In this document: in pieces, positions 1 to 64,000 of the stretch
How positions within the stretch are numbered: the first letter of the stretch is position 1
How the letters are laid out: every line of letters begins with the position of its first letter
NCBI GenBank assembly: GCA_958295945.1
Contig: OY282386.1
Location: 5,264,204-5,328,203 of the forward strand
From: Candidatus Poribacteria bacterium
GTDB taxonomy: Bacteria > Poribacteria > WGA-4E > WGA-3G
Length of the DNA: 64,000 bases
Reading direction: 5' to 3'
Made by a program: the position numbers and the translations under genes
Notes under the pieces: model-generated
The model's input: the letters and a program-made list of their open reading frames with translations, nothing else
Database searches by the model: none
Told to the model about the DNA's origin: nothing

Positions 1-2
1 CA

Positions 3-665
3 GGCGAGGTAAGTCTCTCACATAATGGTGTTCTGTTCCTTGACGAACTTCCCGAATTTCGCAGGAACGTCCTTGAAGTCATGCGACAACCTTTGGAAGA
101 CGGTTCTGTGACGATTTCTCGTGCTGCTGCATCACTGACCTATCCTGCAAATTTCATGTTAGTAGCAGCGATGAATCCCTGTCCTTGTGGTTTCTTCAGC
201 GACCCTAATAGAGAATGCAAATGCTCTCCTAAACAAATTCAAACGTATGTCTCTCGTATTTCTGGACCGCTGTTAGATAGAATTGACATACAAGTTGAAG
301 TTCCCGCAGTGAAATATGCTGAACTATCAGCAGATGTGACTGGAGAAAAGTCAACTGTGGTGCGTGAACGTGTAGAAGCAGCACGTCGCATTCAACACCA
401 ACGTTTTGAAGACACTACGATACACGCAAACGCAAATATGGAATCGAAACAGATAAGAGAATATTGCAAAATAGAAACGCAAGCGCAAGACCTGCTTCGT
501 GTCGCCATCAATCAGTTAGGGTTGAGTGCCCGAGCTTACGACCGTATTTTGAAAGTATCCCGCACCATCGCCGATCTTGATGAAAGCCTGAGTATTGAAG
601 CAGTACACGTCTCTGAAGCAATACAGTATCGTAGTTTAGATAGAAGTTTCTGGAAAAAACAGTAA
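3..665 (+). CDS. comM: ComM/YifB-family Mg-chelatase-like AAA+ ATPase, 3' part
   Basis: The reading frame is open from the window edge, so the 5' end lies outside. The first visible residues contain the Walker B region ([11 protein letters not shown]). Next come the Cys-rich stretch typical of ComM/YifB (MNPCPCGFF...CKCSP), the sensor region ([10 protein letters not shown]) and the helical Mg_chelatase C-terminal domain ending near YRSLDR. ComM relatives are hexameric helicases that help branch migration during natural transformation; that role is family knowledge and is not shown here. About 220 of the usual roughly 500 residues are present. The stop lies 81 bases before the sulfatase start on the same strand. 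Confidence 0.9.
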
Positions 666-746
666 AATTCAGATATGATAGCAGGCACGTTTCTTTGTGC
701 CGAAATCAATTTCAAAGTACCGATAATACAAGAACGTGGAGGACAA

Positions 747-2102
747 ATGCAACCCAATTTTATTATCTTTTTGACTGACGATCAAGGCTACGGTGACCTT
801 TCTTGTATGGGTGCCACAGATTTCAAAACACCACACCTGGATAGAATGGCAGCTGAAGGTATCCAATTCTCAGATTGGTACTCCAACTCGCCTGTATGCT
901 CACCATCACGGGCTGCGTTATTGACAGGACGGTATCCGTGCCACGCGGGTGTGCGATCAATTTTAGCCGGACATCGCACCGCTACAGGATTGCCACCTTC
1001 CGTTCCAACGATTGCAACTGCACTGAAAGAACTCGGTTATTATTCCGCAATGTCAGGGAAATGGCATCTTGGACTCGCAGAGGGTTCACGACCTGAAGAT
1101 CACGGATTTGACGATTGGTTCGGATTTATGGCGGGATGCATTGACTTCTATTCTCATATCTTTTATTGGGCATTAGGACGACCCGACTTTGACCAAACAC
1201 ATGACCTGTGGGAAAACGGTGAAGAAATCTACCGAAACGGTGAATACTTCACGGAGTTGATAACGGAATACGCAATAAGATATATACGAAAATCTCTTGA
1301 CCTCGGTAAACCATTTTTCCTATATGTGCCATACAACGCTCCCCACTATCCAATGCATGCTCCGCAGGAGTATGTCGATAGATTTCCAGATCTACCTTGG
1401 GATAGACAGATTATGGCTGCGATGCTAAGTGCCGTTGATGATAGTGTCGGTGCAATTTTTGCTGAATTGGAACGGCAAGGTATCGCTGAAAATACGTTCT
1501 CATACTTTCAAAGCGATAACGGGCCTTCGCGTGAAACACGAAATTGGTTAGATGGAACGCAAGACCCATATTACGGCGGCAGTGCAGGTAAACTCAAAGG
1601 ACATAAATTCAGTTTATATGAAGGAGGGATCCGTTCACCCGGGATTATGAAATGGCCTAAAGAAATTCCACCTGGAAACGTACTAAGTCACCCAAATCTA
1701 TATGGTGCAGCAATGGATGTTTTTCCGACTTTTTTATCGGCAGCTGATGGAGATCTAACCAAATATGAACTGGATGGACTCAATCAAATACCTGTAGTAT
1801 GTGATGGTTCGTTTACACCGCATACTGATATTTTCTGGGAAATGGGGAAACAGACTGCTATGCGTCGGGATAAGTGGAAATTAGTGCTCAATGGTCAATT
1901 GGTGGAAGATGCACCACCCGAAGATGATGTTCACCTCGCAAACCTTGAGACAGACATGGGAGAAACGACTAATTTGAAAGACGAATATCCTGAAATCACT
2001 GCTGAGTTAATAGAAGCGGCGCAAACATGGCGGCAAGATATTGAAGATTATTGGGAAGCACATAAGGAAGAACGGAACGGCATGACAGGATATCTTGAAT
2101 AG
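747..2102 (+). CDS. Type I sulfatase (alkaline-phosphatase superfamily)
   Basis: This 451-residue protein should hydrolyse a sulfate ester. The N-terminus carries the metal-binding DD pair (FLTDDQGYGD). The signature C-x-P-S-R lies at residues 51-55 (CSPSRAALLTGRYP); in this family the Cys is converted to formylglycine. Further conserved pieces are GKWHLG and the second metal site SDNGPSRE. I place the start at ATG 747, behind a GGAGGA ribosome site; an in-frame ATG at 675 would add 24 residues without sulfatase features. No clear signal peptide is seen from this start. The metallophosphoesterase follows on the same strand. Substrate is unknown, and no sulfatase-maturing enzyme is in the window. 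Confidence 0.9.
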   Translation: MQPNFIIFLTDDQGYGDLSCMGATDFKTPHLDRMAAEGIQFSDWYSNSPVCSPSRAALLTGRYPCHAGVRSILAGHRTATGLPPSVPTIATALKELGYYSAMSGKWHLGLAEGSRPEDHGFDDWFGFMAGCIDFYSHIFYWALGRPDFDQTHDLWENGEEIYRNGEYFTELITEYAIRYIRKSLDLGKPFFLYVPYNAPHYPMHAPQEYVDRFPDLPWDRQIMAAMLSAVDDSVGAIFAELERQGIAENTFSYFQSDNGPSRETRNWLDGTQDPYYGGSAGKLKGHKFSLYEGGIRSPGIMKWPKEIPPGNVLSHPNLYGAAMDVFPTFLSAADGDLTKYELDGLNQIPVVCDGSFTPHTDIFWEMGKQTAMRRDKWKLVLNGQLVEDAPPEDDVHLANLETDMGETTNLKDEYPEITAELIEAAQTWRQDIEDYWEAHKEERNGMTGYLE

Positions 2103-2153
2103 TATTACCGTGAGAGATTATTGATTTCAAATTCTGTAACAATGAGATAACCT

Positions 2154-3047
2154 ATGACACCTTTTAAGTTCGCATTTATCACAGATACACATCTTTATCC
2201 AGATGCACCACAGAATTTTGCTGGTGGATTGCAACAGCAAGAAAAAAGTTACGCATTATACGAAAAATTGATTGAACAACTCAATGCTTTTGATCCTGCA
2301 TTTGTAGTGCATGGCGGGGATATTGTTTGCGGAGGACAAAGTTTTGATATGTCTGCAGAGGAATATGTTGTTGCCTTAAATATAGCACACTCGCTTGGTG
2401 AAAAACTAAATATGCCATGTTATTATATCCCGGGTAACCATGATCTAAATCCTGAAACCGGCACCAAGGAGATGTATATAGAACGATTCGGCATTAACGG
2501 CATGGGATCCGTGAGTTTCGTCAAGGAAAACGTACGATTTATTTTGATGGATGCACAAGAAGTTCCTGAAGATATGACTCACGGATATGTAAGCACGAAT
2601 CAACTTGCATGGGTGGAACGGGAGATGAAAAAAGCTGCGGATTACGAAGAGGATTTAATCTTTTTTACGCACCAACTTCCTTTTCCAAATGTTGAATTTC
2701 AGGGACTTGGTTCAAGAATAGCAAATTCTGCTGAGATACTTGAAATCGTTGCCCCATTTGAAAAACAGATTATAGGTTTTTTTTGTGGACATCTACACCT
2801 TAACCGTGTCTTTAGAGAACAAGGTTTGTTATGCATTGTTACATCGGGTGTTATATGTTATCCAATGATGTGGCGGCAAGTTCATGTTTATCCTAACAGA
2901 ATTGAGGTAAAGTCCGTTCCTGTTGACCTACCAGAAGTCCTTGCCGAATCTGAAGCTGTGAATCCAGACAATAATCCGTATCTATCTGGTCGTCCCAGAG
3001 ATCAAGAATTTACTATCCAACGGCATGCTGAAGGAGTCAATAACTGA
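2154..3047 (+). CDS. Calcineurin-like metallophosphoesterase
   Basis: A 297-residue protein with the usual metallophosphoesterase blocks in order: the D-x-H motif near residue 11 (ITDTHLYPD), GGDIV, GNHD (IPGNHDLNP), a later histidine in FFTHQLPFP and the GHLH motif (CGHLHLNR). These residues bind the two metal ions of the active site. The gene starts 51 bases after the sulfatase stop, so the two are probably co-transcribed and may act on phosphorylated or sulfated organic matter. No signal peptide is visible, so a cytoplasmic site is likely. Whether it is a mono- or diesterase cannot be told from sequence. Confidence 0.88.
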   Translation: MTPFKFAFITDTHLYPDAPQNFAGGLQQQEKSYALYEKLIEQLNAFDPAFVVHGGDIVCGGQSFDMSAEEYVVALNIAHSLGEKLNMPCYYIPGNHDLNPETGTKEMYIERFGINGMGSVSFVKENVRFILMDAQEVPEDMTHGYVSTNQLAWVEREMKKAADYEEDLIFFTHQLPFPNVEFQGLGSRIANSAEILEIVAPFEKQIIGFFCGHLHLNRVFREQGLLCIVTSGVICYPMMWRQVHVYPNRIEVKSVPVDLPEVLAESEAVNPDNNPYLSGRPRDQEFTIQRHAEGVNN

Positions 3048-3111
3048 AGGGTATACGTATAACAAATCTATAATCGGTTCTTACATTCTGGAAATGAAGG
3101 GATCTTAAGAA

Positions 3112-3621
3112 ATGTCAAAAATTGCTCAAATTATCTTAAGTGGACTAACTAATAAACTCGTAGGAAAACTTACGGATCACCTTTTAGATCCTCCTATCAA
3201 AAGTCGGACACCACGAAAGAATTCAAGCAAAACATCTCGTTCCAAGGAGTCTTCGCATTTAGATGACCAACTTGACGAATTAGCAGCAGTCTTTATCACA
3301 GATAAAACTACAAAAAAGAAAATAAATCGCAAAGTTGCTCCACCTACATTGTCGCAGAATAACGAATATTGGACAGAACTCTCAAAATGGTATCGTAAGC
3401 AACGTGGTTGGACATGCGAAAAGTGCCATCTCAACTTGAAGAAGGATAAGAAATTTCTTGATACACACCATATATTAGGCAGAGGTTATAACAGTCCAGA
3501 ACATCTGAAAGCACTTTGTGTTGGCTGTCATGCAGAACAAAAAACACCGAGTGACCACAGCTTCATGAAAAATGATGAAAGATATAGGAAATTTGTGAGA
3601 GCATATAGAAAAAGGAGATAA
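3112..3621 (+). CDS. HNH endonuclease-domain protein
   Basis: A 169-residue basic protein. The first 80 residues are rich in Lys, Ser and Arg with no clear domain. The C-terminal 70 residues form an HNH module: a first Cys pair (CEKCHLNLKK), the catalytic-type His pair (DTHHILGRGYNSPEHLKALC) and a second Cys pair (CVGCHAEQ), a zinc-ribbon HNH layout. The tail is very basic (YRKFVRAYRKRR), which suits nucleic-acid binding. It is a single gene without a methyltransferase nearby, so a classical restriction system is not indicated. It could be a selfish or defence-related nuclease; I cannot tell which. Confidence 0.8.
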   Translation: MSKIAQIILSGLTNKLVGKLTDHLLDPPIKSRTPRKNSSKTSRSKESSHLDDQLDELAAVFITDKTTKKKINRKVAPPTLSQNNEYWTELSKWYRKQRGWTCEKCHLNLKKDKKFLDTHHILGRGYNSPEHLKALCVGCHAEQKTPSDHSFMKNDERYRKFVRAYRKRR

Positions 3622-3684
3622 TGTGCAAAACTTTGGATTCCTCAAGTAATTTTATAACTGAAAACCGACAACTAAAAACCAAAG

Positions 3685-4653
3685 ATGATTGAAGTAAAAG
3701 ATCTCTCAAAAAACTACGGACCTTTTCATGCACTAAAGGATATATCATTCAGTGTTGACAAAGGACAAATTGTAGGATTTCTCGGTCCCAACGGTGCTGG
3801 AAAAACCACCACTATGCGTATCCTAACCTGCTTTATGCCAGCAAGTAACGGAAAGGTCACCGTTGCAGGATTCGATGTATTCAGAGAATCGCGCGAGGTT
3901 CGAAAACGTATCGGATACCTACCCGAAAATATACCGCTTTACACAGAAATGACGGTAACTAAGTACCTCGCCTATATGGGAAAAATCCGAAACGTCACAC
4001 GCAAACACATGAAAGAACGGTTGGACATTGTGATTGAATCCTGCGGTTTAACTGAAAGACGTAATCAGATTATTGGACAACTCTCACGCGGTTTCCGACA
4101 ACGGGTCGGATTAGCACAAGCACTCGTTCACGATCCAGAAGTTCTGATACTTGATGAACCCACATCTGGTTTAGACCCACGCCAAATCGTAGAAATACGA
4201 GATTTGATCAAAGAACTGGGGAAAGAACGCACTATTCTTTTCAGCACACACATCCTCCCTGAAGCAAGAATGACCTGTGAACGACTATTGATTATTAGTA
4301 AAGGTAAAATAACTGGTGACGTTAGAATATCTAATGGAAGTGCTGTTTCAAACCTTACGCCGAATACAGATGAAAGACCTAAACAGACACTCACACTCGT
4401 TGTGTCCGGTGGAGAACCTGATACAATTAAGGAAACACTTGAAAGTATTCCAGATATTATTGCTGTAGAACAGGCACCGATAAATGCTGAAGATACACTG
4501 TCCTTCCATATCCACTACACTCACACAAATGATATACGATCAAAAGTCGCGAAAACAATCGTGGATCAGGGATGGAACTTGTTTGAGATGCGTTCTGATG
4601 AGATGAGTTTAGAGGAATTGTTCTTATCCTTAACTGCGGAAATTGTTGAGTAG
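3685..4653 (+). CDS. ABC-2-type transporter ATP-binding protein
   Basis: A 322-residue ATPase subunit of the ABC-2/GldA/NatA style. Visible motifs are Walker A (GPNGAGKTT, about residue 35), signature (LSRGFRQRVGLAQ), Walker B with D-loop (VLILDEPTSGLD) and the switch His (FSTHILPEA). A C-terminal extension of about 100 residues, rich in beta strands, is common in this group. The partner permease usually lies directly downstream, but here an inverted repeat and the promoter of the next gene follow, so the ATPase is orphaned in this window. It would energise export of an unknown substrate across the inner membrane. Confidence 0.88.
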   Translation: MIEVKDLSKNYGPFHALKDISFSVDKGQIVGFLGPNGAGKTTTMRILTCFMPASNGKVTVAGFDVFRESREVRKRIGYLPENIPLYTEMTVTKYLAYMGKIRNVTRKHMKERLDIVIESCGLTERRNQIIGQLSRGFRQRVGLAQALVHDPEVLILDEPTSGLDPRQIVEIRDLIKELGKERTILFSTHILPEARMTCERLLIISKGKITGDVRISNGSAVSNLTPNTDERPKQTLTLVVSGGEPDTIKETLESIPDIIAVEQAPINAEDTLSFHIHYTHTNDIRSKVAKTIVDQGWNLFEMRSDEMSLEELFLSLTAEIVE

Positions 4654-4713
4654 AGAACGCATCCATCTACATACGAACATTACGCTAATTTAACGCAAGT
4701 TGCCACCTATCAT

Positions 4714-4778
4714 GGGTGCGTAAAGTTTTTGGAAAAATATCACATGAACCATTGTAGTGCCAAAAACTTTACACACCC
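4714..4778. repeat. 65-bp palindromic element with GGGTG-YG-TAAAG ends
   Basis: The two 19-base arms (4714-4732 and 4760-4778) are inverted copies with one mismatch, around a 27-base centre. The arm sequence GGGTGYGTAAAGTTTTT recurs at both ends of the transposon-like element at 28314-29144 and at several solo sites. Just left of it, at about 4690-4711, lies a fragment resembling the end of the MITE at 51026. As RNA it would form a strong hairpin after the ABC ATPase gene and may serve as a terminator. Confidence 0.75.
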
Positions 4779-4793
4779 CCCAATAATATCAAC

Positions 4794-4822
4794 TTGACAT
4801 TGGGCAAAATACATGTTAAAAT
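4794..4822 (+). promoter_or_regulatory. Sigma-70-type promoter for the GspC-like gene
   Basis: TTGACA at 4794-4799, a 17-base spacer and TAAAAT at 4817-4822. Transcription would start near 4829, giving a leader of about 120 nucleotides before the GTG start at 4949. Confidence 0.6.
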
Positions 4823-4948
4823 TACAGCAATAGAACACATATAATAAAAATATTGAACCTTTTTTGAATAAATCAGTCAAACATATTAAATAGCATAGTC
4901 TGAATGTGAAATAATGCGTCTCTTGCACGATGGAATAAGGAGAAGACA

Positions 4949-5710
4949 GTGAAGTTATCGAAAATCCTGATTATTTTAGGGATAGGGTGTGTCGCTGGTT
5001 TACTACTTGTATATGGGGTGAAGCTGCAAGCACAAAATCGCCCCGATAGAGATGCTTTCATAGCGAAAATGGGTGAGATGAACCCAGACATGGCATCTCG
5101 GATGGCACAATTCCATAACCGTCAACAAGGTTCTAATAGGGGTTCTCAAAACCCTTCAAATAAGGATGAATCTAAAGAGAACACAGATTATTATCGGACA
5201 ATTGTTGACAATAATATCTTCCGACCACTGGGTTGGAGACCACCTAACAAAGAACCCGAATATGAGTTCATTGGAACCTCTGTTGAAGAAAATGGTGCAA
5301 AGTTAGAAGCTTACGTGAATGAGCGACGTTCAAATAAATTTTATATCGCTACCATTGGGGATAAAGTCGGTGATGCAGTCGTAAAGGAAATCAGTGAGAA
5401 AGAGATTATCTTGGACAAAGATGGTGAAACCATTACACTTCGAGGTGGAAACATGTCGTTCCTCAAAGCAGGTGGTTCAAATCGGAGTTCCTCAAGATCA
5501 AATGACCGTGACGAAAATAACAACAATGACTCTTCCAGATCCCGTGATAGAGAAGCTGAAGCGAAAGCAAAGGCTGAAGCGAGAATGAAAGCTGAGATGG
5601 AGAAAAGGCAACAAGAAATGCGTAGGAGATTTGAAAGTGTATCACGCGAACAAAGAGACCGTATGATACGGGCGTTCCGTGAACGCGGTGGTTCCAGAAG
5701 AGGACGTTAA
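4949..5710 (+). CDS. Secreted/anchored protein with GspC/PilP-like domain
   Basis: A 253-residue protein starting at GTG behind AAGGAGA. An N-terminal hydrophobic helix (residues 5-25) should anchor or export it. Residues 80-170 read like the homology region of type II secretion GspC or of PilP: a short NNIFRPLGW lead, then EFIGTSVEENGAKLEAYV, a YIATIGDKVGD turn and a VVKEISEKEIIL-DGETITL strand pair. This is a by-eye match. The tail (175-253) is low-complexity, first Ser/Arg/Asp/Asn, then a charged Lys/Glu/Arg helix ending in basic residues. The secretion operon at 34046-50709 has no gspC, so this gene is a candidate for that part. It has its own promoter and terminator. Confidence 0.6.
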   Translation: MKLSKILIILGIGCVAGLLLVYGVKLQAQNRPDRDAFIAKMGEMNPDMASRMAQFHNRQQGSNRGSQNPSNKDESKENTDYYRTIVDNNIFRPLGWRPPNKEPEYEFIGTSVEENGAKLEAYVNERRSNKFYIATIGDKVGDAVVKEISEKEIILDKDGETITLRGGNMSFLKAGGSNRSSSRSNDRDENNNNDSSRSRDREAEAKAKAEARMKAEMEKRQQEMRRRFESVSREQRDRMIRAFRERGGSRRGR

Positions 5711-5752
5711 GGAGATCGTTAGTTCAAATTGATTGATCTTATTATTAGTGGA

Positions 5753-5807
5753 AAACACAACAAAACCCCTAATGACCAGAAAAGTCATTAGGGGTTTTGT
5801 TGTGTTT
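5753..5807. terminator. Bidirectional Rho-independent terminator
   Basis: Two 24-base arms (5753-5776 and 5784-5807) are perfect inverted copies around a 7-base loop. The stem is flanked by A- and T-rich runs on both sides. It sits between the convergent GspC-like gene and the PhyH gene and should stop transcription from both. Confidence 0.92.
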
Positions 5808-5822
5808 AAAAGTTTTCAAAAA

Positions 5823-6641
5823 CTACGCAACATGCGGGACATTCTCTGGCATATTTTCAAGACGAGATAGCCAATAACCCACATCGTATGATTCATCTCC
5901 GATGAGAAAACGCCATAATTTTATCCGATTTACAATTTCAAGACGCACATCGTTGCCATACCATCTATGGTTCCGACTTAGAATACCACGAATTCCACCC
6001 GTATCAATGTCATCCGTGTTCCATAACTTGAGTTGACGCACAGTCGGATTGAGACGCAACTTGAACATATAACGGGTGTCTTCAGTCAAGTTCGGTTGTG
6101 CGCAGTGCCACATTCCGTGATGCACGACGACAAGCGTACCTGCGTTACAAACTATCGGATGTTGTCCGAGGAAGTTCTGATAACGTGCAACATCGGTTTC
6201 ACAGACACGTCTGAAGTGGCTCCCGGGTAGGATCATTGTGCCACCCATTTCGCGTGGTGTGTCGTGTGAAAAATAGAAGAACTGAATGTCAAAATGCATC
6301 CGTATGTCAATGATTGCATCCGCGTGCCAAATTTGTCCATGTTCACTTTGTGGACGCACAATATGAACCGCATGATGGTCATACAACGGATTCTCACCGA
6401 CGAGACTCTGGACAATTCCTTGAACTTTTGGCAAACGGAAGACCTTGCCAACAGCGGACTCATCATGCCAGACATTATCTAAGACAGTGCCACCGCCACC
6501 GCGAACTGACATACCTGATGCCATCTCTTCATGAGCGGCTTTGTTTAATTCATCGGGGATAAAATCATCAAAGCGAAGGTAGCCATCGGCTACGAAACTC
6601 GCCATCTGTTCTGTGGTTAGGAGATGCTGTTTATCAACCAT
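5823..6641 (-). CDS. Phytanoyl-CoA dioxygenase (PhyH) family protein
   Basis: A 272-residue Fe(II)/2-oxoglutarate oxygenase of the PhyH family. The iron site is complete: H106-x-D108 in WHADAI and a distal His near 179 (HHGMWHCAQPN), with Arg190 placed to bind 2-oxoglutarate. The fold marker MILPGSH is at about 137-142. Members hydroxylate varied small molecules, so the substrate is unknown. The start codon overlaps the stop of the small upstream gene by one base (TAATG), which points to translational coupling. The strong terminator at 5753 ends the transcript. Confidence 0.88.
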   Translation of the reverse strand: MVDKQHLLTTEQMASFVADGYLRFDDFIPDELNKAAHEEMASGMSVRGGGGTVLDNVWHDESAVGKVFRLPKVQGIVQSLVGENPLYDHHAVHIVRPQSEHGQIWHADAIIDIRMHFDIQFFYFSHDTPREMGGTMILPGSHFRRVCETDVARYQNFLGQHPIVCNAGTLVVVHHGMWHCAQPNLTEDTRYMFKLRLNPTVRQLKLWNTDDIDTGGIRGILSRNHRWYGNDVRLEIVNRIKLWRFLIGDESYDVGYWLSRLENMPENVPHVA

Positions 6642-6916
6642 TAGATTTCCTCCAACTTCTCTAAGATATATTCAAATCTTAGATACGAAGTGTTATACTC
6701 CATCCCAGGATATGCAGGAAACTGTTGTGGAAACTGAATAACCCGCCAACCGTCTTGCATTGCTTCAACAACTGAGTTGTAGGGAGGAGTCTCACTATCA
6801 CCAGTGGTGTAGCGTTTTTGACCAGTGCCATCATACATTGCCCATGCAACGACGTGACTGTTTAGGTCTGGTGTATGTAAATGTAAAACCAGAAGCTGCT
6901 GTCTTAATTCAGCCAT
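6641..6916 (-). CDS. Small conserved-looking protein coupled to PhyH gene
   Basis: A 91-residue soluble protein that I do not recognise. It reads as a compact alpha/beta domain: strand LLVLHLHTP, a VVAWAMYDGTG segment, then a helix VVEAMQDGWRVIQFP and a C-terminal YLRFEYILEKLEEI. Length, composition and the TAATG overlap with the PhyH gene support real coding. It may be a partner or regulator of the oxygenase, but that is only context. The upstream 100 bases are AT-rich and could hold the promoter. Confidence 0.75.
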   Translation of the reverse strand: MAELRQQLLVLHLHTPDLNSHVVAWAMYDGTGQKRYTTGDSETPPYNSVVEAMQDGWRVIQFPQQFPAYPGMEYNTSYLRFEYILEKLEEI

Positions 6917-7018
6917 AAAAAAGGTACGCCTTCCATGTAATGTTTTCTATGTTCACATTATTCTAAATATACCAACTAAGGCAAGTTGTTAGATTTTGTA
7001 AATCTGATTATAATATTA

Positions 7019-8311
7019 TCAAATAACCGTATCCGGCGGAATCGCTGCGTCTTTCGGTACAATTACTATTCCATCACGAATATAATAGTTATCCGAATCA
7101 AAATTGTCAAGGTTTTTTGTGTTTGCTATGACAGCATTATCACCAATTCGCGCATTTTTGTCAATAATTGCATTTTGTATTAGGCATTTTTCGCCAATAC
7201 CTACATGAGGTCTACCCGAATGTTCGTTTTCTGATTTAAGCGCATCCGACTCATAGAAATCAGCACCCATCAACACTGATTGATACACCCGACTACCACT
7301 TGAAATGATACTTCGTATTCCAACGATTGTTCTATCCAGTTCCGATTCATCAATGATAGAGCCTTCAGCGAGAATAGATGAGCGAATACTACTGCTGTTT
7401 ACTTTTGTGCTTGGTAAATGCCTTCTGTTTGTATAGATGGGTGCTTGTTCATCGTAAAAATTAAATTCAGGAGATGCATCTGTGAGCGCGATATTTGCAG
7501 AATAGAAGGAACGGATAGTACCGATATCCTCCCAATACCCATCAAAAAAGTAAGCAGAAACTGTATGGGTCTTTATGCATTTCGGTATTATGTCTCTACC
7601 AAAGTCCACATTTGAATCGTCTTGCAGCACTTCCTGTAGCACATTCCGATTAAAGATGTAAATACCCATTGAGGCGATATATTCTCTACCTTTGGGTTCA
7701 ATACCACGCGAAGTAAAGACATTCGCTTCAACCCTCAACTTTTGCAGTTCTTCATCAGTTTGTGGTTTTTCCACAAAATCGGTAATATGACCACTTGCAT
7801 CCGCTTGAAGAATACCCAATCCACTTGTAACCTCTTTGTTTACAGGGATTACAGAAACTGTAATGTCTGCATTTGTTTCATTGTGAACCGCCAACATCTT
7901 CCGATAATCCATCCGATAGAGATGATCACCTGCGAGGATCAGCACATGTTCGTCTGCAAAACGTGGGTTGAGAATATAGGGTTGGTTATGCTTAATTGCA
8001 TCCGCTGTTCCTTGATACCATTCATCACCCTGAAGTGTTTGTTGTGCAGCCAAAATTTGGACGAACCCGCGCCGATAACTATCAAATCGATACGCCTGTG
8101 CAATGTGTCTGTTTAGAGAAACAGAGTTAAACTGTGTCAGGACATAGATACGATCCATCCCCGAATGGAGGCAGTTACTAATCGGAATATCAACAAGTCT
8201 GAATTTTCCTGCAATTGGGACACTTGGTTTTGCGCGGTCACGTGTCAGCGGAAAAAGTCGTGTCCCCCGACCACCACCAAGTATTACGGCGATAACACTT
8301 CCATTACTCAT
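7019..8311 (-). CDS. glgC: Glucose-1-phosphate adenylyltransferase
   Basis: A 430-residue GlgC, which makes ADP-glucose from glucose-1-phosphate and ATP, the first committed step of glycogen synthesis. The N-terminal nucleotidyltransferase motif is clear (ILGGGRGTRLFPLTRDRAKPS), followed by FRLVDIPISNC, the AAQQT...WYQGTADA block and GDHLYRMDY. The C-terminal third is the left-handed beta-helix with hexapeptide-like repeats (about residues 300-420) that carries allosteric control in this family. It starts 18 bases after hisB on the same strand, so both are likely on one transcript. Full length. Confidence 0.95.
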   Translation of the reverse strand: MSNGSVIAVILGGGRGTRLFPLTRDRAKPSVPIAGKFRLVDIPISNCLHSGMDRIYVLTQFNSVSLNRHIAQAYRFDSYRRGFVQILAAQQTLQGDEWYQGTADAIKHNQPYILNPRFADEHVLILAGDHLYRMDYRKMLAVHNETNADITVSVIPVNKEVTSGLGILQADASGHITDFVEKPQTDEELQKLRVEANVFTSRGIEPKGREYIASMGIYIFNRNVLQEVLQDDSNVDFGRDIIPKCIKTHTVSAYFFDGYWEDIGTIRSFYSANIALTDASPEFNFYDEQAPIYTNRRHLPSTKVNSSSIRSSILAEGSIIDESELDRTIVGIRSIISSGSRVYQSVLMGADFYESDALKSENEHSGRPHVGIGEKCLIQNAIIDKNARIGDNAVIANTKNLDNFDSDNYYIRDGIVIVPKDAAIPPDTVI

Positions 8312-8329
8312 AGGTTCTCCAGTGTTTCC

Positions 8330-8932
8330 TTACAAACTGCCTTTGGTAGAATGTACACCTGTGATACGATTATCCATCTGGGTTGCAATATCTAATGATT
8401 TTGCCACTGCCTTAAAAATCGCTTCAATAATATGATGTTGATTGGTGCCATACGGAACATTGATGTGCAATGTTGTCCCACTGTTGTTGACAAATCCGTG
8501 AAAGAATTCTTCTGCTAATTCTATATCAAACTCACCGATTTTACCGAAATCAAGTGGGGTTTCATAGTGGAGATAGGGTCTTCCACAGATATCCAAATCA
8601 ACTTTAGCAAGAGATTCATACATTGGCACAGTGAAGCTGCCGAAACGTCGCATGCCAGCTTTATCTCCAACGGCTTTATAAATGGCTTGTCCTAAACAGA
8701 TACCGACATCTTCTGTGGTGTGATGTGCGTCAACATGCAAATCACCCTTCGCTTCAATTTCCAGATCAAAGAACCCGTGTTTTGCAAAGAGTTCTAACAT
8801 GTGATCTAAAAATCCGACACCTGTGTTTATATTAGATGTGCCATCTCCATCAAGATTGAGACAAAGACGGATTTGTGTTTCATTGGTTTCGCGTGTAATG
8901 TCTGCTTTTCTGTCCATATTGTTGCGTGTCAT
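8330..8932 (-). CDS. hisB: Imidazoleglycerol-phosphate dehydratase
   Basis: A 200-residue stand-alone dehydratase of histidine biosynthesis. It has the two metal-binding His-rich motifs of the family ([15 protein letters not shown] near residue 75 and [15 protein letters not shown] near 165), plus [14 protein letters not shown] at the active site. It lacks the phosphatase domain fused to HisB in enteric bacteria. No other his gene is nearby; it sits between glgP and glgC on the same strand, an unusual context. Start could be residue 1 or the Met at residue 6. A possible promoter lies at 8972-9000. Confidence 0.95.
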
Positions 8933-8971
8933 TATTGTGTGATTGAATCAGTCTTATGTTGTGGTTACTCA

Positions 8972-9000
8972 ATTATACGTTCAAAAGTTGGCATAAGCAA
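8972..9000 (-). promoter_or_regulatory. Possible promoter for hisB-glgC
   Basis: Read on the minus strand: TTGCTT, a 17-base spacer and a perfect TATAAT (plus-strand ATTATA at 8972-8977). It lies 40 bases upstream of the hisB start. Confidence 0.4.
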
Positions 9001-9041
9001 CGGAAAACCGTAATTAGCACAATATCGACAACATCTTTCTG

Positions 9042-11645
9042 TTATGCCCAAGTCAATAACCCGAGTTCATAGATAGATTGTAAATCCTCGTGAGATGGTA
9101 GGACCCGCAGCGTATAGCCATGCAAACCTGTCTGATCCAGAATGAGAGTTCCTTCAAAGAGATATTTTCCGCCTCCTAAATCTTCTCGGTATTCCATCGG
9201 GGTAACGTTCCCATCCTGTATTTCACCAGTGGAATCCAACACGCCATGATATATTTGGACAGCGAGTTCATTGGGAAAAAGCGCGTCCGTATGAACGACT
9301 GCTTGAATTGAAACTGACTCTCCGACTGAAAGAGAGGACACACTCTTTTGAGATATATCTACTTCTGCTTTGGGAGATCGTTCCTCAATACGTAAATTAC
9401 TCCAGTGCTTGCGAACGTTTGCTTTCCAATTTGCAAGTGCAATGCTGCGCCGCGTATCATCTTTATTCAATTTTATCCATCTTTGGTGTGCTGGAAAATA
9501 GAGACGTTCTGCATATTCTGCGACCATGCGTTTAGTGTTGAAAACAGGTGCTAAGTTCTGCATTGCTGTCTTCATCTTTGCCACCCACCCGTAAGGAATA
9601 TCGTCAACTGGATCACGGTCGTAAAAGAGTGGTACTACCTCTTTCTCAAGCAGTTCATAGATAGCGTTTGCATGTGCTTTGTCGGTAGATTTGGTATCGT
9701 CTGATTCAGAGGTTGCTTCAATAGTCCACCCACCACCGAGTATTTCTGCTTCTGCCCACCATCCATCTGCCATACTCAGATTAAGCGCACCGTTGGCTGC
9801 TGCCTTCATCCCGCTTGTGCCACTTGCTTCGTTTGGTGGAAGTGGTGTGTTTAGCCAAACATCAACACCTTCAACAAGGTAACGTCCTACACAAATGTCG
9901 TAATTCTCAATGAATAGGATTTTATGCCGGAACTGTGGCTGTGATGCGATCTTATGTATATTTTGTATAAACACCTTACCTTCATAGTCGTGCGGATGTG
10001 CTTTTCCTGCAAAGATGAGTTGCACGGGTCGGTCTGGGTCATTGAGTATCTTTGCAAGTCGCTCAATATCGTTGAAAAGTAGGGTGGCACGTTTATAGGT
10101 CGCAAATCTCCGAGCAAATCCGATAGTCAATGTAGCAGAATTTAGAATTGTAGTGGTAGCTTCTCTCGCTTTATTATCAGGATTCTGTTTAGTTTTCCTT
10201 CTCAAACGTTTTTGGTTATTTCTGTTGCGTGCAAATGCGATCAAACGTTCGCGCCGCCGTTCATGCGTTCTCCATAATTCCGTATCAGGTATTTGCGATA
10301 TCTGTGTCCAAACATCTTGGTTGGTGAGATCCACGATCCACTTCGGTCCGAGATACCTATCAAACAGACTCTGCATATCTTCTGAAACCCATGAACGTGT
10401 ATGAATTCCGTTAGTTATCGCTTTTATTGGCACTTCATGTACAGGAAGATTGTTCCATAGACCTTTCCACATGTCACGGGAAACCCGTCCGTGTAATTGA
10501 CTCACACCGTTTGACATTGTAGAAAGTCTCAACGCGACCAACGCCGGACTGAACTCACTGCTACTATCTGCGGGATTCTTCCTTCCTATTCCCAAAAACT
10601 TCTCTTCTGAAATACCGAGTGTGCTGTAGTACCGATTGAAATAGTGTTTGACTAAATCTGGCGGAAACCAGTCGATTCCAGCGGATACAGGTGTATGTGT
10701 AGTAAATATATTTCCAGCTGAAGTTGCTTCGCGTGCTTCGTCAAAACCGATGCTGGTTTCATCCATTAATTGACGTATCCGCTCCAATGCTAAGAAGGCA
10801 GCGTGTCCTTCATTCATGTGGCACACAGTTGGACGAATACCGAGTGCATCTAATGCTCGATACCCTCCGATTCCGAGCAGAATTTCCTGTTTAATCCGCA
10901 TACGTTCATCGCCACCGTAGAGATAGTCAGTAATATCGCGCAAACCAGTGTTCTCATTTTCGGATATGTTTGTATCCAGCAAATATAAAGGGACACGTCC
11001 GACCTGTGCACGCCAAACTTTAGCAAACGCCTTACCTTCAGGATAATCTACCTCAATCAGAAGCGGACTACCATCTGCTTTATGCTCAGGTTGAATTGGC
11101 ATATTGTAGAAGTCATTCTCAGGATAATCCGCCATCTGCCATCCATCTGAAGTAAGCGTTTGCCTGAAATAACCGTGCTGATATAGCAAACCAACACCAA
11201 CAAACGGCAGTCCAAGATAGCTTGTAGATTTGAGATGATCTCCTGCTAAGACACCCAAACCACCAGAATAGAGCGGCATACATTCTGTTAGTCCAAATTC
11301 CATTGAAAAATATGCAATTTGTAGATTATCAAGTGGTGTTTCGTTGGAATAGTCTTCAAACCAGGATGGTGCGGAGAGATAGGATTTAAACTTTTTGTGG
11401 ATTACATCCAGATGTGCTAAAAATACCTCGTTTTTCGCTGCAGCTTGCAACTGTTCCTGTGAAATCTTACCAAGCATTGCGACTGGGTTGTGATAGGTTT
11501 CTTCCCAAAGTTCTGAGTCAAGATGGCGAAATAGACTAAGTGCTTCATTATCCCAAGTCCACCACAAGTTAAGTGCCAATTCTCGCAGCGGTTCAAGGTT
11601 CTCAGGGAGTGTAGGCACAACAGATAATTGGCGAATTGGCTTCAT
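9042..11645 (-). CDS. glgP: Alpha-glucan (glycogen) phosphorylase
   Basis: An 867-residue GT35 phosphorylase releasing glucose-1-phosphate from glycogen. The first roughly 110 residues are the DUF3417-type N-terminal domain found in the compact bacterial form. The body has AYFSMEFGL, HMNEGHAAFLALERI, FTTHTPVSAGID and the pyridoxal-phosphate/glucan site GTSGMKAAANGALNLS. The last 100 residues form a beta-rich domain. Its start overlaps the winged-helix gene by four bases (ATGA), so the two are translated together. The shared promoter is at 11928-11956. Confidence 0.94.
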   Translation of the reverse strand: MKPIRQLSVVPTLPENLEPLRELALNLWWTWDNEALSLFRHLDSELWEETYHNPVAMLGKISQEQLQAAAKNEVFLAHLDVIHKKFKSYLSAPSWFEDYSNETPLDNLQIAYFSMEFGLTECMPLYSGGLGVLAGDHLKSTSYLGLPFVGVGLLYQHGYFRQTLTSDGWQMADYPENDFYNMPIQPEHKADGSPLLIEVDYPEGKAFAKVWRAQVGRVPLYLLDTNISENENTGLRDITDYLYGGDERMRIKQEILLGIGGYRALDALGIRPTVCHMNEGHAAFLALERIRQLMDETSIGFDEAREATSAGNIFTTHTPVSAGIDWFPPDLVKHYFNRYYSTLGISEEKFLGIGRKNPADSSSEFSPALVALRLSTMSNGVSQLHGRVSRDMWKGLWNNLPVHEVPIKAITNGIHTRSWVSEDMQSLFDRYLGPKWIVDLTNQDVWTQISQIPDTELWRTHERRRERLIAFARNRNNQKRLRRKTKQNPDNKAREATTTILNSATLTIGFARRFATYKRATLLFNDIERLAKILNDPDRPVQLIFAGKAHPHDYEGKVFIQNIHKIASQPQFRHKILFIENYDICVGRYLVEGVDVWLNTPLPPNEASGTSGMKAAANGALNLSMADGWWAEAEILGGGWTIEATSESDDTKSTDKAHANAIYELLEKEVVPLFYDRDPVDDIPYGWVAKMKTAMQNLAPVFNTKRMVAEYAERLYFPAHQRWIKLNKDDTRRSIALANWKANVRKHWSNLRIEERSPKAEVDISQKSVSSLSVGESVSIQAVVHTDALFPNELAVQIYHGVLDSTGEIQDGNVTPMEYREDLGGGKYLFEGTLILDQTGLHGYTLRVLPSHEDLQSIYELGLLTWA

Positions 11646-11881
11646 TCTACAGCATTCTCCCCATTATTTTCTGCTGTGGAAGTGTTATTTAGCGTGAAAT
11701 AAGTGGCTCTCTGTCGTTTTATGGTGTCTAACTTTCCTTCTCTTGCTAACCAACCGAGCCCGAGCAATATCATCCGATCAGTATGTTTGAGTTCTTTCGT
11801 TAGTTTTCCGATAGATGCTTCACTGTTTTCTTCAAGATAGTGCCAAATTTCGCCAGCAGTTATTCCGATTTCTTCAAGCAT
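11642..11881 (-). CDS. Small winged-helix protein (DUF2582-like)
   Basis: A 79-residue protein whose first 65 residues read as a winged helix-turn-helix: helix AGEIWHYLEEN, helix ASIGKLTKELK, recognition-type helix DRMILLGLGWLAREGKL and a wing TIKRQRATYFTLN. It matches my memory of the DUF2582 wHTH family. It is first in the operon with glgP, overlapping it by ATGA. The position suggests a regulator of glycogen breakdown, perhaps acting on the divergent promoters beside it, but this is inference. Confidence 0.75.
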   Translation of the reverse strand: MLEEIGITAGEIWHYLEENSEASIGKLTKELKHTDRMILLGLGWLAREGKLDTIKRQRATYFTLNNTSTAENNGENAVE

Positions 11882-11927
11882 ATTTCCCCCAAAGTATGTA
11901 ATAATTAAGGTATGAAGTTATGATAGA

Positions 11928-11956
11928 ATTATACTTTCATATCGGGGGTGTGTCAA
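11928..11956 (-). promoter_or_regulatory. Perfect-consensus sigma-70 promoter for wHTH-glgP
   Basis: Read on the minus strand: TTGACA (plus-strand TGTCAA at 11951-11956), 17 bases and TATAAT (ATTATA at 11928-11933). Both boxes match the consensus fully. It faces left into the wHTH-glgP operon. Confidence 0.8.
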
Positions 11957-11987
11957 GAATTTAACCTGCAATGCAATCCAAAACGTC

Positions 11988-12017
11988 TTGACACTTGCAT
12001 ATCATACATGGTATTTT
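11988..12017 (+). promoter_or_regulatory. Divergent promoter for the GT5-like gene
   Basis: TTGACA at 11988-11993, an 18-base spacer and TATTTT at 12012-12017. Its -35 box lies 31 bases from that of the glgP promoter on the other strand, so one factor could control both. It argues against any start codon for the downstream gene before about 12025. Confidence 0.5.
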
Positions 12018-12054
12018 AAGACATCCTAATTTCTTTACTTTGCGAGGTGATATT

Positions 12055-13803
12055 TTGAGTATTGTTGTCCACGTCACGCACGAAGCCATTCAAAAAATGG
12101 GAGGTATCGGTGCAGTATTAGATGGTTTGTTGACTACCCGCAGTTACAATGATGCGATTGAACGCACCTTTCTCGTCGGACCACTTTTTTCTGGCGCAGA
12201 TTTGGGAGCATTTGAAGTGGTGATGTATCACGCAGCCGAAGGAATAAAGACGACACCCCACGCAGCAGCACTCAGTGATATTGAAAAGACTTACCATGTT
12301 GAAATTGTTTACGGACAACGACGGTTTGAGAATAAAGACCAGAACGTTACTACACTCGCAGATGTGATTTTGATTAATGTTGCTGACAGCAATGAAGATA
12401 TGACTGGTCAGTTCAAGTGGCAACTCTACGAACACTTCGGTATAGACTCAACTCGTTATGAAAGCGAATGGGAATATGAGGAATATGTGCGTCTTGCCGA
12501 ACCTGCTTACCAAGCATTGCGTGTGCTTATCGGTGAAGAAACAGAAACTCCTGTTTATATCATCTCACATGAATTTATGGGTATGCCGCTTGTTCTCAAA
12601 TTGCAGATTGAACGGAAAAATGGCAACGGTTCAGCGAATATGCGTACCGTCTTCTACGCACACGAAGTGGCAACGATTCGACCAATTGTTGAAGGACATC
12701 CCGGACACGATGTCCGTTTTTATAACGCGTTACAGCAGTCAAAAGAACAAGGGTTGTTAGTCCGTGATACATTCGGTGATCCGTTCTGGTATTTCAAACA
12801 TGCCTTGATTGACAAAGCACATCTCTGCGATACTATCTTCGCTGTCGGTGACCTTGTTGTTGATGAACTCCGATTTTTAGCACAACCATTTGAATCCTTC
12901 CCGATTAACCTCGTCTACAATGGAATTCCCGCTTTTCAAATGAGTTTAGAGGATAAATTGGAATCAAAAGCAAAACTGCAAAAATATGCAAGAACACTGC
13001 TTGATTATCGTCCTGATTATGTCTTTACGCATGTGACTCGTCTTGTAAAAAGCAAAGGATTGTGGCGGGACTTACAGGTGCTCACACATTTGGATTCTCT
13101 GCTCGCTTCTAATGATAAAACTGCAGTGCTGTTTATCCTCTCAACTGAAATTGCTACGGGACGACCTCATGACAACATTCATGAGATGGAGCGCGAATAT
13201 GGTTGGCCCGTATTCCACAAAATCGGTTACCCTGATTTGGTTGGTGCGGAGATTGAATTAAACAACGGTGTTTCTGCATTCAACATCCAATCAAAGGCAA
13301 TAAAGGTGGTCTTTGTTAATCAGTTTGGGTGGAGTCAAGCAGCTTGTGGAACGCGTATGCCGATAGATATGGAATTTATGGACATCCGAAAAGGGAGTGA
13401 TGCAGAATTTGGACAATCAATCTATGAACCTTTTGGTATTGCACAAGTGGAGCCGTTGAGTTTCGGTGCTATCTGTGTTGTGAGTAATGTGTGCGGCTGT
13501 TGCGGTTTTATTCAACGTGCTACGGACAACCGTGAAGTACCAAATGTGGTGATTGCTGATTACACACACCTTAACTCTGCACCGAGGTCGTTAGAAGATG
13601 TTATGAACATAGGATTAACTGAAAGAACACAGATTGAGGTAGAAAACAGTCGGGACATTGCAGCGAAGCTGCTCGGTCGTCTACCACGAAAACCGCGCGA
13701 TGTTGAAGATATGATAAAGGAAGGCTATGAAATCGCTTCGCGTATGAGTTGGGAAATTGTTGTTACGGACTATTTCTTGCCTGGATTAAAACAGGCGTTA
13801 TAA
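12055..13803 (+). CDS. Glycogen-synthase-like glycosyltransferase (GT5/GT4)
   Basis: A roughly 582-residue GT-B glycosyltransferase. The N-terminus has the substrate loop of the starch/glycogen synthase group (KMGGIGAVLDGL). The C-terminal donor site reads EPFGIAQVEPLSFGA, as in ADP-glucose-using enzymes. I choose TTG 12055 as start: it follows GAGGTGA at 12044-12050 and begins at the usual SIVVHVTHE strand, while an in-frame ATG at 11995 falls inside the promoter. It lies back to back with wHTH-glgP, and glgC and glgB are close, so glycogen synthesis is the likely job. It is longer than standard GlgA (about 480) and diverged, so I leave the symbol blank. Confidence 0.78.
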   Translation: MSIVVHVTHEAIQKMGGIGAVLDGLLTTRSYNDAIERTFLVGPLFSGADLGAFEVVMYHAAEGIKTTPHAAALSDIEKTYHVEIVYGQRRFENKDQNVTTLADVILINVADSNEDMTGQFKWQLYEHFGIDSTRYESEWEYEEYVRLAEPAYQALRVLIGEETETPVYIISHEFMGMPLVLKLQIERKNGNGSANMRTVFYAHEVATIRPIVEGHPGHDVRFYNALQQSKEQGLLVRDTFGDPFWYFKHALIDKAHLCDTIFAVGDLVVDELRFLAQPFESFPINLVYNGIPAFQMSLEDKLESKAKLQKYARTLLDYRPDYVFTHVTRLVKSKGLWRDLQVLTHLDSLLASNDKTAVLFILSTEIATGRPHDNIHEMEREYGWPVFHKIGYPDLVGAEIELNNGVSAFNIQSKAIKVVFVNQFGWSQAACGTRMPIDMEFMDIRKGSDAEFGQSIYEPFGIAQVEPLSFGAICVVSNVCGCCGFIQRATDNREVPNVVIADYTHLNSAPRSLEDVMNIGLTERTQIEVENSRDIAAKLLGRLPRKPRDVEDMIKEGYEIASRMSWEIVVTDYFLPGLKQAL

Positions 13804-13839
13804 TACCTCAATTTGTTTAACTATAAAGGAACTAAGTGT

Positions 13840-14700
13840 ATGCAAGAAATACGTGATTCTAATGATCCAATGCCATTGGCTCCAGGTGAGAAGTTGATGA
13901 CGCCTGAACAAAAGTTCTTCTTTGATCTGCGTGGTTGGATTCTATTACCATCGGTCTTGTCTGAAGCAGAAATAGAAGAGATGAAAGAGGAAGTTTACGC
14001 CGGTGCCAGACATAGTTATGAAGGCACACTTCAGAATTTGCTTGATCATCCTGAAATTGTTGGCATTCTAAACGAACTTGTTGCTGATGAACGTTTTATT
14101 TTTGATGATTGCTACGGTTTTCGGTGTGAGAATTCGTTTACTACGGTCAGACAACCTGGATGGAAAACCCCTTCTGAAAGAGGCACTTCTGTTCCGCATG
14201 TCGTGAGACCACCACAGCAAGCCAATGCAGTACGGTATCAGGTTGCTGGTGGAAAGATTTTTGCCGGTCTCACTCGTGTGGTATGGGAACTTGAAGAAGT
14301 TAAGAAAGGACAGGGAGGCACCACTTTTCTCACTGGTTCACATAAGGCACATTTCAACTATGGTGGACCAGATCCACACCGTCCGAATATCAGTGAATCC
14401 CCTTATGAGGATAAGATAAAGGATATGATGGAGGACTATAGTTGTCCACCTGGATCAGCACTTGTGTTCACTGAAAGCCTTATTCATGCTACTAACAACT
14501 GGACGAATCCTGATAATCCAAGATGTGCTGTGTTTAACTGTTACAATTCAATATGGGCGCAATGGTATCGGTTGAATCTAAGTCATGAAATAATAGAAAA
14601 GATGCCTGCAAAACGCCAATCCTTATTCCGTGGAACTTGGGCAATAGGCGGTGGTCCTGGTGGAAACCGTCAGTATTCGTTGGATAATACCACTAAATAA
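13840..14700 (+). CDS. PhyH-like protein, first tandem copy
   Basis: A 286-residue protein of the phytanoyl-CoA dioxygenase fold. The start is ATG 13840 behind AAAGGA; a TTG nine codons upstream is less likely. The start MTPEQKFFFDLRGWILLPSVLS is family-typical, as are FLTGSHKAHF, PPGSALVFTESLIHA and the C-terminal GGPGGNRQYSLDN. At the place where the 5823 protein has its H-x-D iron motif, this protein reads YQVAGGKI, so two iron ligands seem missing, while the distal His (ESLIHATNNW) is kept. It may be inactive, use other ligands, or bind rather than oxidise. It precedes a close paralogue. Confidence 0.82.
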   Translation: MQEIRDSNDPMPLAPGEKLMTPEQKFFFDLRGWILLPSVLSEAEIEEMKEEVYAGARHSYEGTLQNLLDHPEIVGILNELVADERFIFDDCYGFRCENSFTTVRQPGWKTPSERGTSVPHVVRPPQQANAVRYQVAGGKIFAGLTRVVWELEEVKKGQGGTTFLTGSHKAHFNYGGPDPHRPNISESPYEDKIKDMMEDYSCPPGSALVFTESLIHATNNWTNPDNPRCAVFNCYNSIWAQWYRLNLSHEIIEKMPAKRQSLFRGTWAIGGGPGGNRQYSLDNTTK

Positions 14701-14725
14701 TTTTAATACCTTTAAGGAGATATTA

Positions 14726-15565
14726 ATGTCAAATGAAACGTTAAATGATCAACCAGTTCCGATGACTGAAGAACAGAAGTTTTTCTTTGATTTGCGCGGT
14801 TGGATTTTGTTACCATCAATATTGTCTGACGCGGAAATAGAAGAGATGAAAGCGGAAGTATATGCGGGGGCAAGGCAATGTTATCATGGAGCACTGCAGA
14901 ACCTGCTTGATCATCCTGCGATTGTAGGTGTACTGAATGAACTCCTATCCGAAAATCCTTTTATACACGATGACAGTTATGGATTTCGGTGTGAAGGATC
15001 CTTTACGACAGTGCGTGAACCTGGATGGAGTAAATCGTCACGAGGTGACAACGGTTTACCACACGTGGTGCGACCACCACAACAGGCGAATGCGATGCGG
15101 TATCAGGTAGCAGGTGGAAAGATTTTTGCTGGATTGACACGTGTCGTATGGGAACTTGAGGAAGTAAAAAAAGGACATGGCGGCACCTCTTTTCTTAGCG
15201 GGTCTCATAAGGCACATTTCAACTATGGTGGACCCGATCCGTATCGTCCAAATATCAGTGAATCGCCGTGGGAAAATAGTATGCGTGATATGATGGATGA
15301 GTATAGTTGTCCACCCGGATCTGTGGTTATCTTCACGGAAAGTCTTGTGCATGCTGCGAATGATTGGAGTAATCCTGACAATCCAAGATGTGCGGTATTC
15401 AATTGCTATAACTCAATTTGGGCACAATGGCATCGGTTGAATTTGAGTCATGAGGTTATTGAGACCATGCCGCCGAGACGACAATCGTTGTTCCGTGGGA
15501 CGTGGGCGATTGGTGGTGGTCCTGGTGGGAATCGTCAGTATTCGTTGGATAATAATACGATGTGA
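14726..15565 (+). CDS. PhyH-like protein, second tandem copy
   Basis: A 279-residue paralogue of the preceding gene, starting at ATG 14726 behind AAGGAG, 25 bases after the first stop. The two proteins match over nearly full length (shared FFFDLRGWILLPS, VRPPQQANA, YQVAGGKIFAGLTRVVWELE, FRGTWAIGGGPGGNRQY), with most changes conservative. It also lacks the H-x-D pair. The pair must come from a tandem duplication and has since diverged clearly at DNA level. The stop overlaps the possible GTG start of the next frame, and a 9-bp stem follows at 15574-15603. Confidence 0.82.
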   Translation: MSNETLNDQPVPMTEEQKFFFDLRGWILLPSILSDAEIEEMKAEVYAGARQCYHGALQNLLDHPAIVGVLNELLSENPFIHDDSYGFRCEGSFTTVREPGWSKSSRGDNGLPHVVRPPQQANAMRYQVAGGKIFAGLTRVVWELEEVKKGHGGTSFLSGSHKAHFNYGGPDPYRPNISESPWENSMRDMMDEYSCPPGSVVIFTESLVHAANDWSNPDNPRCAVFNCYNSIWAQWHRLNLSHEVIETMPPRRQSLFRGTWAIGGGPGGNRQYSLDNNTM

Positions 15566-15573
15566 TTGTTGAG

Positions 15574-15603
15574 AGTATGCGGGATTGCCAAATACCGCAT
15601 ACT
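15574..15603. repeat. 9-bp stem-loop after the PhyH pair
   Basis: AGTATGCGG (15574-15582) and CCGCATACT (15595-15603) pair perfectly around a 12-base loop. No T-run follows, so it is not a classic terminator. It could be an attenuator, a processing site or an operator between the PhyH genes and the HTH gene. Confidence 0.5.
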
Positions 15604-15651
15604 TGCACACAGATATTAACAACCCTCAATTTTACTAACAGTATAATTCGG

Positions 15652-16128
15652 TTGCTATATAATAAGGATAAACTAGCGCAATGGCTTGAAGAAAATCCGG
15701 ACGGGTGGCTCTTTGAATCCGACCAGTCGATCTCTAAACAGGCAGGTGTATCACCTGGTTCTGTGGCTAGATACTTAAATATGTTAGTGGCAAAACAGAA
15801 AGGTATAATGCCGTCTGAAGTTAAGAAACAAAGACTGGAAACTAGGCCTTTTTCTGGTAGAACTAAAGTGGATTTAAATAATATCCGAAAGATTATTGAA
15901 GAGAATCCTGATACTCCTCCTATCGATCTAGCTTTTATGGCTGATTGCTCTGAGCAAACAGTTGTGCGATTACTCGAAGCAAGTAATCCTAAAGATGAGG
16001 AGATACACAGAGAGGATGAGGATAGCGCAGATGATTCTGAGATTGCAACAATACGATCAGATATGGAAAACGTCAAATCTCAAATCGATGATATTCTGAC
16101 ACGCTTAGACGAACTGTTGAAGAATTAA
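15652..16128 (+). CDS. HTH protein upstream of DUF3800 gene
   Basis: The frame is open from 15562 (GTG) to 16128, but the recognisable protein begins near LLYNKDKLAQWLEENPDGW, so I place the start at TTG 15652. The start is uncertain; an ATG at 15577 falls inside a stem-loop. Two helix-turn-helix-like units are seen: ISKQAGVSPGSVARYLNML and IDLAFMADCSEQTVVRLLE. A third helix (IRSDMENVKSQIDDILTRLDELL) looks like a coiled coil for dimerisation. It is acidic between the two parts. The gene lies 108 bases before the DUF3800 gene on the same strand. A DNA-binding role is inferred. Confidence 0.6.
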   Translation: MLYNKDKLAQWLEENPDGWLFESDQSISKQAGVSPGSVARYLNMLVAKQKGIMPSEVKKQRLETRPFSGRTKVDLNNIRKIIEENPDTPPIDLAFMADCSEQTVVRLLEASNPKDEEIHREDEDSADDSEIATIRSDMENVKSQIDDILTRLDELLKN

Positions 16129-16236
16129 GATAGTTATCAAAATATATAGATTTTATCGTTTACTTTATATTGAGGTGTGGTGTCTTGCACTACATCTCAC
16201 TGATTATATCTATTTAATGTGGATGAAAAGTGATGT

Positions 16237-16815
16237 ATGGGCAAATCATTAGACAAGATTTACTGTTTTGTTGATGAATCTGGACAGCACACGCGTGGAA
16301 AAGTATATTGTGTTGCAGCAGTTATTGTGAACACTATAACTATTCGCGATGAAGTTGAACAAAAGTTGATAGGAATAGAGCAAAATGTAAAGAAAGGAAC
16401 TGCGAAATGGAAAAGCACACGTGATTCTATAAGGGAGCATTATCTCCGATCTATAGCAAACATTCAAGATCTAAAAGGTTGTCTTTACTTTGCAATCCAC
16501 TTCAATACTATCGATTATATTAACGCAACTGTTGATACAATTACACAAGCAATCAATCAGCACGTAAAGAAGACATGTCAAGTAATAATAGTTATTGATG
16601 GCTTAGATAATAAATCTAAGCAGAGGATTTCCAGACGTTTGAAAGAAAGAGGAATATTGTATAAAAAAGTTCGTGGTATAAAAGATGAAGGGAGTGCGTG
16701 GATTCGATTAGCAGATGCAATTGCAGGCTTTAGCAGACAGGTTTATGAAAATAGACCTTATACACTATCTTTATATCCTGAAATGAAACAGAAAGGGTTT
16801 CTCACCCAACTATAA
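16237..16815 (+). CDS. DUF3800 family protein
   Basis: A 192-residue protein with the marks of DUF3800: the N-terminal YCFVDESGQHT strand, VAAVIVNT, a central IIVIDGLDNKSKQRISRRLK with a conserved Asp, and DEGSAWIRLADAIAGFSRQ near the end. DUF3800 is thought to have an RNase-H-like fold with acidic active-site residues, so a nuclease role is possible but unproven. The tail ends KQKGFLTQL. Published comparative surveys report several structured RNA motifs beside DUF3800 genes, and a structured, convergently promoted segment lies directly downstream here (16815-16970). Confidence 0.85.
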   Translation: MGKSLDKIYCFVDESGQHTRGKVYCVAAVIVNTITIRDEVEQKLIGIEQNVKKGTAKWKSTRDSIREHYLRSIANIQDLKGCLYFAIHFNTIDYINATVDTITQAINQHVKKTCQVIIVIDGLDNKSKQRISRRLKERGILYKKVRGIKDEGSAWIRLADAIAGFSRQVYENRPYTLSLYPEMKQKGFLTQL

Positions 16816-16970
16816 ATGAAAATGCTAGAGTGTCTGGCTCTAGCAACCCAACATAGACATATCCTTACTAGCGAGGTCACGCTTTGGTAGAGGTCACGGT
16901 TGGCTGTCCCTATCTTTTCCAGAGGAAAAGCACCGTCCATACGGTACGTATTCGGGCAAATATATTATCT
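16815..16970 (-). ncRNA. Candidate structured RNA beside DUF3800 gene
   Basis: Read on the minus strand from the promoter at 16977-17005. Paired elements in order: ACCGT/ACGGT (16945-16941 with 16936-16932, 4-base loop); CTTTTCC/GGAAAAG (16930-16924 with 16920-16914, 3-base loop); a closing helix CCAAC/GTTGG (16903-16899 with 16852-16848) around a stem at 16893-16863 with an inner CGCT-type hairpin; and a 7-bp hairpin (16844-16838 with 16830-16824) followed by a T-rich run, like a terminator. The segment has no long open frame. It converges on the DUF3800 gene. It resembles in position the DUF3800-associated RNA motifs known from surveys; I cannot name a family. Confidence 0.6.
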
Positions 16971-16976
16971 ATTAAA

Positions 16977-17005
16977 ATTGTAACATAAAAACAACACTTT
17001 GTCAA
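16977..17005 (-). promoter_or_regulatory. Promoter driving the structured RNA leftward
   Basis: Read on the minus strand: TTGACA (plus-strand TGTCAA at 17000-17005), 17 bases and TACAAT (ATTGTA at 16977-16982). A direct repeat CTTTGTCAAGTTTTT at 16997-17011 and 17017-17031 duplicates the -35 region with a 20-base period, a possible regulator site. The start would fall near 16970. Confidence 0.6.
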
Positions 17006-17237
17006 GTTTTTCTTTACTTTGTCAAGTTTTTTGCTTTACACAACCTATTTGAAGAGTGTAAATTCAAGAACTATTTGATTTTAGACATACTTTCTTTCTA
17101 CGAGTTAATTTTACAATCATCAATACATAGCCGGTGTACACATTTACAACTATATTACCGTGAAAGAGTGTATTCAATATTTACATTCTAATGCAATCAC
17201 TTTCTACAAACCACTGTCATTTGCTGGATCGAACTCC
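17006..17237. other. AT-rich gap without visible gene
   Basis: Between the RNA promoter and the methyltransferase stop there is AT-rich sequence. Apart from the second copy of the TTGTCAAG repeat I see no gene, hairpin or repeat in it. Confidence 0.5.
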
Positions 17238-17960
17238 CTAATTTCGCGTTTTTTTGTAGAAATCACAATCTTTAAAACCAGCAGTCACAATACTGTCCTT
17301 GAGTTCGTGTGGTCGTAGGTGCATATTAAAATAGTCGCACTTGTAATGTATCTGCGTTTCCAAATCTATTCTAACCCAAACACATCTTTCTCCACCACCC
17401 TTTTCGTCATATTCCGCCATTTCCAGAACATAGACGTTTTTCTGTATCTCACTCAAATTAACCATAGGAAATTGCTGTTTTCGTATATGAGGGTTTGAAT
17501 GAACAAAATACAACCTACCATCTAGTGTAAGGTTATTGTGACTTTGCTTTAAGAGGATAAATGAACCACCCCTTGATTCATAGAAGAATGACCCCTCAAA
17601 GAAAATTACAGAAAACGGTTGTTCAAAGGCCATTTCATTATAATCCCCTAAGACATATTCAATCTCTAAGCCTTCCCTGTGGGTGATTTTATGTGCTTCA
17701 GATAGGAAATGTGGGGACTTGTCCATTCCAACAACATGATAACCACGTCTTGCAAATTCACGCGTATAACTCCCAATTCCGCAACCTGCATCCAAGATTC
17801 TATCATTTTTGGTAAGTTGTAGAACCTCTTCATAGAATGGGAAGTGCTTTTGAACAAAGTCGGGTGCTTCAAAATTGTGTCTGGCATGCTCAAGATACCA
17901 TCTATCATACACCTCGTGTCCAAAATCTGTTCTAAGTAATTGACTGGGTAGACTATTCAT
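17238..17960 (-). CDS. SAM-dependent methyltransferase
   Basis: A 240-residue class I methyltransferase. Motif I is clear (RILDAGCGIGSYTREFARRG, about residues 55-73), followed by motif II (VVGMDKSPHFL), a VLGDYNEMAF acidic loop and motif IV-like IFFEGSFFYE. The N-terminus (FGHEVYDRWYLEHARHNFEA) resembles small-molecule methyltransferases. The start overlaps the glgB stop by eight bases with AGGAG just upstream, so it is the last gene of the glgB operon. Substrate unknown; the link to glycogen may be only transcriptional. Confidence 0.85.
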   Translation of the reverse strand: MNSLPSQLLRTDFGHEVYDRWYLEHARHNFEAPDFVQKHFPFYEEVLQLTKNDRILDAGCGIGSYTREFARRGYHVVGMDKSPHFLSEAHKITHREGLEIEYVLGDYNEMAFEQPFSVIFFEGSFFYESRGGSFILLKQSHNNLTLDGRLYFVHSNPHIRKQQFPMVNLSEIQKNVYVLEMAEYDEKGGGERCVWVRIDLETQIHYKCDYFNMHLRPHELKDSIVTAGFKDCDFYKKTRN

Positions 17961-20034
17961 TTTTTCTCCTAACAGGCACTAAAACCTGCGCGCTTCTGGC
18001 AGGGAGATAAAGCTGAATGGATTGGGTATACCCTTCCATTTCAACATCTTGCCAAGGATAATGGATGCTTTCAACTGCACCGTAACCACCGAATTCTGTA
18101 TCATCGGAATTGAGGATGATGCAATAATCTGTCTTTTCAGGGACAGGGATACGCCAATCCGTGGCAGATACGGTCGGATGCAAGTTGAGCGCAAACACAA
18201 GCCCACCACGTGTATAGACAATCTGTTTCGCGTCCTCGTGAATAAACAACAACTGAATATCCTCCTCTGAAAGCAAGTGATAATGTTTGTCAAGCTGCTG
18301 CATTCCAATATCAAATGCGTTGAGATGCTTGTAATATAGGGTGTCATCGTCAACAAGATGCCACTGCCTGCGTGCGTACCAATAGGAATTGTTGTTTCCT
18401 GCCCGCGGGAAGTCAATCCATTCGGGGTGTCCAAACTCATTTCCCATGAAGTTGAGATACCCTTCGCCACCTAAACTAAATGTAAGCAAACGGATCAATT
18501 TGTGCAATGCAACGCCACGAGCAATCCTAAGACTTGGCGTGGAAACACTCATATTTGTATAGAGTTCAGCATCCATCAACTGCATTGCAAGTGTTTTGTC
18601 CCCGACAATGCTTTGGTCGTGACTTTCAACATACGCGATATGTTTTTCGCCTGCGCGGCGATTGCGTAACATGCCGTAAATCTCACCGATGTGCCAATCT
18701 TCATCCTTTTTCTCCTTCAACAACCGAATCCAATAATCAGGAATCCCCATCGCTAAGCGATAATCAAAACCGAGTCCGCCTTCGTCAAGAGGACGTGCAA
18801 GTCCTGGCATTCCACTCATATCTTCAGCGATAGAAATAGCGTTCGGATTGACAGCATGGACTACCTCATTTGCCAACATCAGATATGCGATTGCATCTAA
18901 CTCAACATTAGCATTGAAGTAATCGGAATAACCAGTGAAATTCTGTCCAAGTCCGTGATCATTGTAAAGCATGCTGGTGACACCATCAAATCTGAAACCG
19001 TCAAACCTATAGGTCTCCAACCAATAGCGGACGTTGCTCAACAGAAAACGTTGCACTTCATATTTGCTATAATCAAAACAGAGTGAGTCCCAAGCGATAT
19101 GTTCACCCTTTGCCCCCGCATGAAAATAGTGGTGATCTGTGCCATCAAAGTGGTTCAAACCCTCGTTGATATTCTTTACAGCATGGCTATGCACCAAATC
19201 CATGATAACCAACAAACCCATGCCGTGTGCAGTATCAACGAGTTCTTTCAATTCTTCAGGTGTTCCGAAACGACTTGATACGGCGAAGAAATTACTAACG
19301 TGATATCCAAAGCTTGCATAATAAGGGTGTTCCTTAATTGCCATGAGTTGAATTGTGTTGTATCCTAAATCAGCAATCCTTGGCAACACATTTTGTGTGA
19401 ACTCAGTGAAAGTTCCGACCTTTTCTTCCTCTTGTGCCATACCAACATGTGCTTCGTAAATCCTTAGTCCTTCCGTACCCCTGCTATAGTACGAGGTCTC
19501 TGTGTCTCGCCAAATATCAGTTGATCCATTATGTTTCCATTGATATGCATTCGGTGGAGACCAATACTGTCCTGTAAACTCCGTTTCGGTTTCTTGAACA
19601 ACACGTTGGATATAGGCTGGAATTCTATCATGTTCACCAAGAGCGGATTTGATATGCACTTTGACTCGGCTACCGTGTGTCAGTCGGTCAGAATAGTCTT
19701 TATCAGGTAGGAAAAGATGCCATATTCCCCAGGCATCAATGGACATAGGGTTGGCATCACGGTTCCAATCGTTGAAATCTCCTATGAGAGAGAGGGAATG
19801 TGCAGAAGGTGCCCATTCACGGTACCAGACACCAGACTCACCCTCTTTTTCACCACAATTGAAACCGAAATAACGGTGTCCTCGACTTATCTCGCCTAAA
19901 ACCCCACCGGTTTTCTCAATAACTGATTTAAAATGTAGGTATTGTTTGAACCGTTCACGCAATTGGGTGGTATAAGGCTTTAGATGCGGATCAAGTTCTA
20001 TGAGGCGTGTCCCGTCTGGTTGATGTTTGCCCAT
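17953..20034 (-). CDS. glgB: 1,4-alpha-glucan branching enzyme
   Basis: A 693-residue GH13 branching enzyme closer in layout to the eukaryote-type subgroup than to enteric GlgB. It has a CBM48-like N-terminal domain (WYREWAPSAHSLSLIGDFNDW) and the catalytic barrel with FRFDG (nucleophile Asp350), SIAEDM (acid/base Glu404) and ESHDQS (Asp473). Downstream, NFMGNEFGHPEW and a C-terminal beta domain complete it. It introduces alpha-1,6 branches into glycogen made by the GT5-like enzyme. The membrane-anchored gene lies 27 bases upstream and the methyltransferase overlaps its end. A truncated copy of its first 187 codons lies at 21065-21626. Confidence 0.94.
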   Translation of the reverse strand: MGKHQPDGTRLIELDPHLKPYTTQLRERFKQYLHFKSVIEKTGGVLGEISRGHRYFGFNCGEKEGESGVWYREWAPSAHSLSLIGDFNDWNRDANPMSIDAWGIWHLFLPDKDYSDRLTHGSRVKVHIKSALGEHDRIPAYIQRVVQETETEFTGQYWSPPNAYQWKHNGSTDIWRDTETSYYSRGTEGLRIYEAHVGMAQEEEKVGTFTEFTQNVLPRIADLGYNTIQLMAIKEHPYYASFGYHVSNFFAVSSRFGTPEELKELVDTAHGMGLLVIMDLVHSHAVKNINEGLNHFDGTDHHYFHAGAKGEHIAWDSLCFDYSKYEVQRFLLSNVRYWLETYRFDGFRFDGVTSMLYNDHGLGQNFTGYSDYFNANVELDAIAYLMLANEVVHAVNPNAISIAEDMSGMPGLARPLDEGGLGFDYRLAMGIPDYWIRLLKEKKDEDWHIGEIYGMLRNRRAGEKHIAYVESHDQSIVGDKTLAMQLMDAELYTNMSVSTPSLRIARGVALHKLIRLLTFSLGGEGYLNFMGNEFGHPEWIDFPRAGNNNSYWYARRQWHLVDDDTLYYKHLNAFDIGMQQLDKHYHLLSEEDIQLLFIHEDAKQIVYTRGGLVFALNLHPTVSATDWRIPVPEKTDYCIILNSDDTEFGGYGAVESIHYPWQDVEMEGYTQSIQLYLPARSAQVLVPVRRKNE

Positions 20035-20061
20035 AATGAGGGTAAAATACTGATACGATTC

Positions 20062-20904
20062 TTAGAGGGATGGAAACAATTTTTCAATTGCTTCAGTTCT
20101 CTCAGTCTTACTTAGCGTTGAAAGTCTCTGGATTTCCTCATCGGTAAGTTTTTCAAAGAGATGATCAATTTTGGAGTACAATTCGGTGGTTACCTCTGTC
20201 ATTTCAGTATCTGCAGGAGAATCAAGGTCAACCGTATACTCTTTACCATACACATCGGTAATGTGAACAACACCGTGCTTTCCACCTTCTGGAAAATGAA
20301 ACGATCCATCTGCCTCCATGATCCATTGGTCTGCTCCTATTATCCCAGAAGTTTGGATTCCAAAGGCATGAGGTGGTAGTTTTGGATTTGGACCTAGAGG
20401 AATATCTGTAATCTTTTCAATGTATGTCTCAACACTGTTTTTTACCAGACTTTTGTTGAGTGATTCAAGGTGCTGGATCATCAGTTTCCTACTACCCGCT
20501 GGCATATCCGCTAATTTGGTTTTTGCAATCAGTGCCAGGAGTCCGAAGTGTCGTTGATAAGGTTTGACATCTGTATCAGCGGGAAATGATTCTTGTCCCA
20601 TTAATAACATCTCAGGGTTGTCACGATATAAGGTCATTGTGTGTGCTTCTAACGCCAACTGTTCACGCTGCGGCAGCCTATATTTTTTCGCAACATCAGG
20701 TGAGACGTTCATAAATGATTCTGCAAGATTCGCATATTCTTTTTGTTGTTCTGGTGTAAGTTCTCCTGAATAAGTATATATTGGGGCAAATACCTCACGC
20801 GTTTTGGCAAAGTTCTTTTGACGTTGGGTGTGAACATAAAACACACCAATGCCTATTATAATTACAGCCGAAAGTATTGTATAGTATAACCTTTTTTTAT
20901 TCAT
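20062..20904 (-). CDS. Membrane-anchored protein of unknown function, copy 1
   Basis: A 280-residue protein that I do not recognise. It starts with NKKR and one hydrophobic helix (residues 7-25, LYYTILSAVIIIGIGVFYV), so it is probably anchored in the inner membrane with a periplasmic body. The rest is mostly helical and charged; HITDVYGKEYTVDLDSPAD is a short beta-rich piece before a C-terminal helix bundle. I place the start at ATG 20904, behind GGAAGGAAG. It is first in the operon with glgB and methyltransferase. A diverged copy sits at 21654-22457. Confidence 0.75.
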   Translation of the reverse strand: MNKKRLYYTILSAVIIIGIGVFYVHTQRQKNFAKTREVFAPIYTYSGELTPEQQKEYANLAESFMNVSPDVAKKYRLPQREQLALEAHTMTLYRDNPEMLLMGQESFPADTDVKPYQRHFGLLALIAKTKLADMPAGSRKLMIQHLESLNKSLVKNSVETYIEKITDIPLGPNPKLPPHAFGIQTSGIIGADQWIMEADGSFHFPEGGKHGVVHITDVYGKEYTVDLDSPADTEMTEVTTELYSKIDHLFEKLTDEEIQRLSTLSKTERTEAIEKLFPSL

Positions 20905-20946
20905 GTCGCTTCCTTCCAACAGAGATTGCGGATTTTTTATGTGTCC

Positions 20947-20975
20947 ATGATACTTTTATTCTTGTTTTTTGTCAA
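20947..20975 (-). promoter_or_regulatory. Promoter of the glgB operon
   Basis: On the minus strand: TTGACA (TGTCAA at 20970-20975), 17 bases and TATCAT (ATGATA at 20947-20952). The same promoter is kept at 22500-22528 in the duplicated unit. Confidence 0.65.
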
Positions 20976-21064
20976 TGATGTTTGTAACTCTATCAGAGTA
21001 ATTCAGTATTATTTTATATGACTAAATACATCTTAATTTCTCTTGCCATTGTTCCGAAATTTGA

Positions 21065-21626
21065 CCGTACCCCTGCTATAGTACGAGGTCTCTGTGTCTC
21101 GCTAAATATCAGTTGATCCATTATGTTTCCATTGATATGCATTCGATGGAGACCAATACTCTCCTGTAAACTCAGTTTCGGTTTCTTGAACAACACGTTG
21201 GATATAGGCTGGAATTCTATCATGTTCACCAAGCGCGGATTTGACATGCACTTTGACTCGGCTACCGTGTGTCAGTCGGTCAGAATAGTCTTTATCAGGT
21301 AGGAAAAGATGCCATATTCCCCAGGCATCAATGGACATAGGGTTGGCATCACGGTTCCAATCGTTGAAATCTCCTATGAGAGAGAGGGAATGTGCAGAAG
21401 GTGCCCATTCACGGTACCAGACACCAGACTCACCCTCTTTTTCACCACAATTGAAACCGAAATAACGGTGTCCTTGACTTATCTCGCCTAAAACCCCACC
21501 GGTTTTCTCAATAATTGATTTAAAATGTAGATATTGTTTGAACCGTTCACGCAATTGGGTGGTATAAGGCTTTAGATACGGATCAAGTTCTATGAGGCGT
21601 GTCCCGTCTGGTTGATGTTTGCCCAT
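21065..21626 (-). pseudogene. Truncated glgB copy
   Basis: It repeats the first 187 codons of the intact glgB with about half a dozen residue changes (for example H/Y at 16, R/Q at 51). It is broken twice: codon 175 (Trp in the intact gene) is a TAG stop, leaving 174 residues, and homology ends at 21065 in the middle of the gene. Only the N-terminal CBM48-like domain would be made, without a catalytic barrel. Confidence 0.88.
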
Positions 21627-21653
21627 AATGAGGGTAAAATACTGATACGATTC

Positions 21654-22457
21654 TTAGAGGGATGGAAACAATTTTTCAATTGCTTCAGTTCTCTCAGTCT
21701 TACTAAGCGTTGAAAGTCTCTGGATTTCCTCATCGGTAAGTTTTTCAAAGAGATGATCAATTTTGGAGTACAATTCGGTGGTTACCTCTGTCATTTCAGT
21801 ATCTGCAGGAGAATCAAGGTCAACCGTATACTCTTTACCATAGATATCAGTAATATGAAAAACCCCGCGTTTGCCATCATTTCCTACCTCAACAAAAAAT
21901 GGAGCTCCAATCATTATTAACACATTCACACTGAATTTTGGGGATGTTTGTTTGCCCTTAAATTTTGCTGCAATTGTATCAATACTATTTTGAATTAATT
22001 TTTTGTCGTACGTTTCAAGATGCTGGATCATCAGTTTTCTACTACCCGCTGGCATATCCGCTAATTTGGTTTTTGCAATCAGTGCCAGGAGTCCGAAGTG
22101 TCGTTGATAAGATTTGAAATCTATATCAGCAGGGAATGATCCCTGTACCATCAATAAGTAGATTTCAGGATTGTCACGATATAAGGTCATTGTGTGTGCT
22201 TCTAACGCCAATTGTTCACGCTGCGGAAGTCTATATTTTTTCGCGACATCAAGTGGGACATTACTAAGTGATTCTGCAAGTTCTGAATATTCTTTTTGCT
22301 GTTCTGGTGTGAGTTTTCCTGAATACATATAGATTGGTGCAAATACCTCACGCGTTTCTGCAAAGTTCTTTTGCCGTTGGGTGTGAACATAAAACACGCC
22401 AATGCCTATTATAATTACAGCCGAAAGTATTGTATAAAATAGTCTTTTTTTATTCAT
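21654..22457 (-). CDS. Membrane-anchored protein of unknown function, copy 2
   Basis: A 267-residue paralogue of the 20062 gene, with start ATG 22457 and the same GGAAGGAAG site. The anchor helix, the first 130 residues and the last 75 residues match closely. The middle (about residues 140-190) is different and shorter: copy 1 has a Pro-rich stretch with WIMEADGSFHF, while copy 2 has SVNVLIMIGAPFFVEV. The open frame is intact and its promoter is kept, so it is probably expressed. Strong divergence only in the centre suggests a variable binding surface or relaxed constraint. Confidence 0.72.
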   Translation of the reverse strand: MNKKRLFYTILSAVIIIGIGVFYVHTQRQKNFAETREVFAPIYMYSGKLTPEQQKEYSELAESLSNVPLDVAKKYRLPQREQLALEAHTMTLYRDNPEIYLLMVQGSFPADIDFKSYQRHFGLLALIAKTKLADMPAGSRKLMIQHLETYDKKLIQNSIDTIAAKFKGKQTSPKFSVNVLIMIGAPFFVEVGNDGKRGVFHITDIYGKEYTVDLDSPADTEMTEVTTELYSKIDHLFEKLTDEEIQRLSTLSKTERTEAIEKLFPSL

Positions 22458-22499
22458 GCCGCTTCCTTCCAACAGAGATTGCGGATTTCTTATGTGTCC

Positions 22500-22528
22500 A
22501 TGATACTTTTATTTTCGCTTTTTGTCAA
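22500..22528 (-). promoter_or_regulatory. Promoter of the duplicated unit
   Basis: On the minus strand: TTGACA (TGTCAA 22523-22528), 17 bases and TATCAT (22500-22505). It is the duplicate of the promoter at 20947-20975. Confidence 0.6.
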
Positions 22529-22546
22529 TGATGTTTGTACTCTTAG

Positions 22547-22786
22547 CAGGGTTATTTAGTTTTAAGAAATATCAACTGAACGGCATTACTGAAAGTTTAT
22601 ATTGTGAGTCGAGTTTAGATCCACTCTCCTTCTCTTCATAAATGTTCATGGTAGTAGACACACTCCGTGTGCCGTCTATATTGTGTTCTAAAGTATACGG
22701 CACACGGAGTGTGCCTACTACTATGCATTGGCTTATATTGATATGTGAACAAATCTATCAGAATTACCGAAAACTAAATAACCCTG
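22547..22786. mobile_element. 240-bp MITE-like element with 17-bp perfect inverted ends
   Basis: Ends CAGGGTTATTTAGTTTT (22547-22563) and its exact inverse (22770-22786). Inside, a second inverted pair of 25 bases (22651-22675 and 22697-22721, one mismatch) forms a large hairpin. No open frame and no clear target duplication. It accounts for most of the gap between 22473 and 22853. A decayed version of the left end may lie after copy 1 near 20990. Confidence 0.7.
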
Positions 22787-22804
22787 AATATATTGCTTTT
22801 TTAC

Positions 22805-22834
22805 TTGACTTATGTTAGTTACTTACGTTATACT
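22805..22834 (+). promoter_or_regulatory. Family promoter, locus A
   Basis: TTGACT at 22805-22810, 18 bases, TATACT at 22829-22834, followed by TCACATA. The same arrangement precedes locus B (28421-28450) and locus C (59493-59521). Confidence 0.5.
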
Positions 22835-22874
22835 ATATGTCACATAAATAGTTTTGAAATGTAGGTTATCAAAT

Positions 22875-23480
22875 ATGTATACAGATCAGGTTAAACATGT
22901 CACAGAGATTGTCCAGCAAATGTTTACGTCATTCCATAGAGTGACAGCTCAAAATTGTGGCAGATCAGAAACAAAACCGGTCATAAACGCGCAATTAAGT
23001 GCACCTCATGACATTTTGGAAATGATATTCTTAACTATTGAATTATCATACCAGATTATGCGGGGAAGGTTTCCATCTCCGATTTCTTACACACCGAAAC
23101 TGAATCTGGATGACGTACAATTAAAAAAAATTTTTATTTTTGAAAAAACCTTTCTTAACCCTTATGTAGACAACGCTATCAACAACGAAAACAACGTACA
23201 GTTGTACGGACTATTGTACGTCAATTGTACGTCGTTGTGGAGGAAAATTACAATGATATTTGAAGAAAGACATAAAGAATTCGCTGTTAAATGTTTCGCA
23301 AGATTCATGACCATTTCAACCATCGAAATCTATAATTACTTGCACACAATTGTAGCGCAAACTGCCAGTTTGCGTACACTACTGCTGTTGGAGTGGTTTC
23401 CAACCACGATTGTTATGAAGTGGCACCAAAATATGCAGAATTCCTTTGTTCTTCGTTTGACAAAGTCCTTTGATGATTAA
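22875..23480 (+). CDS. Orphan protein of a three-member family, locus A
   Basis: An open frame of about 200 residues from ATG 22875; its true start and reality are uncertain. Residues around 95-140 (DDVQLKKIFIFEKTFLNPYV, then NVQLYGLLYVNCTSL) match locus B and, across a frameshift, locus C. The matching DNA is rich in GTAC-containing palindromes such as GTACAGTTGTAC. The last 40 residues run into a repeat related to the MITE at 51026-51168, ending at 23505 with AACTTAGGTT. I recognise no known family. It could be a passenger gene of a mobile element. Confidence 0.35.
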   Translation: MYTDQVKHVTEIVQQMFTSFHRVTAQNCGRSETKPVINAQLSAPHDILEMIFLTIELSYQIMRGRFPSPISYTPKLNLDDVQLKKIFIFEKTFLNPYVDNAINNENNVQLYGLLYVNCTSLWRKITMIFEERHKEFAVKCFARFMTISTIEIYNYLHTIVAQTASLRTLLLLEWFPTTIVMKWHQNMQNSFVLRLTKSFDD

Positions 23481-23505
23481 TATTCAGTAGGTAGCAACTT
23501 AGGTT
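23388..23505. repeat. Copy of the AACCTAAGTT MITE, right part
   Basis: These bases match the inverse of 51026-51168: a TTGGAGTGG/CCAACCACG hairpin, then AAGTGGCACC, TATGCAGAATTCCTT, TATTCAGTAGGTA and the end AACTTAGGTT. The left end is degenerate. It overlaps the 3' end of the locus A frame. Confidence 0.6.
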
Positions 23506-23522
23506 AGATTTTCAAAATGAGC

Positions 23523-23735
23523 AGCCCCAGCGGGGCGAAATGTGTCCAGCACATCGTGAACAAACCATTTATAGCCCCAGCGGGGCGACAGGTGTCCAGC
23601 ACATCGTGAACAAACGATCTATAGCCCCAGCGGGGCGACAGGTGTCCAGCATATCGTGAACAAACGACTATAGCCCCAGCGGGGTGGAATGTGTCCAGCA
23701 CATCGTGAACAAACCATTTATAGCCCCAGCGGGGC
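23523..23735. repeat. Tandem array of 50-bp units starting AGCCCCAGCGGGGC
   Basis: Units begin at 23523, 23573, 23623, 23672 and 23722 (periods 50, 50, 49, 50). The fifth is cut after 14 bases. Each starts with the hairpin GCCCC-AGC-GGGGC followed by GTGTCCAGCAYATCGTGAAC. Units 1 and 4 share one tail and units 2 and 3 another. The whole unit is conserved, so these are not CRISPR repeats with spacers. Minus-strand open frames across the array are by-products of the period. Confidence 0.9.
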
Positions 23736-23791
23736 ACAGAGACCCCGCCCTACAATAGATTACAGGTTTTTCACCTGAATTGATGTCTACG

Positions 23792-23812
23792 GTGACAAAA
23801 ACTTTACACACC
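23792..23812. repeat. Solo CTTTACACACC end (GTGACAAAAACTTTACACACC)
   Basis: It matches the right end of the 28314-29144 element. The 70 bases before it also match the inverse of 27956-28030, so it is the remnant of a longer element end. Confidence 0.65.
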
Positions 23813-23866
23813 ATAGGTGTCAATTTAAGGAAAATTACGCTCAACGACTCAGTACACGTAGGCGGG

Positions 23867-24048
23867 GAATGCCAAATGGCATTCATACCCGGGGAACGCC
23901 AAAAGGCGTTCATACCGTTGATTTCTTGATTTGGCGCTTTGTAAGCGCGCTGGATGGTAGAGACATAACTGACTAACTGACAGGCATGTTTGTTGGTTCA
24001 AAAATTACTGTGCATTTCACAGATATGGTCAGCGCGCTTACAAAGCGC
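23867..24048. repeat. Cluster of hairpins and a 19-bp perfect inverted repeat
   Basis: It begins with two small hairpins, GAATGCC-AAAT-GGCATTC and GAACGCC-AAAA-GGCGTTC, and a CATACCGTTGATTTCTTGATTT-type tail that recurs near 59180. Then GCGCTTTGTAAGCGCGCTG (23934-23952) and its exact inverse (24030-24048) enclose 77 bases. No gene is seen. Such hairpins resemble REP-like mobile or structural elements. Confidence 0.7.
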
Positions 24049-24085
24049 GTCTACAGCAGGTTGTGTTTGCTAAATTGATGCCTAT

Positions 24086-24109
24086 GGTGACAAAAACTTT
24101 ACACACCCC
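24086..24109. repeat. Solo CTTTACACACCCC end
   Basis: GGTGACAAAAACTTTACACACCCC, the same end as at 23792, preceded by a similar AATTGATGCCTAT lead. The remaining bases up to 24274 hold no visible gene beyond the leader of the LamG pseudogene. Confidence 0.6.
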
Positions 24110-24274
24110 AATCTAAACCTACTTATTGACGAAAAGTCGTATCTTAAGTAGAATATCCCAAAAACAGATTCACTTTGCTCATGGTCTTTTGTTGCTTATT
24201 GAATTTTTGATACCTATGTCTAAAGAACCAAAACAGGAACAAAAGTCAGTATATGATCTAAAGGAGAAATAAAG

Positions 24275-24789
24275 ATGATTCACCAAATTACAAAATACAA
24301 AAACAACGGGTTGCCAATCACAAGTCTCTTCTGTCTTATTGTATTTGTATCAATTTCATTACCTATTATGCGCGGGGAAGCGGAAAGGGATGAAGTAACA
24401 GTCGCAGCACAATGGACATTTGATGATGGAAGTGCAAATGATATATCAGGAAACAACATTAACGGACAAATTGTCGGACAACCCAATGCCGTTGAAGGCA
24501 TTTACGACAAAGCATTGGAGTTTGATGGCGTTGACAACGGTATTAAACTCCCAGATACGCCATTTATCAACACAGGCGGCCCATATAGCGACAGAAAACC
24601 ATTTACCATGATGGTGTTGAAGATCTAAGCAATGTCGGTTGGTTTGAAGGCATCATTGACGATGTCCTCGTATATAATTCGGCTTTTGATGAAGCAGATT
24701 TCGCGAAGATTGCACGACCTCTCAATGTTGAACCCGATGGGAAATATACAACAACTTGGGGAAATCTAAAAAGTGATCGGATTGATTAG
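24275..24789 (+). pseudogene. LamG/concanavalin-A-like secreted protein, broken
   Basis: An AAGGAGA site precedes ATG 24275. The first frame gives a signal-peptide-like start and the beginning of a LamG domain (WTFDDGSANDISGNNINGQIVG, ALEFDGVDNGIKLPDTPF). It stops at 24628. Shifting frame at about 24610 gives the end of the same domain (GVEDLSNVGWFEGIIDDVLVYN) and the tail YTTTWGNLK with a stop at 24789. Roughly 70-90 central residues of a normal LamG domain are missing at the joint, so an internal deletion caused the frameshift. The C-terminal TTWG tail matches the protein at 31674. Confidence 0.75.
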
Positions 24790-24996
24790 TAGATCTTACC
24801 ACATACGTCTATTTTTACATGAATCTTAATTTATGAAAGAACAATCTTGTTTGTATTCGCGTAATTCATTGCGCCTCTTACATTCATAGAAAGAGACGAA
24901 ATGAAATGCACGACTAAAAGCAATCTTTGTATAGAACACGGGTTTTCCGAAGATCCAATAACTTTTCCCAAAACTTTACACACTCAAAAATCTGTT
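24790..24996. other. Gap with repeat fragments
   Basis: It contains a fragment resembling the locus B tail (CGYAATTCATTGCRCCTC near 24860) and another solo element end, CCCAAAACTTTACACACTC at 24967-24985. No gene is seen. Confidence 0.5.
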
Positions 24997-26751
24997 TTAT
25001 TTGTTTGGTGACGATCTATATTTAAGCACACCATCCGCATCCGTAAATCGCACATACAGTGCCCATGTCCAACTGTTCTGCTCAACACCACACAATACCT
25101 CATTCCATCCTGATTTCAACTTGCACGGAATGACATCTGCATCCCGTGTGATGCGACGGTAGACCCGCTTTCTGTGAATCTCTTTTCCATTTAGCCACAC
25201 CGTAACCGTCTCATCACTACCTAACAGCATAGCAGTGTCCATCTCTATTGGGGCATAGATGTATGTAACCGCATATCCAACAACTCCCGTATTCATACCG
25301 ATGTTTGATCGTAAATCTAACATGCCACTCGGACGGGTTGCTACATCACGCCAACGTATTGTTTTCCCATCTATTCCTATGTAGGTCTCGTTCAAGTTTA
25401 GGTGCTTTTCAGATGAAACCGATGGAACAGTCGTGTCTGTATCTGTCTTTGGAAATGGACCTAAAACCATGTATTTCCGCACAAATGGAGAGGCATGCAA
25501 CACCTGAAAGGAATCAACTCCAATTTTGAATCCTGTCGACTCTGTTGATTTACCAACATTCTTCAGGATTATCTGGTTTTCACCCTGATTCAACGGGACT
25601 TTTCCAAATACTACCAAAGTACCCGCAACCGGTTCAGAATGATAATAATCGTAAGATTGTCCGATGACTTTGCCATTTACAGTGAGTTCCGCAAGTCCAT
25701 ATTCAGGTCCACGAGTCATCACTGCACTGATTTGATATAGGTTTCTGTGTTGCACTTCAATCTTTTGATGTACTTCTGCCCCAACTGCTTTCGCATTCAA
25801 TGCAGCATGCCCACCATTTATATCAATGCCCACATCACGATAGCTTTCTAACTTATACCCATCCGAGTTTTCTTTGACTAATAGGGATATAGCCGATTGT
25901 GTATCCTTTGGTGGCAATTTCCACTGCTTTTCATACCAAAATTGTGGAAGGGCATAGACATCTCGTGCTTCGTTTGTTAGATAGAGATTATGTCCCTCAA
26001 AACAAATTGCTTCTCCTTGAAAATCGTGAGCCAATATCCACGGTTTCCTTTTTATTGTCTGTGTTAAGTTATCCCCAGAAACATCATAAACCCATAAGGA
26101 ATTGTAGGTGCATATAGCCAAACGCTTCCTATCTGCCGATATACCCGCACCTGTAACTAACCTTGCCTCAGCAAATTCACCGACACGTTCTAATACCTGT
26201 TTCTCGTTCGCTTTCAATGCGGGCAAACGGTAAAGCACAGCAGTTGATTGTTCTTTAGAGACAATATAAGGTATGCCGTTATGAATAAACAGACCTTCCG
26301 CATCTACATTATTCTCGGGATAACGATAGGGGTATTTTGCAATAACCTGTGTTTCTGTTTCGGTAAACGGGTTCGGTTCCTTCACAACAGACACATTCAA
26401 GTCAAATCGCATACGGCTATTGTTACCAATGTCACCGATCCAGAGTTGTCCTTTGTCATCAATACCGAGTGCTTCCCAGTCAAAATTTCGCGTGCCACGC
26501 ACTTTTATTTTTTGGATTAATTCTCCATTCCGCTTCGTTGCATAAAGCACTGAAGGATTACCCGAGTCATTCAATGTCCAGTAGACACCATCAAACTGCC
26601 GACTTGCAACGATACCAGAACTCTCACGAATGTCGCGATGTGTATATTTGCCTACGGGTTGCCACGGCGGAGTCCCAAAAGAATCTACTTCCTCTGCAAC
26701 AGAAATTGTAGATATAAGAACAAAAATAAGTGAACAAAACAACAATTTCAT
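24997..26751 (-). CDS. Secreted propeller-like protein of unknown function
   Basis: A 584-residue protein with a clear signal peptide (MKLLFCSLIFVLISTISVAEE). Residues 25-280 read as a beta-propeller of the SdiA-regulated/phytase-like kind: SSGIVASRQFDGVYWTLNDS, NFDWEALGIDDKGQLWIGD, VDAEGLFIHNGIPYIVSK, FQGEAICFEGHNLYLTNEA. Residues 290-400 form a beta-sandwich-like part, and the last 170 (KYMVLGPFP, IYAPIEMDTAMLLGSDETVTVWLNGKEIHR) look like a carbohydrate-binding-style module. It should act in the periplasm or outside the cell. Exact function is unknown. It is transcribed alone. Confidence 0.75.
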   Translation of the reverse strand: MKLLFCSLIFVLISTISVAEEVDSFGTPPWQPVGKYTHRDIRESSGIVASRQFDGVYWTLNDSGNPSVLYATKRNGELIQKIKVRGTRNFDWEALGIDDKGQLWIGDIGNNSRMRFDLNVSVVKEPNPFTETETQVIAKYPYRYPENNVDAEGLFIHNGIPYIVSKEQSTAVLYRLPALKANEKQVLERVGEFAEARLVTGAGISADRKRLAICTYNSLWVYDVSGDNLTQTIKRKPWILAHDFQGEAICFEGHNLYLTNEARDVYALPQFWYEKQWKLPPKDTQSAISLLVKENSDGYKLESYRDVGIDINGGHAALNAKAVGAEVHQKIEVQHRNLYQISAVMTRGPEYGLAELTVNGKVIGQSYDYYHSEPVAGTLVVFGKVPLNQGENQIILKNVGKSTESTGFKIGVDSFQVLHASPFVRKYMVLGPFPKTDTDTTVPSVSSEKHLNLNETYIGIDGKTIRWRDVATRPSGMLDLRSNIGMNTGVVGYAVTYIYAPIEMDTAMLLGSDETVTVWLNGKEIHRKRVYRRITRDADVIPCKLKSGWNEVLCGVEQNSWTWALYVRFTDADGVLKYRSSPNK

Positions 26752-26833
26752 TATAGTTCACATCCTTTATACTATCTTCTTGTTGGAGGAGTTCCAACCC
26801 GATTGTTCCGTTACCTTCCAATAAATGATAATA

Positions 26834-27886
26834 CTAAAAATCATTAAACACTTTCACCGGCGAACCCGTTTCAACAGACTCCCAAGCAGCAACACCCACA
26901 GCAATAGACTTAGCACCATCCACCACATTCGGAGACGGTTCCAAATCTTGTTCAAGACACTGCTGAAAATGACGCATATAGCGTATAACCGTTTGCCCAT
27001 GTCCATAAACACTTGTGTCTAATTCAGGAGGACAAGCCATCTCAAAAGGTTCACGTGCAGACATTTTATCCAGCATCAGTTTAACCTGACCACCCTTGTT
27101 ATCTGTAAAGTCACCAATCATTGTGCCATTCGTGCCGTAAATGGAAACCTGCATCATCGGCATCGGCGGATGAACGACATCATAGAGTCCCATCGCCCTT
27201 GCAATCTGTCCACTTTCAAATTTCAGATTGAGAAAGAAGTTATTTTTTATCGGATATTCAGGTGTGAGTGTGCCTTTCGTACCGTAGGCATGCACCTCCG
27301 CAACATCACCGAGAAAGCTGCGTAAAATATCAACAGGATGCACAACACCACCAAACATAAGATCTTGTGGCACTTGGAGTCGCCACGGTGTAAAATCGTA
27401 AACATCGCGCATGTCATGGACATAATATGCATCCGCAACCATGATGTCTCCTAAATCACCGTCGTCAAAAAGTCGTTTCATAGTTAGAAACTGCAGATCA
27501 AATCGCATCGTCTGACCGACAAGAAATTTGACACCATGCTTTCTGACTAAATCGACCAACTTTTGTGCATCTTCCAAGGTTGTTACCATCGGTTTTGTGC
27601 AGACTACATGCTTTCCTGCTTCAATCGCAGCAATACAATGTTCTGCATGCAGATGATCAGGGGAATACACTGCAACAACAGAGATATCCTCTCGCTGCAC
27701 CAACGCACGGTAGTCAGTCGTCCAAAAATCAACACCAATCTGCTTAGCATAGTCTTCAAGCACATCCGGACGCTTCGCACAGATACCACGAAGTTCATAA
27801 TCAAGATCAGGCACCTCCTTAAGCAGTGCTGCCGTTGATCCCATGTTGGTCGGATTGATCCCAATAACACCTAACCCTATTGCCAT
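26834..27886 (-). CDS. Gfo/Idh/MocA-family oxidoreductase
   Basis: A 350-residue NAD(P)-dependent dehydrogenase of the Gfo/Idh/MocA fold. The N-terminal Rossmann domain shows GLGVIGINPTNMGS, VAVYSPDHLHAEHCIAAIEAGKHVVCTKP (the E/T-K-P catalytic Lys region) and GQTMRFD. The C-terminal domain has GGVVHPVDILRSFLGDV with the usual His/Asp pair. A perfect AGGAGG site precedes ATG 27886. The family oxidises sugars or inositols. It stands alone between accessory elements. Confidence 0.88.
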   Translation of the reverse strand: MAIGLGVIGINPTNMGSTAALLKEVPDLDYELRGICAKRPDVLEDYAKQIGVDFWTTDYRALVQREDISVVAVYSPDHLHAEHCIAAIEAGKHVVCTKPMVTTLEDAQKLVDLVRKHGVKFLVGQTMRFDLQFLTMKRLFDDGDLGDIMVADAYYVHDMRDVYDFTPWRLQVPQDLMFGGVVHPVDILRSFLGDVAEVHAYGTKGTLTPEYPIKNNFFLNLKFESGQIARAMGLYDVVHPPMPMMQVSIYGTNGTMIGDFTDNKGGQVKLMLDKMSAREPFEMACPPELDTSVYGHGQTVIRYMRHFQQCLEQDLEPSPNVVDGAKSIAVGVAAWESVETGSPVKVFNDF

Positions 27887-27955
27887 TTTATGCCTCCTTT
27901 GATGGACAAAATCATATCACATATTCTGTTGCTTGACAAGTCATTCATAATTGTT

Positions 27956-28304
27956 GGGTGTGTAAAGCTTTTTGTCACCGTATACGTCAATTCAAGTGAT
28001 AAACCTGTCCTCTATTGTAGGGCCAAATCAACGGTATGAATGCGCTTATGGCATTCCCCGGGTCTCTGTGCCCCGCCATTCCTTGTCCTGTAATGCAACG
28101 GGCGGGCACAGAGACCCGCCCCTACAATGACTGGTGAGAAGTTAGTACCACAGGACTTACGCATTCCCCCTTGATAAGGGGGGTAGGGGGGTTAAATAGT
28201 GCAATATTTCAGTGTTTTTGGTCTTTTTAACCCCCTAAATCCCCCTTATCAAGGGGACTTTAAGAGAAACTGCGTAAGTCCTGTACCAAAAACTTTACAC
28301 ACTC
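27956..28304. repeat. Composite of element ends and hairpins
   Basis: The left end GGGTGTGTAAAGC starts at 27956; a matching right end CCAAAAACTTTACACACTC lies at 28286-28304. No target duplication is visible between them. The first 75 bases match the inverse of 23745-23812. A hairpin pair GGGTCTCTGTGCCCCGCC (28060-28077) / GGCGGGCACAGAGACCC (28101-28117) lies inside, as does the separate MITE at 28151. Confidence 0.6.
28151..28283. mobile_element. 133-bp MITE with TACCA target duplication
   Basis: Inverted ends CAGGACTTACGCA (28151-28163) and its exact inverse (28271-28283). Inside, CCCCTTGATAAGGGGG and CCCCCTTATCAAGGGG make further internal pairing. TACCA flanks both sides (28146-28150, 28284-28288), a 5-base target duplication. 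It landed just before a solo CTTTACACAC end. No coding capacity, so an outside transposase must have moved it. Confidence 0.85.
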
Positions 28305-28420
28305 AATTTAGAGGGGTGTGTAAAGTTTTTAGCACTAAACTCAATATCCGATGAAATGGACACGTTTTTCCAAAAAACTGTAAAATATTAAAAGAAATGT
28401 TAAAAATTGTAAATAATAAC

Positions 28421-28450
28421 TTGACTTAAGTAATTTGATTGTGTTATAAT
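28421..28450 (+). promoter_or_regulatory. Family promoter, locus B
   Basis: TTGACT at 28421-28426, 18 bases, TATAAT at 28445-28450, then TCACATA. It lies inside the transposon-like element and points at the orphan gene. Confidence 0.55.
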
Positions 28451-28488
28451 ATACGTCACATATACCTTGTTGAATGAGGAAGAGAATT

Positions 28489-29025
28489 ATGAAAACAAAA
28501 CAACGGACACAAGGAATAATGATCATCCTACAAGCAATCTTTTCAGGACATAGAATGTCAATTCGCAAGAACGACATTTCAAATACATATATATTTAATA
28601 TGCATCCTATCCTCACGAACGACAAGCACATATCTATCGCCTCTTTTTTAACATTTAACAACATTATATTTTGCATTCGTCCAATGCTGGACAAGTGTTA
28701 TCCTCTGACTACCGATTTCACACGACAAGAACAAAATAGAGAACACGTACAATTTCTTAAATTTTTATTTTTTAATAAACACCTTATGAACCCTTATGTC
28801 CACTACTATTACAGCGATGTCCAAGACGTACAGTTGTACGTGAATTTGTACGTCAATTGTACGGTTTTAATATGGGAAAAATCTCGGATTTCATTAACAA
28901 GACACGCGTTCAATGAGAATGTCTTAGGCACATTCACCAAGCGCAATTCATTGCACCTCGGACATTCATCTCACATTGTTGGAGTGGTTTTCAACCACGA
29001 TTTATTAGAATGTCAACAGTGTTAG
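28489..29025 (+). CDS. Orphan protein of a three-member family, locus B
   Basis: A 178-residue frame from ATG 28489 behind AGGAAGAG, carried inside the 831-bp element. It starts MKTKQRTQG; an IILQAIFSGHR piece is shared with locus C. The core HVQFLKFLFFNKHLMNPYV and DVQLYVNLYVNCTVL matches locus A. Its DNA contains the palindromes GTACAGTTGTAC and TTGTACGTCAATTGTACG. No transposase motif (no DDE pattern) and no known domain is seen. The last third overlaps hairpin repeats, so the true end may differ. The promoter and ribosome site favour expression. Confidence 0.4.
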   Translation: MKTKQRTQGIMIILQAIFSGHRMSIRKNDISNTYIFNMHPILTNDKHISIASFLTFNNIIFCIRPMLDKCYPLTTDFTRQEQNREHVQFLKFLFFNKHLMNPYVHYYYSDVQDVQLYVNLYVNCTVLIWEKSRISLTRHAFNENVLGTFTKRNSLHLGHSSHIVGVVFNHDLLECQQC

Positions 29026-29178
29026 AGGGTTTGAAACCAGATGAATGCCATAAGCGCATTCGGCTTTGAATTGGATTGATTAGATTTCAAGCTTTCCATC
29101 CGACATGAAAATGAAATGGTTCATGCCAAAAACTTTACACACCCATTTAGAGAATAAAGTTGTCTACCTCAACCATAT

Positions 29179-30939
29179 ATGATATACTTTACACAGATTT
29201 TATTTTCAGATGACCAAGAAATGCATCAAGAACAGAAACCACACCCAAACTCAGAGATAAATCAGCGAACAACATCTGCATTAACACGCAGCATCGACTT
29301 TTTGCTCTCAAAACAGCAAACAGACGGAAACTTTGAAGGACAACTTTCCTCAAGCACGTTCCCATCTTGTGCGTATGCATGGATCCAACTTGCACAAGGC
29401 AAAACGGTAGAACCTGCGATGGTTGACTGGTTCATAAAAAACCAAAACGAAAACAGTTCATGGGGATTGGATGCTGCAAAGCAGACGAACCCTGAAGCTA
29501 CGTTGTTTTCCCGATTGATCTTGGAACAAGTCAGTGAAAACGAATCTACACCACAACTTGAGAAATGTATATCACGTATACCGATTTATCCGCTTGACCT
29601 CGCTTTAGTCAAACTCGCCTATGCAGCATTCAATCGTTATGACTGGGAGAAATTGACCATATCAAAAAATGCTTTGCCATTGATGAAATTCATTAAGTTC
29701 CTGACACGGATCCCCACATTGCATGCCATACTGAAACCACCCCGAAACATACTACCTCCAGTAGACATGTTCAAAACATCACTATTTGATGAGTTATTTA
29801 TTGCTGAACAACACACCTTAGTGCCGGTTTTCATCCTGATTGAACTAAACACGACAAAACGTTCCGACATGATCAATGCTTTAGTCTCTTGGCTAAAAGA
29901 ACGTGCTCTCAGTGATGGCAGTTGGTTTCGTGTCAATTATATCACCGCATTATCTGTCTTAGCACTCATTGAACTCAGAAAAAAAATGGATGTAGACTCC
30001 GATATGTCCACAATGATTGAAAGGGGGATTGAATGGCTACAGAATACTAAAAATCCTGATGGTGGTTGTCGAGAAGCATTGAACCTTAATGTATGGGACA
30101 CTGCCCTGAGCATTATCGCTTTGACAGAGGCAGACACAAGAAATAACGGTAATCCAGATGTAATCCAAAAAGCTGCACTATGGCTTGTTGACCATCAAAA
30201 CGACAACGGTGGATGGGCATTTTCTGGGATGCGCGACAGCACACTTCCAAGTGATGCGGACGACTCCGCCTTAGCTACCCTCGCTATCATAAGAGCAAAA
30301 CTACAATCCGAAGATGCCAAGAGTGCTGTCCAACGTGGAATCGAATGGCTGAAACAGAACCAAGAGACTGATGGAAGTTGGAACACGTATCAACCTGGAC
30401 AAGGTGATGTCGGATGTGTGAGTATCACAGCACATGCGATTGAAGCGTTACTAGCGCATGGTGAAAGTCAGACTTATGTTGACAACGGAATAAAGTGGCT
30501 TCGGTCTAACATACATAAGGATGGCTATTGGGATGACCTCTGGTTAGCAAAGCGAACCTACGGGACAGCATGCGCACTTGCAGCACTTGTAAAAGCAGGA
30601 TGCAAAGACGCACCTGAAATTACACAAGCGGTGCAATGGCTAAAACAGACCCAAAATGAGAACGGTGGTTGGGGTGAAGACATGTTTGGCAATCCCACTG
30701 AAACCACTGTTGAGCAAACCGCATGGTGTTCCTATGCATTGTTACTTGTTGACGCAAATAGTTCTGCTGCCCAAAAAGGCATTCAGTTTCTCCTTGAACA
30801 GCAGCGAGAAGAAGGTTCATGGCAAGAAAGTTGTGTCGGTATTTATTGGGAAGTAATCGGTGGATACAGTGACCCGATCTACGCTTCTGTTTTTCCAATA
30901 TTGGCACTGAATCAGTCTATCAACAATGCCACGATATAG
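29179..30939 (+). CDS. Class II terpene cyclase (squalene-hopene cyclase-like)
   Basis: A 586-residue alpha/alpha-barrel protein with several QW-type repeats (for example NQNENSSWG, NPDGGCREA, HQNDNGGWAF, NQETDGSW, TQNENGGWGED, QQREEGSWQ). The protonating D-x-D-D motif is present as DADD at residues 359-362. These traits define squalene-hopene/sporulenol-type cyclases, which fold linear triterpenes into sterol-like lipids at the membrane. It is slightly shorter than SHC (about 630). A start at the Met 14 codons later is possible; neither has a strong ribosome site. A glycosyltransferase gene follows after ten bases. Confidence 0.85.
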   Translation: MIYFTQILFSDDQEMHQEQKPHPNSEINQRTTSALTRSIDFLLSKQQTDGNFEGQLSSSTFPSCAYAWIQLAQGKTVEPAMVDWFIKNQNENSSWGLDAAKQTNPEATLFSRLILEQVSENESTPQLEKCISRIPIYPLDLALVKLAYAAFNRYDWEKLTISKNALPLMKFIKFLTRIPTLHAILKPPRNILPPVDMFKTSLFDELFIAEQHTLVPVFILIELNTTKRSDMINALVSWLKERALSDGSWFRVNYITALSVLALIELRKKMDVDSDMSTMIERGIEWLQNTKNPDGGCREALNLNVWDTALSIIALTEADTRNNGNPDVIQKAALWLVDHQNDNGGWAFSGMRDSTLPSDADDSALATLAIIRAKLQSEDAKSAVQRGIEWLKQNQETDGSWNTYQPGQGDVGCVSITAHAIEALLAHGESQTYVDNGIKWLRSNIHKDGYWDDLWLAKRTYGTACALAALVKAGCKDAPEITQAVQWLKQTQNENGGWGEDMFGNPTETTVEQTAWCSYALLLVDANSSAAQKGIQFLLEQQREEGSWQESCVGIYWEVIGGYSDPIYASVFPILALNQSINNATI

Positions 30940-30948
30940 TGTTGAAAT

Positions 30949-31620
30949 ATGATTTCTGTTATCATACCTGTCCTGAATGAAGCAAAGATTTTGGATAAAA
31001 CGTTATCTCAACTTCAACCAGAATTGGTAGGACATGAACTTATTGTTGTTGATGGTGGAAGCACAGACAACTCTGTCCAAATTGCTGAAAAATATGGTAG
31101 AGTAATTACATCCAAACAAGGACGCGCAAAACAATTGAATGCAGGTGCTGCATCTGCAAATGGCAATATCCTCATCTTCCTACACGCAGATGTTTGGCTT
31201 GAGAATGGAGCATTCAAAGCCGTAGAATCAGCGTTGGCATCGGATTTTATTGGAGGAGGGTTCCATCAAAAAATAGATGGGAAAAGTTATCTATATCGCA
31301 TCATTGAATTCACTGCAGATATGCGCGGAAAATATCTAAAGGTTTTCTATGGAGATAGCGGCATTTTCGTCCGGCGAACAGATTTTCAAAAAATTGGGGG
31401 TTTTCCAGATGTTCCTATTATGGAGGAGATGGGTTTTTCAAATGAATTACGAAGGCTAGGAAAGACAAAAATGATCAGACCACACATTCATATCTCTGCC
31501 CGCAGATGGGAAAGAAACGGCATTGTCCGCACAACAGCAAAAAACTGGCTGATTACCTTTCTTTATTATATCAGGGTTTCACCGGATAAGCTGGCGAAAC
31601 TTTATCGGAATATACGGTAG
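30949..31620 (+). CDS. Family 2 glycosyltransferase (TIGR04283-like)
   Basis: A 223-residue GT2 enzyme: ISVIIPVLNEAKILDKTL at the N-terminus, the acidic ELIVVDGGSTDNS and FLHADVWLENG (D-x-D-like) motifs, then GGGFHQKIDG and GDSGIFVRR. Its short length and layout match the TIGR04283 group, named for arsenosugar biosynthesis. It starts ten bases after the cyclase, so both form an operon; modification of the cyclised lipid is possible but inferred. The hydrophobic piece near the end (WLITFLYYIRVS) may bind the membrane. Confidence 0.85.
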   Translation: MISVIIPVLNEAKILDKTLSQLQPELVGHELIVVDGGSTDNSVQIAEKYGRVITSKQGRAKQLNAGAASANGNILIFLHADVWLENGAFKAVESALASDFIGGGFHQKIDGKSYLYRIIEFTADMRGKYLKVFYGDSGIFVRRTDFQKIGGFPDVPIMEEMGFSNELRRLGKTKMIRPHIHISARRWERNGIVRTTAKNWLITFLYYIRVSPDKLAKLYRNIR

Positions 31621-31626
31621 AAAAAA

Positions 31627-31654
31627 GCGGGAACAGTTCAATCACTGTCCCCGC
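31627..31654 (-). terminator. Rho-independent terminator
   Basis: GCGGGGACAGT and ACTGTTCCCGC (read on the minus strand) pair with one mismatch around a 6-base loop, followed by six T. It ends the leftward transcript of the 31674 gene and may also stop the cyclase operon from the other side. Confidence 0.85.
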
Positions 31655-31673
31655 ATAAGATGGATAAATCAGT

Positions 31674-32546
31674 TTAGTGACCTTGTTTGATGTGTCCCCA
31701 AGTTGTTGACAACTTATTATTTGCATGCACATCCAATGTCGCATTTTCAGACAACCAATTCGTGATGAATTCTGCGACACCGATACCGCGTGGGTCTGTT
31801 CCACCCCAATTCGGTATAGCTGCCTGCCACATAGCCGCAATCATACCGGTTCCATCTGTGCCAGACTCTTTGCTAATAGCAACGGCAGGATCTGCATTAT
31901 TTTCATCTGCTTCGGCAAAAATAACTAAATCCCAGTTTGTCCCAGGAAACTGCTCTACATGCCATGGACGATTAGAATTGAAATCTGCCAACGAAGGGAT
32001 ATATTTCTTTCCTAAATCGGTGGGTTTCATAGCGAAAGTTCCTTGACCGCGTTCACCAAAATCTAATCCGGGGATGTCAAAGACATTCGCAGCACCAGCT
32101 CCAGCGTTTTCTGCACTGCGGACACCACCTTCATAACTCATGTAGAAAATCCAGTCCGCTACATTTATTACAACGTTTCCTGCTTCAATGAAGTTCTCTA
32201 CATTTGACCCATCTGGTTTAAGATTGGGAAATGGATATAGCGAACTCGGAGATGTGCCACATGCAAGGAGAATAACATCTTGCTGTCCGTTCCCGGTGTG
32301 CTCAACACACCATTCTGCCAACGGAGACTCATCCCCTACTTCATCACCACCACCGAAGTTCTCAATATTATTGAAAAGTGCCTTGACTCCAGCATGGGTC
32401 ATAACCGTTTCTGTATTTTTCTCAACAGCACCAGCAGAAATCCAATCTGGATTTGTGGGACCGGAGTATATTGCCAAATCATTAGCAAAAACTATTGTCG
32501 CACTTACCATAAGCACAACAATGACAGGACTAATATAACTTTTCAT
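31674..32546 (-). CDS. Secreted protein of unknown function with TTWG tail
   Basis: A 290-residue protein with a signal peptide (SPVIVVLMVSATIVFA, cut near residue 21) behind a strong AAGGAGGT site. The mature part reads as an alpha/beta protein (DLAIYSGPTNPDW, VILLACGTSPSSLYPFP, VVINVADWIFYMSYEGG), perhaps with a flavodoxin- or glutamine-amidotransferase-like fold, a guess from strand pattern only. The C-terminus is LSTTWGHIKQGH, sharing TTWG-x-[IL]-K with the LamG pseudogene at 24275. The shared end of unrelated secreted proteins suggests a sorting signal. The terminator at 31627 follows. Confidence 0.75.
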   Translation of the reverse strand: MKSYISPVIVVLMVSATIVFANDLAIYSGPTNPDWISAGAVEKNTETVMTHAGVKALFNNIENFGGGDEVGDESPLAEWCVEHTGNGQQDVILLACGTSPSSLYPFPNLKPDGSNVENFIEAGNVVINVADWIFYMSYEGGVRSAENAGAGAANVFDIPGLDFGERGQGTFAMKPTDLGKKYIPSLADFNSNRPWHVEQFPGTNWDLVIFAEADENNADPAVAISKESGTDGTGMIAAMWQAAIPNWGGTDPRGIGVAEFITNWLSENATLDVHANNKLSTTWGHIKQGH

Positions 32547-32577
32547 TTAATTTATAACCTCCTTCATACATAAAGGT

Positions 32578-32603
32578 AACTCATAGTCAATGGACTATGA
32601 GTT
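32578..32603. repeat. 11-bp perfect stem-loop upstream of 31674 gene
   Basis: AACTCATAGTC and its inverse GACTATGAGTT around AATG. It lies in the 5' leader region of the leftward gene and could be an operator or RNA control element. Confidence 0.5.
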
Positions 32604-32987
32604 TATTAGAATTTAAAAATTAGACATCATAACGATTTACAGGACGTTGGAAGATTCTTCCCAACGTAACAATAAAAACCCGCGACGATCCAAAATGGAC
32701 GTGTGGGCACAGCAGCGGTCCAACCGCTAACACTTTCAAAGTTGTTTTGTCGTTCTGTGTTGTTATATTTAACAGTAACGTAGGGGGGGGGGGACTCAAA
32801 ACCGATGTTAAAACAGAACTAGCAAGCAGGGCACCAACCCTATCTCCGCGCAGACAATAGATATCTGAAGCATTTATTTCTAAATGATGATTCGTTTGCC
32901 ATTTTTTCATTATCATTAGGATCTGATTTATTAAGTTTTTTCTAAAATAACTTCTGAGTCATGAATGAACGGAACTTTTACTTAAAT
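32604..32987. other. Gap without supported gene
   Basis: The stretch holds a GTTGGAAGA/TCTTCCCAAC-like palindrome near 32645 and a run of nine G at about 32787. A 98-codon minus-strand frame crosses it but shows low complexity (PPPP) and no ribosome site. No gene is supported. Confidence 0.5.
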
Positions 32988-33455
32988 CTACTCTGTTGGT
33001 GGTTGATATTCATCTAATAATGCAAATCCAATTCCAAGAAGTGTCAAGGTAATTGCAGCACCACCCGTAACGCATCCTGCAGAGGACATACTAGCTTGAA
33101 TACTACCTCTCTTGGATTTGTAAGTTGATGTATAAACAGAGACATACTCTGGAGTTTTTCCAATAAAACGTGAAGGTGAAGGTCCTGGTCGATAGAAATA
33201 GGTTCCAGTAATACCTATTGGCGGTAAAAGGCAATTATACCAACACGATCCAGGTAAAGGTAGAAATACAAGTCCTGAAAATAAGCAACCAACACCAAAC
33301 CATAGAGGTTTGTTAACATCTTTATTAGCATCTGCCACAGCATCGGATTCAGCCTGTGCCACAACCAAATTTGGCTGGGCAAGAGTTGCAAAAGGCATAC
33401 TAAAAAGTATTACTGTCATCCAAAAAGCAAGGATATGAAACATTTTGCTAATTTT
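32988..33455 (-). CDS. Small secreted/membrane protein of unknown function
   Basis: About 155 residues from GTG 33455 behind AAGGTGA; an ATG at 33488 would add 11 residues. The N-terminus is a signal peptide (FHILAFWMTVILFSMPFATLAQ). The mature part begins with an acidic linker (AQAESDAVADANKDVNKPLWFGVGC), has a hydrophobic CLFSGLVFLPLPGSC segment, a conserved-looking PSPSRFIGKTPEYVSVYTSTYKSK motif and a second hydrophobic helix near the end. It is probably a two-pass or periplasm-facing inner-membrane protein. I recall similar GKSPEYV-containing proteins in this kind of genome but know no function. Confidence 0.65.
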   Translation of the reverse strand, partial: KISKMFHILAFWMTVILFSMPFATLAQPNLVVAQAESDAVADANKDVNKPLWFGVGCLFSGLVFLPLPGSCWYNCLLPPIGITGTYFYRPGPSPSRFIGKTPEYVSVYTSTYKSKRGSIQASMSSAGCVTGGAAITLTLLGIGFALLDEYQPPTE

Positions 33456-33488
33456 CACTTGTATTTCACCTTCAATACTCACGGTCAT

Positions 33489-34045
33489 AGTGACCCACTA
33501 CCTAATGAACTTTGACATTCAAATTCGGTCCTGTCCACGTAGGGTTGGGTCTCCCAACCCTAATGAGCCTTTTTCGTTCGTCCATTGGACGAGGAGACCT
33601 CACCCCTACGAATACCCAAGTTGAACGTCAAAACTATAAGGTAGGGGAAACTTGTGCTTCCTCGCGGACAACCGATCTGAACTACACGTCTTACGTCTGC
33701 TCCACTTAGGGCAGATAAGCCTGCCCCTTTGATTTGTTTTTCGCAATGTCGTGGGTTAACTCTGTTTCCACCCATTTTCAGCTGCTTTTCCTACCAGGCA
33801 CGCCACGCGACAAGTCCGTCCACTTCGGGAGGGTTTTCTCCGCTCACACCGCTCACACATTCCAGTCTTTAGTGATGCATTGGCTTGATATGGACGTTAT
33901 CCATCAACTTTATAGGTTATTGCGTTGTGGCAGGCCACCTTTTTTCTTTCGCTGGATATTTTGTGATGTCTAGCACATTGTGGGTTTCCATGGACATCCA
34001 CAAACTAAAGCATGGGGATTTGATGGAAGAGTGTTAAATGACAGA
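33489..34045. other. Gap with hairpins, possible transposon-end RNA
   Basis: Contains the perfect hairpin GGGTTGGG-TCT-CCCAACCC (33542-33560) and GGGCAG-ATAAGC-CTGCCC (33709-33726). Between them, read on the minus strand, 33726 to about 33640 gives GC-rich structured-looking sequence ending in GAGGAAGC, which recalls the right-end RNA of IS605/TnpB-type elements. No tnpA or tnpB gene is present. No gene is seen in the rest. Confidence 0.35.
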
Positions 34046-37039
34046 TTACTTATCCGAATTCTTAAATTCGTTCATTCCATTTTTCCGCCAATCATCCTCA
34101 GTCTGTCTCAACTTTTTTATATCCTCTGGATTCTTGATGTCTATTATATGTGGTGTTATTATAAAGACAATCTCTGTATCTTCAACTACGGTTTCTGTGC
34201 TTTTGAAGAGTCTTCCGAGTAAAGGGATATCTCCGAGTATTGGCACTTTGTTTTCCACTTGTTTCTGCTTTTTACGAATGATACCACCAACAATCAGCTG
34301 CTGTCCATCTTCAACATCAACGTACGCACTTAGCGTATTGTCGTCTGTTATCGGAGCATTGAACTCTGTAAATTCAATGAAGTTACTTGCACTGATGTTT
34401 GTAATATCTAAACCGATTGTCCGTTTACCATCTGCTCCTACCAGTGATCTTGCAATATGAGGTGTAAGTGCAATATTAATACCAACTGGTGGGTCAATAA
34501 AATCGTAGTTGAAAAGCGGTTGCGTTGCGGTATCCCCGAGAATACTATTGGTATCAACGCTTTGTAGGTATGGAATGCGGCGTCCACTGCTCCATGTTGC
34601 AGGACGGCTATCTCGGGTTGTGATCGTTGGTGTGGAAAGCGTCTTGACTTTATTTTCACGGATAAGTGTGTAAAGTAGTGCCATATATTCCTTCGTTGCC
34701 AAACTGTAGTTGAAACCTGAAATCTCTTGCGCGAGTCCAAGGTTTGCATTTACATCACCGATGAGTGGGTTAATTGGACTAAGTTCAAGACCACCGAGTC
34801 TCTTTTCAGTAGCAGCCGCTTCAATACCAAGTTTTGTCGTCTCATCAAGAGTGACTTCAAGGATCTTTATATCAATGCGTACTTGCCCTCGGACGAAATC
34901 AAGTTGTTTAATGAGTGCTCTCACCTGCTCAAGATAGCGGCGGCGAGTCGTAACTACAAGCGAGTTCGTATCTGGGTCAGCATAGACTGTCACCTTACCA
35001 TAAAGTGAATTAATGTCACTCGATTCTTCCTGATTGCGATTATCATCGTCATAAAAGAAAAAGAAACCAAATCCATCATCCTCACCTTGTTGGTCCTGCC
35101 AAACTTGAGATAGCAACTGTGCAATAGAATCCGCAGTTGCGTATTCAAGGCGAATTATATCGGTGACTTCTACCTGTTCTTCAGGCGTGGGTATATCAAG
35201 CTGCTTAATAAAACCTTCTACCATCTCAAAGTTACGTTTCGTCCCTGTAGAAACAATAAGTGCATTATGACTTGCTAAAGGTTGAGCAGCAACATTACCT
35301 GCAAGTGATCCCTGTGCTTGTGGGGTTGATTGACGTTGTGGCAGATAATATCTGTAGTAAGAGTAACTACTACCGCCACTATAATCGTCTTGGTTACCTT
35401 GGTAATGTGTATTTATCAGGTTTGCTATATTTTCAGCGTCAGCATATTTGAGATAAAAGATTCTTGACCCCCACTCTTGGTCGGGAAGGGTAACATCAAG
35501 CTTCTCAATCAAATCATCTATCATTGGAAAATTGTTAGCAGAAGTAGAAATGAGCAAAGCATTGAGTCTAATATTTTCTACAATGTGAACAGTTCCTTGT
35601 ACACCGAAACCGGTATCTTGATTTGATGAGGATCTTCTATCCCAATCCCACCAATTCCGTTCGCTACCACCCGTATCCTCACCTTCAAACAGGGCGGTTA
35701 ATTGTTCTTTGAGAGTTGTAGCATCAGCAAATTCAAGTAGATACATCTTGAATTCATTTTCTGTTTGTTTTTGATCAAGCACTTCAATAATCTTCTCAAT
35801 AATAGTATAATTCCGCGGATCAGAAGAGACAATTACAATATTCAACCGATCATCACTGGTGATATTTACAAGTCCGACAATCCCTTGGAAAAGGTCAACT
35901 GATAGACCTCGTTCTCTGCGTTCTCTGCGTAATCTAAACATATCCTCTCTGTCAAATCTTGCTCTATCACCTGCATCGCTTTCACCAACAATAATCTGAT
36001 CAAGTATTGTGGCGACATCCTCTGCCACTGCATATTGTAGTCGATAAGTGCGAATCTCTGTCTGAAGTCCTTGAGATTTATCAAGATGCAGAATTATTTC
36101 TTTAATGATTATTAGATTGTCTTCGGCGGCTTTAAGAATAATGGTGTTTGAACTGCTATCTGCCTCCACCTTAACCATTCCCTTAACCAATGGCACACCC
36201 AGACCTTGTTCAATAGCTTGTTTGATTTCTTCAGGAGTCATACCGACTTGACTTCTTGGTTGTTTGTCATCTTCATCGTTATCCTCAAATACTTGTCCAA
36301 GTGTTTCTTTTAAAGATTCAGCGTCCGCGTAAGTGAGTGGAACTAAGGCTATCTTTAATGGGGAAGGGTCGCCTTCATCTGCAAATTGTAAAATCGAGAC
36401 GATTCTACGAATGTTTGATGACACATCTGTGATGATAAGTGCGTTTGTCATTGAATCCGCAAAGATGTTTGCCTGTCTATTCAATAAAGGTTTCAATTTG
36501 TCTACTTGTTCCGATGCAGATGCATTTACCAATTGGATGATATATGTCTGAATCTCATCTGTCATTTCAACCAGTTCTGGGTTAGCCTCTATTATTTTGA
36601 CAGGCACATTCATCACAGTTGCTTTTTCAAAAGTTGTCACAATGAGGGCACTATTGGATTTTACAAATGTTAAGTTATATTGAGCGAGGATTGTTTTGAC
36701 ATGCTCTATGACTTCATCAAGCGTGACGTTTTTGAGGTTAATTAATGCGAACTTTTTCCCTTGAATATCGTTTTCACTTGCCATAATCGTAAGATCGGTT
36801 TCTCGTGAAAGCCATTCAAACACGTTTTTGAGTTCATCACTGGTGAAGTTGAAGTTAAACGTTAAGGGTTCACCAGTTTCCTCATCACGTTCAGCAACTT
36901 CCATCGTTCCTTGACCACGCTGTGCAAACAGATCCCCTGGTATAAGGACGAATAACCCGAGGCACACCAAAACAAAGATGCTTAATATGCAATTTTGTTT
37001 AGGTAAAGCATTCAAGAATTTAGGCAATTTCAATGTCAT
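34046..37039 (-). CDS. gspD: Type II secretion secretin GspD, second of tandem pair
   Basis: About 997 residues from ATG 37039 behind GAGGA; a TTG eight codons upstream is less likely. After a signal peptide (ending LFAQRG) comes an N0 domain (FNFNFTSDELKNVFEWLS), then six N1-like repeats, each ending in an LDK/LDV-type turn (for example IIEVLDQKQ, LIEKLDVTL, FIKQLDIPT, LIKQLDFV). The C-terminal secretin domain has VRIDIKILEVTLDE, DGQQLIVGGIIRKKQKQVENKVPILGDIP and EIVFIITPHIID. GspD forms the outer-membrane ring. Usual GspD is 650-750 residues with three N1 repeats. It is last in the operon, after a paralogue. Confidence 0.9.
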   Translation of the reverse strand: MTLKLPKFLNALPKQNCILSIFVLVCLGLFVLIPGDLFAQRGQGTMEVAERDEETGEPLTFNFNFTSDELKNVFEWLSRETDLTIMASENDIQGKKFALINLKNVTLDEVIEHVKTILAQYNLTFVKSNSALIVTTFEKATVMNVPVKIIEANPELVEMTDEIQTYIIQLVNASASEQVDKLKPLLNRQANIFADSMTNALIITDVSSNIRRIVSILQFADEGDPSPLKIALVPLTYADAESLKETLGQVFEDNDEDDKQPRSQVGMTPEEIKQAIEQGLGVPLVKGMVKVEADSSSNTIILKAAEDNLIIIKEIILHLDKSQGLQTEIRTYRLQYAVAEDVATILDQIIVGESDAGDRARFDREDMFRLRRERRERGLSVDLFQGIVGLVNITSDDRLNIVIVSSDPRNYTIIEKIIEVLDQKQTENEFKMYLLEFADATTLKEQLTALFEGEDTGGSERNWWDWDRRSSSNQDTGFGVQGTVHIVENIRLNALLISTSANNFPMIDDLIEKLDVTLPDQEWGSRIFYLKYADAENIANLINTHYQGNQDDYSGGSSYSYYRYYLPQRQSTPQAQGSLAGNVAAQPLASHNALIVSTGTKRNFEMVEGFIKQLDIPTPEEQVEVTDIIRLEYATADSIAQLLSQVWQDQQGEDDGFGFFFFYDDDNRNQEESSDINSLYGKVTVYADPDTNSLVVTTRRRYLEQVRALIKQLDFVRGQVRIDIKILEVTLDETTKLGIEAAATEKRLGGLELSPINPLIGDVNANLGLAQEISGFNYSLATKEYMALLYTLIRENKVKTLSTPTITTRDSRPATWSSGRRIPYLQSVDTNSILGDTATQPLFNYDFIDPPVGINIALTPHIARSLVGADGKRTIGLDITNISASNFIEFTEFNAPITDDNTLSAYVDVEDGQQLIVGGIIRKKQKQVENKVPILGDIPLLGRLFKSTETVVEDTEIVFIITPHIIDIKNPEDIKKLRQTEDDWRKNGMNEFKNSDK

Positions 37040-37160
37040 TAATAGTTCCTCGTAATTATTCAAACTTAAAAATTGATACGATAGATCTTAGCATATCAGG
37101 TTGCGTTAGCATTATTTAAAACAGTCTGCTTTCAAGGCTTGATTTAAATGAAATCAACAC

Positions 37161-40151
37161 CTATTTCGTTGAATTCTTTAAATCAATCTGTCCATTTTTT
37201 CGCCACTCTTCCTCTTTCTGCTTCAGTTTTTCAAGGTCAGCAGGGTTCTTTATATCTATGATGTGCGGGGTAATAATGAACACAATCTCAGTATCTTGAA
37301 CTTCGGTTTCTGTGCTTTTGAAGAGCCTTCCGAGTAAAGGAATATCCCCGAGTATAGGTACTTTGTTTTCCACCTGTTTCTGTTTCTTGCGGATGATGCC
37401 ACCGACGATAAGTTGTTGTCCATCTTCAACGTCAATATAGACACTGAGTGAGTTATCATCTGTTATCGGGGCATTAAAATCGGTGAATTCAATAAAGTTA
37501 CTGGCACTGATATTCGTAATATCTAATCCGATTGTTCGTTTTCCATTTTCATCTGCTTGTGATCTTGCAATATAAGGTATGAGTGATATGTTAATACCAA
37601 CAGGTGGATCAATAAAATCGTAGTTGAAAAGCGGTTGTGTAGCGGTATCTCCAAGAATGCTATTGGTATCTACGCTCTGAAGATATGGAATTCGGCGCCC
37701 ACTGCTCCATGTAGCAGCATGGCTGTCACGTGTCGTGATCGTTGGTGTAGAAAGTGTTTTGACTTTGTTTTCACGTATAAGTGTGTGAAGCAGTGCCATA
37801 TACTCCTTGGTAACCAAACTATAATTAAAACCAGAAATTTCTTGTGCAAGCCCAAGTTCTGCTTTTGCATCCCCAACAAGTGGGTTAATCGGACTGAGTT
37901 CAAGACCTCCCAGTTTCTTTTCATTGGCAGCCATTTCAATACCGAGTTTTGTCGTTTCATCAAGGGTAACTTCAAGGATCTTAATATCAATCCGCACTTG
38001 TCCTCTAACGAAATCAAGTCTTTTTATGAGTGCTTTCACCTGATCAAGATAACGACGGCGGGTGGTGACAACAAGTGAGTTTGTATCTGGATCGGCATAA
38101 ATAGTGACTTTACCGAAGAGTGAATTTATGTCAGTCGGTTCTTCCTCACCAAATCTTGAACTGAAAAACCTTCGGAAACCAGAACCTTCATCCTCAGATT
38201 GCACTTCTTGCCACACTTGTTCAAGCACCTGAACAATAGCATCCGCTGTTGCGTATTCAAGACGAATGATTTCAGTAACTTCAGTCATCGGCGGAGGTGT
38301 CGGTATATCAAGTTGTTTAATAAAGCTTTCTACCATCTCAAAATTTCGTTTTGTTCCTGTTGAAACAATGAGAGCATTGTGACTCGCTAAAGGTTGTGCT
38401 GCGACATTACCTGCCAGTGAGCCTTGTGCCTGTGGAGTTGTTTGACGCTGCGGCAGATAGTAGCGGTAATAATAGTAACTATCTCCGCCACTAAAATCGT
38501 CTTGGTTTCCTTGGTAATGTGTGTTAATCAGATTTGCTATATTTTCAGCATCAGCATATTTGAGATAAAAGATCCTTGAACCCCATTCTTGGTCAGGTAG
38601 GTTGACATCAAGTTTTTTGATCAAATCATCAATCATCGTAAAATTCTGAGAAGAAGTAGAAATGAGCAATGCATTAAGTCTAATATCTTCAACGATGTGA
38701 ACAGTGCCTTGTACCCCAAAACCGGTATCTTGATTTGACGACCTTCTATCCCAATCCCACCAACTCCGGCTGCTACCCCCTGTATCCTCACCTTCAAACA
38801 GTTGGGTTAGATTCTCCTTTAGGGTTGCAGCATCTGCAAACTCAAGCAAGTACATCTTGAACTCATTTTCTGTCTGCTTTTGATCAAGTACTTCAATGAT
38901 TTTCTCGATAATGGTGTAATTGCGGGGATCAGAAGAAATAATAACTATGTTCAACCGTTCATCATAAGAGATATTTACCAAACCGACAATTCCCTGAAAG
39001 ATATCACCTGTATTCCCTCTATCCCGTCGATATGTCATCATCTCTAAGATATCTTCTCTGTCAAAACTTCTTCTACCACCACCTTGGATATCATCTCCAG
39101 TGATTATCTCTTCAAGTGTTGTGGCAACATCTTCTGCTATAGCATATTCAAGACGAAATGTACGAATATCTGTTGAAAGTGTTGGAGCTTTATCGAGATG
39201 AAGAATTATCTCTTTAAGTAGTGTTATATTTTCTTCGGCTGCTTTGATAATAAGAGTATTTGAACTGCTATCTGCCTCCACCTTGATCATTCCCTCAACC
39301 AATGGCACTCCCAAGCCATTTTCAATAGCTTGCCTGATCTCCTCGGGACTCATAGCAACCTGTCTTCCTGGGGGAGTGTCATCTTCATCGCTATCATCAA
39401 AGAACTTATCAAATGTTTGTTTTAGAGATGCGGCGTCCGCGTAAGCAAGTGGGATTAAAGCTATCTTTAATGGAGATGGGTCGCCTTCATCTGCAAATTG
39501 TAAAATCGAGACGATTCTACGGATGTTTGATGACACATCTGTGATGATAAGTGCGTTTGTCATTGAATCCGCAAAGATGTTTGCCTGTCTATTCAATAAA
39601 GGTTTCAATTTGTCTACTTGTTCCGATGCAGATGCATTTACCAATTGGATGATATATGTCTGAATCTCATCTGTCATTTCAACCAGTTCTGGGTTAGCCT
39701 CTATTATTTTGACAGGCACATTCATCACAGTTGCTTTTTCAAAAGTTGTCACAATGAGGGCGCTATTGGATTTTACAAATGTTAAGTTATATTGAGCGAG
39801 AATCGTTTTGACATGCTCTATGACTTCATCAAGCGTGACGTTTTTGAGGTTAATTAATGCGAACTTTTTCCCTTGAATATCGTTTTCACTTGCCATAATC
39901 GTAAGATCGGTTTCTCGTGAAAGCCATTCAAACACGTTTTTGAGTTCATCACTAGTGAAGTTGAAGTTAAACGTTAAGGGTTCACCAGTTTCCTCATCCC
40001 GTTCAGCAACTTCCATCGTACTCTGACCACCCCGTTGCGCGAATAGGTCTCCCGGTATAAGGAGGAATGCACCTAAACACACCAGAATAACCAAGAAAGT
40101 ATTCAGTTTATGTACCCACTTTGAACAAACAACGCTTCTGCACATTTTCAT
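37161..40151 (-). CDS. gspD: Type II secretion secretin GspD, first of tandem pair
   Basis: A 996-residue paralogue of the 34046 gene, with the same N0 plus six N1-like repeats and secretin domain. Its ATG overlaps the stop of the GspM-like gene (TAATG), so it is translationally coupled to the operon. Bases 39478-40019 are about 99% identical to 36366-36907 of the other copy, while the rest is clearly more diverged. Differences fall mainly in the inter-repeat loops (Ser/Tyr-rich and Asp/Glu-rich linkers). Both copies keep all secretin motifs, so both may be functional, perhaps as mixed or alternative rings. Confidence 0.9.
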   Translation of the reverse strand: MKMCRSVVCSKWVHKLNTFLVILVCLGAFLLIPGDLFAQRGGQSTMEVAERDEETGEPLTFNFNFTSDELKNVFEWLSRETDLTIMASENDIQGKKFALINLKNVTLDEVIEHVKTILAQYNLTFVKSNSALIVTTFEKATVMNVPVKIIEANPELVEMTDEIQTYIIQLVNASASEQVDKLKPLLNRQANIFADSMTNALIITDVSSNIRRIVSILQFADEGDPSPLKIALIPLAYADAASLKQTFDKFFDDSDEDDTPPGRQVAMSPEEIRQAIENGLGVPLVEGMIKVEADSSSNTLIIKAAEENITLLKEIILHLDKAPTLSTDIRTFRLEYAIAEDVATTLEEIITGDDIQGGGRRSFDREDILEMMTYRRDRGNTGDIFQGIVGLVNISYDERLNIVIISSDPRNYTIIEKIIEVLDQKQTENEFKMYLLEFADAATLKENLTQLFEGEDTGGSSRSWWDWDRRSSNQDTGFGVQGTVHIVEDIRLNALLISTSSQNFTMIDDLIKKLDVNLPDQEWGSRIFYLKYADAENIANLINTHYQGNQDDFSGGDSYYYYRYYLPQRQTTPQAQGSLAGNVAAQPLASHNALIVSTGTKRNFEMVESFIKQLDIPTPPPMTEVTEIIRLEYATADAIVQVLEQVWQEVQSEDEGSGFRRFFSSRFGEEEPTDINSLFGKVTIYADPDTNSLVVTTRRRYLDQVKALIKRLDFVRGQVRIDIKILEVTLDETTKLGIEMAANEKKLGGLELSPINPLVGDAKAELGLAQEISGFNYSLVTKEYMALLHTLIRENKVKTLSTPTITTRDSHAATWSSGRRIPYLQSVDTNSILGDTATQPLFNYDFIDPPVGINISLIPYIARSQADENGKRTIGLDITNISASNFIEFTDFNAPITDDNSLSVYIDVEDGQQLIVGGIIRKKQKQVENKVPILGDIPLLGRLFKSTETEVQDTEIVFIITPHIIDIKNPADLEKLKQKEEEWRKNGQIDLKNSTK

Positions 40152-41473
40152 TATTGGTAAACCCTCGCAATCATAAGAACATCCACATTTATCTTATTCT
40201 CTTTGTGGTCAACGGAAATTTGTAGGTCTCTTACCATCAACCATTTACTTGTTGTCTCGATTATCTTGTTTAAATTAACGAGTTTATCGATTTCCGCTTT
40301 AAACTTCATCTTTACAGTATAACTTTCTGGTGTATAGACAGTAGGAGCCAATTGCAATTTTAGGGTGAGTTCGTCAATCTGAGATTGAATCCTATCTATG
40401 TATGCAAGGAAATCTATCCTAAGTTGTTGTTTATCCAACTCCTCCCCATAAGTTTCAATGAGATTAGTCAGTTTAGCAAGAACTTGACTATTTGGACGAA
40501 AACTAATCTCATTCGTAGGTTTTTTCGCACCGATACCCAAAAACCCAGAAGATGCTCTCGCTTGAGTTTTAAAGTAATGGTTTTCAAAAAGCTTTTTCTC
40601 AGCACCGACGAGATGTTGTTCAATCATAGGAATAATGAGCCCAATTAGTTCAATTCTAATTGAAATCGGTATGGAATCGGGTAATGCTGCAAACTCCCAT
40701 TCCATAGTACCATCAACTGAGATTTCAGGGGCAACTTGGTTTTCGTCTGATTCTTCAGATGGTTCTGCAGTTTCTTCCTTATCATTTTCAACATCAGATG
40801 GTTTTTCTGGTGTCTCCTGTTTCTGCTCATCAGTTGTTTCTGTGGTTTCCTCTTTTTCATCATAAACTTTATCTTCAGACTTTTCCGTTTCTTTAGATTT
40901 CTCGGTATCCACATCTGCCTCATCTAACCACGCATCAAGGAACATATCCATGGCTTCAGCTTCCATATCACCGTCGGATTGTGCTTGAAGTTCAGCTTCA
41001 AATGCGGCAATTTCGGCATTAAGTGCATCCTTTTCTGCAATTAATTTTTGCTGATAAGCAAACACAGCAAGATTTCGTCGTGCATGAGTAGAGATTCTCT
41101 CAGATTTCTTCCCGGGAACAACTTCATAATTTATTTGGTAATTAGCAGGTATTCCAGCTCTTTTTACAATTCCATCTACTTTTTTACGCACAACCGATGC
41201 AGGATAATTTCCATCAAATATTGTGGCAGTTTCTCCCTCGCCTGCAAGTCCAGTCTTTTGGTATAGTCCTGCCTCAATAGGTTTCAATATCTTAGATGCA
41301 TCCACTAAATCTTTAGATGTTTTTAAAGTTTCTCTCTTAGTTTTCATTGCGGGATTTGAGACAATCTTATAGAAACCAGGTCCCCATTGTGTTACGATCG
41401 CCGCTATCAACGCAACTACCAGAAACCCGAGCAATAATTTCGTTTGGGTTGTAAGTTCAAAATCTAATTTCAC
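40151..41473 (-). CDS. GspM/PilO-like inner-membrane protein
   Basis: A 440-residue bitopic protein: a short cytoplasmic start, one transmembrane helix (residues 13-31, KLLLGFLVVALIAAIVTQW), then a periplasmic body. The body has a helical stretch, a long acidic low-complexity linker (about 190-255, rich in Glu, Asp, Lys, Thr) and a C-terminal ferredoxin-like part with the usual strand ISVDHKENKINVDVLMIAR. Position between the PilM/PilN-like gene and gspD supports a GspM role, linking the platform to the assembly. The linker is unusually long for the family. Confidence 0.72.
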   Translation of the reverse strand: MKLDFELTTQTKLLLGFLVVALIAAIVTQWGPGFYKIVSNPAMKTKRETLKTSKDLVDASKILKPIEAGLYQKTGLAGEGETATIFDGNYPASVVRKKVDGIVKRAGIPANYQINYEVVPGKKSERISTHARRNLAVFAYQQKLIAEKDALNAEIAAFEAELQAQSDGDMEAEAMDMFLDAWLDEADVDTEKSKETEKSEDKVYDEKEETTETTDEQKQETPEKPSDVENDKEETAEPSEESDENQVAPEISVDGTMEWEFAALPDSIPISIRIELIGLIIPMIEQHLVGAEKKLFENHYFKTQARASSGFLGIGAKKPTNEISFRPNSQVLAKLTNLIETYGEELDKQQLRIDFLAYIDRIQSQIDELTLKLQLAPTVYTPESYTVKMKFKAEIDKLVNLNKIIETTSKWLMVRDLQISVDHKENKINVDVLMIARVYQ

Positions 41474-41532
41474 AATTATATCCTTACCTACTTTTGTAGG
41501 TTGGTATGTGCAACGAAGTGCAGATTTGTCTG

Positions 41533-43266
41533 TTATTCTTCTTCCTTGCCTTCTTCTTCAGTAGTCTCATCAGTCGGTTGAATATCATCAGTCGGTTGAA
41601 TATCATCAGTCGGAAGAGAAACATCAATGTCTTCTGGAATTATCTCATTGAATTCAATAACAGGTTTAGGATGCCGTTTTTGTGCAAACAAATGCACTGC
41701 TTCATCGGTCAAGCGGCAGGTGATTTTAACTTCAAACGTTGGTCTCCTTTCGTCCCCCGTTGTTGTAACTTCACCTGTCTCAATTTTGCTAAACAGATTT
41801 GTCCGATTTAGTATTTCTGGCATAGAGTTAATTGCATCATGTGAATTTGCTTGTAGACTAAATGATATCCGCGCCTTTTGAAGGTCATCCAAATTGCTTA
41901 CCTCAAAAGTTTTCCATGCAACTTTAGTTCTATCATTAAAGAGAGTGCTGAGTGCATGTAATACATCCAAAGGCGATATTTGATGTGTTAATTTGTCTAC
42001 TAAAATTAACTCACGTGCAAGTAGCTTACTTGCATCATTTTGAAGCATTGTATAAGTGGCTATCCGCTTATCTAAAAAGTCTTCTTTAGATTTTTGTGAT
42101 CTACTAAATGTAATGCCGCTAAGGACTAAAACGAGAATAGCAAAACCAGTAAGTCCTGCAGCGATGAGTTGTTTGTGTTTACGGGTAGATTCTGCGCGTT
42201 TTACACCTACCTCTGTTGGCAACAGTGAAACAGGTTTTTCAGTTTCTAATACATGTATGCCAACTCCTAACGGTACTGTCAGTGTGTCGCCATAGTTTTC
42301 AAGTATTGATGAATCAACACCACTTGTATCCAAAATACCTGCTTGAAGTGGATTCCACAGTCTTGTTGGTATTTGGAGTTGTTCCTGACAAGTCTCTGCT
42401 AATTCTGGTACTCTTGCACCACCACCACATAACCATACTTCATCAATTTCACCAAATTGCTCGTCGGTTATCTCGCGTTTCGCAGCAGCAATGGAACGTT
42501 CCAATTCTCCAATGAAATTTCTCGTCCAAGTACGCGTAGGTAGTTGATTAGCTGGAATGTGTTGTTTTTCTTGTTCAGCAGTTTCAATATCCACCTGCAG
42601 TTCTGACATCAAGGTTCGTGTCAGGTGGTTACCACTAACAGAAAAACCGCGTGAAAATGTCAGAGTATTTCCTTGCATTAAACAGAAGTCTGTATGTCCT
42701 GCACCAACATCTACGATAATTGTTCGTGCTTCAGGATTAGTTAATGTATTACGGGTGGCTGTCTCTATCGCTAACATTGAAGGGATTATCGCTGATGGTG
42801 TATTTCCAGTAGCTGCAATTGTCTCCGTATACCGTGTCACTGTATCCCGTCGCGTTGAAACCAATTCAATAGAAACACCTTCTGAAGTCCGTTGAACATC
42901 GTGGTATGTAAAGACAGACTCTTCTACTTGAAAAGGAAGTTCAGTTTCAGCAGCCATTTCCACTAATGAAGGCAACTGTGCATCTGTTGTCGATGCCGGC
43001 AAATTGGTTAAACGTTTTGTAACCACAGAACCTCGAGGTAAAGCAATTGCAACTTCCATTCTATGTTTATTGAATATGTTTTGCTTAATTCCCAGACGAT
43101 TCCATAACTCTTTGATGGTAGCTGTAGTTTGTTCCCTGTTATCAGGATTCGTGATGGATGCTACACCTACATCAACTAAACGTAAACCTTCAGTTGTTCT
43201 CTCAATGTAGAGTATTGTTACGTTTGTATTCCCTATATCTATAGCTACAACCTGATTTTTTGCCAT
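41533..43266 (-). CDS. GspL-like protein (PilM-PilN type fusion)
   Basis: A 577-residue protein. The first 330 residues are an actin-like PilM/GspL cytoplasmic domain (VVAIDIGNTNVTILYIE, TIIVDVGAGHTDFCLM, EVWLCGGGARVPELAE), followed by one transmembrane helix (LIAAGLTGFAILVLVLSGI) and a PilN-like periplasmic domain. In type II secretion this joins the ATPase GspE to the platform. The C-terminus has direct PTDDIQ repeats, from a DNA repeat at 41567-41615, and an acidic tail. It lies between gspK and the GspM-like gene. Confidence 0.82.
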   Translation of the reverse strand: MAKNQVVAIDIGNTNVTILYIERTTEGLRLVDVGVASITNPDNREQTTATIKELWNRLGIKQNIFNKHRMEVAIALPRGSVVTKRLTNLPASTTDAQLPSLVEMAAETELPFQVEESVFTYHDVQRTSEGVSIELVSTRRDTVTRYTETIAATGNTPSAIIPSMLAIETATRNTLTNPEARTIIVDVGAGHTDFCLMQGNTLTFSRGFSVSGNHLTRTLMSELQVDIETAEQEKQHIPANQLPTRTWTRNFIGELERSIAAAKREITDEQFGEIDEVWLCGGGARVPELAETCQEQLQIPTRLWNPLQAGILDTSGVDSSILENYGDTLTVPLGVGIHVLETEKPVSLLPTEVGVKRAESTRKHKQLIAAGLTGFAILVLVLSGITFSRSQKSKEDFLDKRIATYTMLQNDASKLLARELILVDKLTHQISPLDVLHALSTLFNDRTKVAWKTFEVSNLDDLQKARISFSLQANSHDAINSMPEILNRTNLFSKIETGEVTTTGDERRPTFEVKITCRLTDEAVHLFAQKRHPKPVIEFNEIIPEDIDVSLPTDDIQPTDDIQPTDETTEEEGKEEE

Positions 43267-43307
43267 TTATTATAGCCTCTATTATGAACAATGATTAATA
43301 TTGTTTG

Positions 43308-44933
43308 TTAGTCTTGCCGCCAATATGGAATAGTTAATTGATTTCCGTTTCGGACTACGATTCCTACACATGTTGCAATCACTTTCCCAGATGCATCAAC
43401 CCCAGAAGCTACAATGCGATAGCCGTGTGATCGGTATGTTACCCAATCCACAACTTCTCGGAAGGATTGGTCATCAATCTCTTCAATATCCAATAGTTGA
43501 CCGATGTCGCTGAACGGGTTTCCTTTAACTGCATCTTCTGATTGGTTTTGTGCGTCCGGATTCTCCTCTTCACGTCGAGTTACAATCGCTTGTGCTTTAG
43601 TCTGATCCATTCCAGGTAATAATTGCAATATTTCAACAGGTGCGGTATTTATATTGATTAATCCGTTTACGGTATCTCCATCTTTTGTTGTTATTTTATC
43701 AGCGATACTTGCGAGTTCACGAACAGTTAATAATTTTACCTGTTTAATTGCATCAATGTTTTGGAATTGCCCTTGGGAGTTTCGGTGGGCGATAATCCTC
43801 TCAGCAATACCGTTATCAATACCATTAAGTTCCTGAAGGTCTTGTGAACTTGCGGTATTGATGTTGACTTTTGAATTTCCACTATCATCTTCAAAGTTAT
43901 TGTTATTTCTTCCACCGCCAAAACCAGAATCATCTTCACCACCAAAACCAAAATCATCCCCACTTCCAAAGCCAAAATCATCTCCTCCACCAAAACCGCC
44001 ATCATTACTACTTACGGTGTCTACAACAGAAATTTGGTCCTGAATATTATTAAATACATTCTCAGATACAACTTGTACGTCTAACAATGCGGAAAGACCG
44101 CTATGATTACGACTCTGAACAATCGCATTCGCTTCACCTTGAGAAAAAACATTCTGATTGTTGTTAGATTGGATCTGTCGTATCTGATTTGCATTGGCAG
44201 AATTGATATTCACGCGTTGTTGTCCACTTGAATCTGTATTCGTGTCAACAGAATAGACCGTTGCGACATTAACCAGGCCGCCGACACTTGTCATTGTTAG
44301 TGTTGGTGGAAGTACAGTTTCGGGAGTATTTGTTGGAGATGCGGATCCACTTGTTGCTTCTTCCGCTGCAGCTTGTTGCTGTAGTCCGTAAAGTAGTTCA
44401 TCTGTCATTCCTTGTACACGTGCAACATCTCGCACAGTGCGATAGGGTCGTCCTTCAACAATTCGAGTTGCAAGATCACCTAATGCATTAAGTTCGGGTT
44501 GTGCTCCTAAAAACGAGAGTAGATTGCGTATTTGATCTTCTGCTGCCGCGTTGAGGTTAATTTTTGTCGCTTCATCTGTAATCGTAACCTGATAGTTAAT
44601 AAATCCGCCGAGTTGTATACCATCCTCAATCTGCTGTTGAATCGGTTCAGCCCATGCTTCACCGAGTGAATCAAAATTGGTTTCATCAATCGCTAATTTA
44701 GCAACACCCCACTCAAACCCCGATTTCGCTGCGAAATGATGTTTAACTCTGTCAAAAAAGCTGCCTTGTGCTTTAGCTTCGAGATTAAATGAATACAACA
44801 TCTGCATCGCTAAAACAGAAAGGACGGTCAAAATCCAAAGCGTTGAGATAAGTGATAATCCACTTGAATTTCGAAAACTGAACAGGCTCAAAGTGGGATT
44901 TTCAATTTGTGCTTGAGTTGTTCGTGTGTACAT
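43308..44933 (-). CDS. gspK: Type II secretion minor pseudopilin GspK
   Basis: A 541-residue GspK. The prepilin-type start is SGLSLISTLWILTVLSVLAMQ; it lacks Glu at +5, as GspK does. Usual GspK has about 330 residues with one helical insertion. Here four helix-hairpin-helix-like modules are visible, each opened by an INxN-A pattern: KINLNAAAEDQIRNLL, RVNINSANANQIRQI, KVNINTASSQDLQEL and LININTAPVEILQLLPG. A Gly/Asp/Phe low-complexity linker (about 320-350) separates them. GspK caps the pseudopilus with GspI and GspJ, whose genes are next to it. Confidence 0.88.
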   Translation of the reverse strand: MYTRTTQAQIENPTLSLFSFRNSSGLSLISTLWILTVLSVLAMQMLYSFNLEAKAQGSFFDRVKHHFAAKSGFEWGVAKLAIDETNFDSLGEAWAEPIQQQIEDGIQLGGFINYQVTITDEATKINLNAAAEDQIRNLLSFLGAQPELNALGDLATRIVEGRPYRTVRDVARVQGMTDELLYGLQQQAAAEEATSGSASPTNTPETVLPPTLTMTSVGGLVNVATVYSVDTNTDSSGQQRVNINSANANQIRQIQSNNNQNVFSQGEANAIVQSRNHSGLSALLDVQVVSENVFNNIQDQISVVDTVSSNDGGFGGGDDFGFGSGDDFGFGGEDDSGFGGGRNNNNFEDDSGNSKVNINTASSQDLQELNGIDNGIAERIIAHRNSQGQFQNIDAIKQVKLLTVRELASIADKITTKDGDTVNGLININTAPVEILQLLPGMDQTKAQAIVTRREEENPDAQNQSEDAVKGNPFSDIGQLLDIEEIDDQSFREVVDWVTYRSHGYRIVASGVDASGKVIATCVGIVVRNGNQLTIPYWRQD

Positions 44934-44944
44934 TCTAACCTTTT

Positions 44945-45820
44945 CTACTCAGAAGCATTTGCACTTGGAGGCAAATGCACCATAACTGATTGAGTTAACG
45001 CGCCTGGAGGTAATTCACCTGGGGTCCGAACATAAGTCTGTGTTTCTGCGGTTTGTCTTGCTTCTTCATCTATCACACTAAGCAAAATTTGAACGACAAG
45101 TGGAATAGCATCTGTCTGTGTCCACGATTCATAAGGTGCTTCTGCATCATAATACTTAAGATCAAAACTAACAACTCCATTAATTAATGATGTCACTTTG
45201 AAATCAATCGGTGCACCACTTTCATCAACTTGCGGGATTGCACCAGAGTTCATAAATGCGTCAACAACTAATTCAGGGTCTAATGCAGTCGTTACAATAC
45301 GGTATAGTGTTAGTTCTTCTTGCTCAGTGGTATTTTGCTGTCCTTGAACTTGTGATTCTGAATACGGTGGCGGGATATAAGTATTGTTATCCTGCATCTC
45401 TAATGGTATTCTTTGTCCCACATAATACACCACACGTCGGACATCGCTCAGTGTAGGTATTATTGTTGTATCTTTCCTTACCCGCGCCTGTTCTGTGAAC
45501 AAATTTGGATCTGTCCTCACCAATGTTACAAAACTAAGTATATCTGCATCACCTATAGAAGTGGGTGTGTCTTGGGTAAAAATAGCCAACATTTCATCTG
45601 AAGTATCTGCCTGTATCTGACTTAAATCTCTGTTTAAATGGTCTAAAGCGAAACGGACGCGTTGTGCCTGAATTAATTTCGACTCTGCAATATGATATGT
45701 ATCTATAGCGGTATTGAAGACAGCGTAAGATGCACCACCCAAAATTACCATGACACTAACAGCCGTTAGCATCTCAACGAGTGTAATTCCACTGTCTCCA
45801 TTTTTTATCATCTTTCTCAT
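44945..45820 (-). CDS. gspJ: Type II secretion minor pseudopilin GspJ
   Basis: A 291-residue pseudopilin with the cleavage site SG-ITLVEMLTAVSVMVILGG (Glu at +5) and a C-terminal beta-rich domain. The FALDHLNRDLSQI piece after the helix is typical of GspJ. It belongs to the pseudopilus tip complex with GspI and GspK. It is somewhat longer than usual (about 200), with extra loops around residues 150-200. It is followed 11 bases later by gspK. Confidence 0.85.
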   Translation of the reverse strand: MRKMIKNGDSGITLVEMLTAVSVMVILGGASYAVFNTAIDTYHIAESKLIQAQRVRFALDHLNRDLSQIQADTSDEMLAIFTQDTPTSIGDADILSFVTLVRTDPNLFTEQARVRKDTTIIPTLSDVRRVVYYVGQRIPLEMQDNNTYIPPPYSESQVQGQQNTTEQEELTLYRIVTTALDPELVVDAFMNSGAIPQVDESGAPIDFKVTSLINGVVSFDLKYYDAEAPYESWTQTDAIPLVVQILLSVIDEEARQTAETQTYVRTPGELPPGALTQSVMVHLPPSANASE

Positions 45821-45873
45821 AGATCTTTTGCCAAATCAATTGTTTTCTTTGCTGCGAATGCTAAAACTTATTG

Positions 45874-46275
45874 TTACTGTTGTTGAACTGCTCGATCTGC
45901 CATATAGGTAAACATGGCAATTGAATGCACCTTGTTCAAATGTTCCCATGTGACAGTTAATTCAACCTTTCGGAGTCCTAACATTTCCTCAGTTTCTATA
46001 TCTGTTACTACAGATTGCCACTCAAAAATAGAGTTACCACCAAACACATCGTTCTCTTGTCCAACTTCTGGATAACCGTTTGTTTCAATCTCTGCCATCT
46101 TAGATTGCAGCAGGTATAGGGCAGTGATACGATGCTCGGTTTTACCGATGTTGCTTGAAGTATCGCTAAACACCTTTAACAGTGCAGGTAATATAGCAGC
46201 CATAATTGCTATGGTCACAAGTATTTCTGCAAGTGAATACCCTTCTTGATGAGAGAAAACAGTGCGTCTATCCAT
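45874..46275 (-). CDS. gspI: Type II secretion minor pseudopilin GspI
   Basis: A 133-residue pseudopilin with the cleavage site EG-YSLAEILVTIAIMAAILP (Glu at +5) and a short C-terminal domain. Length and position between gspH and gspJ match GspI. LYLLQSKMAEIE is the typical helix after the membrane part. Confidence 0.85.
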   Translation of the reverse strand: MDRRTVFSHQEGYSLAEILVTIAIMAAILPALLKVFSDTSSNIGKTEHRITALYLLQSKMAEIETNGYPEVGQENDVFGGNSIFEWQSVVTDIETEEMLGLRKVELTVTWEHLNKVHSIAMFTYMADRAVQQQ

Positions 46276-46282
46276 CTTATAA

Positions 46283-46912
46283 TCAGTTTCCTAATTCTAA
46301 CGTTTGTATTTGTTGGGGTGACAATTCTCGGATACTTGCTCGTCCGGTTGCTGCCTCAACAGTGATTGCCATAACATCGTCATCAATATTTTGCAAATAC
46401 ACGATAGTATCTACCGATGTTGCTATCGGAGAGAAATAAACATAATCCACACCAGTAATAATTTGCTGGTTCACACCGTTATTTGTTGTAACTATAGCCG
46501 TTATCGTGATACCTCTATTCAGTGGTCGTGGAATTCCCATGATTCCATCAGTTCGAGAGACCATCACTTGTTGACCATTTGCAGTCACGCTGTTTGTAGA
46601 TCGTCCAGCAGACGCTGCAGGATTTTGGATATCAAAAGTTTCACTGGAAGCCAACCAATATCTATTAGCATCAATATCAAACACCACAAGATGCGTATTT
46701 TTTTCAGTAATCGCCATGTCTCGAGCAAAGCCGAGTGTATCAACAATTGCTCGGGCAGAGGTCTTTAACCGACGTGATGCTGCAAAACCCCGCAATGCAG
46801 GCGCAGATATGGAGGACAATACGGCAATAATCGCCAATACTACCATGATTTCCATAAGACTAAAACCACCTTCTGCTTTACAGGTAGTTCGTCTCTGACA
46901 ATCTTTCATCAT
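46283..46912 (-). CDS. gspH: Type II secretion minor pseudopilin GspH
   Basis: A 209-residue pseudopilin from ATG 46912; a longer frame reaching 47029 would overlap gspG by 86 bases and give a leader far too long. The leader MMKDCQRRTTCKAEGG precedes FSLMEIMVVLAIIAVLSS with Glu at +5. LKTSARAIVDTLGFARDMAI is the family-typical helix. GspH lies between tip and shaft of the pseudopilus. The stop is seven bases from the gspI start. Confidence 0.82.
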   Translation of the reverse strand: MMKDCQRRTTCKAEGGFSLMEIMVVLAIIAVLSSISAPALRGFAASRRLKTSARAIVDTLGFARDMAITEKNTHLVVFDIDANRYWLASSETFDIQNPAASAGRSTNSVTANGQQVMVSRTDGIMGIPRPLNRGITITAIVTTNNGVNQQIITGVDYVYFSPIATSVDTIVYLQNIDDDVMAITVEAATGRASIRELSPQQIQTLELGN

Positions 46913-46943
46913 GCGGGGTTTAATTCTATGTAACAATATTAGT

Positions 46944-47411
46944 TTACCTTGCGCTGGTTTCTTGTTCATCAACCCAGCTGGTGATATCCGTATCAAGATC
47001 TTCACCTCCAAGTTTTCCATCTCTACCATAAGACATCAAATCGTAATCGTATCCTTCGTGTGTTCCAGGATACCGGTATACATAGGCGTTACCCCATGGA
47101 TCAAGGGAAATTGGGTCCGTCACGTAAGGTCCTCGCCAACTTGTTAGTTCTTGGCTTGGAGAACGCCATAATGCATCTAAACCCTCTTCAGTACTGGGGT
47201 ATCTACCGACATGAACTGAAAAAAGTGACAATGAAACCTTTAGATTAGATATTTCTGTTTCTGCTTTACTTACCTTAGCATCGTCAATTGCAGTTATTAC
47301 ACGCGGTGCTATAAATGCAGCCAAAATACCTAAGATCGCTATAACGATCGTTAGTTCAATCAGTGTTAGTCCTGATTCGTCTGTTCTAAACTGTTTAAAC
47401 ATGTAACTCAC
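46944..47411 (-). CDS. gspG: Type II secretion major pseudopilin GspG
   Basis: A 155-residue major pseudopilin. The cleavage site is SG-LTLIELTIVIAILGILAAF with Glu at +5. The C-terminal part carries the GspG hallmarks RYPSTEEGLDALW, WRGPYV, DPWGNAYVYRYPG and a Ca-site-like SYGRDGKLGGEDLDTDI. It polymerises into the pseudopilus that pushes cargo through the secretin. Start may be Met1 or Met4. A 127-base gap with AT-rich DNA separates it from gspF. Confidence 0.93.
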   Translation of the reverse strand: MSYMFKQFRTDESGLTLIELTIVIAILGILAAFIAPRVITAIDDAKVSKAETEISNLKVSLSLFSVHVGRYPSTEEGLDALWRSPSQELTSWRGPYVTDPISLDPWGNAYVYRYPGTHEGYDYDLMSYGRDGKLGGEDLDTDITSWVDEQETSAR

Positions 47412-47538
47412 TCCTTTATGTTTGTGCAGTGCACAAATTCTTAGTTTTAGTTTTATGTAAAACTTGTCTGTGTTTAGACATATATGTTCTGTGATAGTTT
47501 AGATAATTTAACCTTGAAAAACCGTAACGTCTGTCATA

Positions 47539-48759
47539 CTATTCTATCAACTTGTTTACCTCAAAAATAGGTAGAATCATTGCTACAGCGATAAACCCGA
47601 TGAGTAAACCCATTATCAGTATAACTAAAGGACCGATTGAACCCGTCACGCGTTCAAGACTTTTCTTGATTTCCATGTCGTAGTAATCAGACAACTTTGT
47701 TAACATCGTAACAGGTTCACCAGATTCCTCACCGACAGCGATCATGTGTGTCACGAGTGTAGGAAAGTCCTTGCGTTGTTCAAGTTCACGAGACAATGTT
47801 GACCCTTGTTCTACCTCTTTTTCAGTTTCAGCTATAATATTGCTGTAAAACTTGTTACCGATTGTATCTTTTACAACATTTAGGGCGGGGAGCATGCGGA
47901 CACCGTTTTCCAAGAGTGTTGCCATTGTCCGAGTAAAGCGGACGACAGCAAATGTGCTAAATATTTCCCCTACGAGCGGTAACTTTGTCTTTAATTTATC
48001 AAACTGTGTTTTACCGGTATCTGTCTTTAAGTAATTTCTTAGTAAAACAAACACAGGAGCAGCAACTAATAATCCTACCCACCAATACGCAGCCAACGCA
48101 TCTGATATACCAATTAGGATAAGTGTCGGCATTGGTAAGTCTCCACCAAGGTCCTCAAACATAATCGTGAACTTTGGAATTACGAAGATCATCAAAATAG
48201 CAACTGACAACATCATTAGGCAGAAGAGAATAGCGGGATAGAACAATGCAGATACAACTTGGTTTTTGAGAAGTCGTTGCCGTTCAGCGAATTTAGCTAA
48301 ACGTTCCAAAACCCCACCTAATACACCACCAGCTTCTCCCGCTTTGACCATGTTAACATAGAGTTCAGAAAATACCTTTGGATGTTCTTTCAATGCATCG
48401 TTAAATGTTGCCCCGTGTTCAACATCGTATTTGACTTGTGATATAACTCGGTTCAATTCTGGATTTGAAATCTGATCTAATGTAACCTCTATCGCGCGTG
48501 GAAGGGCGACGTGTGCGTTCACCAATGCCGCCAACTGGTATGTGAAGAATTCAACTTCAGCCGGTTTGATTTTCTTCGTGCCGATACTAAATAGGCGTTT
48601 TGCTTTAGTTTCAAGGATCTCACCCTCTTCTACAACTTTCGTCGGCCAATAACCCATCTGCGTTAATTGCGATATAAGTTCACCTCTGGAATCTGCTTCT
48701 AAGGTATTGCTGACAGTTTGCCCGGCATTGGTGAGGGCTTCATATTGAAATCTTGGCAT
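47539..48759 (-). CDS. gspF: Type II secretion platform protein GspF
   Basis: A 406-residue inner-membrane platform protein. It begins PRFQYEALTNAGQTV, has two copies of the T2SSF helical domain (FFTYQLAALVNAHVALPRAIE and RFTRTMATLLENGVRMLPALN) and three to four membrane segments near residues 170-190, 215-235 and 375-400. It contacts GspE and GspL. Full length and next to gspE, as in most such operons. Confidence 0.93.
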   Translation of the reverse strand: MPRFQYEALTNAGQTVSNTLEADSRGELISQLTQMGYWPTKVVEEGEILETKAKRLFSIGTKKIKPAEVEFFTYQLAALVNAHVALPRAIEVTLDQISNPELNRVISQVKYDVEHGATFNDALKEHPKVFSELYVNMVKAGEAGGVLGGVLERLAKFAERQRLLKNQVVSALFYPAILFCLMMLSVAILMIFVIPKFTIMFEDLGGDLPMPTLILIGISDALAAYWWVGLLVAAPVFVLLRNYLKTDTGKTQFDKLKTKLPLVGEIFSTFAVVRFTRTMATLLENGVRMLPALNVVKDTIGNKFYSNIIAETEKEVEQGSTLSRELEQRKDFPTLVTHMIAVGEESGEPVTMLTKLSDYYDMEIKKSLERVTGSIGPLVILIMGLLIGFIAVAMILPIFEVNKLIE

Positions 48760-48825
48760 AGTTAATCTCTCATTATAGTAATTTCATAAGTTTTCAAGAG
48801 GATAAATAAGTTAATTACCACAACG

Positions 48826-50709
48826 CTATTCAGAACTGAGTGAATCACTCTCATCAAAATCATAAACATCTTCTTGTGTAAGTCGAGCTACTTCCGCAAT
48901 AGTTGTTTGTCCTTCAGTTATCTTTTTCCATCCATCCTCGCGTAGACTCCGCATACCCATTTTCATTGCAAGTTGACGAAGTTCACTGGTTGAGGGGCGT
49001 TCAAGTGAAAGTGAACGTACTTCTTCAGACATATAAATAACTTCAAAAATACCGATCCTGCCTTTATAACCTCTACCACGACATTCTTTGCAACCATCAT
49101 CATTAGCCCTTGGAATTTCAAGGTCTGTTGACACATTGACACCGTTATTGGTAAAGAATCCAGAAATTTCCTCTTCACTCGGTTTATACATTTCACAGCA
49201 TGAATGACAAACTCGTCTTGCTAAACGTTGGGCAATAATTCCTTCCAAAGTTGAAGCAACCAAATATGGTTCAACACCCATATCAATCAGACGGGTGATA
49301 GCACCAGGGGCATCGTTTGTGTGGAGTGTGCTAAATACAAGGTGTCCCGTAAGCGATGTATGGATAGCCATTTCGGCAGTTTCTTCATCACGAATTTCAC
49401 CGACTAATACCTTATCAGGGTCTTGCCGTAAAATATGCCGTAACCCATTTGCAAATGAAAATCCAATTTCAGGGTTGACTTGGACTTGGTTGATGCCTTC
49501 TAATTCATATTCAACTGGATCTTCAAGTGTAATAATTTTGACGTGTGGTGTATTAATCTCTTTCAGACATGCATAAAGTGATGTAGTTTTTCCGCTACCA
49601 GTCGGACCCGTTGCAAGAATAATTCCGTGCGGCTTATGTATCATTCGTTGGAAAAGATCAAAATTGTCATGTGTAAGACCGAGTTGCGTTAATCCAAATT
49701 CTATAGATTGACGGTCAAGAATACGGAGCACAACACTTTCACTATGCTGCGTAGCGACAGTAGGCACTGTAGAAACACGAAGGTCTATCTGTCGCCCACC
49801 GAGACTGCCAATCTCCATATTAATTTTTCCATCCTGTGGACGCCGACGCTCGGCAACATCCATCTCCGCAAGAATTTTGATACGTGACGTAATTGCAGAC
49901 TGGAGATACGCAGGCGGTTGCGGTTGATCTTCCAATACACCATCAACACGATAACGAATCTTTAGTTCACTCTGATAGGGTTCAATATGGATATCACTTG
50001 CACCCGCACGCACTGCGTCAATGATCATCTGATAAACTGCATCAACAACTGTCGGGTCTTCGCTCAGATCCTTTTCATCAATACCGAAGTCTTCAATACT
50101 TGCACGTTCAATTGTGGCAGCAGCACCAACTGGACCTTTGATACCTGCACTCAAGATTGATGCAGCATCCTTACCGTAAAACCGAACGATAGCCTCTGTA
50201 ATCTCGTCTTCATCGGCAAGAAGAAGATTAAGCTCACATTCAGTAAAATAGCGTATTTGGTCAATCAACATCACATCTTGAATATCCGACACTGCTATAG
50301 TCAGAATGTTGTCTTCAAGATGTATTGGGAAAACCTTATTGCGATTAGCAAAACTTGGTTGCACCTTGTCAAGGGCTTCCTTCTCTGGATTTATGTTATC
50401 AAAATGAGTTATAGGTGTGCCGTATTCACGCCCTTTTTTGGCAAGTTCAAGGATTTTCGGAGACACATACTCTGATAAAACTGACTCTTCAGATTCGCCT
50501 GCCTTTTCTATTTCATCAAGAATTTGGTGGTAACTTTCCAAACCCGCCTGATCATCATCATTACCATTCACATCAACATCAGATTGGATCGGTTTATTCA
50601 CCCAACCTTCAAGAATCTTTTCATGAATCTCATGATAATCTTCATCAGAAATCAAATTCGCATCACGCAATACTTCTACAAGCGACTTCTTAACAGGAGC
50701 TCCGTACAT
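48826..50709 (-). CDS. gspE: Type II secretion ATPase GspE
   Basis: A 627-residue secretion ATPase, first gene of the operon. An N-terminal helical region and GspE_N domain (to about residue 180) are followed by the ATPase: SDIHIEPY (239-245), Walker A ATGPTGSGKTT (366-376), LEDPVE, Walker B-like KVLVGEIRDEET and the His box FSTLHTNDAPGA. The four-Cys zinc module is present (CHSC at 501-504; CKEC at 540-543). The acidic insertion at residues 42-80 is longer than usual. It powers pseudopilus assembly. The upstream 750 bases should hold the operon promoter. Confidence 0.94.
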   Translation of the reverse strand: MYGAPVKKSLVEVLRDANLISDEDYHEIHEKILEGWVNKPIQSDVDVNGNDDDQAGLESYHQILDEIEKAGESEESVLSEYVSPKILELAKKGREYGTPITHFDNINPEKEALDKVQPSFANRNKVFPIHLEDNILTIAVSDIQDVMLIDQIRYFTECELNLLLADEDEITEAIVRFYGKDAASILSAGIKGPVGAAATIERASIEDFGIDEKDLSEDPTVVDAVYQMIIDAVRAGASDIHIEPYQSELKIRYRVDGVLEDQPQPPAYLQSAITSRIKILAEMDVAERRRPQDGKINMEIGSLGGRQIDLRVSTVPTVATQHSESVVLRILDRQSIEFGLTQLGLTHDNFDLFQRMIHKPHGIILATGPTGSGKTTSLYACLKEINTPHVKIITLEDPVEYELEGINQVQVNPEIGFSFANGLRHILRQDPDKVLVGEIRDEETAEMAIHTSLTGHLVFSTLHTNDAPGAITRLIDMGVEPYLVASTLEGIIAQRLARRVCHSCCEMYKPSEEEISGFFTNNGVNVSTDLEIPRANDDGCKECRGRGYKGRIGIFEVIYMSEEVRSLSLERPSTSELRQLAMKMGMRSLREDGWKKITEGQTTIAEVARLTQEDVYDFDESDSLSSE

Positions 50710-51025
50710 AATTTTATGTTCCTCATTGGTCTGTCTGATAATCAGTGTTTTTGACGCAGGAAAACGAAATTAGTTTAAGTCAGCAGCATTCACACTATAC
50801 ATAATTGTTGGTTTAACCGAAGTATTTATCTATATCGCCACGGGGGTGGTTTATCACTATGAAAAGTAATATCGTGTGGGAATTTTGAAACTTCTCAATT
50901 TAGTTTCGGAATGGATATCTGGACTGTTATATCACGAATTTACCCATTTAAGACGATATGGAATGAAAAAAGTTTAATTACCCCACAAATATAATTTCAC
51001 AAATATGACCCATTTAAAATAAAAT
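50710..51025. other. AT-rich gap upstream of gspE
   Basis: Non-coding and AT-rich. It contains a possible minus-strand -10 box (TATAGT at 50794-50799) without a convincing -35 partner. CCCATTTAA occurs twice (about 50943 and 51009). No gene is seen. Confidence 0.4.
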
Positions 51026-51168
51026 AACCTAAGTTTTACCTACTGAATATGAATCATCAAATTACTTTATCACAGAAAGAAACCAAGGAATTCTGCATAT
51101 TGTTGTGCCACTTCTTATAAATCGGGGTTACAAACCCCTCCAACAAATGATAGGTGGCAACTTAGGTT
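51026..51168. mobile_element. 143-bp MITE with AAAAT target duplication
   Basis: Ends AACCTAAGTT and AACTTAGGTT, extended imperfectly to ACCTA/TAGGT. AAAAT flanks both sides (51021-51025 and 51169-51173). Its interior matches the inverse of 23388-23505 and includes a GGGGTT/AACCCC hairpin. No coding capacity. Confidence 0.82.
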
Positions 51169-51387
51169 AAAATAACTGAAACTGAATTTCTTAGGATAAC
51201 AATCTACCATAAATGTATCATATCTCAGATTGGTCAAAGTGCTGTCTTTCACTAAATCCAATTTCCTATTTAGACTAAAGAACCCTGTTTAAGTTCGTAA
51301 TTTGCTAAAAAAGTAGTGAAAATGGTATTTTAAAGCGTTTTTCGTCAAAATTTGACAATATATAGTCATTTTTATTAAACAATTTGC

Positions 51388-51417
51388 TTGACAATACGTT
51401 ATAGTATATTGTAATAT
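51388..51417 (+). promoter_or_regulatory. Promoter of the sigma factor operon
   Basis: TTGACA at 51388-51393, 18 bases and TAATAT at 51412-51417, 50 bases before the sigma factor ATG at 51468. AT-rich DNA surrounds it. Confidence 0.55.
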
Positions 51418-51467
51418 ATTTTTTGGGCAGGTTTTATATTGAAATTTTATACAAGGAGAGGAGAAGA

Positions 51468-52436
51468 ATGGAAACCGAGTTCTTCGGTGAAACAGAAGAT
51501 ATTGAAGGTGTTGACACATTAATAGATGGGGTGTATCCTTCGGAAGAAACAGAAGATGTAAATGACTACAAAGGTAGTGATAGAAGTGCTCTAACTAGTT
51601 GGTTACGGAGTGTCGCGGGGCATCGATTATTAACTCGCGAAGAAGAAGTTGAATTAGCAAAACGAATTGAGACAGGAGATACAGCAGCGCGCGACGAGTT
51701 GGTTCAGGCCAATTTGCGTCTCGTCATTTCTATCGCTGTCAGATACCAAGGAAACAAGGTCCCGCTTGAAGATTTGATCCAAGAAGGTAATATCGGATTA
51801 ATTAAAGCTGCAACTAAGTTTGATTATCGGAAAGGCTTTAAGTTCAGTACCTACGCAATCTGGTGGATTAAGCAATCAATTATGCGGACACTTGATAACT
51901 TCGCACGATCTATTCGTTTACCCGCGTATATCGTCGCGAAAATGAACAAGTTTGATGCAACTTACGCTGCTCTTTGCCAAGAACTTCAGCGAGAACCGAC
52001 GCGTTCTGAAATCGCTGAAGCTCTTGACCTAACTGTACAACAAGTAGAAGAAATTCTTACTTTCAATGCTGACACCATTTCAATGGATTTACCACTAGGT
52101 GATGAACGCTCATCCCGAAGTTCTGCTACACTGGGGGATCTGATCGAAGACCCAGCAACAACTTCAGAAGATGGCGCAATTGCACAATTGATCACACATG
52201 ATTTGGTACAACAGTTCCTCAGCAAACTTTCTGAACGTGAACAGCAAGTTCTTAAAATGCGGTTTGGGCTTGAAGATGGAGAACGGAAAACACTACGCGA
52301 AATCGGAGATGCCCTTGACGTCACACGAGAACGAATTCGACAATTAGAAATCTATGCAATTTCGCAATTAAGCAACCTTTACAACGAAATGGGGGAATTC
52401 CGAACAGATTATAATGCTGACAAAACAGCAGCTTGA
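51468..52436 (+). CDS. rpoD: RNA polymerase sigma-70 factor, RpoD/SigA type
   Basis: A 322-residue sigma factor from ATG 51468 behind AAGGAGAGG; a TTG at 51423 falls on the promoter. Region 1.2 (LTSWLRSVAGHRLLTREEEVELA), region 2 (LRLVISIAVRYQG, LEDLIQEGNIGLIKAATKFDYRKGF), 2.4 (TLDNFARSIRLPAYI), region 3 and region 4.2 (EIGDALDVTRERIRQLE) are all complete. Region 1.1 is absent; a short acidic N-terminus replaces it. It may be the primary factor or a group 2 relative. The -10/-35 boxes throughout this window fit recognition by such a factor. nfuA follows in the operon. Confidence 0.88.
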   Translation: METEFFGETEDIEGVDTLIDGVYPSEETEDVNDYKGSDRSALTSWLRSVAGHRLLTREEEVELAKRIETGDTAARDELVQANLRLVISIAVRYQGNKVPLEDLIQEGNIGLIKAATKFDYRKGFKFSTYAIWWIKQSIMRTLDNFARSIRLPAYIVAKMNKFDATYAALCQELQREPTRSEIAEALDLTVQQVEEILTFNADTISMDLPLGDERSSRSSATLGDLIEDPATTSEDGAIAQLITHDLVQQFLSKLSEREQQVLKMRFGLEDGERKTLREIGDALDVTRERIRQLEIYAISQLSNLYNEMGEFRTDYNADKTAA

Positions 52437-52459
52437 TTTTGGATACCCAAAGGAAACTT

Positions 52460-53074
52460 ATGAAGAATCTATTTAAAAAACTTGCAGGATCTGAATCCTC
52501 TTTATTAAAGGTGACAAAAACCGCGCAAGACAAGATTCAAGACGTAATTGATGCTGAAGATGTGGAGGTGGAAGGACTGCGAATCAGTATTGAAGGTCGC
52601 AGTGCTTCCGATTTCCAATATAGTCTCGGTTTGGCAACGGATACCGAAGAAGACGACATTGTCATTGAAATGGATTCTTTTAAAGTATTGGTTGATGCCA
52701 AAAGTGCACCAGACCTTAAAGGCGCAGTTATTGACTATGTTGAAGACCTCAATTCCAGCGGCTTTAAGATAGAAAACCCAAACAAACCGACATGGGATAA
52801 TCCCAAGGCACAAAAAATTCAAGAACTCATTGATGAAAGAATTAACCCGGCAGTTGCAGCTCACGGTGGACAAATTGAATTGCTGAACGTTGAAGATGAT
52901 GCAATTTATATTCACATGGGGGGTGGATGCCAAGGATGCGGCATGGCGAATGCAACGCTCAAACATGGTATTGAAGCCATGATTCAGGAAGTATTCCCTG
53001 AGATCAAACAGGTCATTGATACTACCGACCATGCATCAGGAACTAATCCTTATTATGCTGCTGCGGAAGGATAG
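52460..53074 (+). CDS. nfuA: NfuA-like Fe-S cluster carrier
   Basis: A 204-residue protein from ATG 52460 behind AAAGGA; a TTG overlapping the upstream stop is unlikely. The N-terminal half is an A-type (HesB/IscA) domain (VTKTAQDKIQDVI, LRISIEG) without the usual three Cys, as in NfuA. The C-terminal half is a NifU C-terminal domain with the cluster-binding C-x-x-C (GGGCQGCGMANATLK). It would carry a 4Fe-4S cluster to target proteins. It is preceded by the sigma factor and followed by the coiled-coil gene. Confidence 0.9.
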   Translation: MKNLFKKLAGSESSLLKVTKTAQDKIQDVIDAEDVEVEGLRISIEGRSASDFQYSLGLATDTEEDDIVIEMDSFKVLVDAKSAPDLKGAVIDYVEDLNSSGFKIENPNKPTWDNPKAQKIQELIDERINPAVAAHGGQIELLNVEDDAIYIHMGGGCQGCGMANATLKHGIEAMIQEVFPEIKQVIDTTDHASGTNPYYAAAEG

Positions 53075-53122
53075 GGTGTCTCTGGCTTCAGTATACATAT
53101 CATTGTCAATGGAGATGAGACG

Positions 53123-53632
53123 ATGGCAACTGAAAAAGTTCTACAGATGTCCCAGCATATTGCTGAATTAGAAGAATCCATCTACCAGATTCAAGTCGCA
53201 ATAGTTGAAAAAACTGCGATGAAATCAAGGTTGGAAGAATACAATACGACGTTTCAAGAGGAAAAAATAAAGAAAAGAACTGAATGTGAAACCAAGTTTC
53301 AAAACTCCATCAATCAAATTCAAGACGTAATAGATGCAAAAAAATCGGAACAAGAACTGCTCCAGAGTCAAATGCATGATACAACTTCAATTAAGAAAAA
53401 GGCATGGTTAAAAGAATGTATTACTAACCTGCAAGGGATTATCACAAATTTTGAGGAAGGACTAAAAGGCAGACAAAACAATTTATCCGAGATTGAAACC
53501 GTTTTCTCTCAACTTGAACAAGATTTTGTAAATAAGCAGAAGAGTATTGCAGACTTAGAAAATAGCATTGGTAATCTTGAGACAGAATTAGGAGTCAAGC
53601 AAAATGCGCTTTCAGAACTCAAGCGTATGTAA
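53123..53632 (+). CDS. Coiled-coil protein of unknown function
   Basis: A 169-residue protein, nearly all heptad-rich helix (ISQHIAELEE-like repeats, Lys/Glu/Gln-rich), soluble and without signal peptide. A GAGATGAGACG stretch lies before ATG 53123. It is probably co-transcribed with nfuA, 48 bases away. Long coiled coils give little functional information; a structural or scaffold role is possible. The transcript is closed by the hairpin at 53711-53746. Confidence 0.7.
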   Translation: MATEKVLQMSQHIAELEESIYQIQVAIVEKTAMKSRLEEYNTTFQEEKIKKRTECETKFQNSINQIQDVIDAKKSEQELLQSQMHDTTSIKKKAWLKECITNLQGIITNFEEGLKGRQNNLSEIETVFSQLEQDFVNKQKSIADLENSIGNLETELGVKQNALSELKRM

Positions 53633-53710
53633 ACTTGGCGTATAAACACACTTATGAAATATAGCAGAAAGTAGATTACATAATGTTAGATTTCAATTGT
53701 TGATTGTAGG

Positions 53711-53746
53711 ATAGTTGGTTGGAGCATTCATGCTTCAGCCAACTAT
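53711..53746. terminator. Terminator between convergent genes
   Basis: ATAGTTGG (53711-53718) pairs with CCAACTAT (53739-53746), extended inward by wobble and AGC/GCT pairs, then TTTTA. The right arm overlaps the stop codon of the GHMP-family gene. It can act on both strands. Confidence 0.75.
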
Positions 53747-54729
53747 TTTATGTACGCGCCTGTGTTATTCGCTGTTGTGACAAAGCAAGTACCACCACTC
53801 GGTAACTCTCTCAAGAATACTTCTGTTTTCTGTTTCAATCCTTCAATATCCTCACTCACAGCACAAATAGCCGGTCCCCAACTGCTAACACCTACTCCCA
53901 ACGCTCCGTTGGTTTGTAAAAATTCAAGTGTTCGCTGCAATTCAACACCTTGTGCATCAATTTCCACCTTTTTCCAACCGAATGTTTGAATCTCGTTCAA
54001 GGCTCTCCCGAAACTCTGCATATCATCTTCAAGGAGTGCAGGCAATACTTGAAACAGCAATAAATGTGACAATTTCGGTGCTATAGATGAAGGTTGTGGA
54101 CACAGTGTCCGGAATAGGTCTAATTCCTGTTCCCCGTAAATCCGATCACAATTTGGCATGACAATGAGGAGTTGCCATTCAGGAAATGTATGCCGGAATA
54201 AAATCGGGGGAGGAGGAATATTATCTGCAGCGGCGGATGGTAGAAAGGAGGGTTTCTGTTCAGGATATCGATGTCCACCATCTACTATAAATCCACCTGT
54301 TTCGAACGCAGCAACGCCGATACCAGATGTACCTCCACGACCCACAGCATTAGCTAATTCTAGGACATCTAAATTCAGATTGTAAAGGGTGTTCACGGCA
54401 GAAGCGATGCCGAGAGAGAGTTGCGTTCCTGAACCGAAGCCACTATGTGTTGGAATTTCAGAGGTCAATTTCAACTTGATACCTGGAAACTGATAGGACT
54501 TTTGTAGTCGGGTAAGTATTTCACTTGCACGTTCTGTGTATGCCTTAGAATCAACCTGGATTTCTGTTGATGACTCAGCAACAATTTGAAAATTCGGTTC
54601 ATTGATGGCTAACCCGAATCCTCCATCAATCCGTCCGAGTCTGCCGTTCAAGTCTATCAATGAGAAATGAAGTCGGGAAGGAGTGGTTATTCTGACCTCT
54701 TTGATTGCAGTGTTAGTCTCGCCTTTCAT
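53743..54729 (-). CDS. GHMP-kinase-family protein, beta-RFAP synthase-like
   Basis: About 328 residues from ATG 54729, overlapping the ABC ATPase end by 17 bases; the frame extends upstream to 54828 without family features. The N-terminus [32 protein letters not shown] and the Gly-rich loop [23 protein letters not shown] are those of beta-ribofuranosylaminobenzene 5'-phosphate synthase, a GHMP-superfamily enzyme of methanopterin synthesis. [12 protein letters not shown] lies near the end. Such proteins also occur in bacteria, where the role is often unclear. No other methanopterin gene is in the window, so the substrate is open. Confidence 0.78.
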
Positions 54730-55393
54730 CTTGCTCAATGAGTCCATCCCGTATGTGGAGGACACGTCGTGCATGTTCTGCCACCTCTGGTTCATGTGTA
54801 ACCATGATGATCGTATTACCATCTTCATTTAGGCGGTCAAAAATTGCCAGAATTTCAGCACCAGAACGTGTATCCAAATTTCCTGTCGGTTCATCAGCAA
54901 AAATCATTGATGGTTTATTTACAAGCGCACGCGCAATTGCAACACGTTGCACCTGTCCCCCTGAAAGTTCAGTAGATTTGTGGTCAACACGATCCGCTAA
55001 TCCTACTGCCTCTAATGACTCAAACGCTCTACGTTTGCGTTCTTTTCTCCCCAAACCTGAATAGATAAGCGGCAATTCAACGTTGTGAAGTGCGCTCGTT
55101 CGTGGGAGAAGATTGAATGATTGAAATACAAAGCCGATCTTCTTATTCCGTATATCAGCCAATCTGTTATCAGAAAGCTTCCCGACCTCTTCACCTTCAA
55201 GGAAATATTCACCTGCTGTCGGGGTTGCCAAGCATCCCAAGATATCCATCATAGTAGATTTACCAGAACCTGAAGGTCCCATAATCGCAATAAATTCACC
55301 GGACTCTACAGTGAAGGTTACACCGCGTAATGCATGTACCTGCACATCCCCCATCTCATAAACTTTTGTTATGTCTGTGACATCAATTAACAT
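54713..55393 (-). CDS. ABC transporter ATPase, LolD/MacB type
   Basis: A 226-residue ATPase with Walker [13 protein letters not shown], signature [15 protein letters not shown], Walker [13 protein letters not shown] and switch MVTHEPE. It matches the LolD/MacB/FtsE group, which works with a permease and, for MacB, a MacA adaptor and TolC. The MacA-like and TolC-like genes are directly upstream, so a tripartite exporter is likely. The FtsX/MacB-type permease normally beside it is not found here. Confidence 0.9.
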
Positions 55394-55475
55394 TTTGCGT
55401 TATTCCTCTCCTTTTACCGATATGTCAAGTTATAGTGTCAGAACTTGGCATATAATAATTGCAAATCCACTGAAA

Positions 55476-57431
55476 CTATTTATCTTTATTTTTTTCGTCC
55501 TTTGTCAATTCCATCATAGAAGGCACAAAAACACGATCACCTTCTTTTAGTCCGTGGACGACTTCAAAATGTGTCTTGTTACGTCTGCCAACTTTAATAT
55601 GCGTTTTTACACCTTTTTCACCGTTCTTCTTTGATGGTTCCCCTGTGTCAAGTTTGACAAAATGCTGACGTTCACTCCTGATTTCTGCTTCAATATTTGA
55701 CAGTCGGTTGTTTTCTGAGATTACGATGGCAATTTCTGTAGGGCCCGGGCGCATACCTTTAGGCGGTTCATCAAACAAGATTTCAAGATTGCCGCGAGTT
55801 TCCGATGGTGAGATCTTGCTAACCTGTACATCAAACTGATTACCAATTAGATTTTGAACTTTCAACCGCTGCCCTTGTTGGAACTGTCCAAGCACATCTG
55901 GATTAAGTGTGGCTCTTACCGTAAATACCTCTGGACTTAAAACTGCTGCTATCGGTATTTGAAGGATATCCGATTTTTCAAAGACTATGATATCTACATC
56001 AGCAGACATACCCGGCAATAGTTGGTATTCTTCATCTGATATATCTACTTCAATTTCTATCTGAAAGGTAATTACACCTCCACCACCTTGCGGACGATGG
56101 GTAGAACTAGGAGATATTTCACTCACTCTTCCATTAAATACCTTATTCCGATAACTATCAACACGGATTTCTACACGTTGATCCTCATCTATCTTGCCGA
56201 TTTCCACCTGATTAATTTGGGTTATAACTATCATCTTTGTTAGGTCGGCAATACGCATGATAGCTTCACCTCGTGAGAATGCTGAACGACCAGAGGTGAT
56301 AATCTCACCCTCTTCCACAGATATGCGAGTAATTGTCCCAGACATAGGTGCTTTAACCGTTGTCCAAGCGTACCTTTCCTGCTGAGATTTTAACCGACTA
56401 TCAGCTTGAAGAAGGTTAGCTGCCGCGCTGACTTTGGAATGTTTTGTCAAATCCTTTTCTTCTTCTGTTGTCTCTTCAATTTGTTTTAGCCGAGTCTGCG
56501 CGTTTTCTAAATCCGCTCTTAATTGCTTTTCCTGTGCGTTCTGCGATTCTATAACTGTTTGCACGTTCTTCTTATTCAACGCAAGAGTTGACTCTCTACT
56601 CTGAATCGCCTCCTGCATCGCATTTATATTTTCTTCTCGAGATTTAATTGTCTCCTTTTGAGACTCTACCTCTTTCTGGGCAGTCTCGTATTGCGATGTA
56701 TTCAATACGAGTTGTTTTTGTGATTGCTCTAATGCCTGCTTTGATATTAATTCCTGTTTGTATAATTCTTCATTGCGTTTGTGTTCCGATTGAGTTGTTT
56801 CAAGTGTAATTTTTGCAGATTGTACATTTACATTGGCGCGATCAAGCGTTAGTTTAGCCTGTGTTAAAGAGATTTCATCCTGCTTCAGCGAGATTTTATC
56901 TCGGTTCAGCAGATTTTGTGTTGTAGCAACAAGTGTCTCTGCTTCAGTGATACGTTGTTGTTTGTTTGCAGCAAAGGAAACCAGAGATGCCTGAGATTTG
57001 GCAACAGCATTTCGCGCCTGAAGAAGATCACTTGTTTCGCGTTTTTCGGCTATCTGTATACGGAGTTCCGATTGATCTAATTCAGCTTTTCGCGCATCCC
57101 GGTAGGCTTTCGCCTGATTCATATCCTCTATAATCTGTTCATCGTCAATTTTTAAAAGTGGATCGCCTTCTTGAACAAGGTCCGACTCTTCCACGAAAAT
57201 ATTAAGGATTTCGCCCTCTACATTCGAACGGACATCTACCTCAACGAGGGAACGCAGTCTGCCGGACTCTTGAACTTTTACGAGGAATTCGCCACGGCGG
57301 ACAACCTCCCGCTTGGCTTCTTCATCATTATTGCTATTCCCAAATTTAATTTGAGTCGCACCTATCACGCCAATCACAATCACTACAATCGCGATTGAAC
57401 CGATTACAAACCACTTTCTGCCTATCTTCAT
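55476..57431 (-). CDS. HlyD/MacA-family periplasmic adaptor protein
   Basis: A 651-residue adaptor. One N-terminal membrane helix (residues 8-26, VIGSIAIVVIVIGVIGA) is followed by a lipoyl-like half (VRSNVEGEILNIFVEESDLVQEGDPLLKID), a very long coiled-coil hairpin (about 100-350), the second lipoyl half (WTTVKAPMSGTITRISVEEGEIITSG) and beta-barrel parts (VDISDEEYQLLPGMSADVDIIV). It bridges an inner-membrane pump and TolC. The coiled coil is longer than in MacA, which may fit a deeper periplasm. The stop of tolC is two bases away, so the genes are an operon. Confidence 0.88.
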   Translation of the reverse strand: MKIGRKWFVIGSIAIVVIVIGVIGATQIKFGNSNNDEEAKREVVRRGEFLVKVQESGRLRSLVEVDVRSNVEGEILNIFVEESDLVQEGDPLLKIDDEQIIEDMNQAKAYRDARKAELDQSELRIQIAEKRETSDLLQARNAVAKSQASLVSFAANKQQRITEAETLVATTQNLLNRDKISLKQDEISLTQAKLTLDRANVNVQSAKITLETTQSEHKRNEELYKQELISKQALEQSQKQLVLNTSQYETAQKEVESQKETIKSREENINAMQEAIQSRESTLALNKKNVQTVIESQNAQEKQLRADLENAQTRLKQIEETTEEEKDLTKHSKVSAAANLLQADSRLKSQQERYAWTTVKAPMSGTITRISVEEGEIITSGRSAFSRGEAIMRIADLTKMIVITQINQVEIGKIDEDQRVEIRVDSYRNKVFNGRVSEISPSSTHRPQGGGGVITFQIEIEVDISDEEYQLLPGMSADVDIIVFEKSDILQIPIAAVLSPEVFTVRATLNPDVLGQFQQGQRLKVQNLIGNQFDVQVSKISPSETRGNLEILFDEPPKGMRPGPTEIAIVISENNRLSNIEAEIRSERQHFVKLDTGEPSKKNGEKGVKTHIKVGRRNKTHFEVVHGLKEGDRVFVPSMMELTKDEKNKDK

Positions 57432-57433
57432 GA

Positions 57434-58774
57434 TTACTGCAAGACTCCCATTGCATCCTGTAAACGTGCCAATGCAATTTTGTAATCGTAAAACGCATTA
57501 ACTTGATTAGTCAATGACTGTGCATAACTTGTTTGTGCATCTAGCACTTCAAGCAGAATAGCCTTACCCACTCTATACCGTCCTTGAATGACATCTAAAC
57601 TCAGTTGTGCGTTTACTACCTGTGTGTTAGAGATTTCTACAACGGTTTCACTGCGTTTCAGATTTAGATAACTCTGTCGAACATCAAGGGCTACTGACCG
57701 CTCCAAATCGCTCGCATTTTCACGTGCCTGTTCTAACTGCATACTCCGTTCCTTAACAACATTGCCTAACACACCACCATCATAAAGTGTAAAGTTTAAA
57801 GATGCACCGACACTCCAACTCCGAAAATCTGAGAAATTTACCCGTTCACGAAGATAAGCATCAAGGTCTACATTATAGTTCGCATTTGCACTCAACCGAG
57901 GCCAACGCTGTAATTTAGATAGTGTTAAACTCCATTCCTGCTGTTTAAGTGTTGCTTCAGTTTCCTTAAATTCCGGACGATTATCAAATGCTGTTTGTAT
58001 CGCTTCTTCAACAGAAATCTGAATCTTTTCGATCGTTCCTCTATCCAAATAGAGTTGAAAGGATTCGTCAACTGATACAGTAATAAGCAATCCTGGGTCT
58101 AATCCCATCAGTCTTGGCAAAGTTGCTTGTGAGATTTGTAGGGCATTTTGATTGTTTACCAATGACAATTCGTTACTTGCTTGACGAACTCTCGCAGTCG
58201 CAACATCAGCCGGAATAAGCACACCTGCTTCTTTCAGAGCAATTGTTTGTTCGGTGTCCTCCATTGAACGTGCTAACACATCTTCGCTCACCTTAACAAG
58301 TTCAGTATCTTTAAGCACATTATAATATGCTTGTGTAATTTGCAGAATTACACTTTGTTTTACCCCTTCATTCCTGTTAGTTGTTGCTTTTAATCCTTCT
58401 TTCGCTTGTGCAAAACCCACTTCACGTTGGCCATTATCCCAGAGTGTATAACGTCCTGTCAACCCTAAACCGTAGTTCTCAGGTTCAAAACCGAAGTCAA
58501 GACGATCATTAAAGTTGTAGCTTCCAGATGAACTGATAATTGGAAAATAATCTGCACGAGCATTTTTTAGACGGAGTTCCTGAATAGCAAGACTCAGTCG
58601 GGCATTTCGCATACTAGTTGACTTTTCCAATCCTAACTGAATGCACTGTTCAAGGGTTAGTGGTTGAGAAAGGTCAATTTCCTGCGGTTCTTGTGCATCA
58701 ACACTTAGTAAGGCCGCACAGTGAATTATAACAAAAATTAGTAGTAAACTGATATTCCATCGAAGCATTAGCAT
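57434..58774 (-). CDS. TolC-family outer-membrane channel protein
   Basis: A 446-residue TolC-type protein. A signal peptide (LLLIFVIIHCAALLSVDA) is followed by the usual LTLEQCIQLGLEKSTSMRNARL start. Two repeats of long helices and beta hairpins are seen (VILQITQAYYNVLKDTELVKVSE and VALDVRQSYLNLKRSETVVEIS). It forms the trimeric exit duct of the exporter encoded downstream. It is the first gene of the operon; a weak promoter (TTGCGT, 16 bases, TATACT) may lie at 58894-58921 on the minus strand. Confidence 0.9.
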   Translation of the reverse strand: MLMLRWNISLLLIFVIIHCAALLSVDAQEPQEIDLSQPLTLEQCIQLGLEKSTSMRNARLSLAIQELRLKNARADYFPIISSSGSYNFNDRLDFGFEPENYGLGLTGRYTLWDNGQREVGFAQAKEGLKATTNRNEGVKQSVILQITQAYYNVLKDTELVKVSEDVLARSMEDTEQTIALKEAGVLIPADVATARVRQASNELSLVNNQNALQISQATLPRLMGLDPGLLITVSVDESFQLYLDRGTIEKIQISVEEAIQTAFDNRPEFKETEATLKQQEWSLTLSKLQRWPRLSANANYNVDLDAYLRERVNFSDFRSWSVGASLNFTLYDGGVLGNVVKERSMQLEQARENASDLERSVALDVRQSYLNLKRSETVVEISNTQVVNAQLSLDVIQGRYRVGKAILLEVLDAQTSYAQSLTNQVNAFYDYKIALARLQDAMGVLQ

Positions 58775-59245
58775 CTCCTTAAAACAACATAAACTATTCC
58801 TGATGAAGATTGGTATTATAGGTATTTAGTTTTACATATGTTTTGACTTTGATCATTTTCAAAAGTTCAGAACAAATTTCAGAGTAATATTATAGTATAG
58901 TGTATAACGATTTTGACGCAACTCACCCCATTAAAGTTTAGTAATTATTGAGAGGTAAAGATAGGATTAAATAGATAATGTGAGTTTGATAATAGGTATA
59001 TGGACATCATTTTGCCCCAAAGATTACGCTCAAAGATCCGATTGAAGGAAATCATGTAGAGTGCTACTCCGGGAGTGACTAATGAAGATTAATGTATTAA
59101 TTCGGTAATTCTCATTTGCTCTAAACCCCGTAGGGTGGAATCATGGCGAATACCATACACGTATTCGTCAAAGGCATTCATACCGTTGATTTCTTGATTT
59201 AGTGATTTCCTAACCACACCCATCAAATTCTCCTAACAGGTCATA
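58775..59245. other. Gap with repeat fragments, no gene
   Basis: AT-rich. Around 59130-59200 it has a GGCATTCATACCGTTGATTTC tail like that at 23900, and a CCCCGTAGGG palindrome near 59130. Apart from the weak tolC promoter I see no gene. Confidence 0.5.
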
Positions 59246-59365
59246 TATTAGTAAAGTTTAGAATTAAGAAGACATTTCAATGCACTTGCAAGCACCACAA
59301 GTCCCGTAGGGGCGAGGTTTCCTCGCCCTCTGAGACGTGTCCTATTAATTGTCCATTCCACTATA
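59246..59365. mobile_element. MITE-like element, TATAGT family, copy 1
   Basis: Ends resemble TATAGTRRA: left TATTAGTAAAGTTT, right ...CCATTCCACTATA. The centre carries GGGCGAGG-TTT-CCTCGCCC (59310-59328). The ends are decayed, so the limits are approximate. Confidence 0.5.
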
Positions 59366-59492
59366 ATTCAATAATTTACCATTGTTCGTATATTCGTAGC
59401 ACATGCTGCCAGCTTGTGCATGCAAAACTATGCCAAAAAGTCAGAAAAAGAATTAAAAGAATACAAATTTCGCTAAAATTGTAAAAAAATAC

Positions 59493-59521
59493 TTGACTCA
59501 CGTTATTTATTCTGTTATAAT
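59493..59521 (+). promoter_or_regulatory. Family promoter, locus C
   Basis: TTGACT at 59493-59498, 17 bases, TATAAT at 59516-59521, then TCACATA. The MITE at 59539 now separates it from the gene it served. Confidence 0.5.
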
Positions 59522-59538
59522 ACATATCACATACAAAT

Positions 59539-59695
59539 TATAGTGGACTTTGAAATTATTGGGGCACTTTAATAAATCTATTTTGAACAGAACGGACAAC
59601 AGAAGTTGTAGCACAAACTTTTAGTTTGTGTCACAAGAGCGCAAACTAAAAGTTGACGCTACAAAAGTGCCCCATTAATTATATGTTTTACTATA
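59539..59695. mobile_element. MITE, TATAGT family, copy 2, inserted in locus C
   Basis: Imperfect inverted ends of about 35 bases begin TATAGT and close ACTATA, with inner GGGGCACTTT / AAAGTGCCCC arms. A second internal pair (GTAGCACAAACTTTTAGTTTG against CAAACTAAAAGTTG-like) folds the centre. The TA at each edge would fit IS630/Tc1-type insertion. It splits the locus C promoter from its gene. Confidence 0.75.
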
Positions 59696-59713
59696 ATTTC
59701 AATGCAGTAAATT

Positions 59714-60204
59714 ATGAAAACAAGACCTCTTATGCAAAGAACAATGATTAACCTACAAGCAATCTCTTCATTACATAGAAACACATTACACAAAAGTGAG
59801 AATGCACAGACATTCAATATTAAACGCATTCACATAAACGCCAAACCCTTAGGCATCACACCACTTTTGACATTTAGAAACATTCTATCTGCATTCGTCC
59901 AATGCTGGACAAGTATGATGCTCAGTCCACCAATCTCACACAACAAAAGACGAATAGTGAAAGTGTACAAATTAAAAATTTTTTGTTTTTTTATAAATCC
60001 TTTACCAACCCTGATAGCGACTGCTCTAAAAGCACTAAAAAAAACTGTACAGATGTACGAAATAATGTCCAATTTCTGTACAGTTTTGAGAAGCGAAAAT
60101 TCCATAAAATTAGAAGGAAATCACAGAGAATATATTGTCAGATGAAACACAGAATTCATGAACACTTCAACTGCTGTCAATCAAACCGCACAATAAAATC
60201 TTAA
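59714..60204 (+). pseudogene. Locus C, frameshifted member of the orphan family
   Basis: The first frame (MKTRPLMQRTMINLQAISSLHR) matches locus B at its start. Near 59895 the match moves to another frame, where MLDKYDAQSTNLT and ESVQIKNFLFFYKSFTNP correspond to the core of loci A and B. A 24-base stretch around GTCCAATGCTGGACAAGT is identical to locus B but read in another frame. Promoter loss by the MITE and the frameshift both indicate decay. Confidence 0.55.
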
Positions 60205-60246
60205 GATGAAGATTTACTATCAGATTGACATCAGATCATATATATA

Positions 60247-60386
60247 TATAGTGAATTATAAATATAAGTTGACACTTTCGACCCACGGTAGGCGAGGTTT
60301 CCTAACCTCGCCGTTCGACCCACGGTAGGCGAGGTTTCCTAACCTCGCCGATGCAGAGTGTTCAAGTCCTTTCAAAATCTACTATA
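60247..60386. mobile_element. MITE, TATAGT family, copy 3
   Basis: Left end TATAGTGAATTATAA and right end ...TACTATA are inverted relatives of copy 2. The centre holds two exact 37-base direct units (60277-60313 and 60314-60350), each with a GGCGAGGTT-TCCT-AACCTCGCC hairpin. Confidence 0.7.
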
Positions 60387-60448
60387 TTATTGAATTTATA
60401 CGTTCAATCTGTTAAAATACCCAAAATTTCTTATGAGGAAACATATTG

Positions 60449-60856
60449 ATGGAATGTATCTTTTGTGCAATCGTTGAAGGGAAAATCCCATCTGCCAAAG
60501 TATACGAAGACGAGTATGTCTTCGCATTTATGGATATTGCCCCGGCAAACCCTGGACATCTACTAATTATACCGAAACAACATTACCGAAATATCTTTGA
60601 CATGCCTGCAGAAGTCGGCAGTAAAATAATGGAAACCGCAGTCCCACTTGCTGCAGCTATGCGTAAAGCGTTAAATCCAGACGGTCTCAACTTATTCCAA
60701 TCAAATGAAGCAGCAGGATTCCAAACAGTTTTTCATTTCCATCTGCATCTAATCCCAAGATGGGAAGGTGATCCATTACGACTGCCTTGGATACCAAGTG
60801 ATGGGGACATAAAAGAAATTAACAGTATTGCCACGAAAATTCAAAAGGAACTATAA
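60449..60856 (+). CDS. HIT-family nucleotide hydrolase
   Basis: A 135-residue histidine-triad protein from ATG 60449 behind GAGGAA. It begins CIFCAIVEGKIPSAKVYED and has LLIIPKQHYRNIFD and the catalytic triad HFHLHLIPR near the end. Members hydrolyse the alpha-phosphate bond of nucleotide conjugates such as adenosine phosphoramidates. The two Cys at the start (C-x-x-C) may bind zinc. Two SDR-fold genes follow on the same strand. Confidence 0.93.
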   Translation: MECIFCAIVEGKIPSAKVYEDEYVFAFMDIAPANPGHLLIIPKQHYRNIFDMPAEVGSKIMETAVPLAAAMRKALNPDGLNLFQSNEAAGFQTVFHFHLHLIPRWEGDPLRLPWIPSDGDIKEINSIATKIQKEL

Positions 60857-60893
60857 GGCTTCAGCTAACATTCAAAATTAGAAAGAGATATTT

Positions 60894-61601
60894 ATGAACG
60901 TATTAATTACCTCAGCAGGTTCTGAATTGGCATGTAAATTAGCAGACGCAGCCGCCGAATCGCACACAATTCGTCTAACTGAACTTCAGCATGTTGATAC
61001 TAACTATGACTTTATGCAAAGCGACTTAGGACATGATGAATCAACCAACGATTTAGTGAAAGGCATAGATACAATTGTTCATATTGCACATACACCACCT
61101 GAACTCAAGGCACAAGCTAATGAACCAGAGAACTTTGAGATCGATTTTCAAACCCGTCGTACCTATAACCTGTTGATCGCTGCATCAGCAGAGGGTGTCA
61201 AACACTTCATCTATGCAAGTACACTCCGCTTATTTGAACAACATGGAGAAGATTGGACAGTGAAAGAAAATTGGAGACCACGTCCTCACACTGAGGGAGA
61301 TGTTCTTGCAAAACACCTCGGTGAATTCACATGCCGAGAATTCGCACTCGAAAGGAAAGTCAAAATTACATGTCTGAGACTGGGAGCAATCGTCACTGCA
61401 GAAGATGCCGCAAAATCAGAATTCAACTCTATGTGGCTTGAAATAAACGATGCAGTCACTGCCTTCCAAGGTGCAATTGATGCTCCATCAGGATGGGGTG
61501 TCTTTCACGTTCAATCGGAGTTCCCCAGTTCCCGTTTTGACATCAACAAGGCAAAGGGACACCTGAAATTCAATCCGCAATTTGTGCCACCGACGAAATA
61601 G
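60894..61601 (+). CDS. SDR-fold (NAD-epimerase-like) protein, catalytic Tyr absent
   Basis: A 235-residue extended-SDR-type protein. The Rossmann start is poor (MNVLITSAGSELACKLADA, where the usual Gly pattern is GxxGxxG). DTIVHIAHTPPELKAQ and HFIYASTLRLF follow the epimerase plan. Where the family has Y-x-x-x-K, it reads DVLAK, so the catalytic Tyr is missing. It may bind a nucleotide without classical catalysis. It precedes a better preserved paralogue by 24 bases, probably in one operon. Confidence 0.75.
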   Translation: MNVLITSAGSELACKLADAAAESHTIRLTELQHVDTNYDFMQSDLGHDESTNDLVKGIDTIVHIAHTPPELKAQANEPENFEIDFQTRRTYNLLIAASAEGVKHFIYASTLRLFEQHGEDWTVKENWRPRPHTEGDVLAKHLGEFTCREFALERKVKITCLRLGAIVTAEDAAKSEFNSMWLEINDAVTAFQGAIDAPSGWGVFHVQSEFPSSRFDINKAKGHLKFNPQFVPPTK

Positions 61602-61625
61602 CAAGCATAAACATAAGGAGATTCT

Positions 61626-62357
61626 ATGAAAGTTCTCATTTTAGGTGGTAATGGCTATCTTGGACCACACGTAGTCAAAGCATTAGAACCCTACTACACC
61701 TTGCGAGTAACAGACATCAACGAGATTGACACAAACCATGAATCCATGCATGTTGATGTTAGTTCGTTAGATCAAGTCCTTCGCGCATCAGAAGGGATGG
61801 ATACAATCATCAATTGCTCCGTGCTTCGGCATGATCGGAAGTTAGCATTTGATGTTAGCACACGTGGTGCATACAACACAATGCGTGCAGCTGTTAAACA
61901 CGGGATCCAACGCGTCATAAACACCGGCCCTCACTTCACTATTCAAGGCGATGCATATACAAGTTGGGATTACGAGATAAATCCAGATGTTCCACCTAAA
62001 ACAAGCACTGGACTATATCCATTAACGAAGGGACTTGGGCAAGAAATCTGCAAAGTCTTTACTGAAAATTACGATATATATGTCCTCTGTTATCTTTTTC
62101 TTAGTTTCCAAGACCTCAATTATGAGAGAGAAGGCACCGATCTCAACCCATTTTCAGTCAGTTGGCGGGATGCGGGTGAGGCGTTTCGTTTGGGGTTAGA
62201 AATTGATCTGGAAGATCTACCATCAAAGTGTGAAATCTTCAACATCTTTGCAGATCTACCACACCAACAATTCTCAAATGACAAAACGAAACGGATTTTA
62301 GGATTTCAACCGCAAGACAACTTTGAATGGATGTGGCATAAGAAGAAAGAAGAATAA
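61626..62357 (+). CDS. NAD-dependent epimerase/dehydratase-like protein (SDR)
   Basis: A 243-residue extended-SDR protein behind AAGGAG. The NAD-binding GGNGYLG motif is complete (MKVLILGGNGYLGPHVVKAL), and Y-x-x-x-K is kept as YPLTK. RVINTGPHFT is the Ser/Thr-bearing strand. It resembles its upstream neighbour in length and order (both share DTN and a HV/HVD-type strand end), so they may be old duplicates. Substrate is unknown; the family works on nucleotide sugars and related compounds. Confidence 0.8.
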   Translation: MKVLILGGNGYLGPHVVKALEPYYTLRVTDINEIDTNHESMHVDVSSLDQVLRASEGMDTIINCSVLRHDRKLAFDVSTRGAYNTMRAAVKHGIQRVINTGPHFTIQGDAYTSWDYEINPDVPPKTSTGLYPLTKGLGQEICKVFTENYDIYVLCYLFLSFQDLNYEREGTDLNPFSVSWRDAGEAFRLGLEIDLEDLPSKCEIFNIFADLPHQQFSNDKTKRILGFQPQDNFEWMWHKKKEE

Positions 62358-62474
62358 TTGATACCACATACTAACCTTCCACAATAGATAGCAACTAACA
62401 GAAAGATGTGTTATAATTTAAAATCAGGAAACCGCATTTGCATAGATCTGATTACCTAAATTTTCGGAGGAAGG

Positions 62475-62948
62475 ATGATGGCAACCGTTGATATACCGAC
62501 CAAACTAAGAGTAGAACATCTGTTGAATAGCGTAAAACAGTTATCACCCGTAGAATTGGATGAATTTAGGCAAAAGTTCACTGAATGGCAAGAACATCAG
62601 GACCATTCACCAGATGAAGATTTAGACCCTAGTGCTTCAGATGACGAGGTGTTAGACTTCATAAGGAAAAACACCCGTTTACCAAAAAAAGAGCACCGTC
62701 GATATTGGGAATTGCGACTTAAGCGAGAGGAAACAGATTTAAACGATGACGAATCAGTTGAATATGAGAATTTTATAACAAAGTTGGGAAAGATGAATGT
62801 TAAACGTATTGAGGCACTCGTTATCTTAGTACACCGTTGGGAAAAACCCGCAACCGAAATTCTATCAGAATATGGTCTACTAATTTCCCATCATGAACCA
62901 CCTGATTACTATGAATCTATTTCGCAACTAAATCAATCAGAAAACTAA
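62475..62948 (+). CDS. Acidic protein upstream of HNH nuclease, unknown
   Basis: A 157-residue soluble helical protein behind GGAGGA. It starts TKLRVEHLLNSVKQLSPVELDEFRQKFTEW, a helical piece seen in small proteins next to nucleases or toxins. The middle is acidic (PDEDLDPSASDDE). I do not recognise the family. It lies 20 bases before the HNH gene on the same strand, so it may be its partner or antitoxin-like inhibitor; this rests on context only. Confidence 0.65.
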   Translation: MMATVDIPTKLRVEHLLNSVKQLSPVELDEFRQKFTEWQEHQDHSPDEDLDPSASDDEVLDFIRKNTRLPKKEHRRYWELRLKREETDLNDDESVEYENFITKLGKMNVKRIEALVILVHRWEKPATEILSEYGLLISHHEPPDYYESISQLNQSEN

Positions 62949-62968
62949 AGGCAGGAATAAAGCAAAGG

Positions 62969-63403
62969 ATGATGTCCACTAATCGTATTTCTGCTCGGAT
63001 TCGTCGACAAATACAAGAACGTGCGAAAGGATTCTGCGAATATTGCAGAATACCTGATAGTTTCGCCACCTCTTCTTTTCATTGTGAACATATCATTCCT
63101 CAAAAAATCGGTGGAACCAATTCATTAGACAATTTAGCGTGGGCATGTCCACGTTGTAACAACCACAAGCATGCAAAAACACACGCAGATGATCCACAGA
63201 CAGGTTTACGCGTGTTTCTTTTCAATCCGCGTGAAAAGCAGTGGAAAAGACATTTTATGTGGAGTAGAGATTTTCTACATATAATTGGACGTACGCGGAC
63301 AGGTAGAGCCACAGTTGAGGCATTAAATATGAATCTACTACAACAAGTAAATTTACGTAGAGCATTACTGAGTTTGGGAGACCATCCAGCACAAATTAGT
63401 TGA
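62969..63403 (+). CDS. HNH endonuclease
   Basis: A 144-residue HNH nuclease of the McrA/cyanobacterial type. The first Cys pair is CEYCRIP, then FHCEHIIPQKIGGTNSLDNLAWACPRCNNHK, with the HNH His residues and second Cys pair. The RRQIQERAKG start and basic C-terminus suit DNA binding. It overlaps no other gene and follows the acidic protein by 20 bases. Such two-gene units spread as mobile cassettes in some bacteria. Confidence 0.88.
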   Translation: MMSTNRISARIRRQIQERAKGFCEYCRIPDSFATSSFHCEHIIPQKIGGTNSLDNLAWACPRCNNHKHAKTHADDPQTGLRVFLFNPREKQWKRHFMWSRDFLHIIGRTRTGRATVEALNMNLLQQVNLRRALLSLGDHPAQIS

Positions 63404-63414
63404 ACAAACCATAT

Positions 63415-64000
63415 ATGAAGATACAACTCTTTGCACATCGTGGTGGTATGGGACGCGCACCCGAAAACACACTCACCTCCTTTAAACAAGCATATACAGA
63501 CGGTGCTGATGCTTTTGAATGTGATGTCTGCCTTACACAAGATAAACAACCTGTCCTCATCCATGTGGATTTCAACCGCAATGACATCAGCAAAGCGACA
63601 GGATATACCACTCCCCTCAATAACATGGACTGGAATGAAGTGCAAAACCTAAAAGTGCAAAACTCTGATGAACCCGTGGCACACCTTGATGACGCACTCA
63701 GATTTACACATGAAAACCAGATGCCGTGCTTTATTGAACCGAAATCTGACACACCTGAATTGCTACCGATCATTATTGAACGGATACACCATTTTGATGT
63801 TATACATCTCGTCAATATTCTTACTTTTTACATACGGAAACACATACTCATTGACGCCAAGCGTTTAGAACCACGTCTCCAAACAAGCGCGATTTTCCTC
63901 AATCCAATGACTAACTTTCTCAAGGCAGCAACAACGATTAATATAAAACGTGTCATCTTTGGATGGAGCAAATTCAATCAATTTAAACTCTATAACACAA
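63415..64000 (+). CDS. Glycerophosphodiester phosphodiesterase, 5' part
   Basis: The frame opens at ATG 63415 and is still open at the window edge (195 codons). The start IQLFAHRGGMGRAPENTLTSF has the H-R-G and E-N-T catalytic motifs of GDPD enzymes. ADAFECDVCLTQDKQPVLIHVD gives the E-x-D metal site and the second His, with HVD where HD is usual. PCFIEPKSD is the later metal-binding Glu-Lys strand. It hydrolyses glycerophosphodiesters to glycerol-3-phosphate and an alcohol. It starts 12 bases after the HNH stop. Confidence 0.88.
   Translation, partial: MKIQLFAHRGGMGRAPENTLTSFKQAYTDGADAFECDVCLTQDKQPVLIHVDFNRNDISKATGYTTPLNNMDWNEVQNLKVQNSDEPVAHLDDALRFTHENQMPCFIEPKSDTPELLPIIIERIHHFDVIHLVNILTFYIRKHILIDAKRLEPRLQTSAIFLNPMTNFLKAATTINIKRVIFGWSKFNQFKLYNT

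Follow-up and report, generated by a model that had tools for sequence, protein, structure and literature searches.

RNA motifs associated with DUF3800 genes were reportedly introduced in an NAR survey of 2017, and the RNAs linked to these genes have been recorded so far as families with no assigned function. Two of them, DUF3800-II and DUF3800-III (Rfam RF02961 and RF02962), occur in two of the loci studied here, each convergent with a DUF3800 gene and meeting its stop codon. The protein has been described as an RNase H fold and associated with V-A2 and VI-F CRISPR loci in two papers (PMC10910872, PMC12669027), and a rearranged catalytic site was noted in the former (PMC10910872). Type III toxin-antitoxin systems such as ToxIN likewise combine an RNase-type protein with an adjoining small structured RNA, which is sometimes repeated in tandem. 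In the known type III systems the RNA lies upstream of the toxin and on the same strand, and the fold of ToxN differs from the RNase HII-like fold. PMC8860590 describes the protein of ToxIN-type systems as an endoribonuclease inhibited by multiple RNA repeats. Lastly, CreTA, a small RNA module located beside type I cas genes, provides guard RNAs of CRISPR-Cas (PMC9458426).

Here we analyzed a DUF3800 gene and its convergent RNA in a window of 64,000 nucleotides, the whole stretch under study, which is part of a 5.34-Mb single-contig genome of Candidatus Poribacteria, a sponge-associated bacterium. The gene order is a glycosyltransferase, two PhyH genes, an HTH-like gene, DUF3800 and the RNA, followed on the other strand by a methyltransferase and a glycogen branching enzyme (GBE). 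The features of the locus are the following:

15562..16128, plus strand: HTH-like gene, not a constant component (weak Pfam HTH match; locus comparison)
16237..16815, plus strand: DUF3800 protein gene, 192 aa, with a predicted RNase-HII-like fold (Pfam, predicted model, homologue conservation)
16816..16970, minus strand: convergent small RNA gene, with a predicted transcript from roughly 16970 to 16818 and a modelled part at 16960-16816
16818..16844, minus strand: intrinsic terminator hairpin GCUAGAG-CCAGACA-CUCUAGC, then UUUUC (7/7 stem pairs compensated in a 44-sequence alignment)
16848..16903, minus strand: second stem module P4-P6 (CCAAC..GUUGG), which holds the window-only insertion behind the GAGGTCACG direct repeat (alignment, pair counts)
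16906..16957, minus strand: pan-phylum RNA core made of P1, GAAUAC, the P2 hairpin, the P3 hairpin and UAGG, a three-way junction (model R3 and core covariation)
16977..17005, minus strand: sigma70-type promoter of the RNA, TTGACA-17-TACAAT (position and consensus common to other DUF3800-linked RNAs)

Elsewhere in the window, two adjoining PhyH-family genes (13813-15565) form a pair that recurs here in many related genomes, and a tandem duplication at 17953-22472 contains a truncated second N-terminal copy of GBE (21102-21626) and two similar ORFs (20062-20919 and 21654-22472). Unlike the type III layout, the RNA of this locus is downstream of the protein gene, convergent with it and provided with its own promoter.

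The protein matched Pfam DUF3800 (PF12686) at E 1.2e-9, with 39.5 bits against a gathering score of 21. Its AlphaFold model had a mean pLDDT of 93.8, and a structure search with this predicted model returned RNase HII as the best solved folds (E 2e-6, TM about 0.5); a sequence search of the PDB detected no solved relative. Among 49 homologues D13 and D160 were invariant and E14 and D121 were more than 90% conserved, all of them DEDD-type residues. The acidic DE...D...D order is common to the protein and to RNase HII, as compared by order along the sequence. Differences from RNase HII are that the last acidic residue falls on a different motif (RLADA) and that the protein is paired with an RNA gene; the predicted fold also sets it apart from ToxN. 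According to this confident model, the DUF3800 protein resembles RNase HII and would act as a nuclease.

The promoter of the RNA, which a sequence-only reading of the window had already located, consists of a -35 box TTGACA (17005-17000), a 17-nt spacer and a -10 box TACAAT (16982-16977). The RNA is ~130 nt long, its structured part begins at 16960, its last hairpin (16844-16824), which the same reading had called terminator-like, is followed by UUUUC, and its 3' end abuts the DUF3800 stop codon. Additionally, TTGACAAAG, the -35 region, is duplicated 20 nt further upstream (window 17000-17032), where it offers a second possible -35 box. The folding energy was unremarkable (z -1.6; 11 of 200 shuffles equally good), and we accepted the RNA as real because the comparative evidence is decisive where folding energy alone is unimpressive. 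All close DUF3800 homologues (50-69% identical as proteins) have next to them an RNA that is 76-81% identical to that of the window and runs antisense from the stop codon, and the compensatory changes expected among homologues were found at 23 of 37 base pairs in 44 aligned copies, in an alignment that was fitted to the structure (shuffle mean 8; 0 of 500 shuffles reached 23). All seven pairs of the terminator were compensated in these 44 sequences. The sequence-only reading had also reported direct repeats GAGGTCACG inside the RNA; they are present, but alignment with close relatives confines them to the copy of this genome, where they stem from an insertion or duplication of roughly 17 nt. 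It had seen no open frame in the segment; a mechanical 60-aa ORF does overlap the RNA, but paired substitutions, and indels whose lengths are not divisible by three, speak against a coding role. Furthermore, the window-type RNA shows conservation along its whole length in the alignments, lacks a guide-like variable segment and has room for only about 5-10 nt between its promoter and the structured core, which disfavours the suggestion of an RNA-guided nuclease in the CRISPR/OMEGA sense; with no guide-length variable segment, a programmable guide RNA (OMEGA/CRISPR-like) was excluded at this locus.

A DUF3800 profile search retrieved 67 loci, distributed over Poribacteria, Chloroflexota, Patescibacteria and further groups, and nearly all of them show a terminator hairpin right after the DUF3800 stop codon, on the opposite strand. 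Their RNAs follow the 5'->3' order P1 - GAAxAC - P2 - P3 - UAGG - P1' with a sigma70-type promoter ahead, and in a sequence-only alignment P1 is paired in 100% of cells by CG, GC, UA, AU and GU types. When promoters were scanned, 23 of 36 RNAs scored at least 10/12 against TTGACA/TATAAT, compared with 1/36 for the other strand and 2.6% for shuffled sequences; the core begins 11-14 nt past the -10 box in most loci and the room between promoter and structured core is about 5-10 nt. In addition, a model of the three-way-junction core (R3), built without any window-type sequences, gave E 1.1e-7 (in 401 nt) for the window RNA and about 1e-7 to 1e-4 for the relatives of this RNA. With a threshold of E <= 0.01, R3 placed the RNA directly downstream and on the opposite strand in 38 of 44 non-Poribacterial DUF3800 loci that had been found by protein only, with few matches elsewhere in 326 kb; the remaining 6 carry divergent versions, too far for R3 and judged by eye. 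The full window-type model also matched a Patescibacterial locus (L038; Parcubacteria) with 74.8 bits, and in Patescibacteria and Chloroflexota genomes all 29 RNA matches examined adjoin a DUF3800 gene or its remnant. Within Poribacteria, a model built from eleven copies (R2) found the RNA in 40 of 85 genomes. Other DUF3800 subfamilies of Poribacteria (mostly 282-300 aa) showed no match to model R1 and no Rfam DUF3800 RNA, and searches with the window protein or its profile found no phage, plasmid or IMG/VR copies. In several phyla, one large DUF3800 subfamily is linked to a single covarying RNA core. The pairing of DUF3800 with a convergent structured RNA that the sequence-only reading had noticed in a single genome is widely conserved, and in most phyla its covariation and non-random association run counter to the outcomes that would have refuted that reading.

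In relation to the described DUF3800 RNAs, the Rfam DUF3800 models (families I-XI), to which the sequence-only reading had pointed, left the window RNA and its relatives unmatched even at E 5, and the window RNA has no match in Rfam 15. DUF3800-II shares with it the layout P1 / J / hairpin / hairpin / CUA / P1', with only 5.2 bits against R3, and the P4-P6 module is an addition of the window RNA relative to DUF3800-II and -III. Among our loci these two families lie at L062:853-922, at the end of the gene L062:265-870, and at L041:2736-2844, after L041:2081-2728, a gene recognised as DUF3800 by motifs and not by profile. The literature passages on DUF3800-II and -III describe neither tandem arrays nor type I CRISPR settings. 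We therefore class the window RNA as a DUF3800-associated RNA of the broad kind, outside the named families.

The window RNA is a single unit, and window-type loci adjoin HsdS or TaqI-type methylase genes or occupy the PhyH-GBE site. At the more distant DUF3800 genes of Poribacteria the RNA comes as 2-4 tandem units of ~108 nt with compensatory changes, and these loci sit inside type I-D/I-B CRISPR loci, in the order WYL, DUF3800, RNA units and then cas10d, cas3d or cas8b (cas calls by PADLOC in three loci and by matching N-termini in the others). A CRISPR array was present within 20 kb in 10 of the 14 tandem-unit loci. The loci concerned are L012-L021, L023-L025 and L028 (and L243-L256), and the arrays of most have 37-nt repeats. 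The RNA units share with the resident CRISPR repeats only stretches of 7-9 nt, which is chance level. Unlike CreTA, these modules have RNA units that do not resemble CRISPR repeats and a putative nuclease gene instead of a toxin RNA, and a CreTA-like crRNA mimic was ruled out on the lack of similarity between units and repeats.

The two partners are lost unequally. Of the DUF3800 copies, about 18 independent ones have been disrupted or shortened, and all of these except L022 have kept the RNA (in L011 it was judged by eye). No intact DUF3800 without a convergent hairpin element was found, six of these elements lying beyond R3 and being judged by eye. At one broken copy (L029), a sub-threshold HEARO RNA match (31.6 bits) lies at 976-1134, just upstream of the DUF3800 remnant. 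Furthermore, about 25 Poribacteria genomes have the RNA at the PhyH-GBE site with no adjacent DUF3800, and from G037 and G044, both single-contig, a Pfam DUF3800 is absent genome-wide. These orphan RNAs (L143-L169) usually lack a sigma70 promoter and lie 14-39 nt behind either HicB or a small antitoxin-like gene (MNEVVKEVREMRMKISEKCGHD...); the partner of that gene, a toxin of PIN-like or HicA type, is either still there or lost. HicA alone was Pfam-confirmed, the PIN-like and small antitoxin calls being a reading of sequences. The orphan RNA may be a 3'-UTR element at these sites. Its identity between genomes was 0.90, compared with 0.59 for the third positions of codons and 0.52 for the intergenic DNA next to it, so that strong purifying selection acts on it. 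The RNA tree follows two genera with DUF3800-plus and DUF3800-minus copies mixed, which fits repeated loss or gain of DUF3800.

The explanation that we favour, with a probability of roughly 40%, is that the locus is a two-part protein-RNA module in which an RNA partner resembling a type III antitoxin restrains an RNase-HII-like nuclease. The DUF3800 protein would be a metal-dependent nuclease, and the convergent gene, with its strong, constitutive-looking promoter, would supply an abundant structured small RNA, predicted to fold as a three-way junction and to terminate intrinsically at the nuclease stop codon. Like the RNA antitoxins of type III systems, this RNA most likely binds and restrains the nuclease, which in tandem-unit loci probably also cleaves the precursor into single units. 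The module accompanies type I-D/I-B CRISPR and restriction-modification loci, which serve in defence, and there it may guard against their loss or act when they are inhibited. The convergent promoter, the tandem units, the retention of the RNA after protein loss and the residence in defence loci fit an RNA that restrains a nuclease. On the other side, the CRISPR-embedded copies would equally fit an accessory effector, the acidic residues are placed somewhat differently from those of RNase HII, the known type III systems have their RNA upstream on the toxin strand instead of convergent, and above all the antitoxin hypothesis does not account for the orphan copies: being conserved, the Poribacterial orphan RNA must act there other than by restraining DUF3800.

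Other explanations were weighed as well. The placement within type I-D/I-B CRISPR loci and next to restriction genes, the published association of DUF3800 with V-A2 and VI-F loci (PMC10910872, PMC12669027) and the fact that this DUF3800 subfamily is strictly paired with the RNA would suit an RNA that is not an inhibitor but a required cofactor of a ribonucleoprotein defence effector containing DUF3800, in which it would serve as a scaffold or recognise a fixed sequence. We consider this a serious although somewhat unlikely reading, as the RNA has no variable guide, its stems vary largely by compensatory change, its units share only the chance 7-9 nt with resident CRISPR repeats, and broken proteins leave intact RNAs behind. 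Retention at the syntenic PhyH - RNA - GBE site without adjacent DUF3800, where the RNA follows the genus split and orphan copies are under strong purifying selection, points instead to an independent regulatory small RNA, with DUF3800 as a mobile partner that would process or exploit it. This is unlikely, given that every RNA examined outside Poribacteria adjoins DUF3800 or a remnant and that the DUF3800-less copies mostly lack a sigma70 promoter, suggesting that theirs is a secondary state.

A mere structured terminator or insulator between convergent genes would account for the intrinsic terminator at the DUF3800 stop codon, but is very improbable in view of the promoter at a fixed distance, the additional conserved and covarying helices, the tandem units and the identity of 0.90 compared with 0.52 in flanking intergenic DNA. 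Lastly, the three-part HTH, DUF3800 and RNA system that the sequence-only reading had proposed has hardly any probability left. The gene it called a two-HTH protein exists (15562-16128) directly upstream of DUF3800, but its best Pfam HTH match is below cut-off; among the close loci only L008 keeps an HTH gene, its C-terminal half, beside DUF3800, and a weak HTH remnant lies beside the RNA in L173. The HTH was absent beside DUF3800 in all other loci inspected, and in a 60-genome search the other HTH matches were weak and away from known DUF3800 loci. Of that interpretation, the pair is borne out, with covariation, and its suggestion of an RNA-based antitoxin or RNA-controlled nuclease would fit best; the HTH part and the RNA-guided reading are not supported.

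The RNA described here is equipped with a promoter and a terminator of its own, lacks a guide, is placed in type I-D/I-B CRISPR loci in part of the family, and occurs naturally in states in which one partner has been lost, features that make the function of DUF3800-RNA pairs directly testable with a two-gene construct. Tentatively, these loci could represent a bacterial module class whose RNase-HII-like nuclease is under the control of a convergent three-way-junction RNA, and which may guard or arm CRISPR-Cas and restriction loci in several phyla, the RNA being kept alone in Poribacteria beside other RNase toxin-antitoxin pairs.
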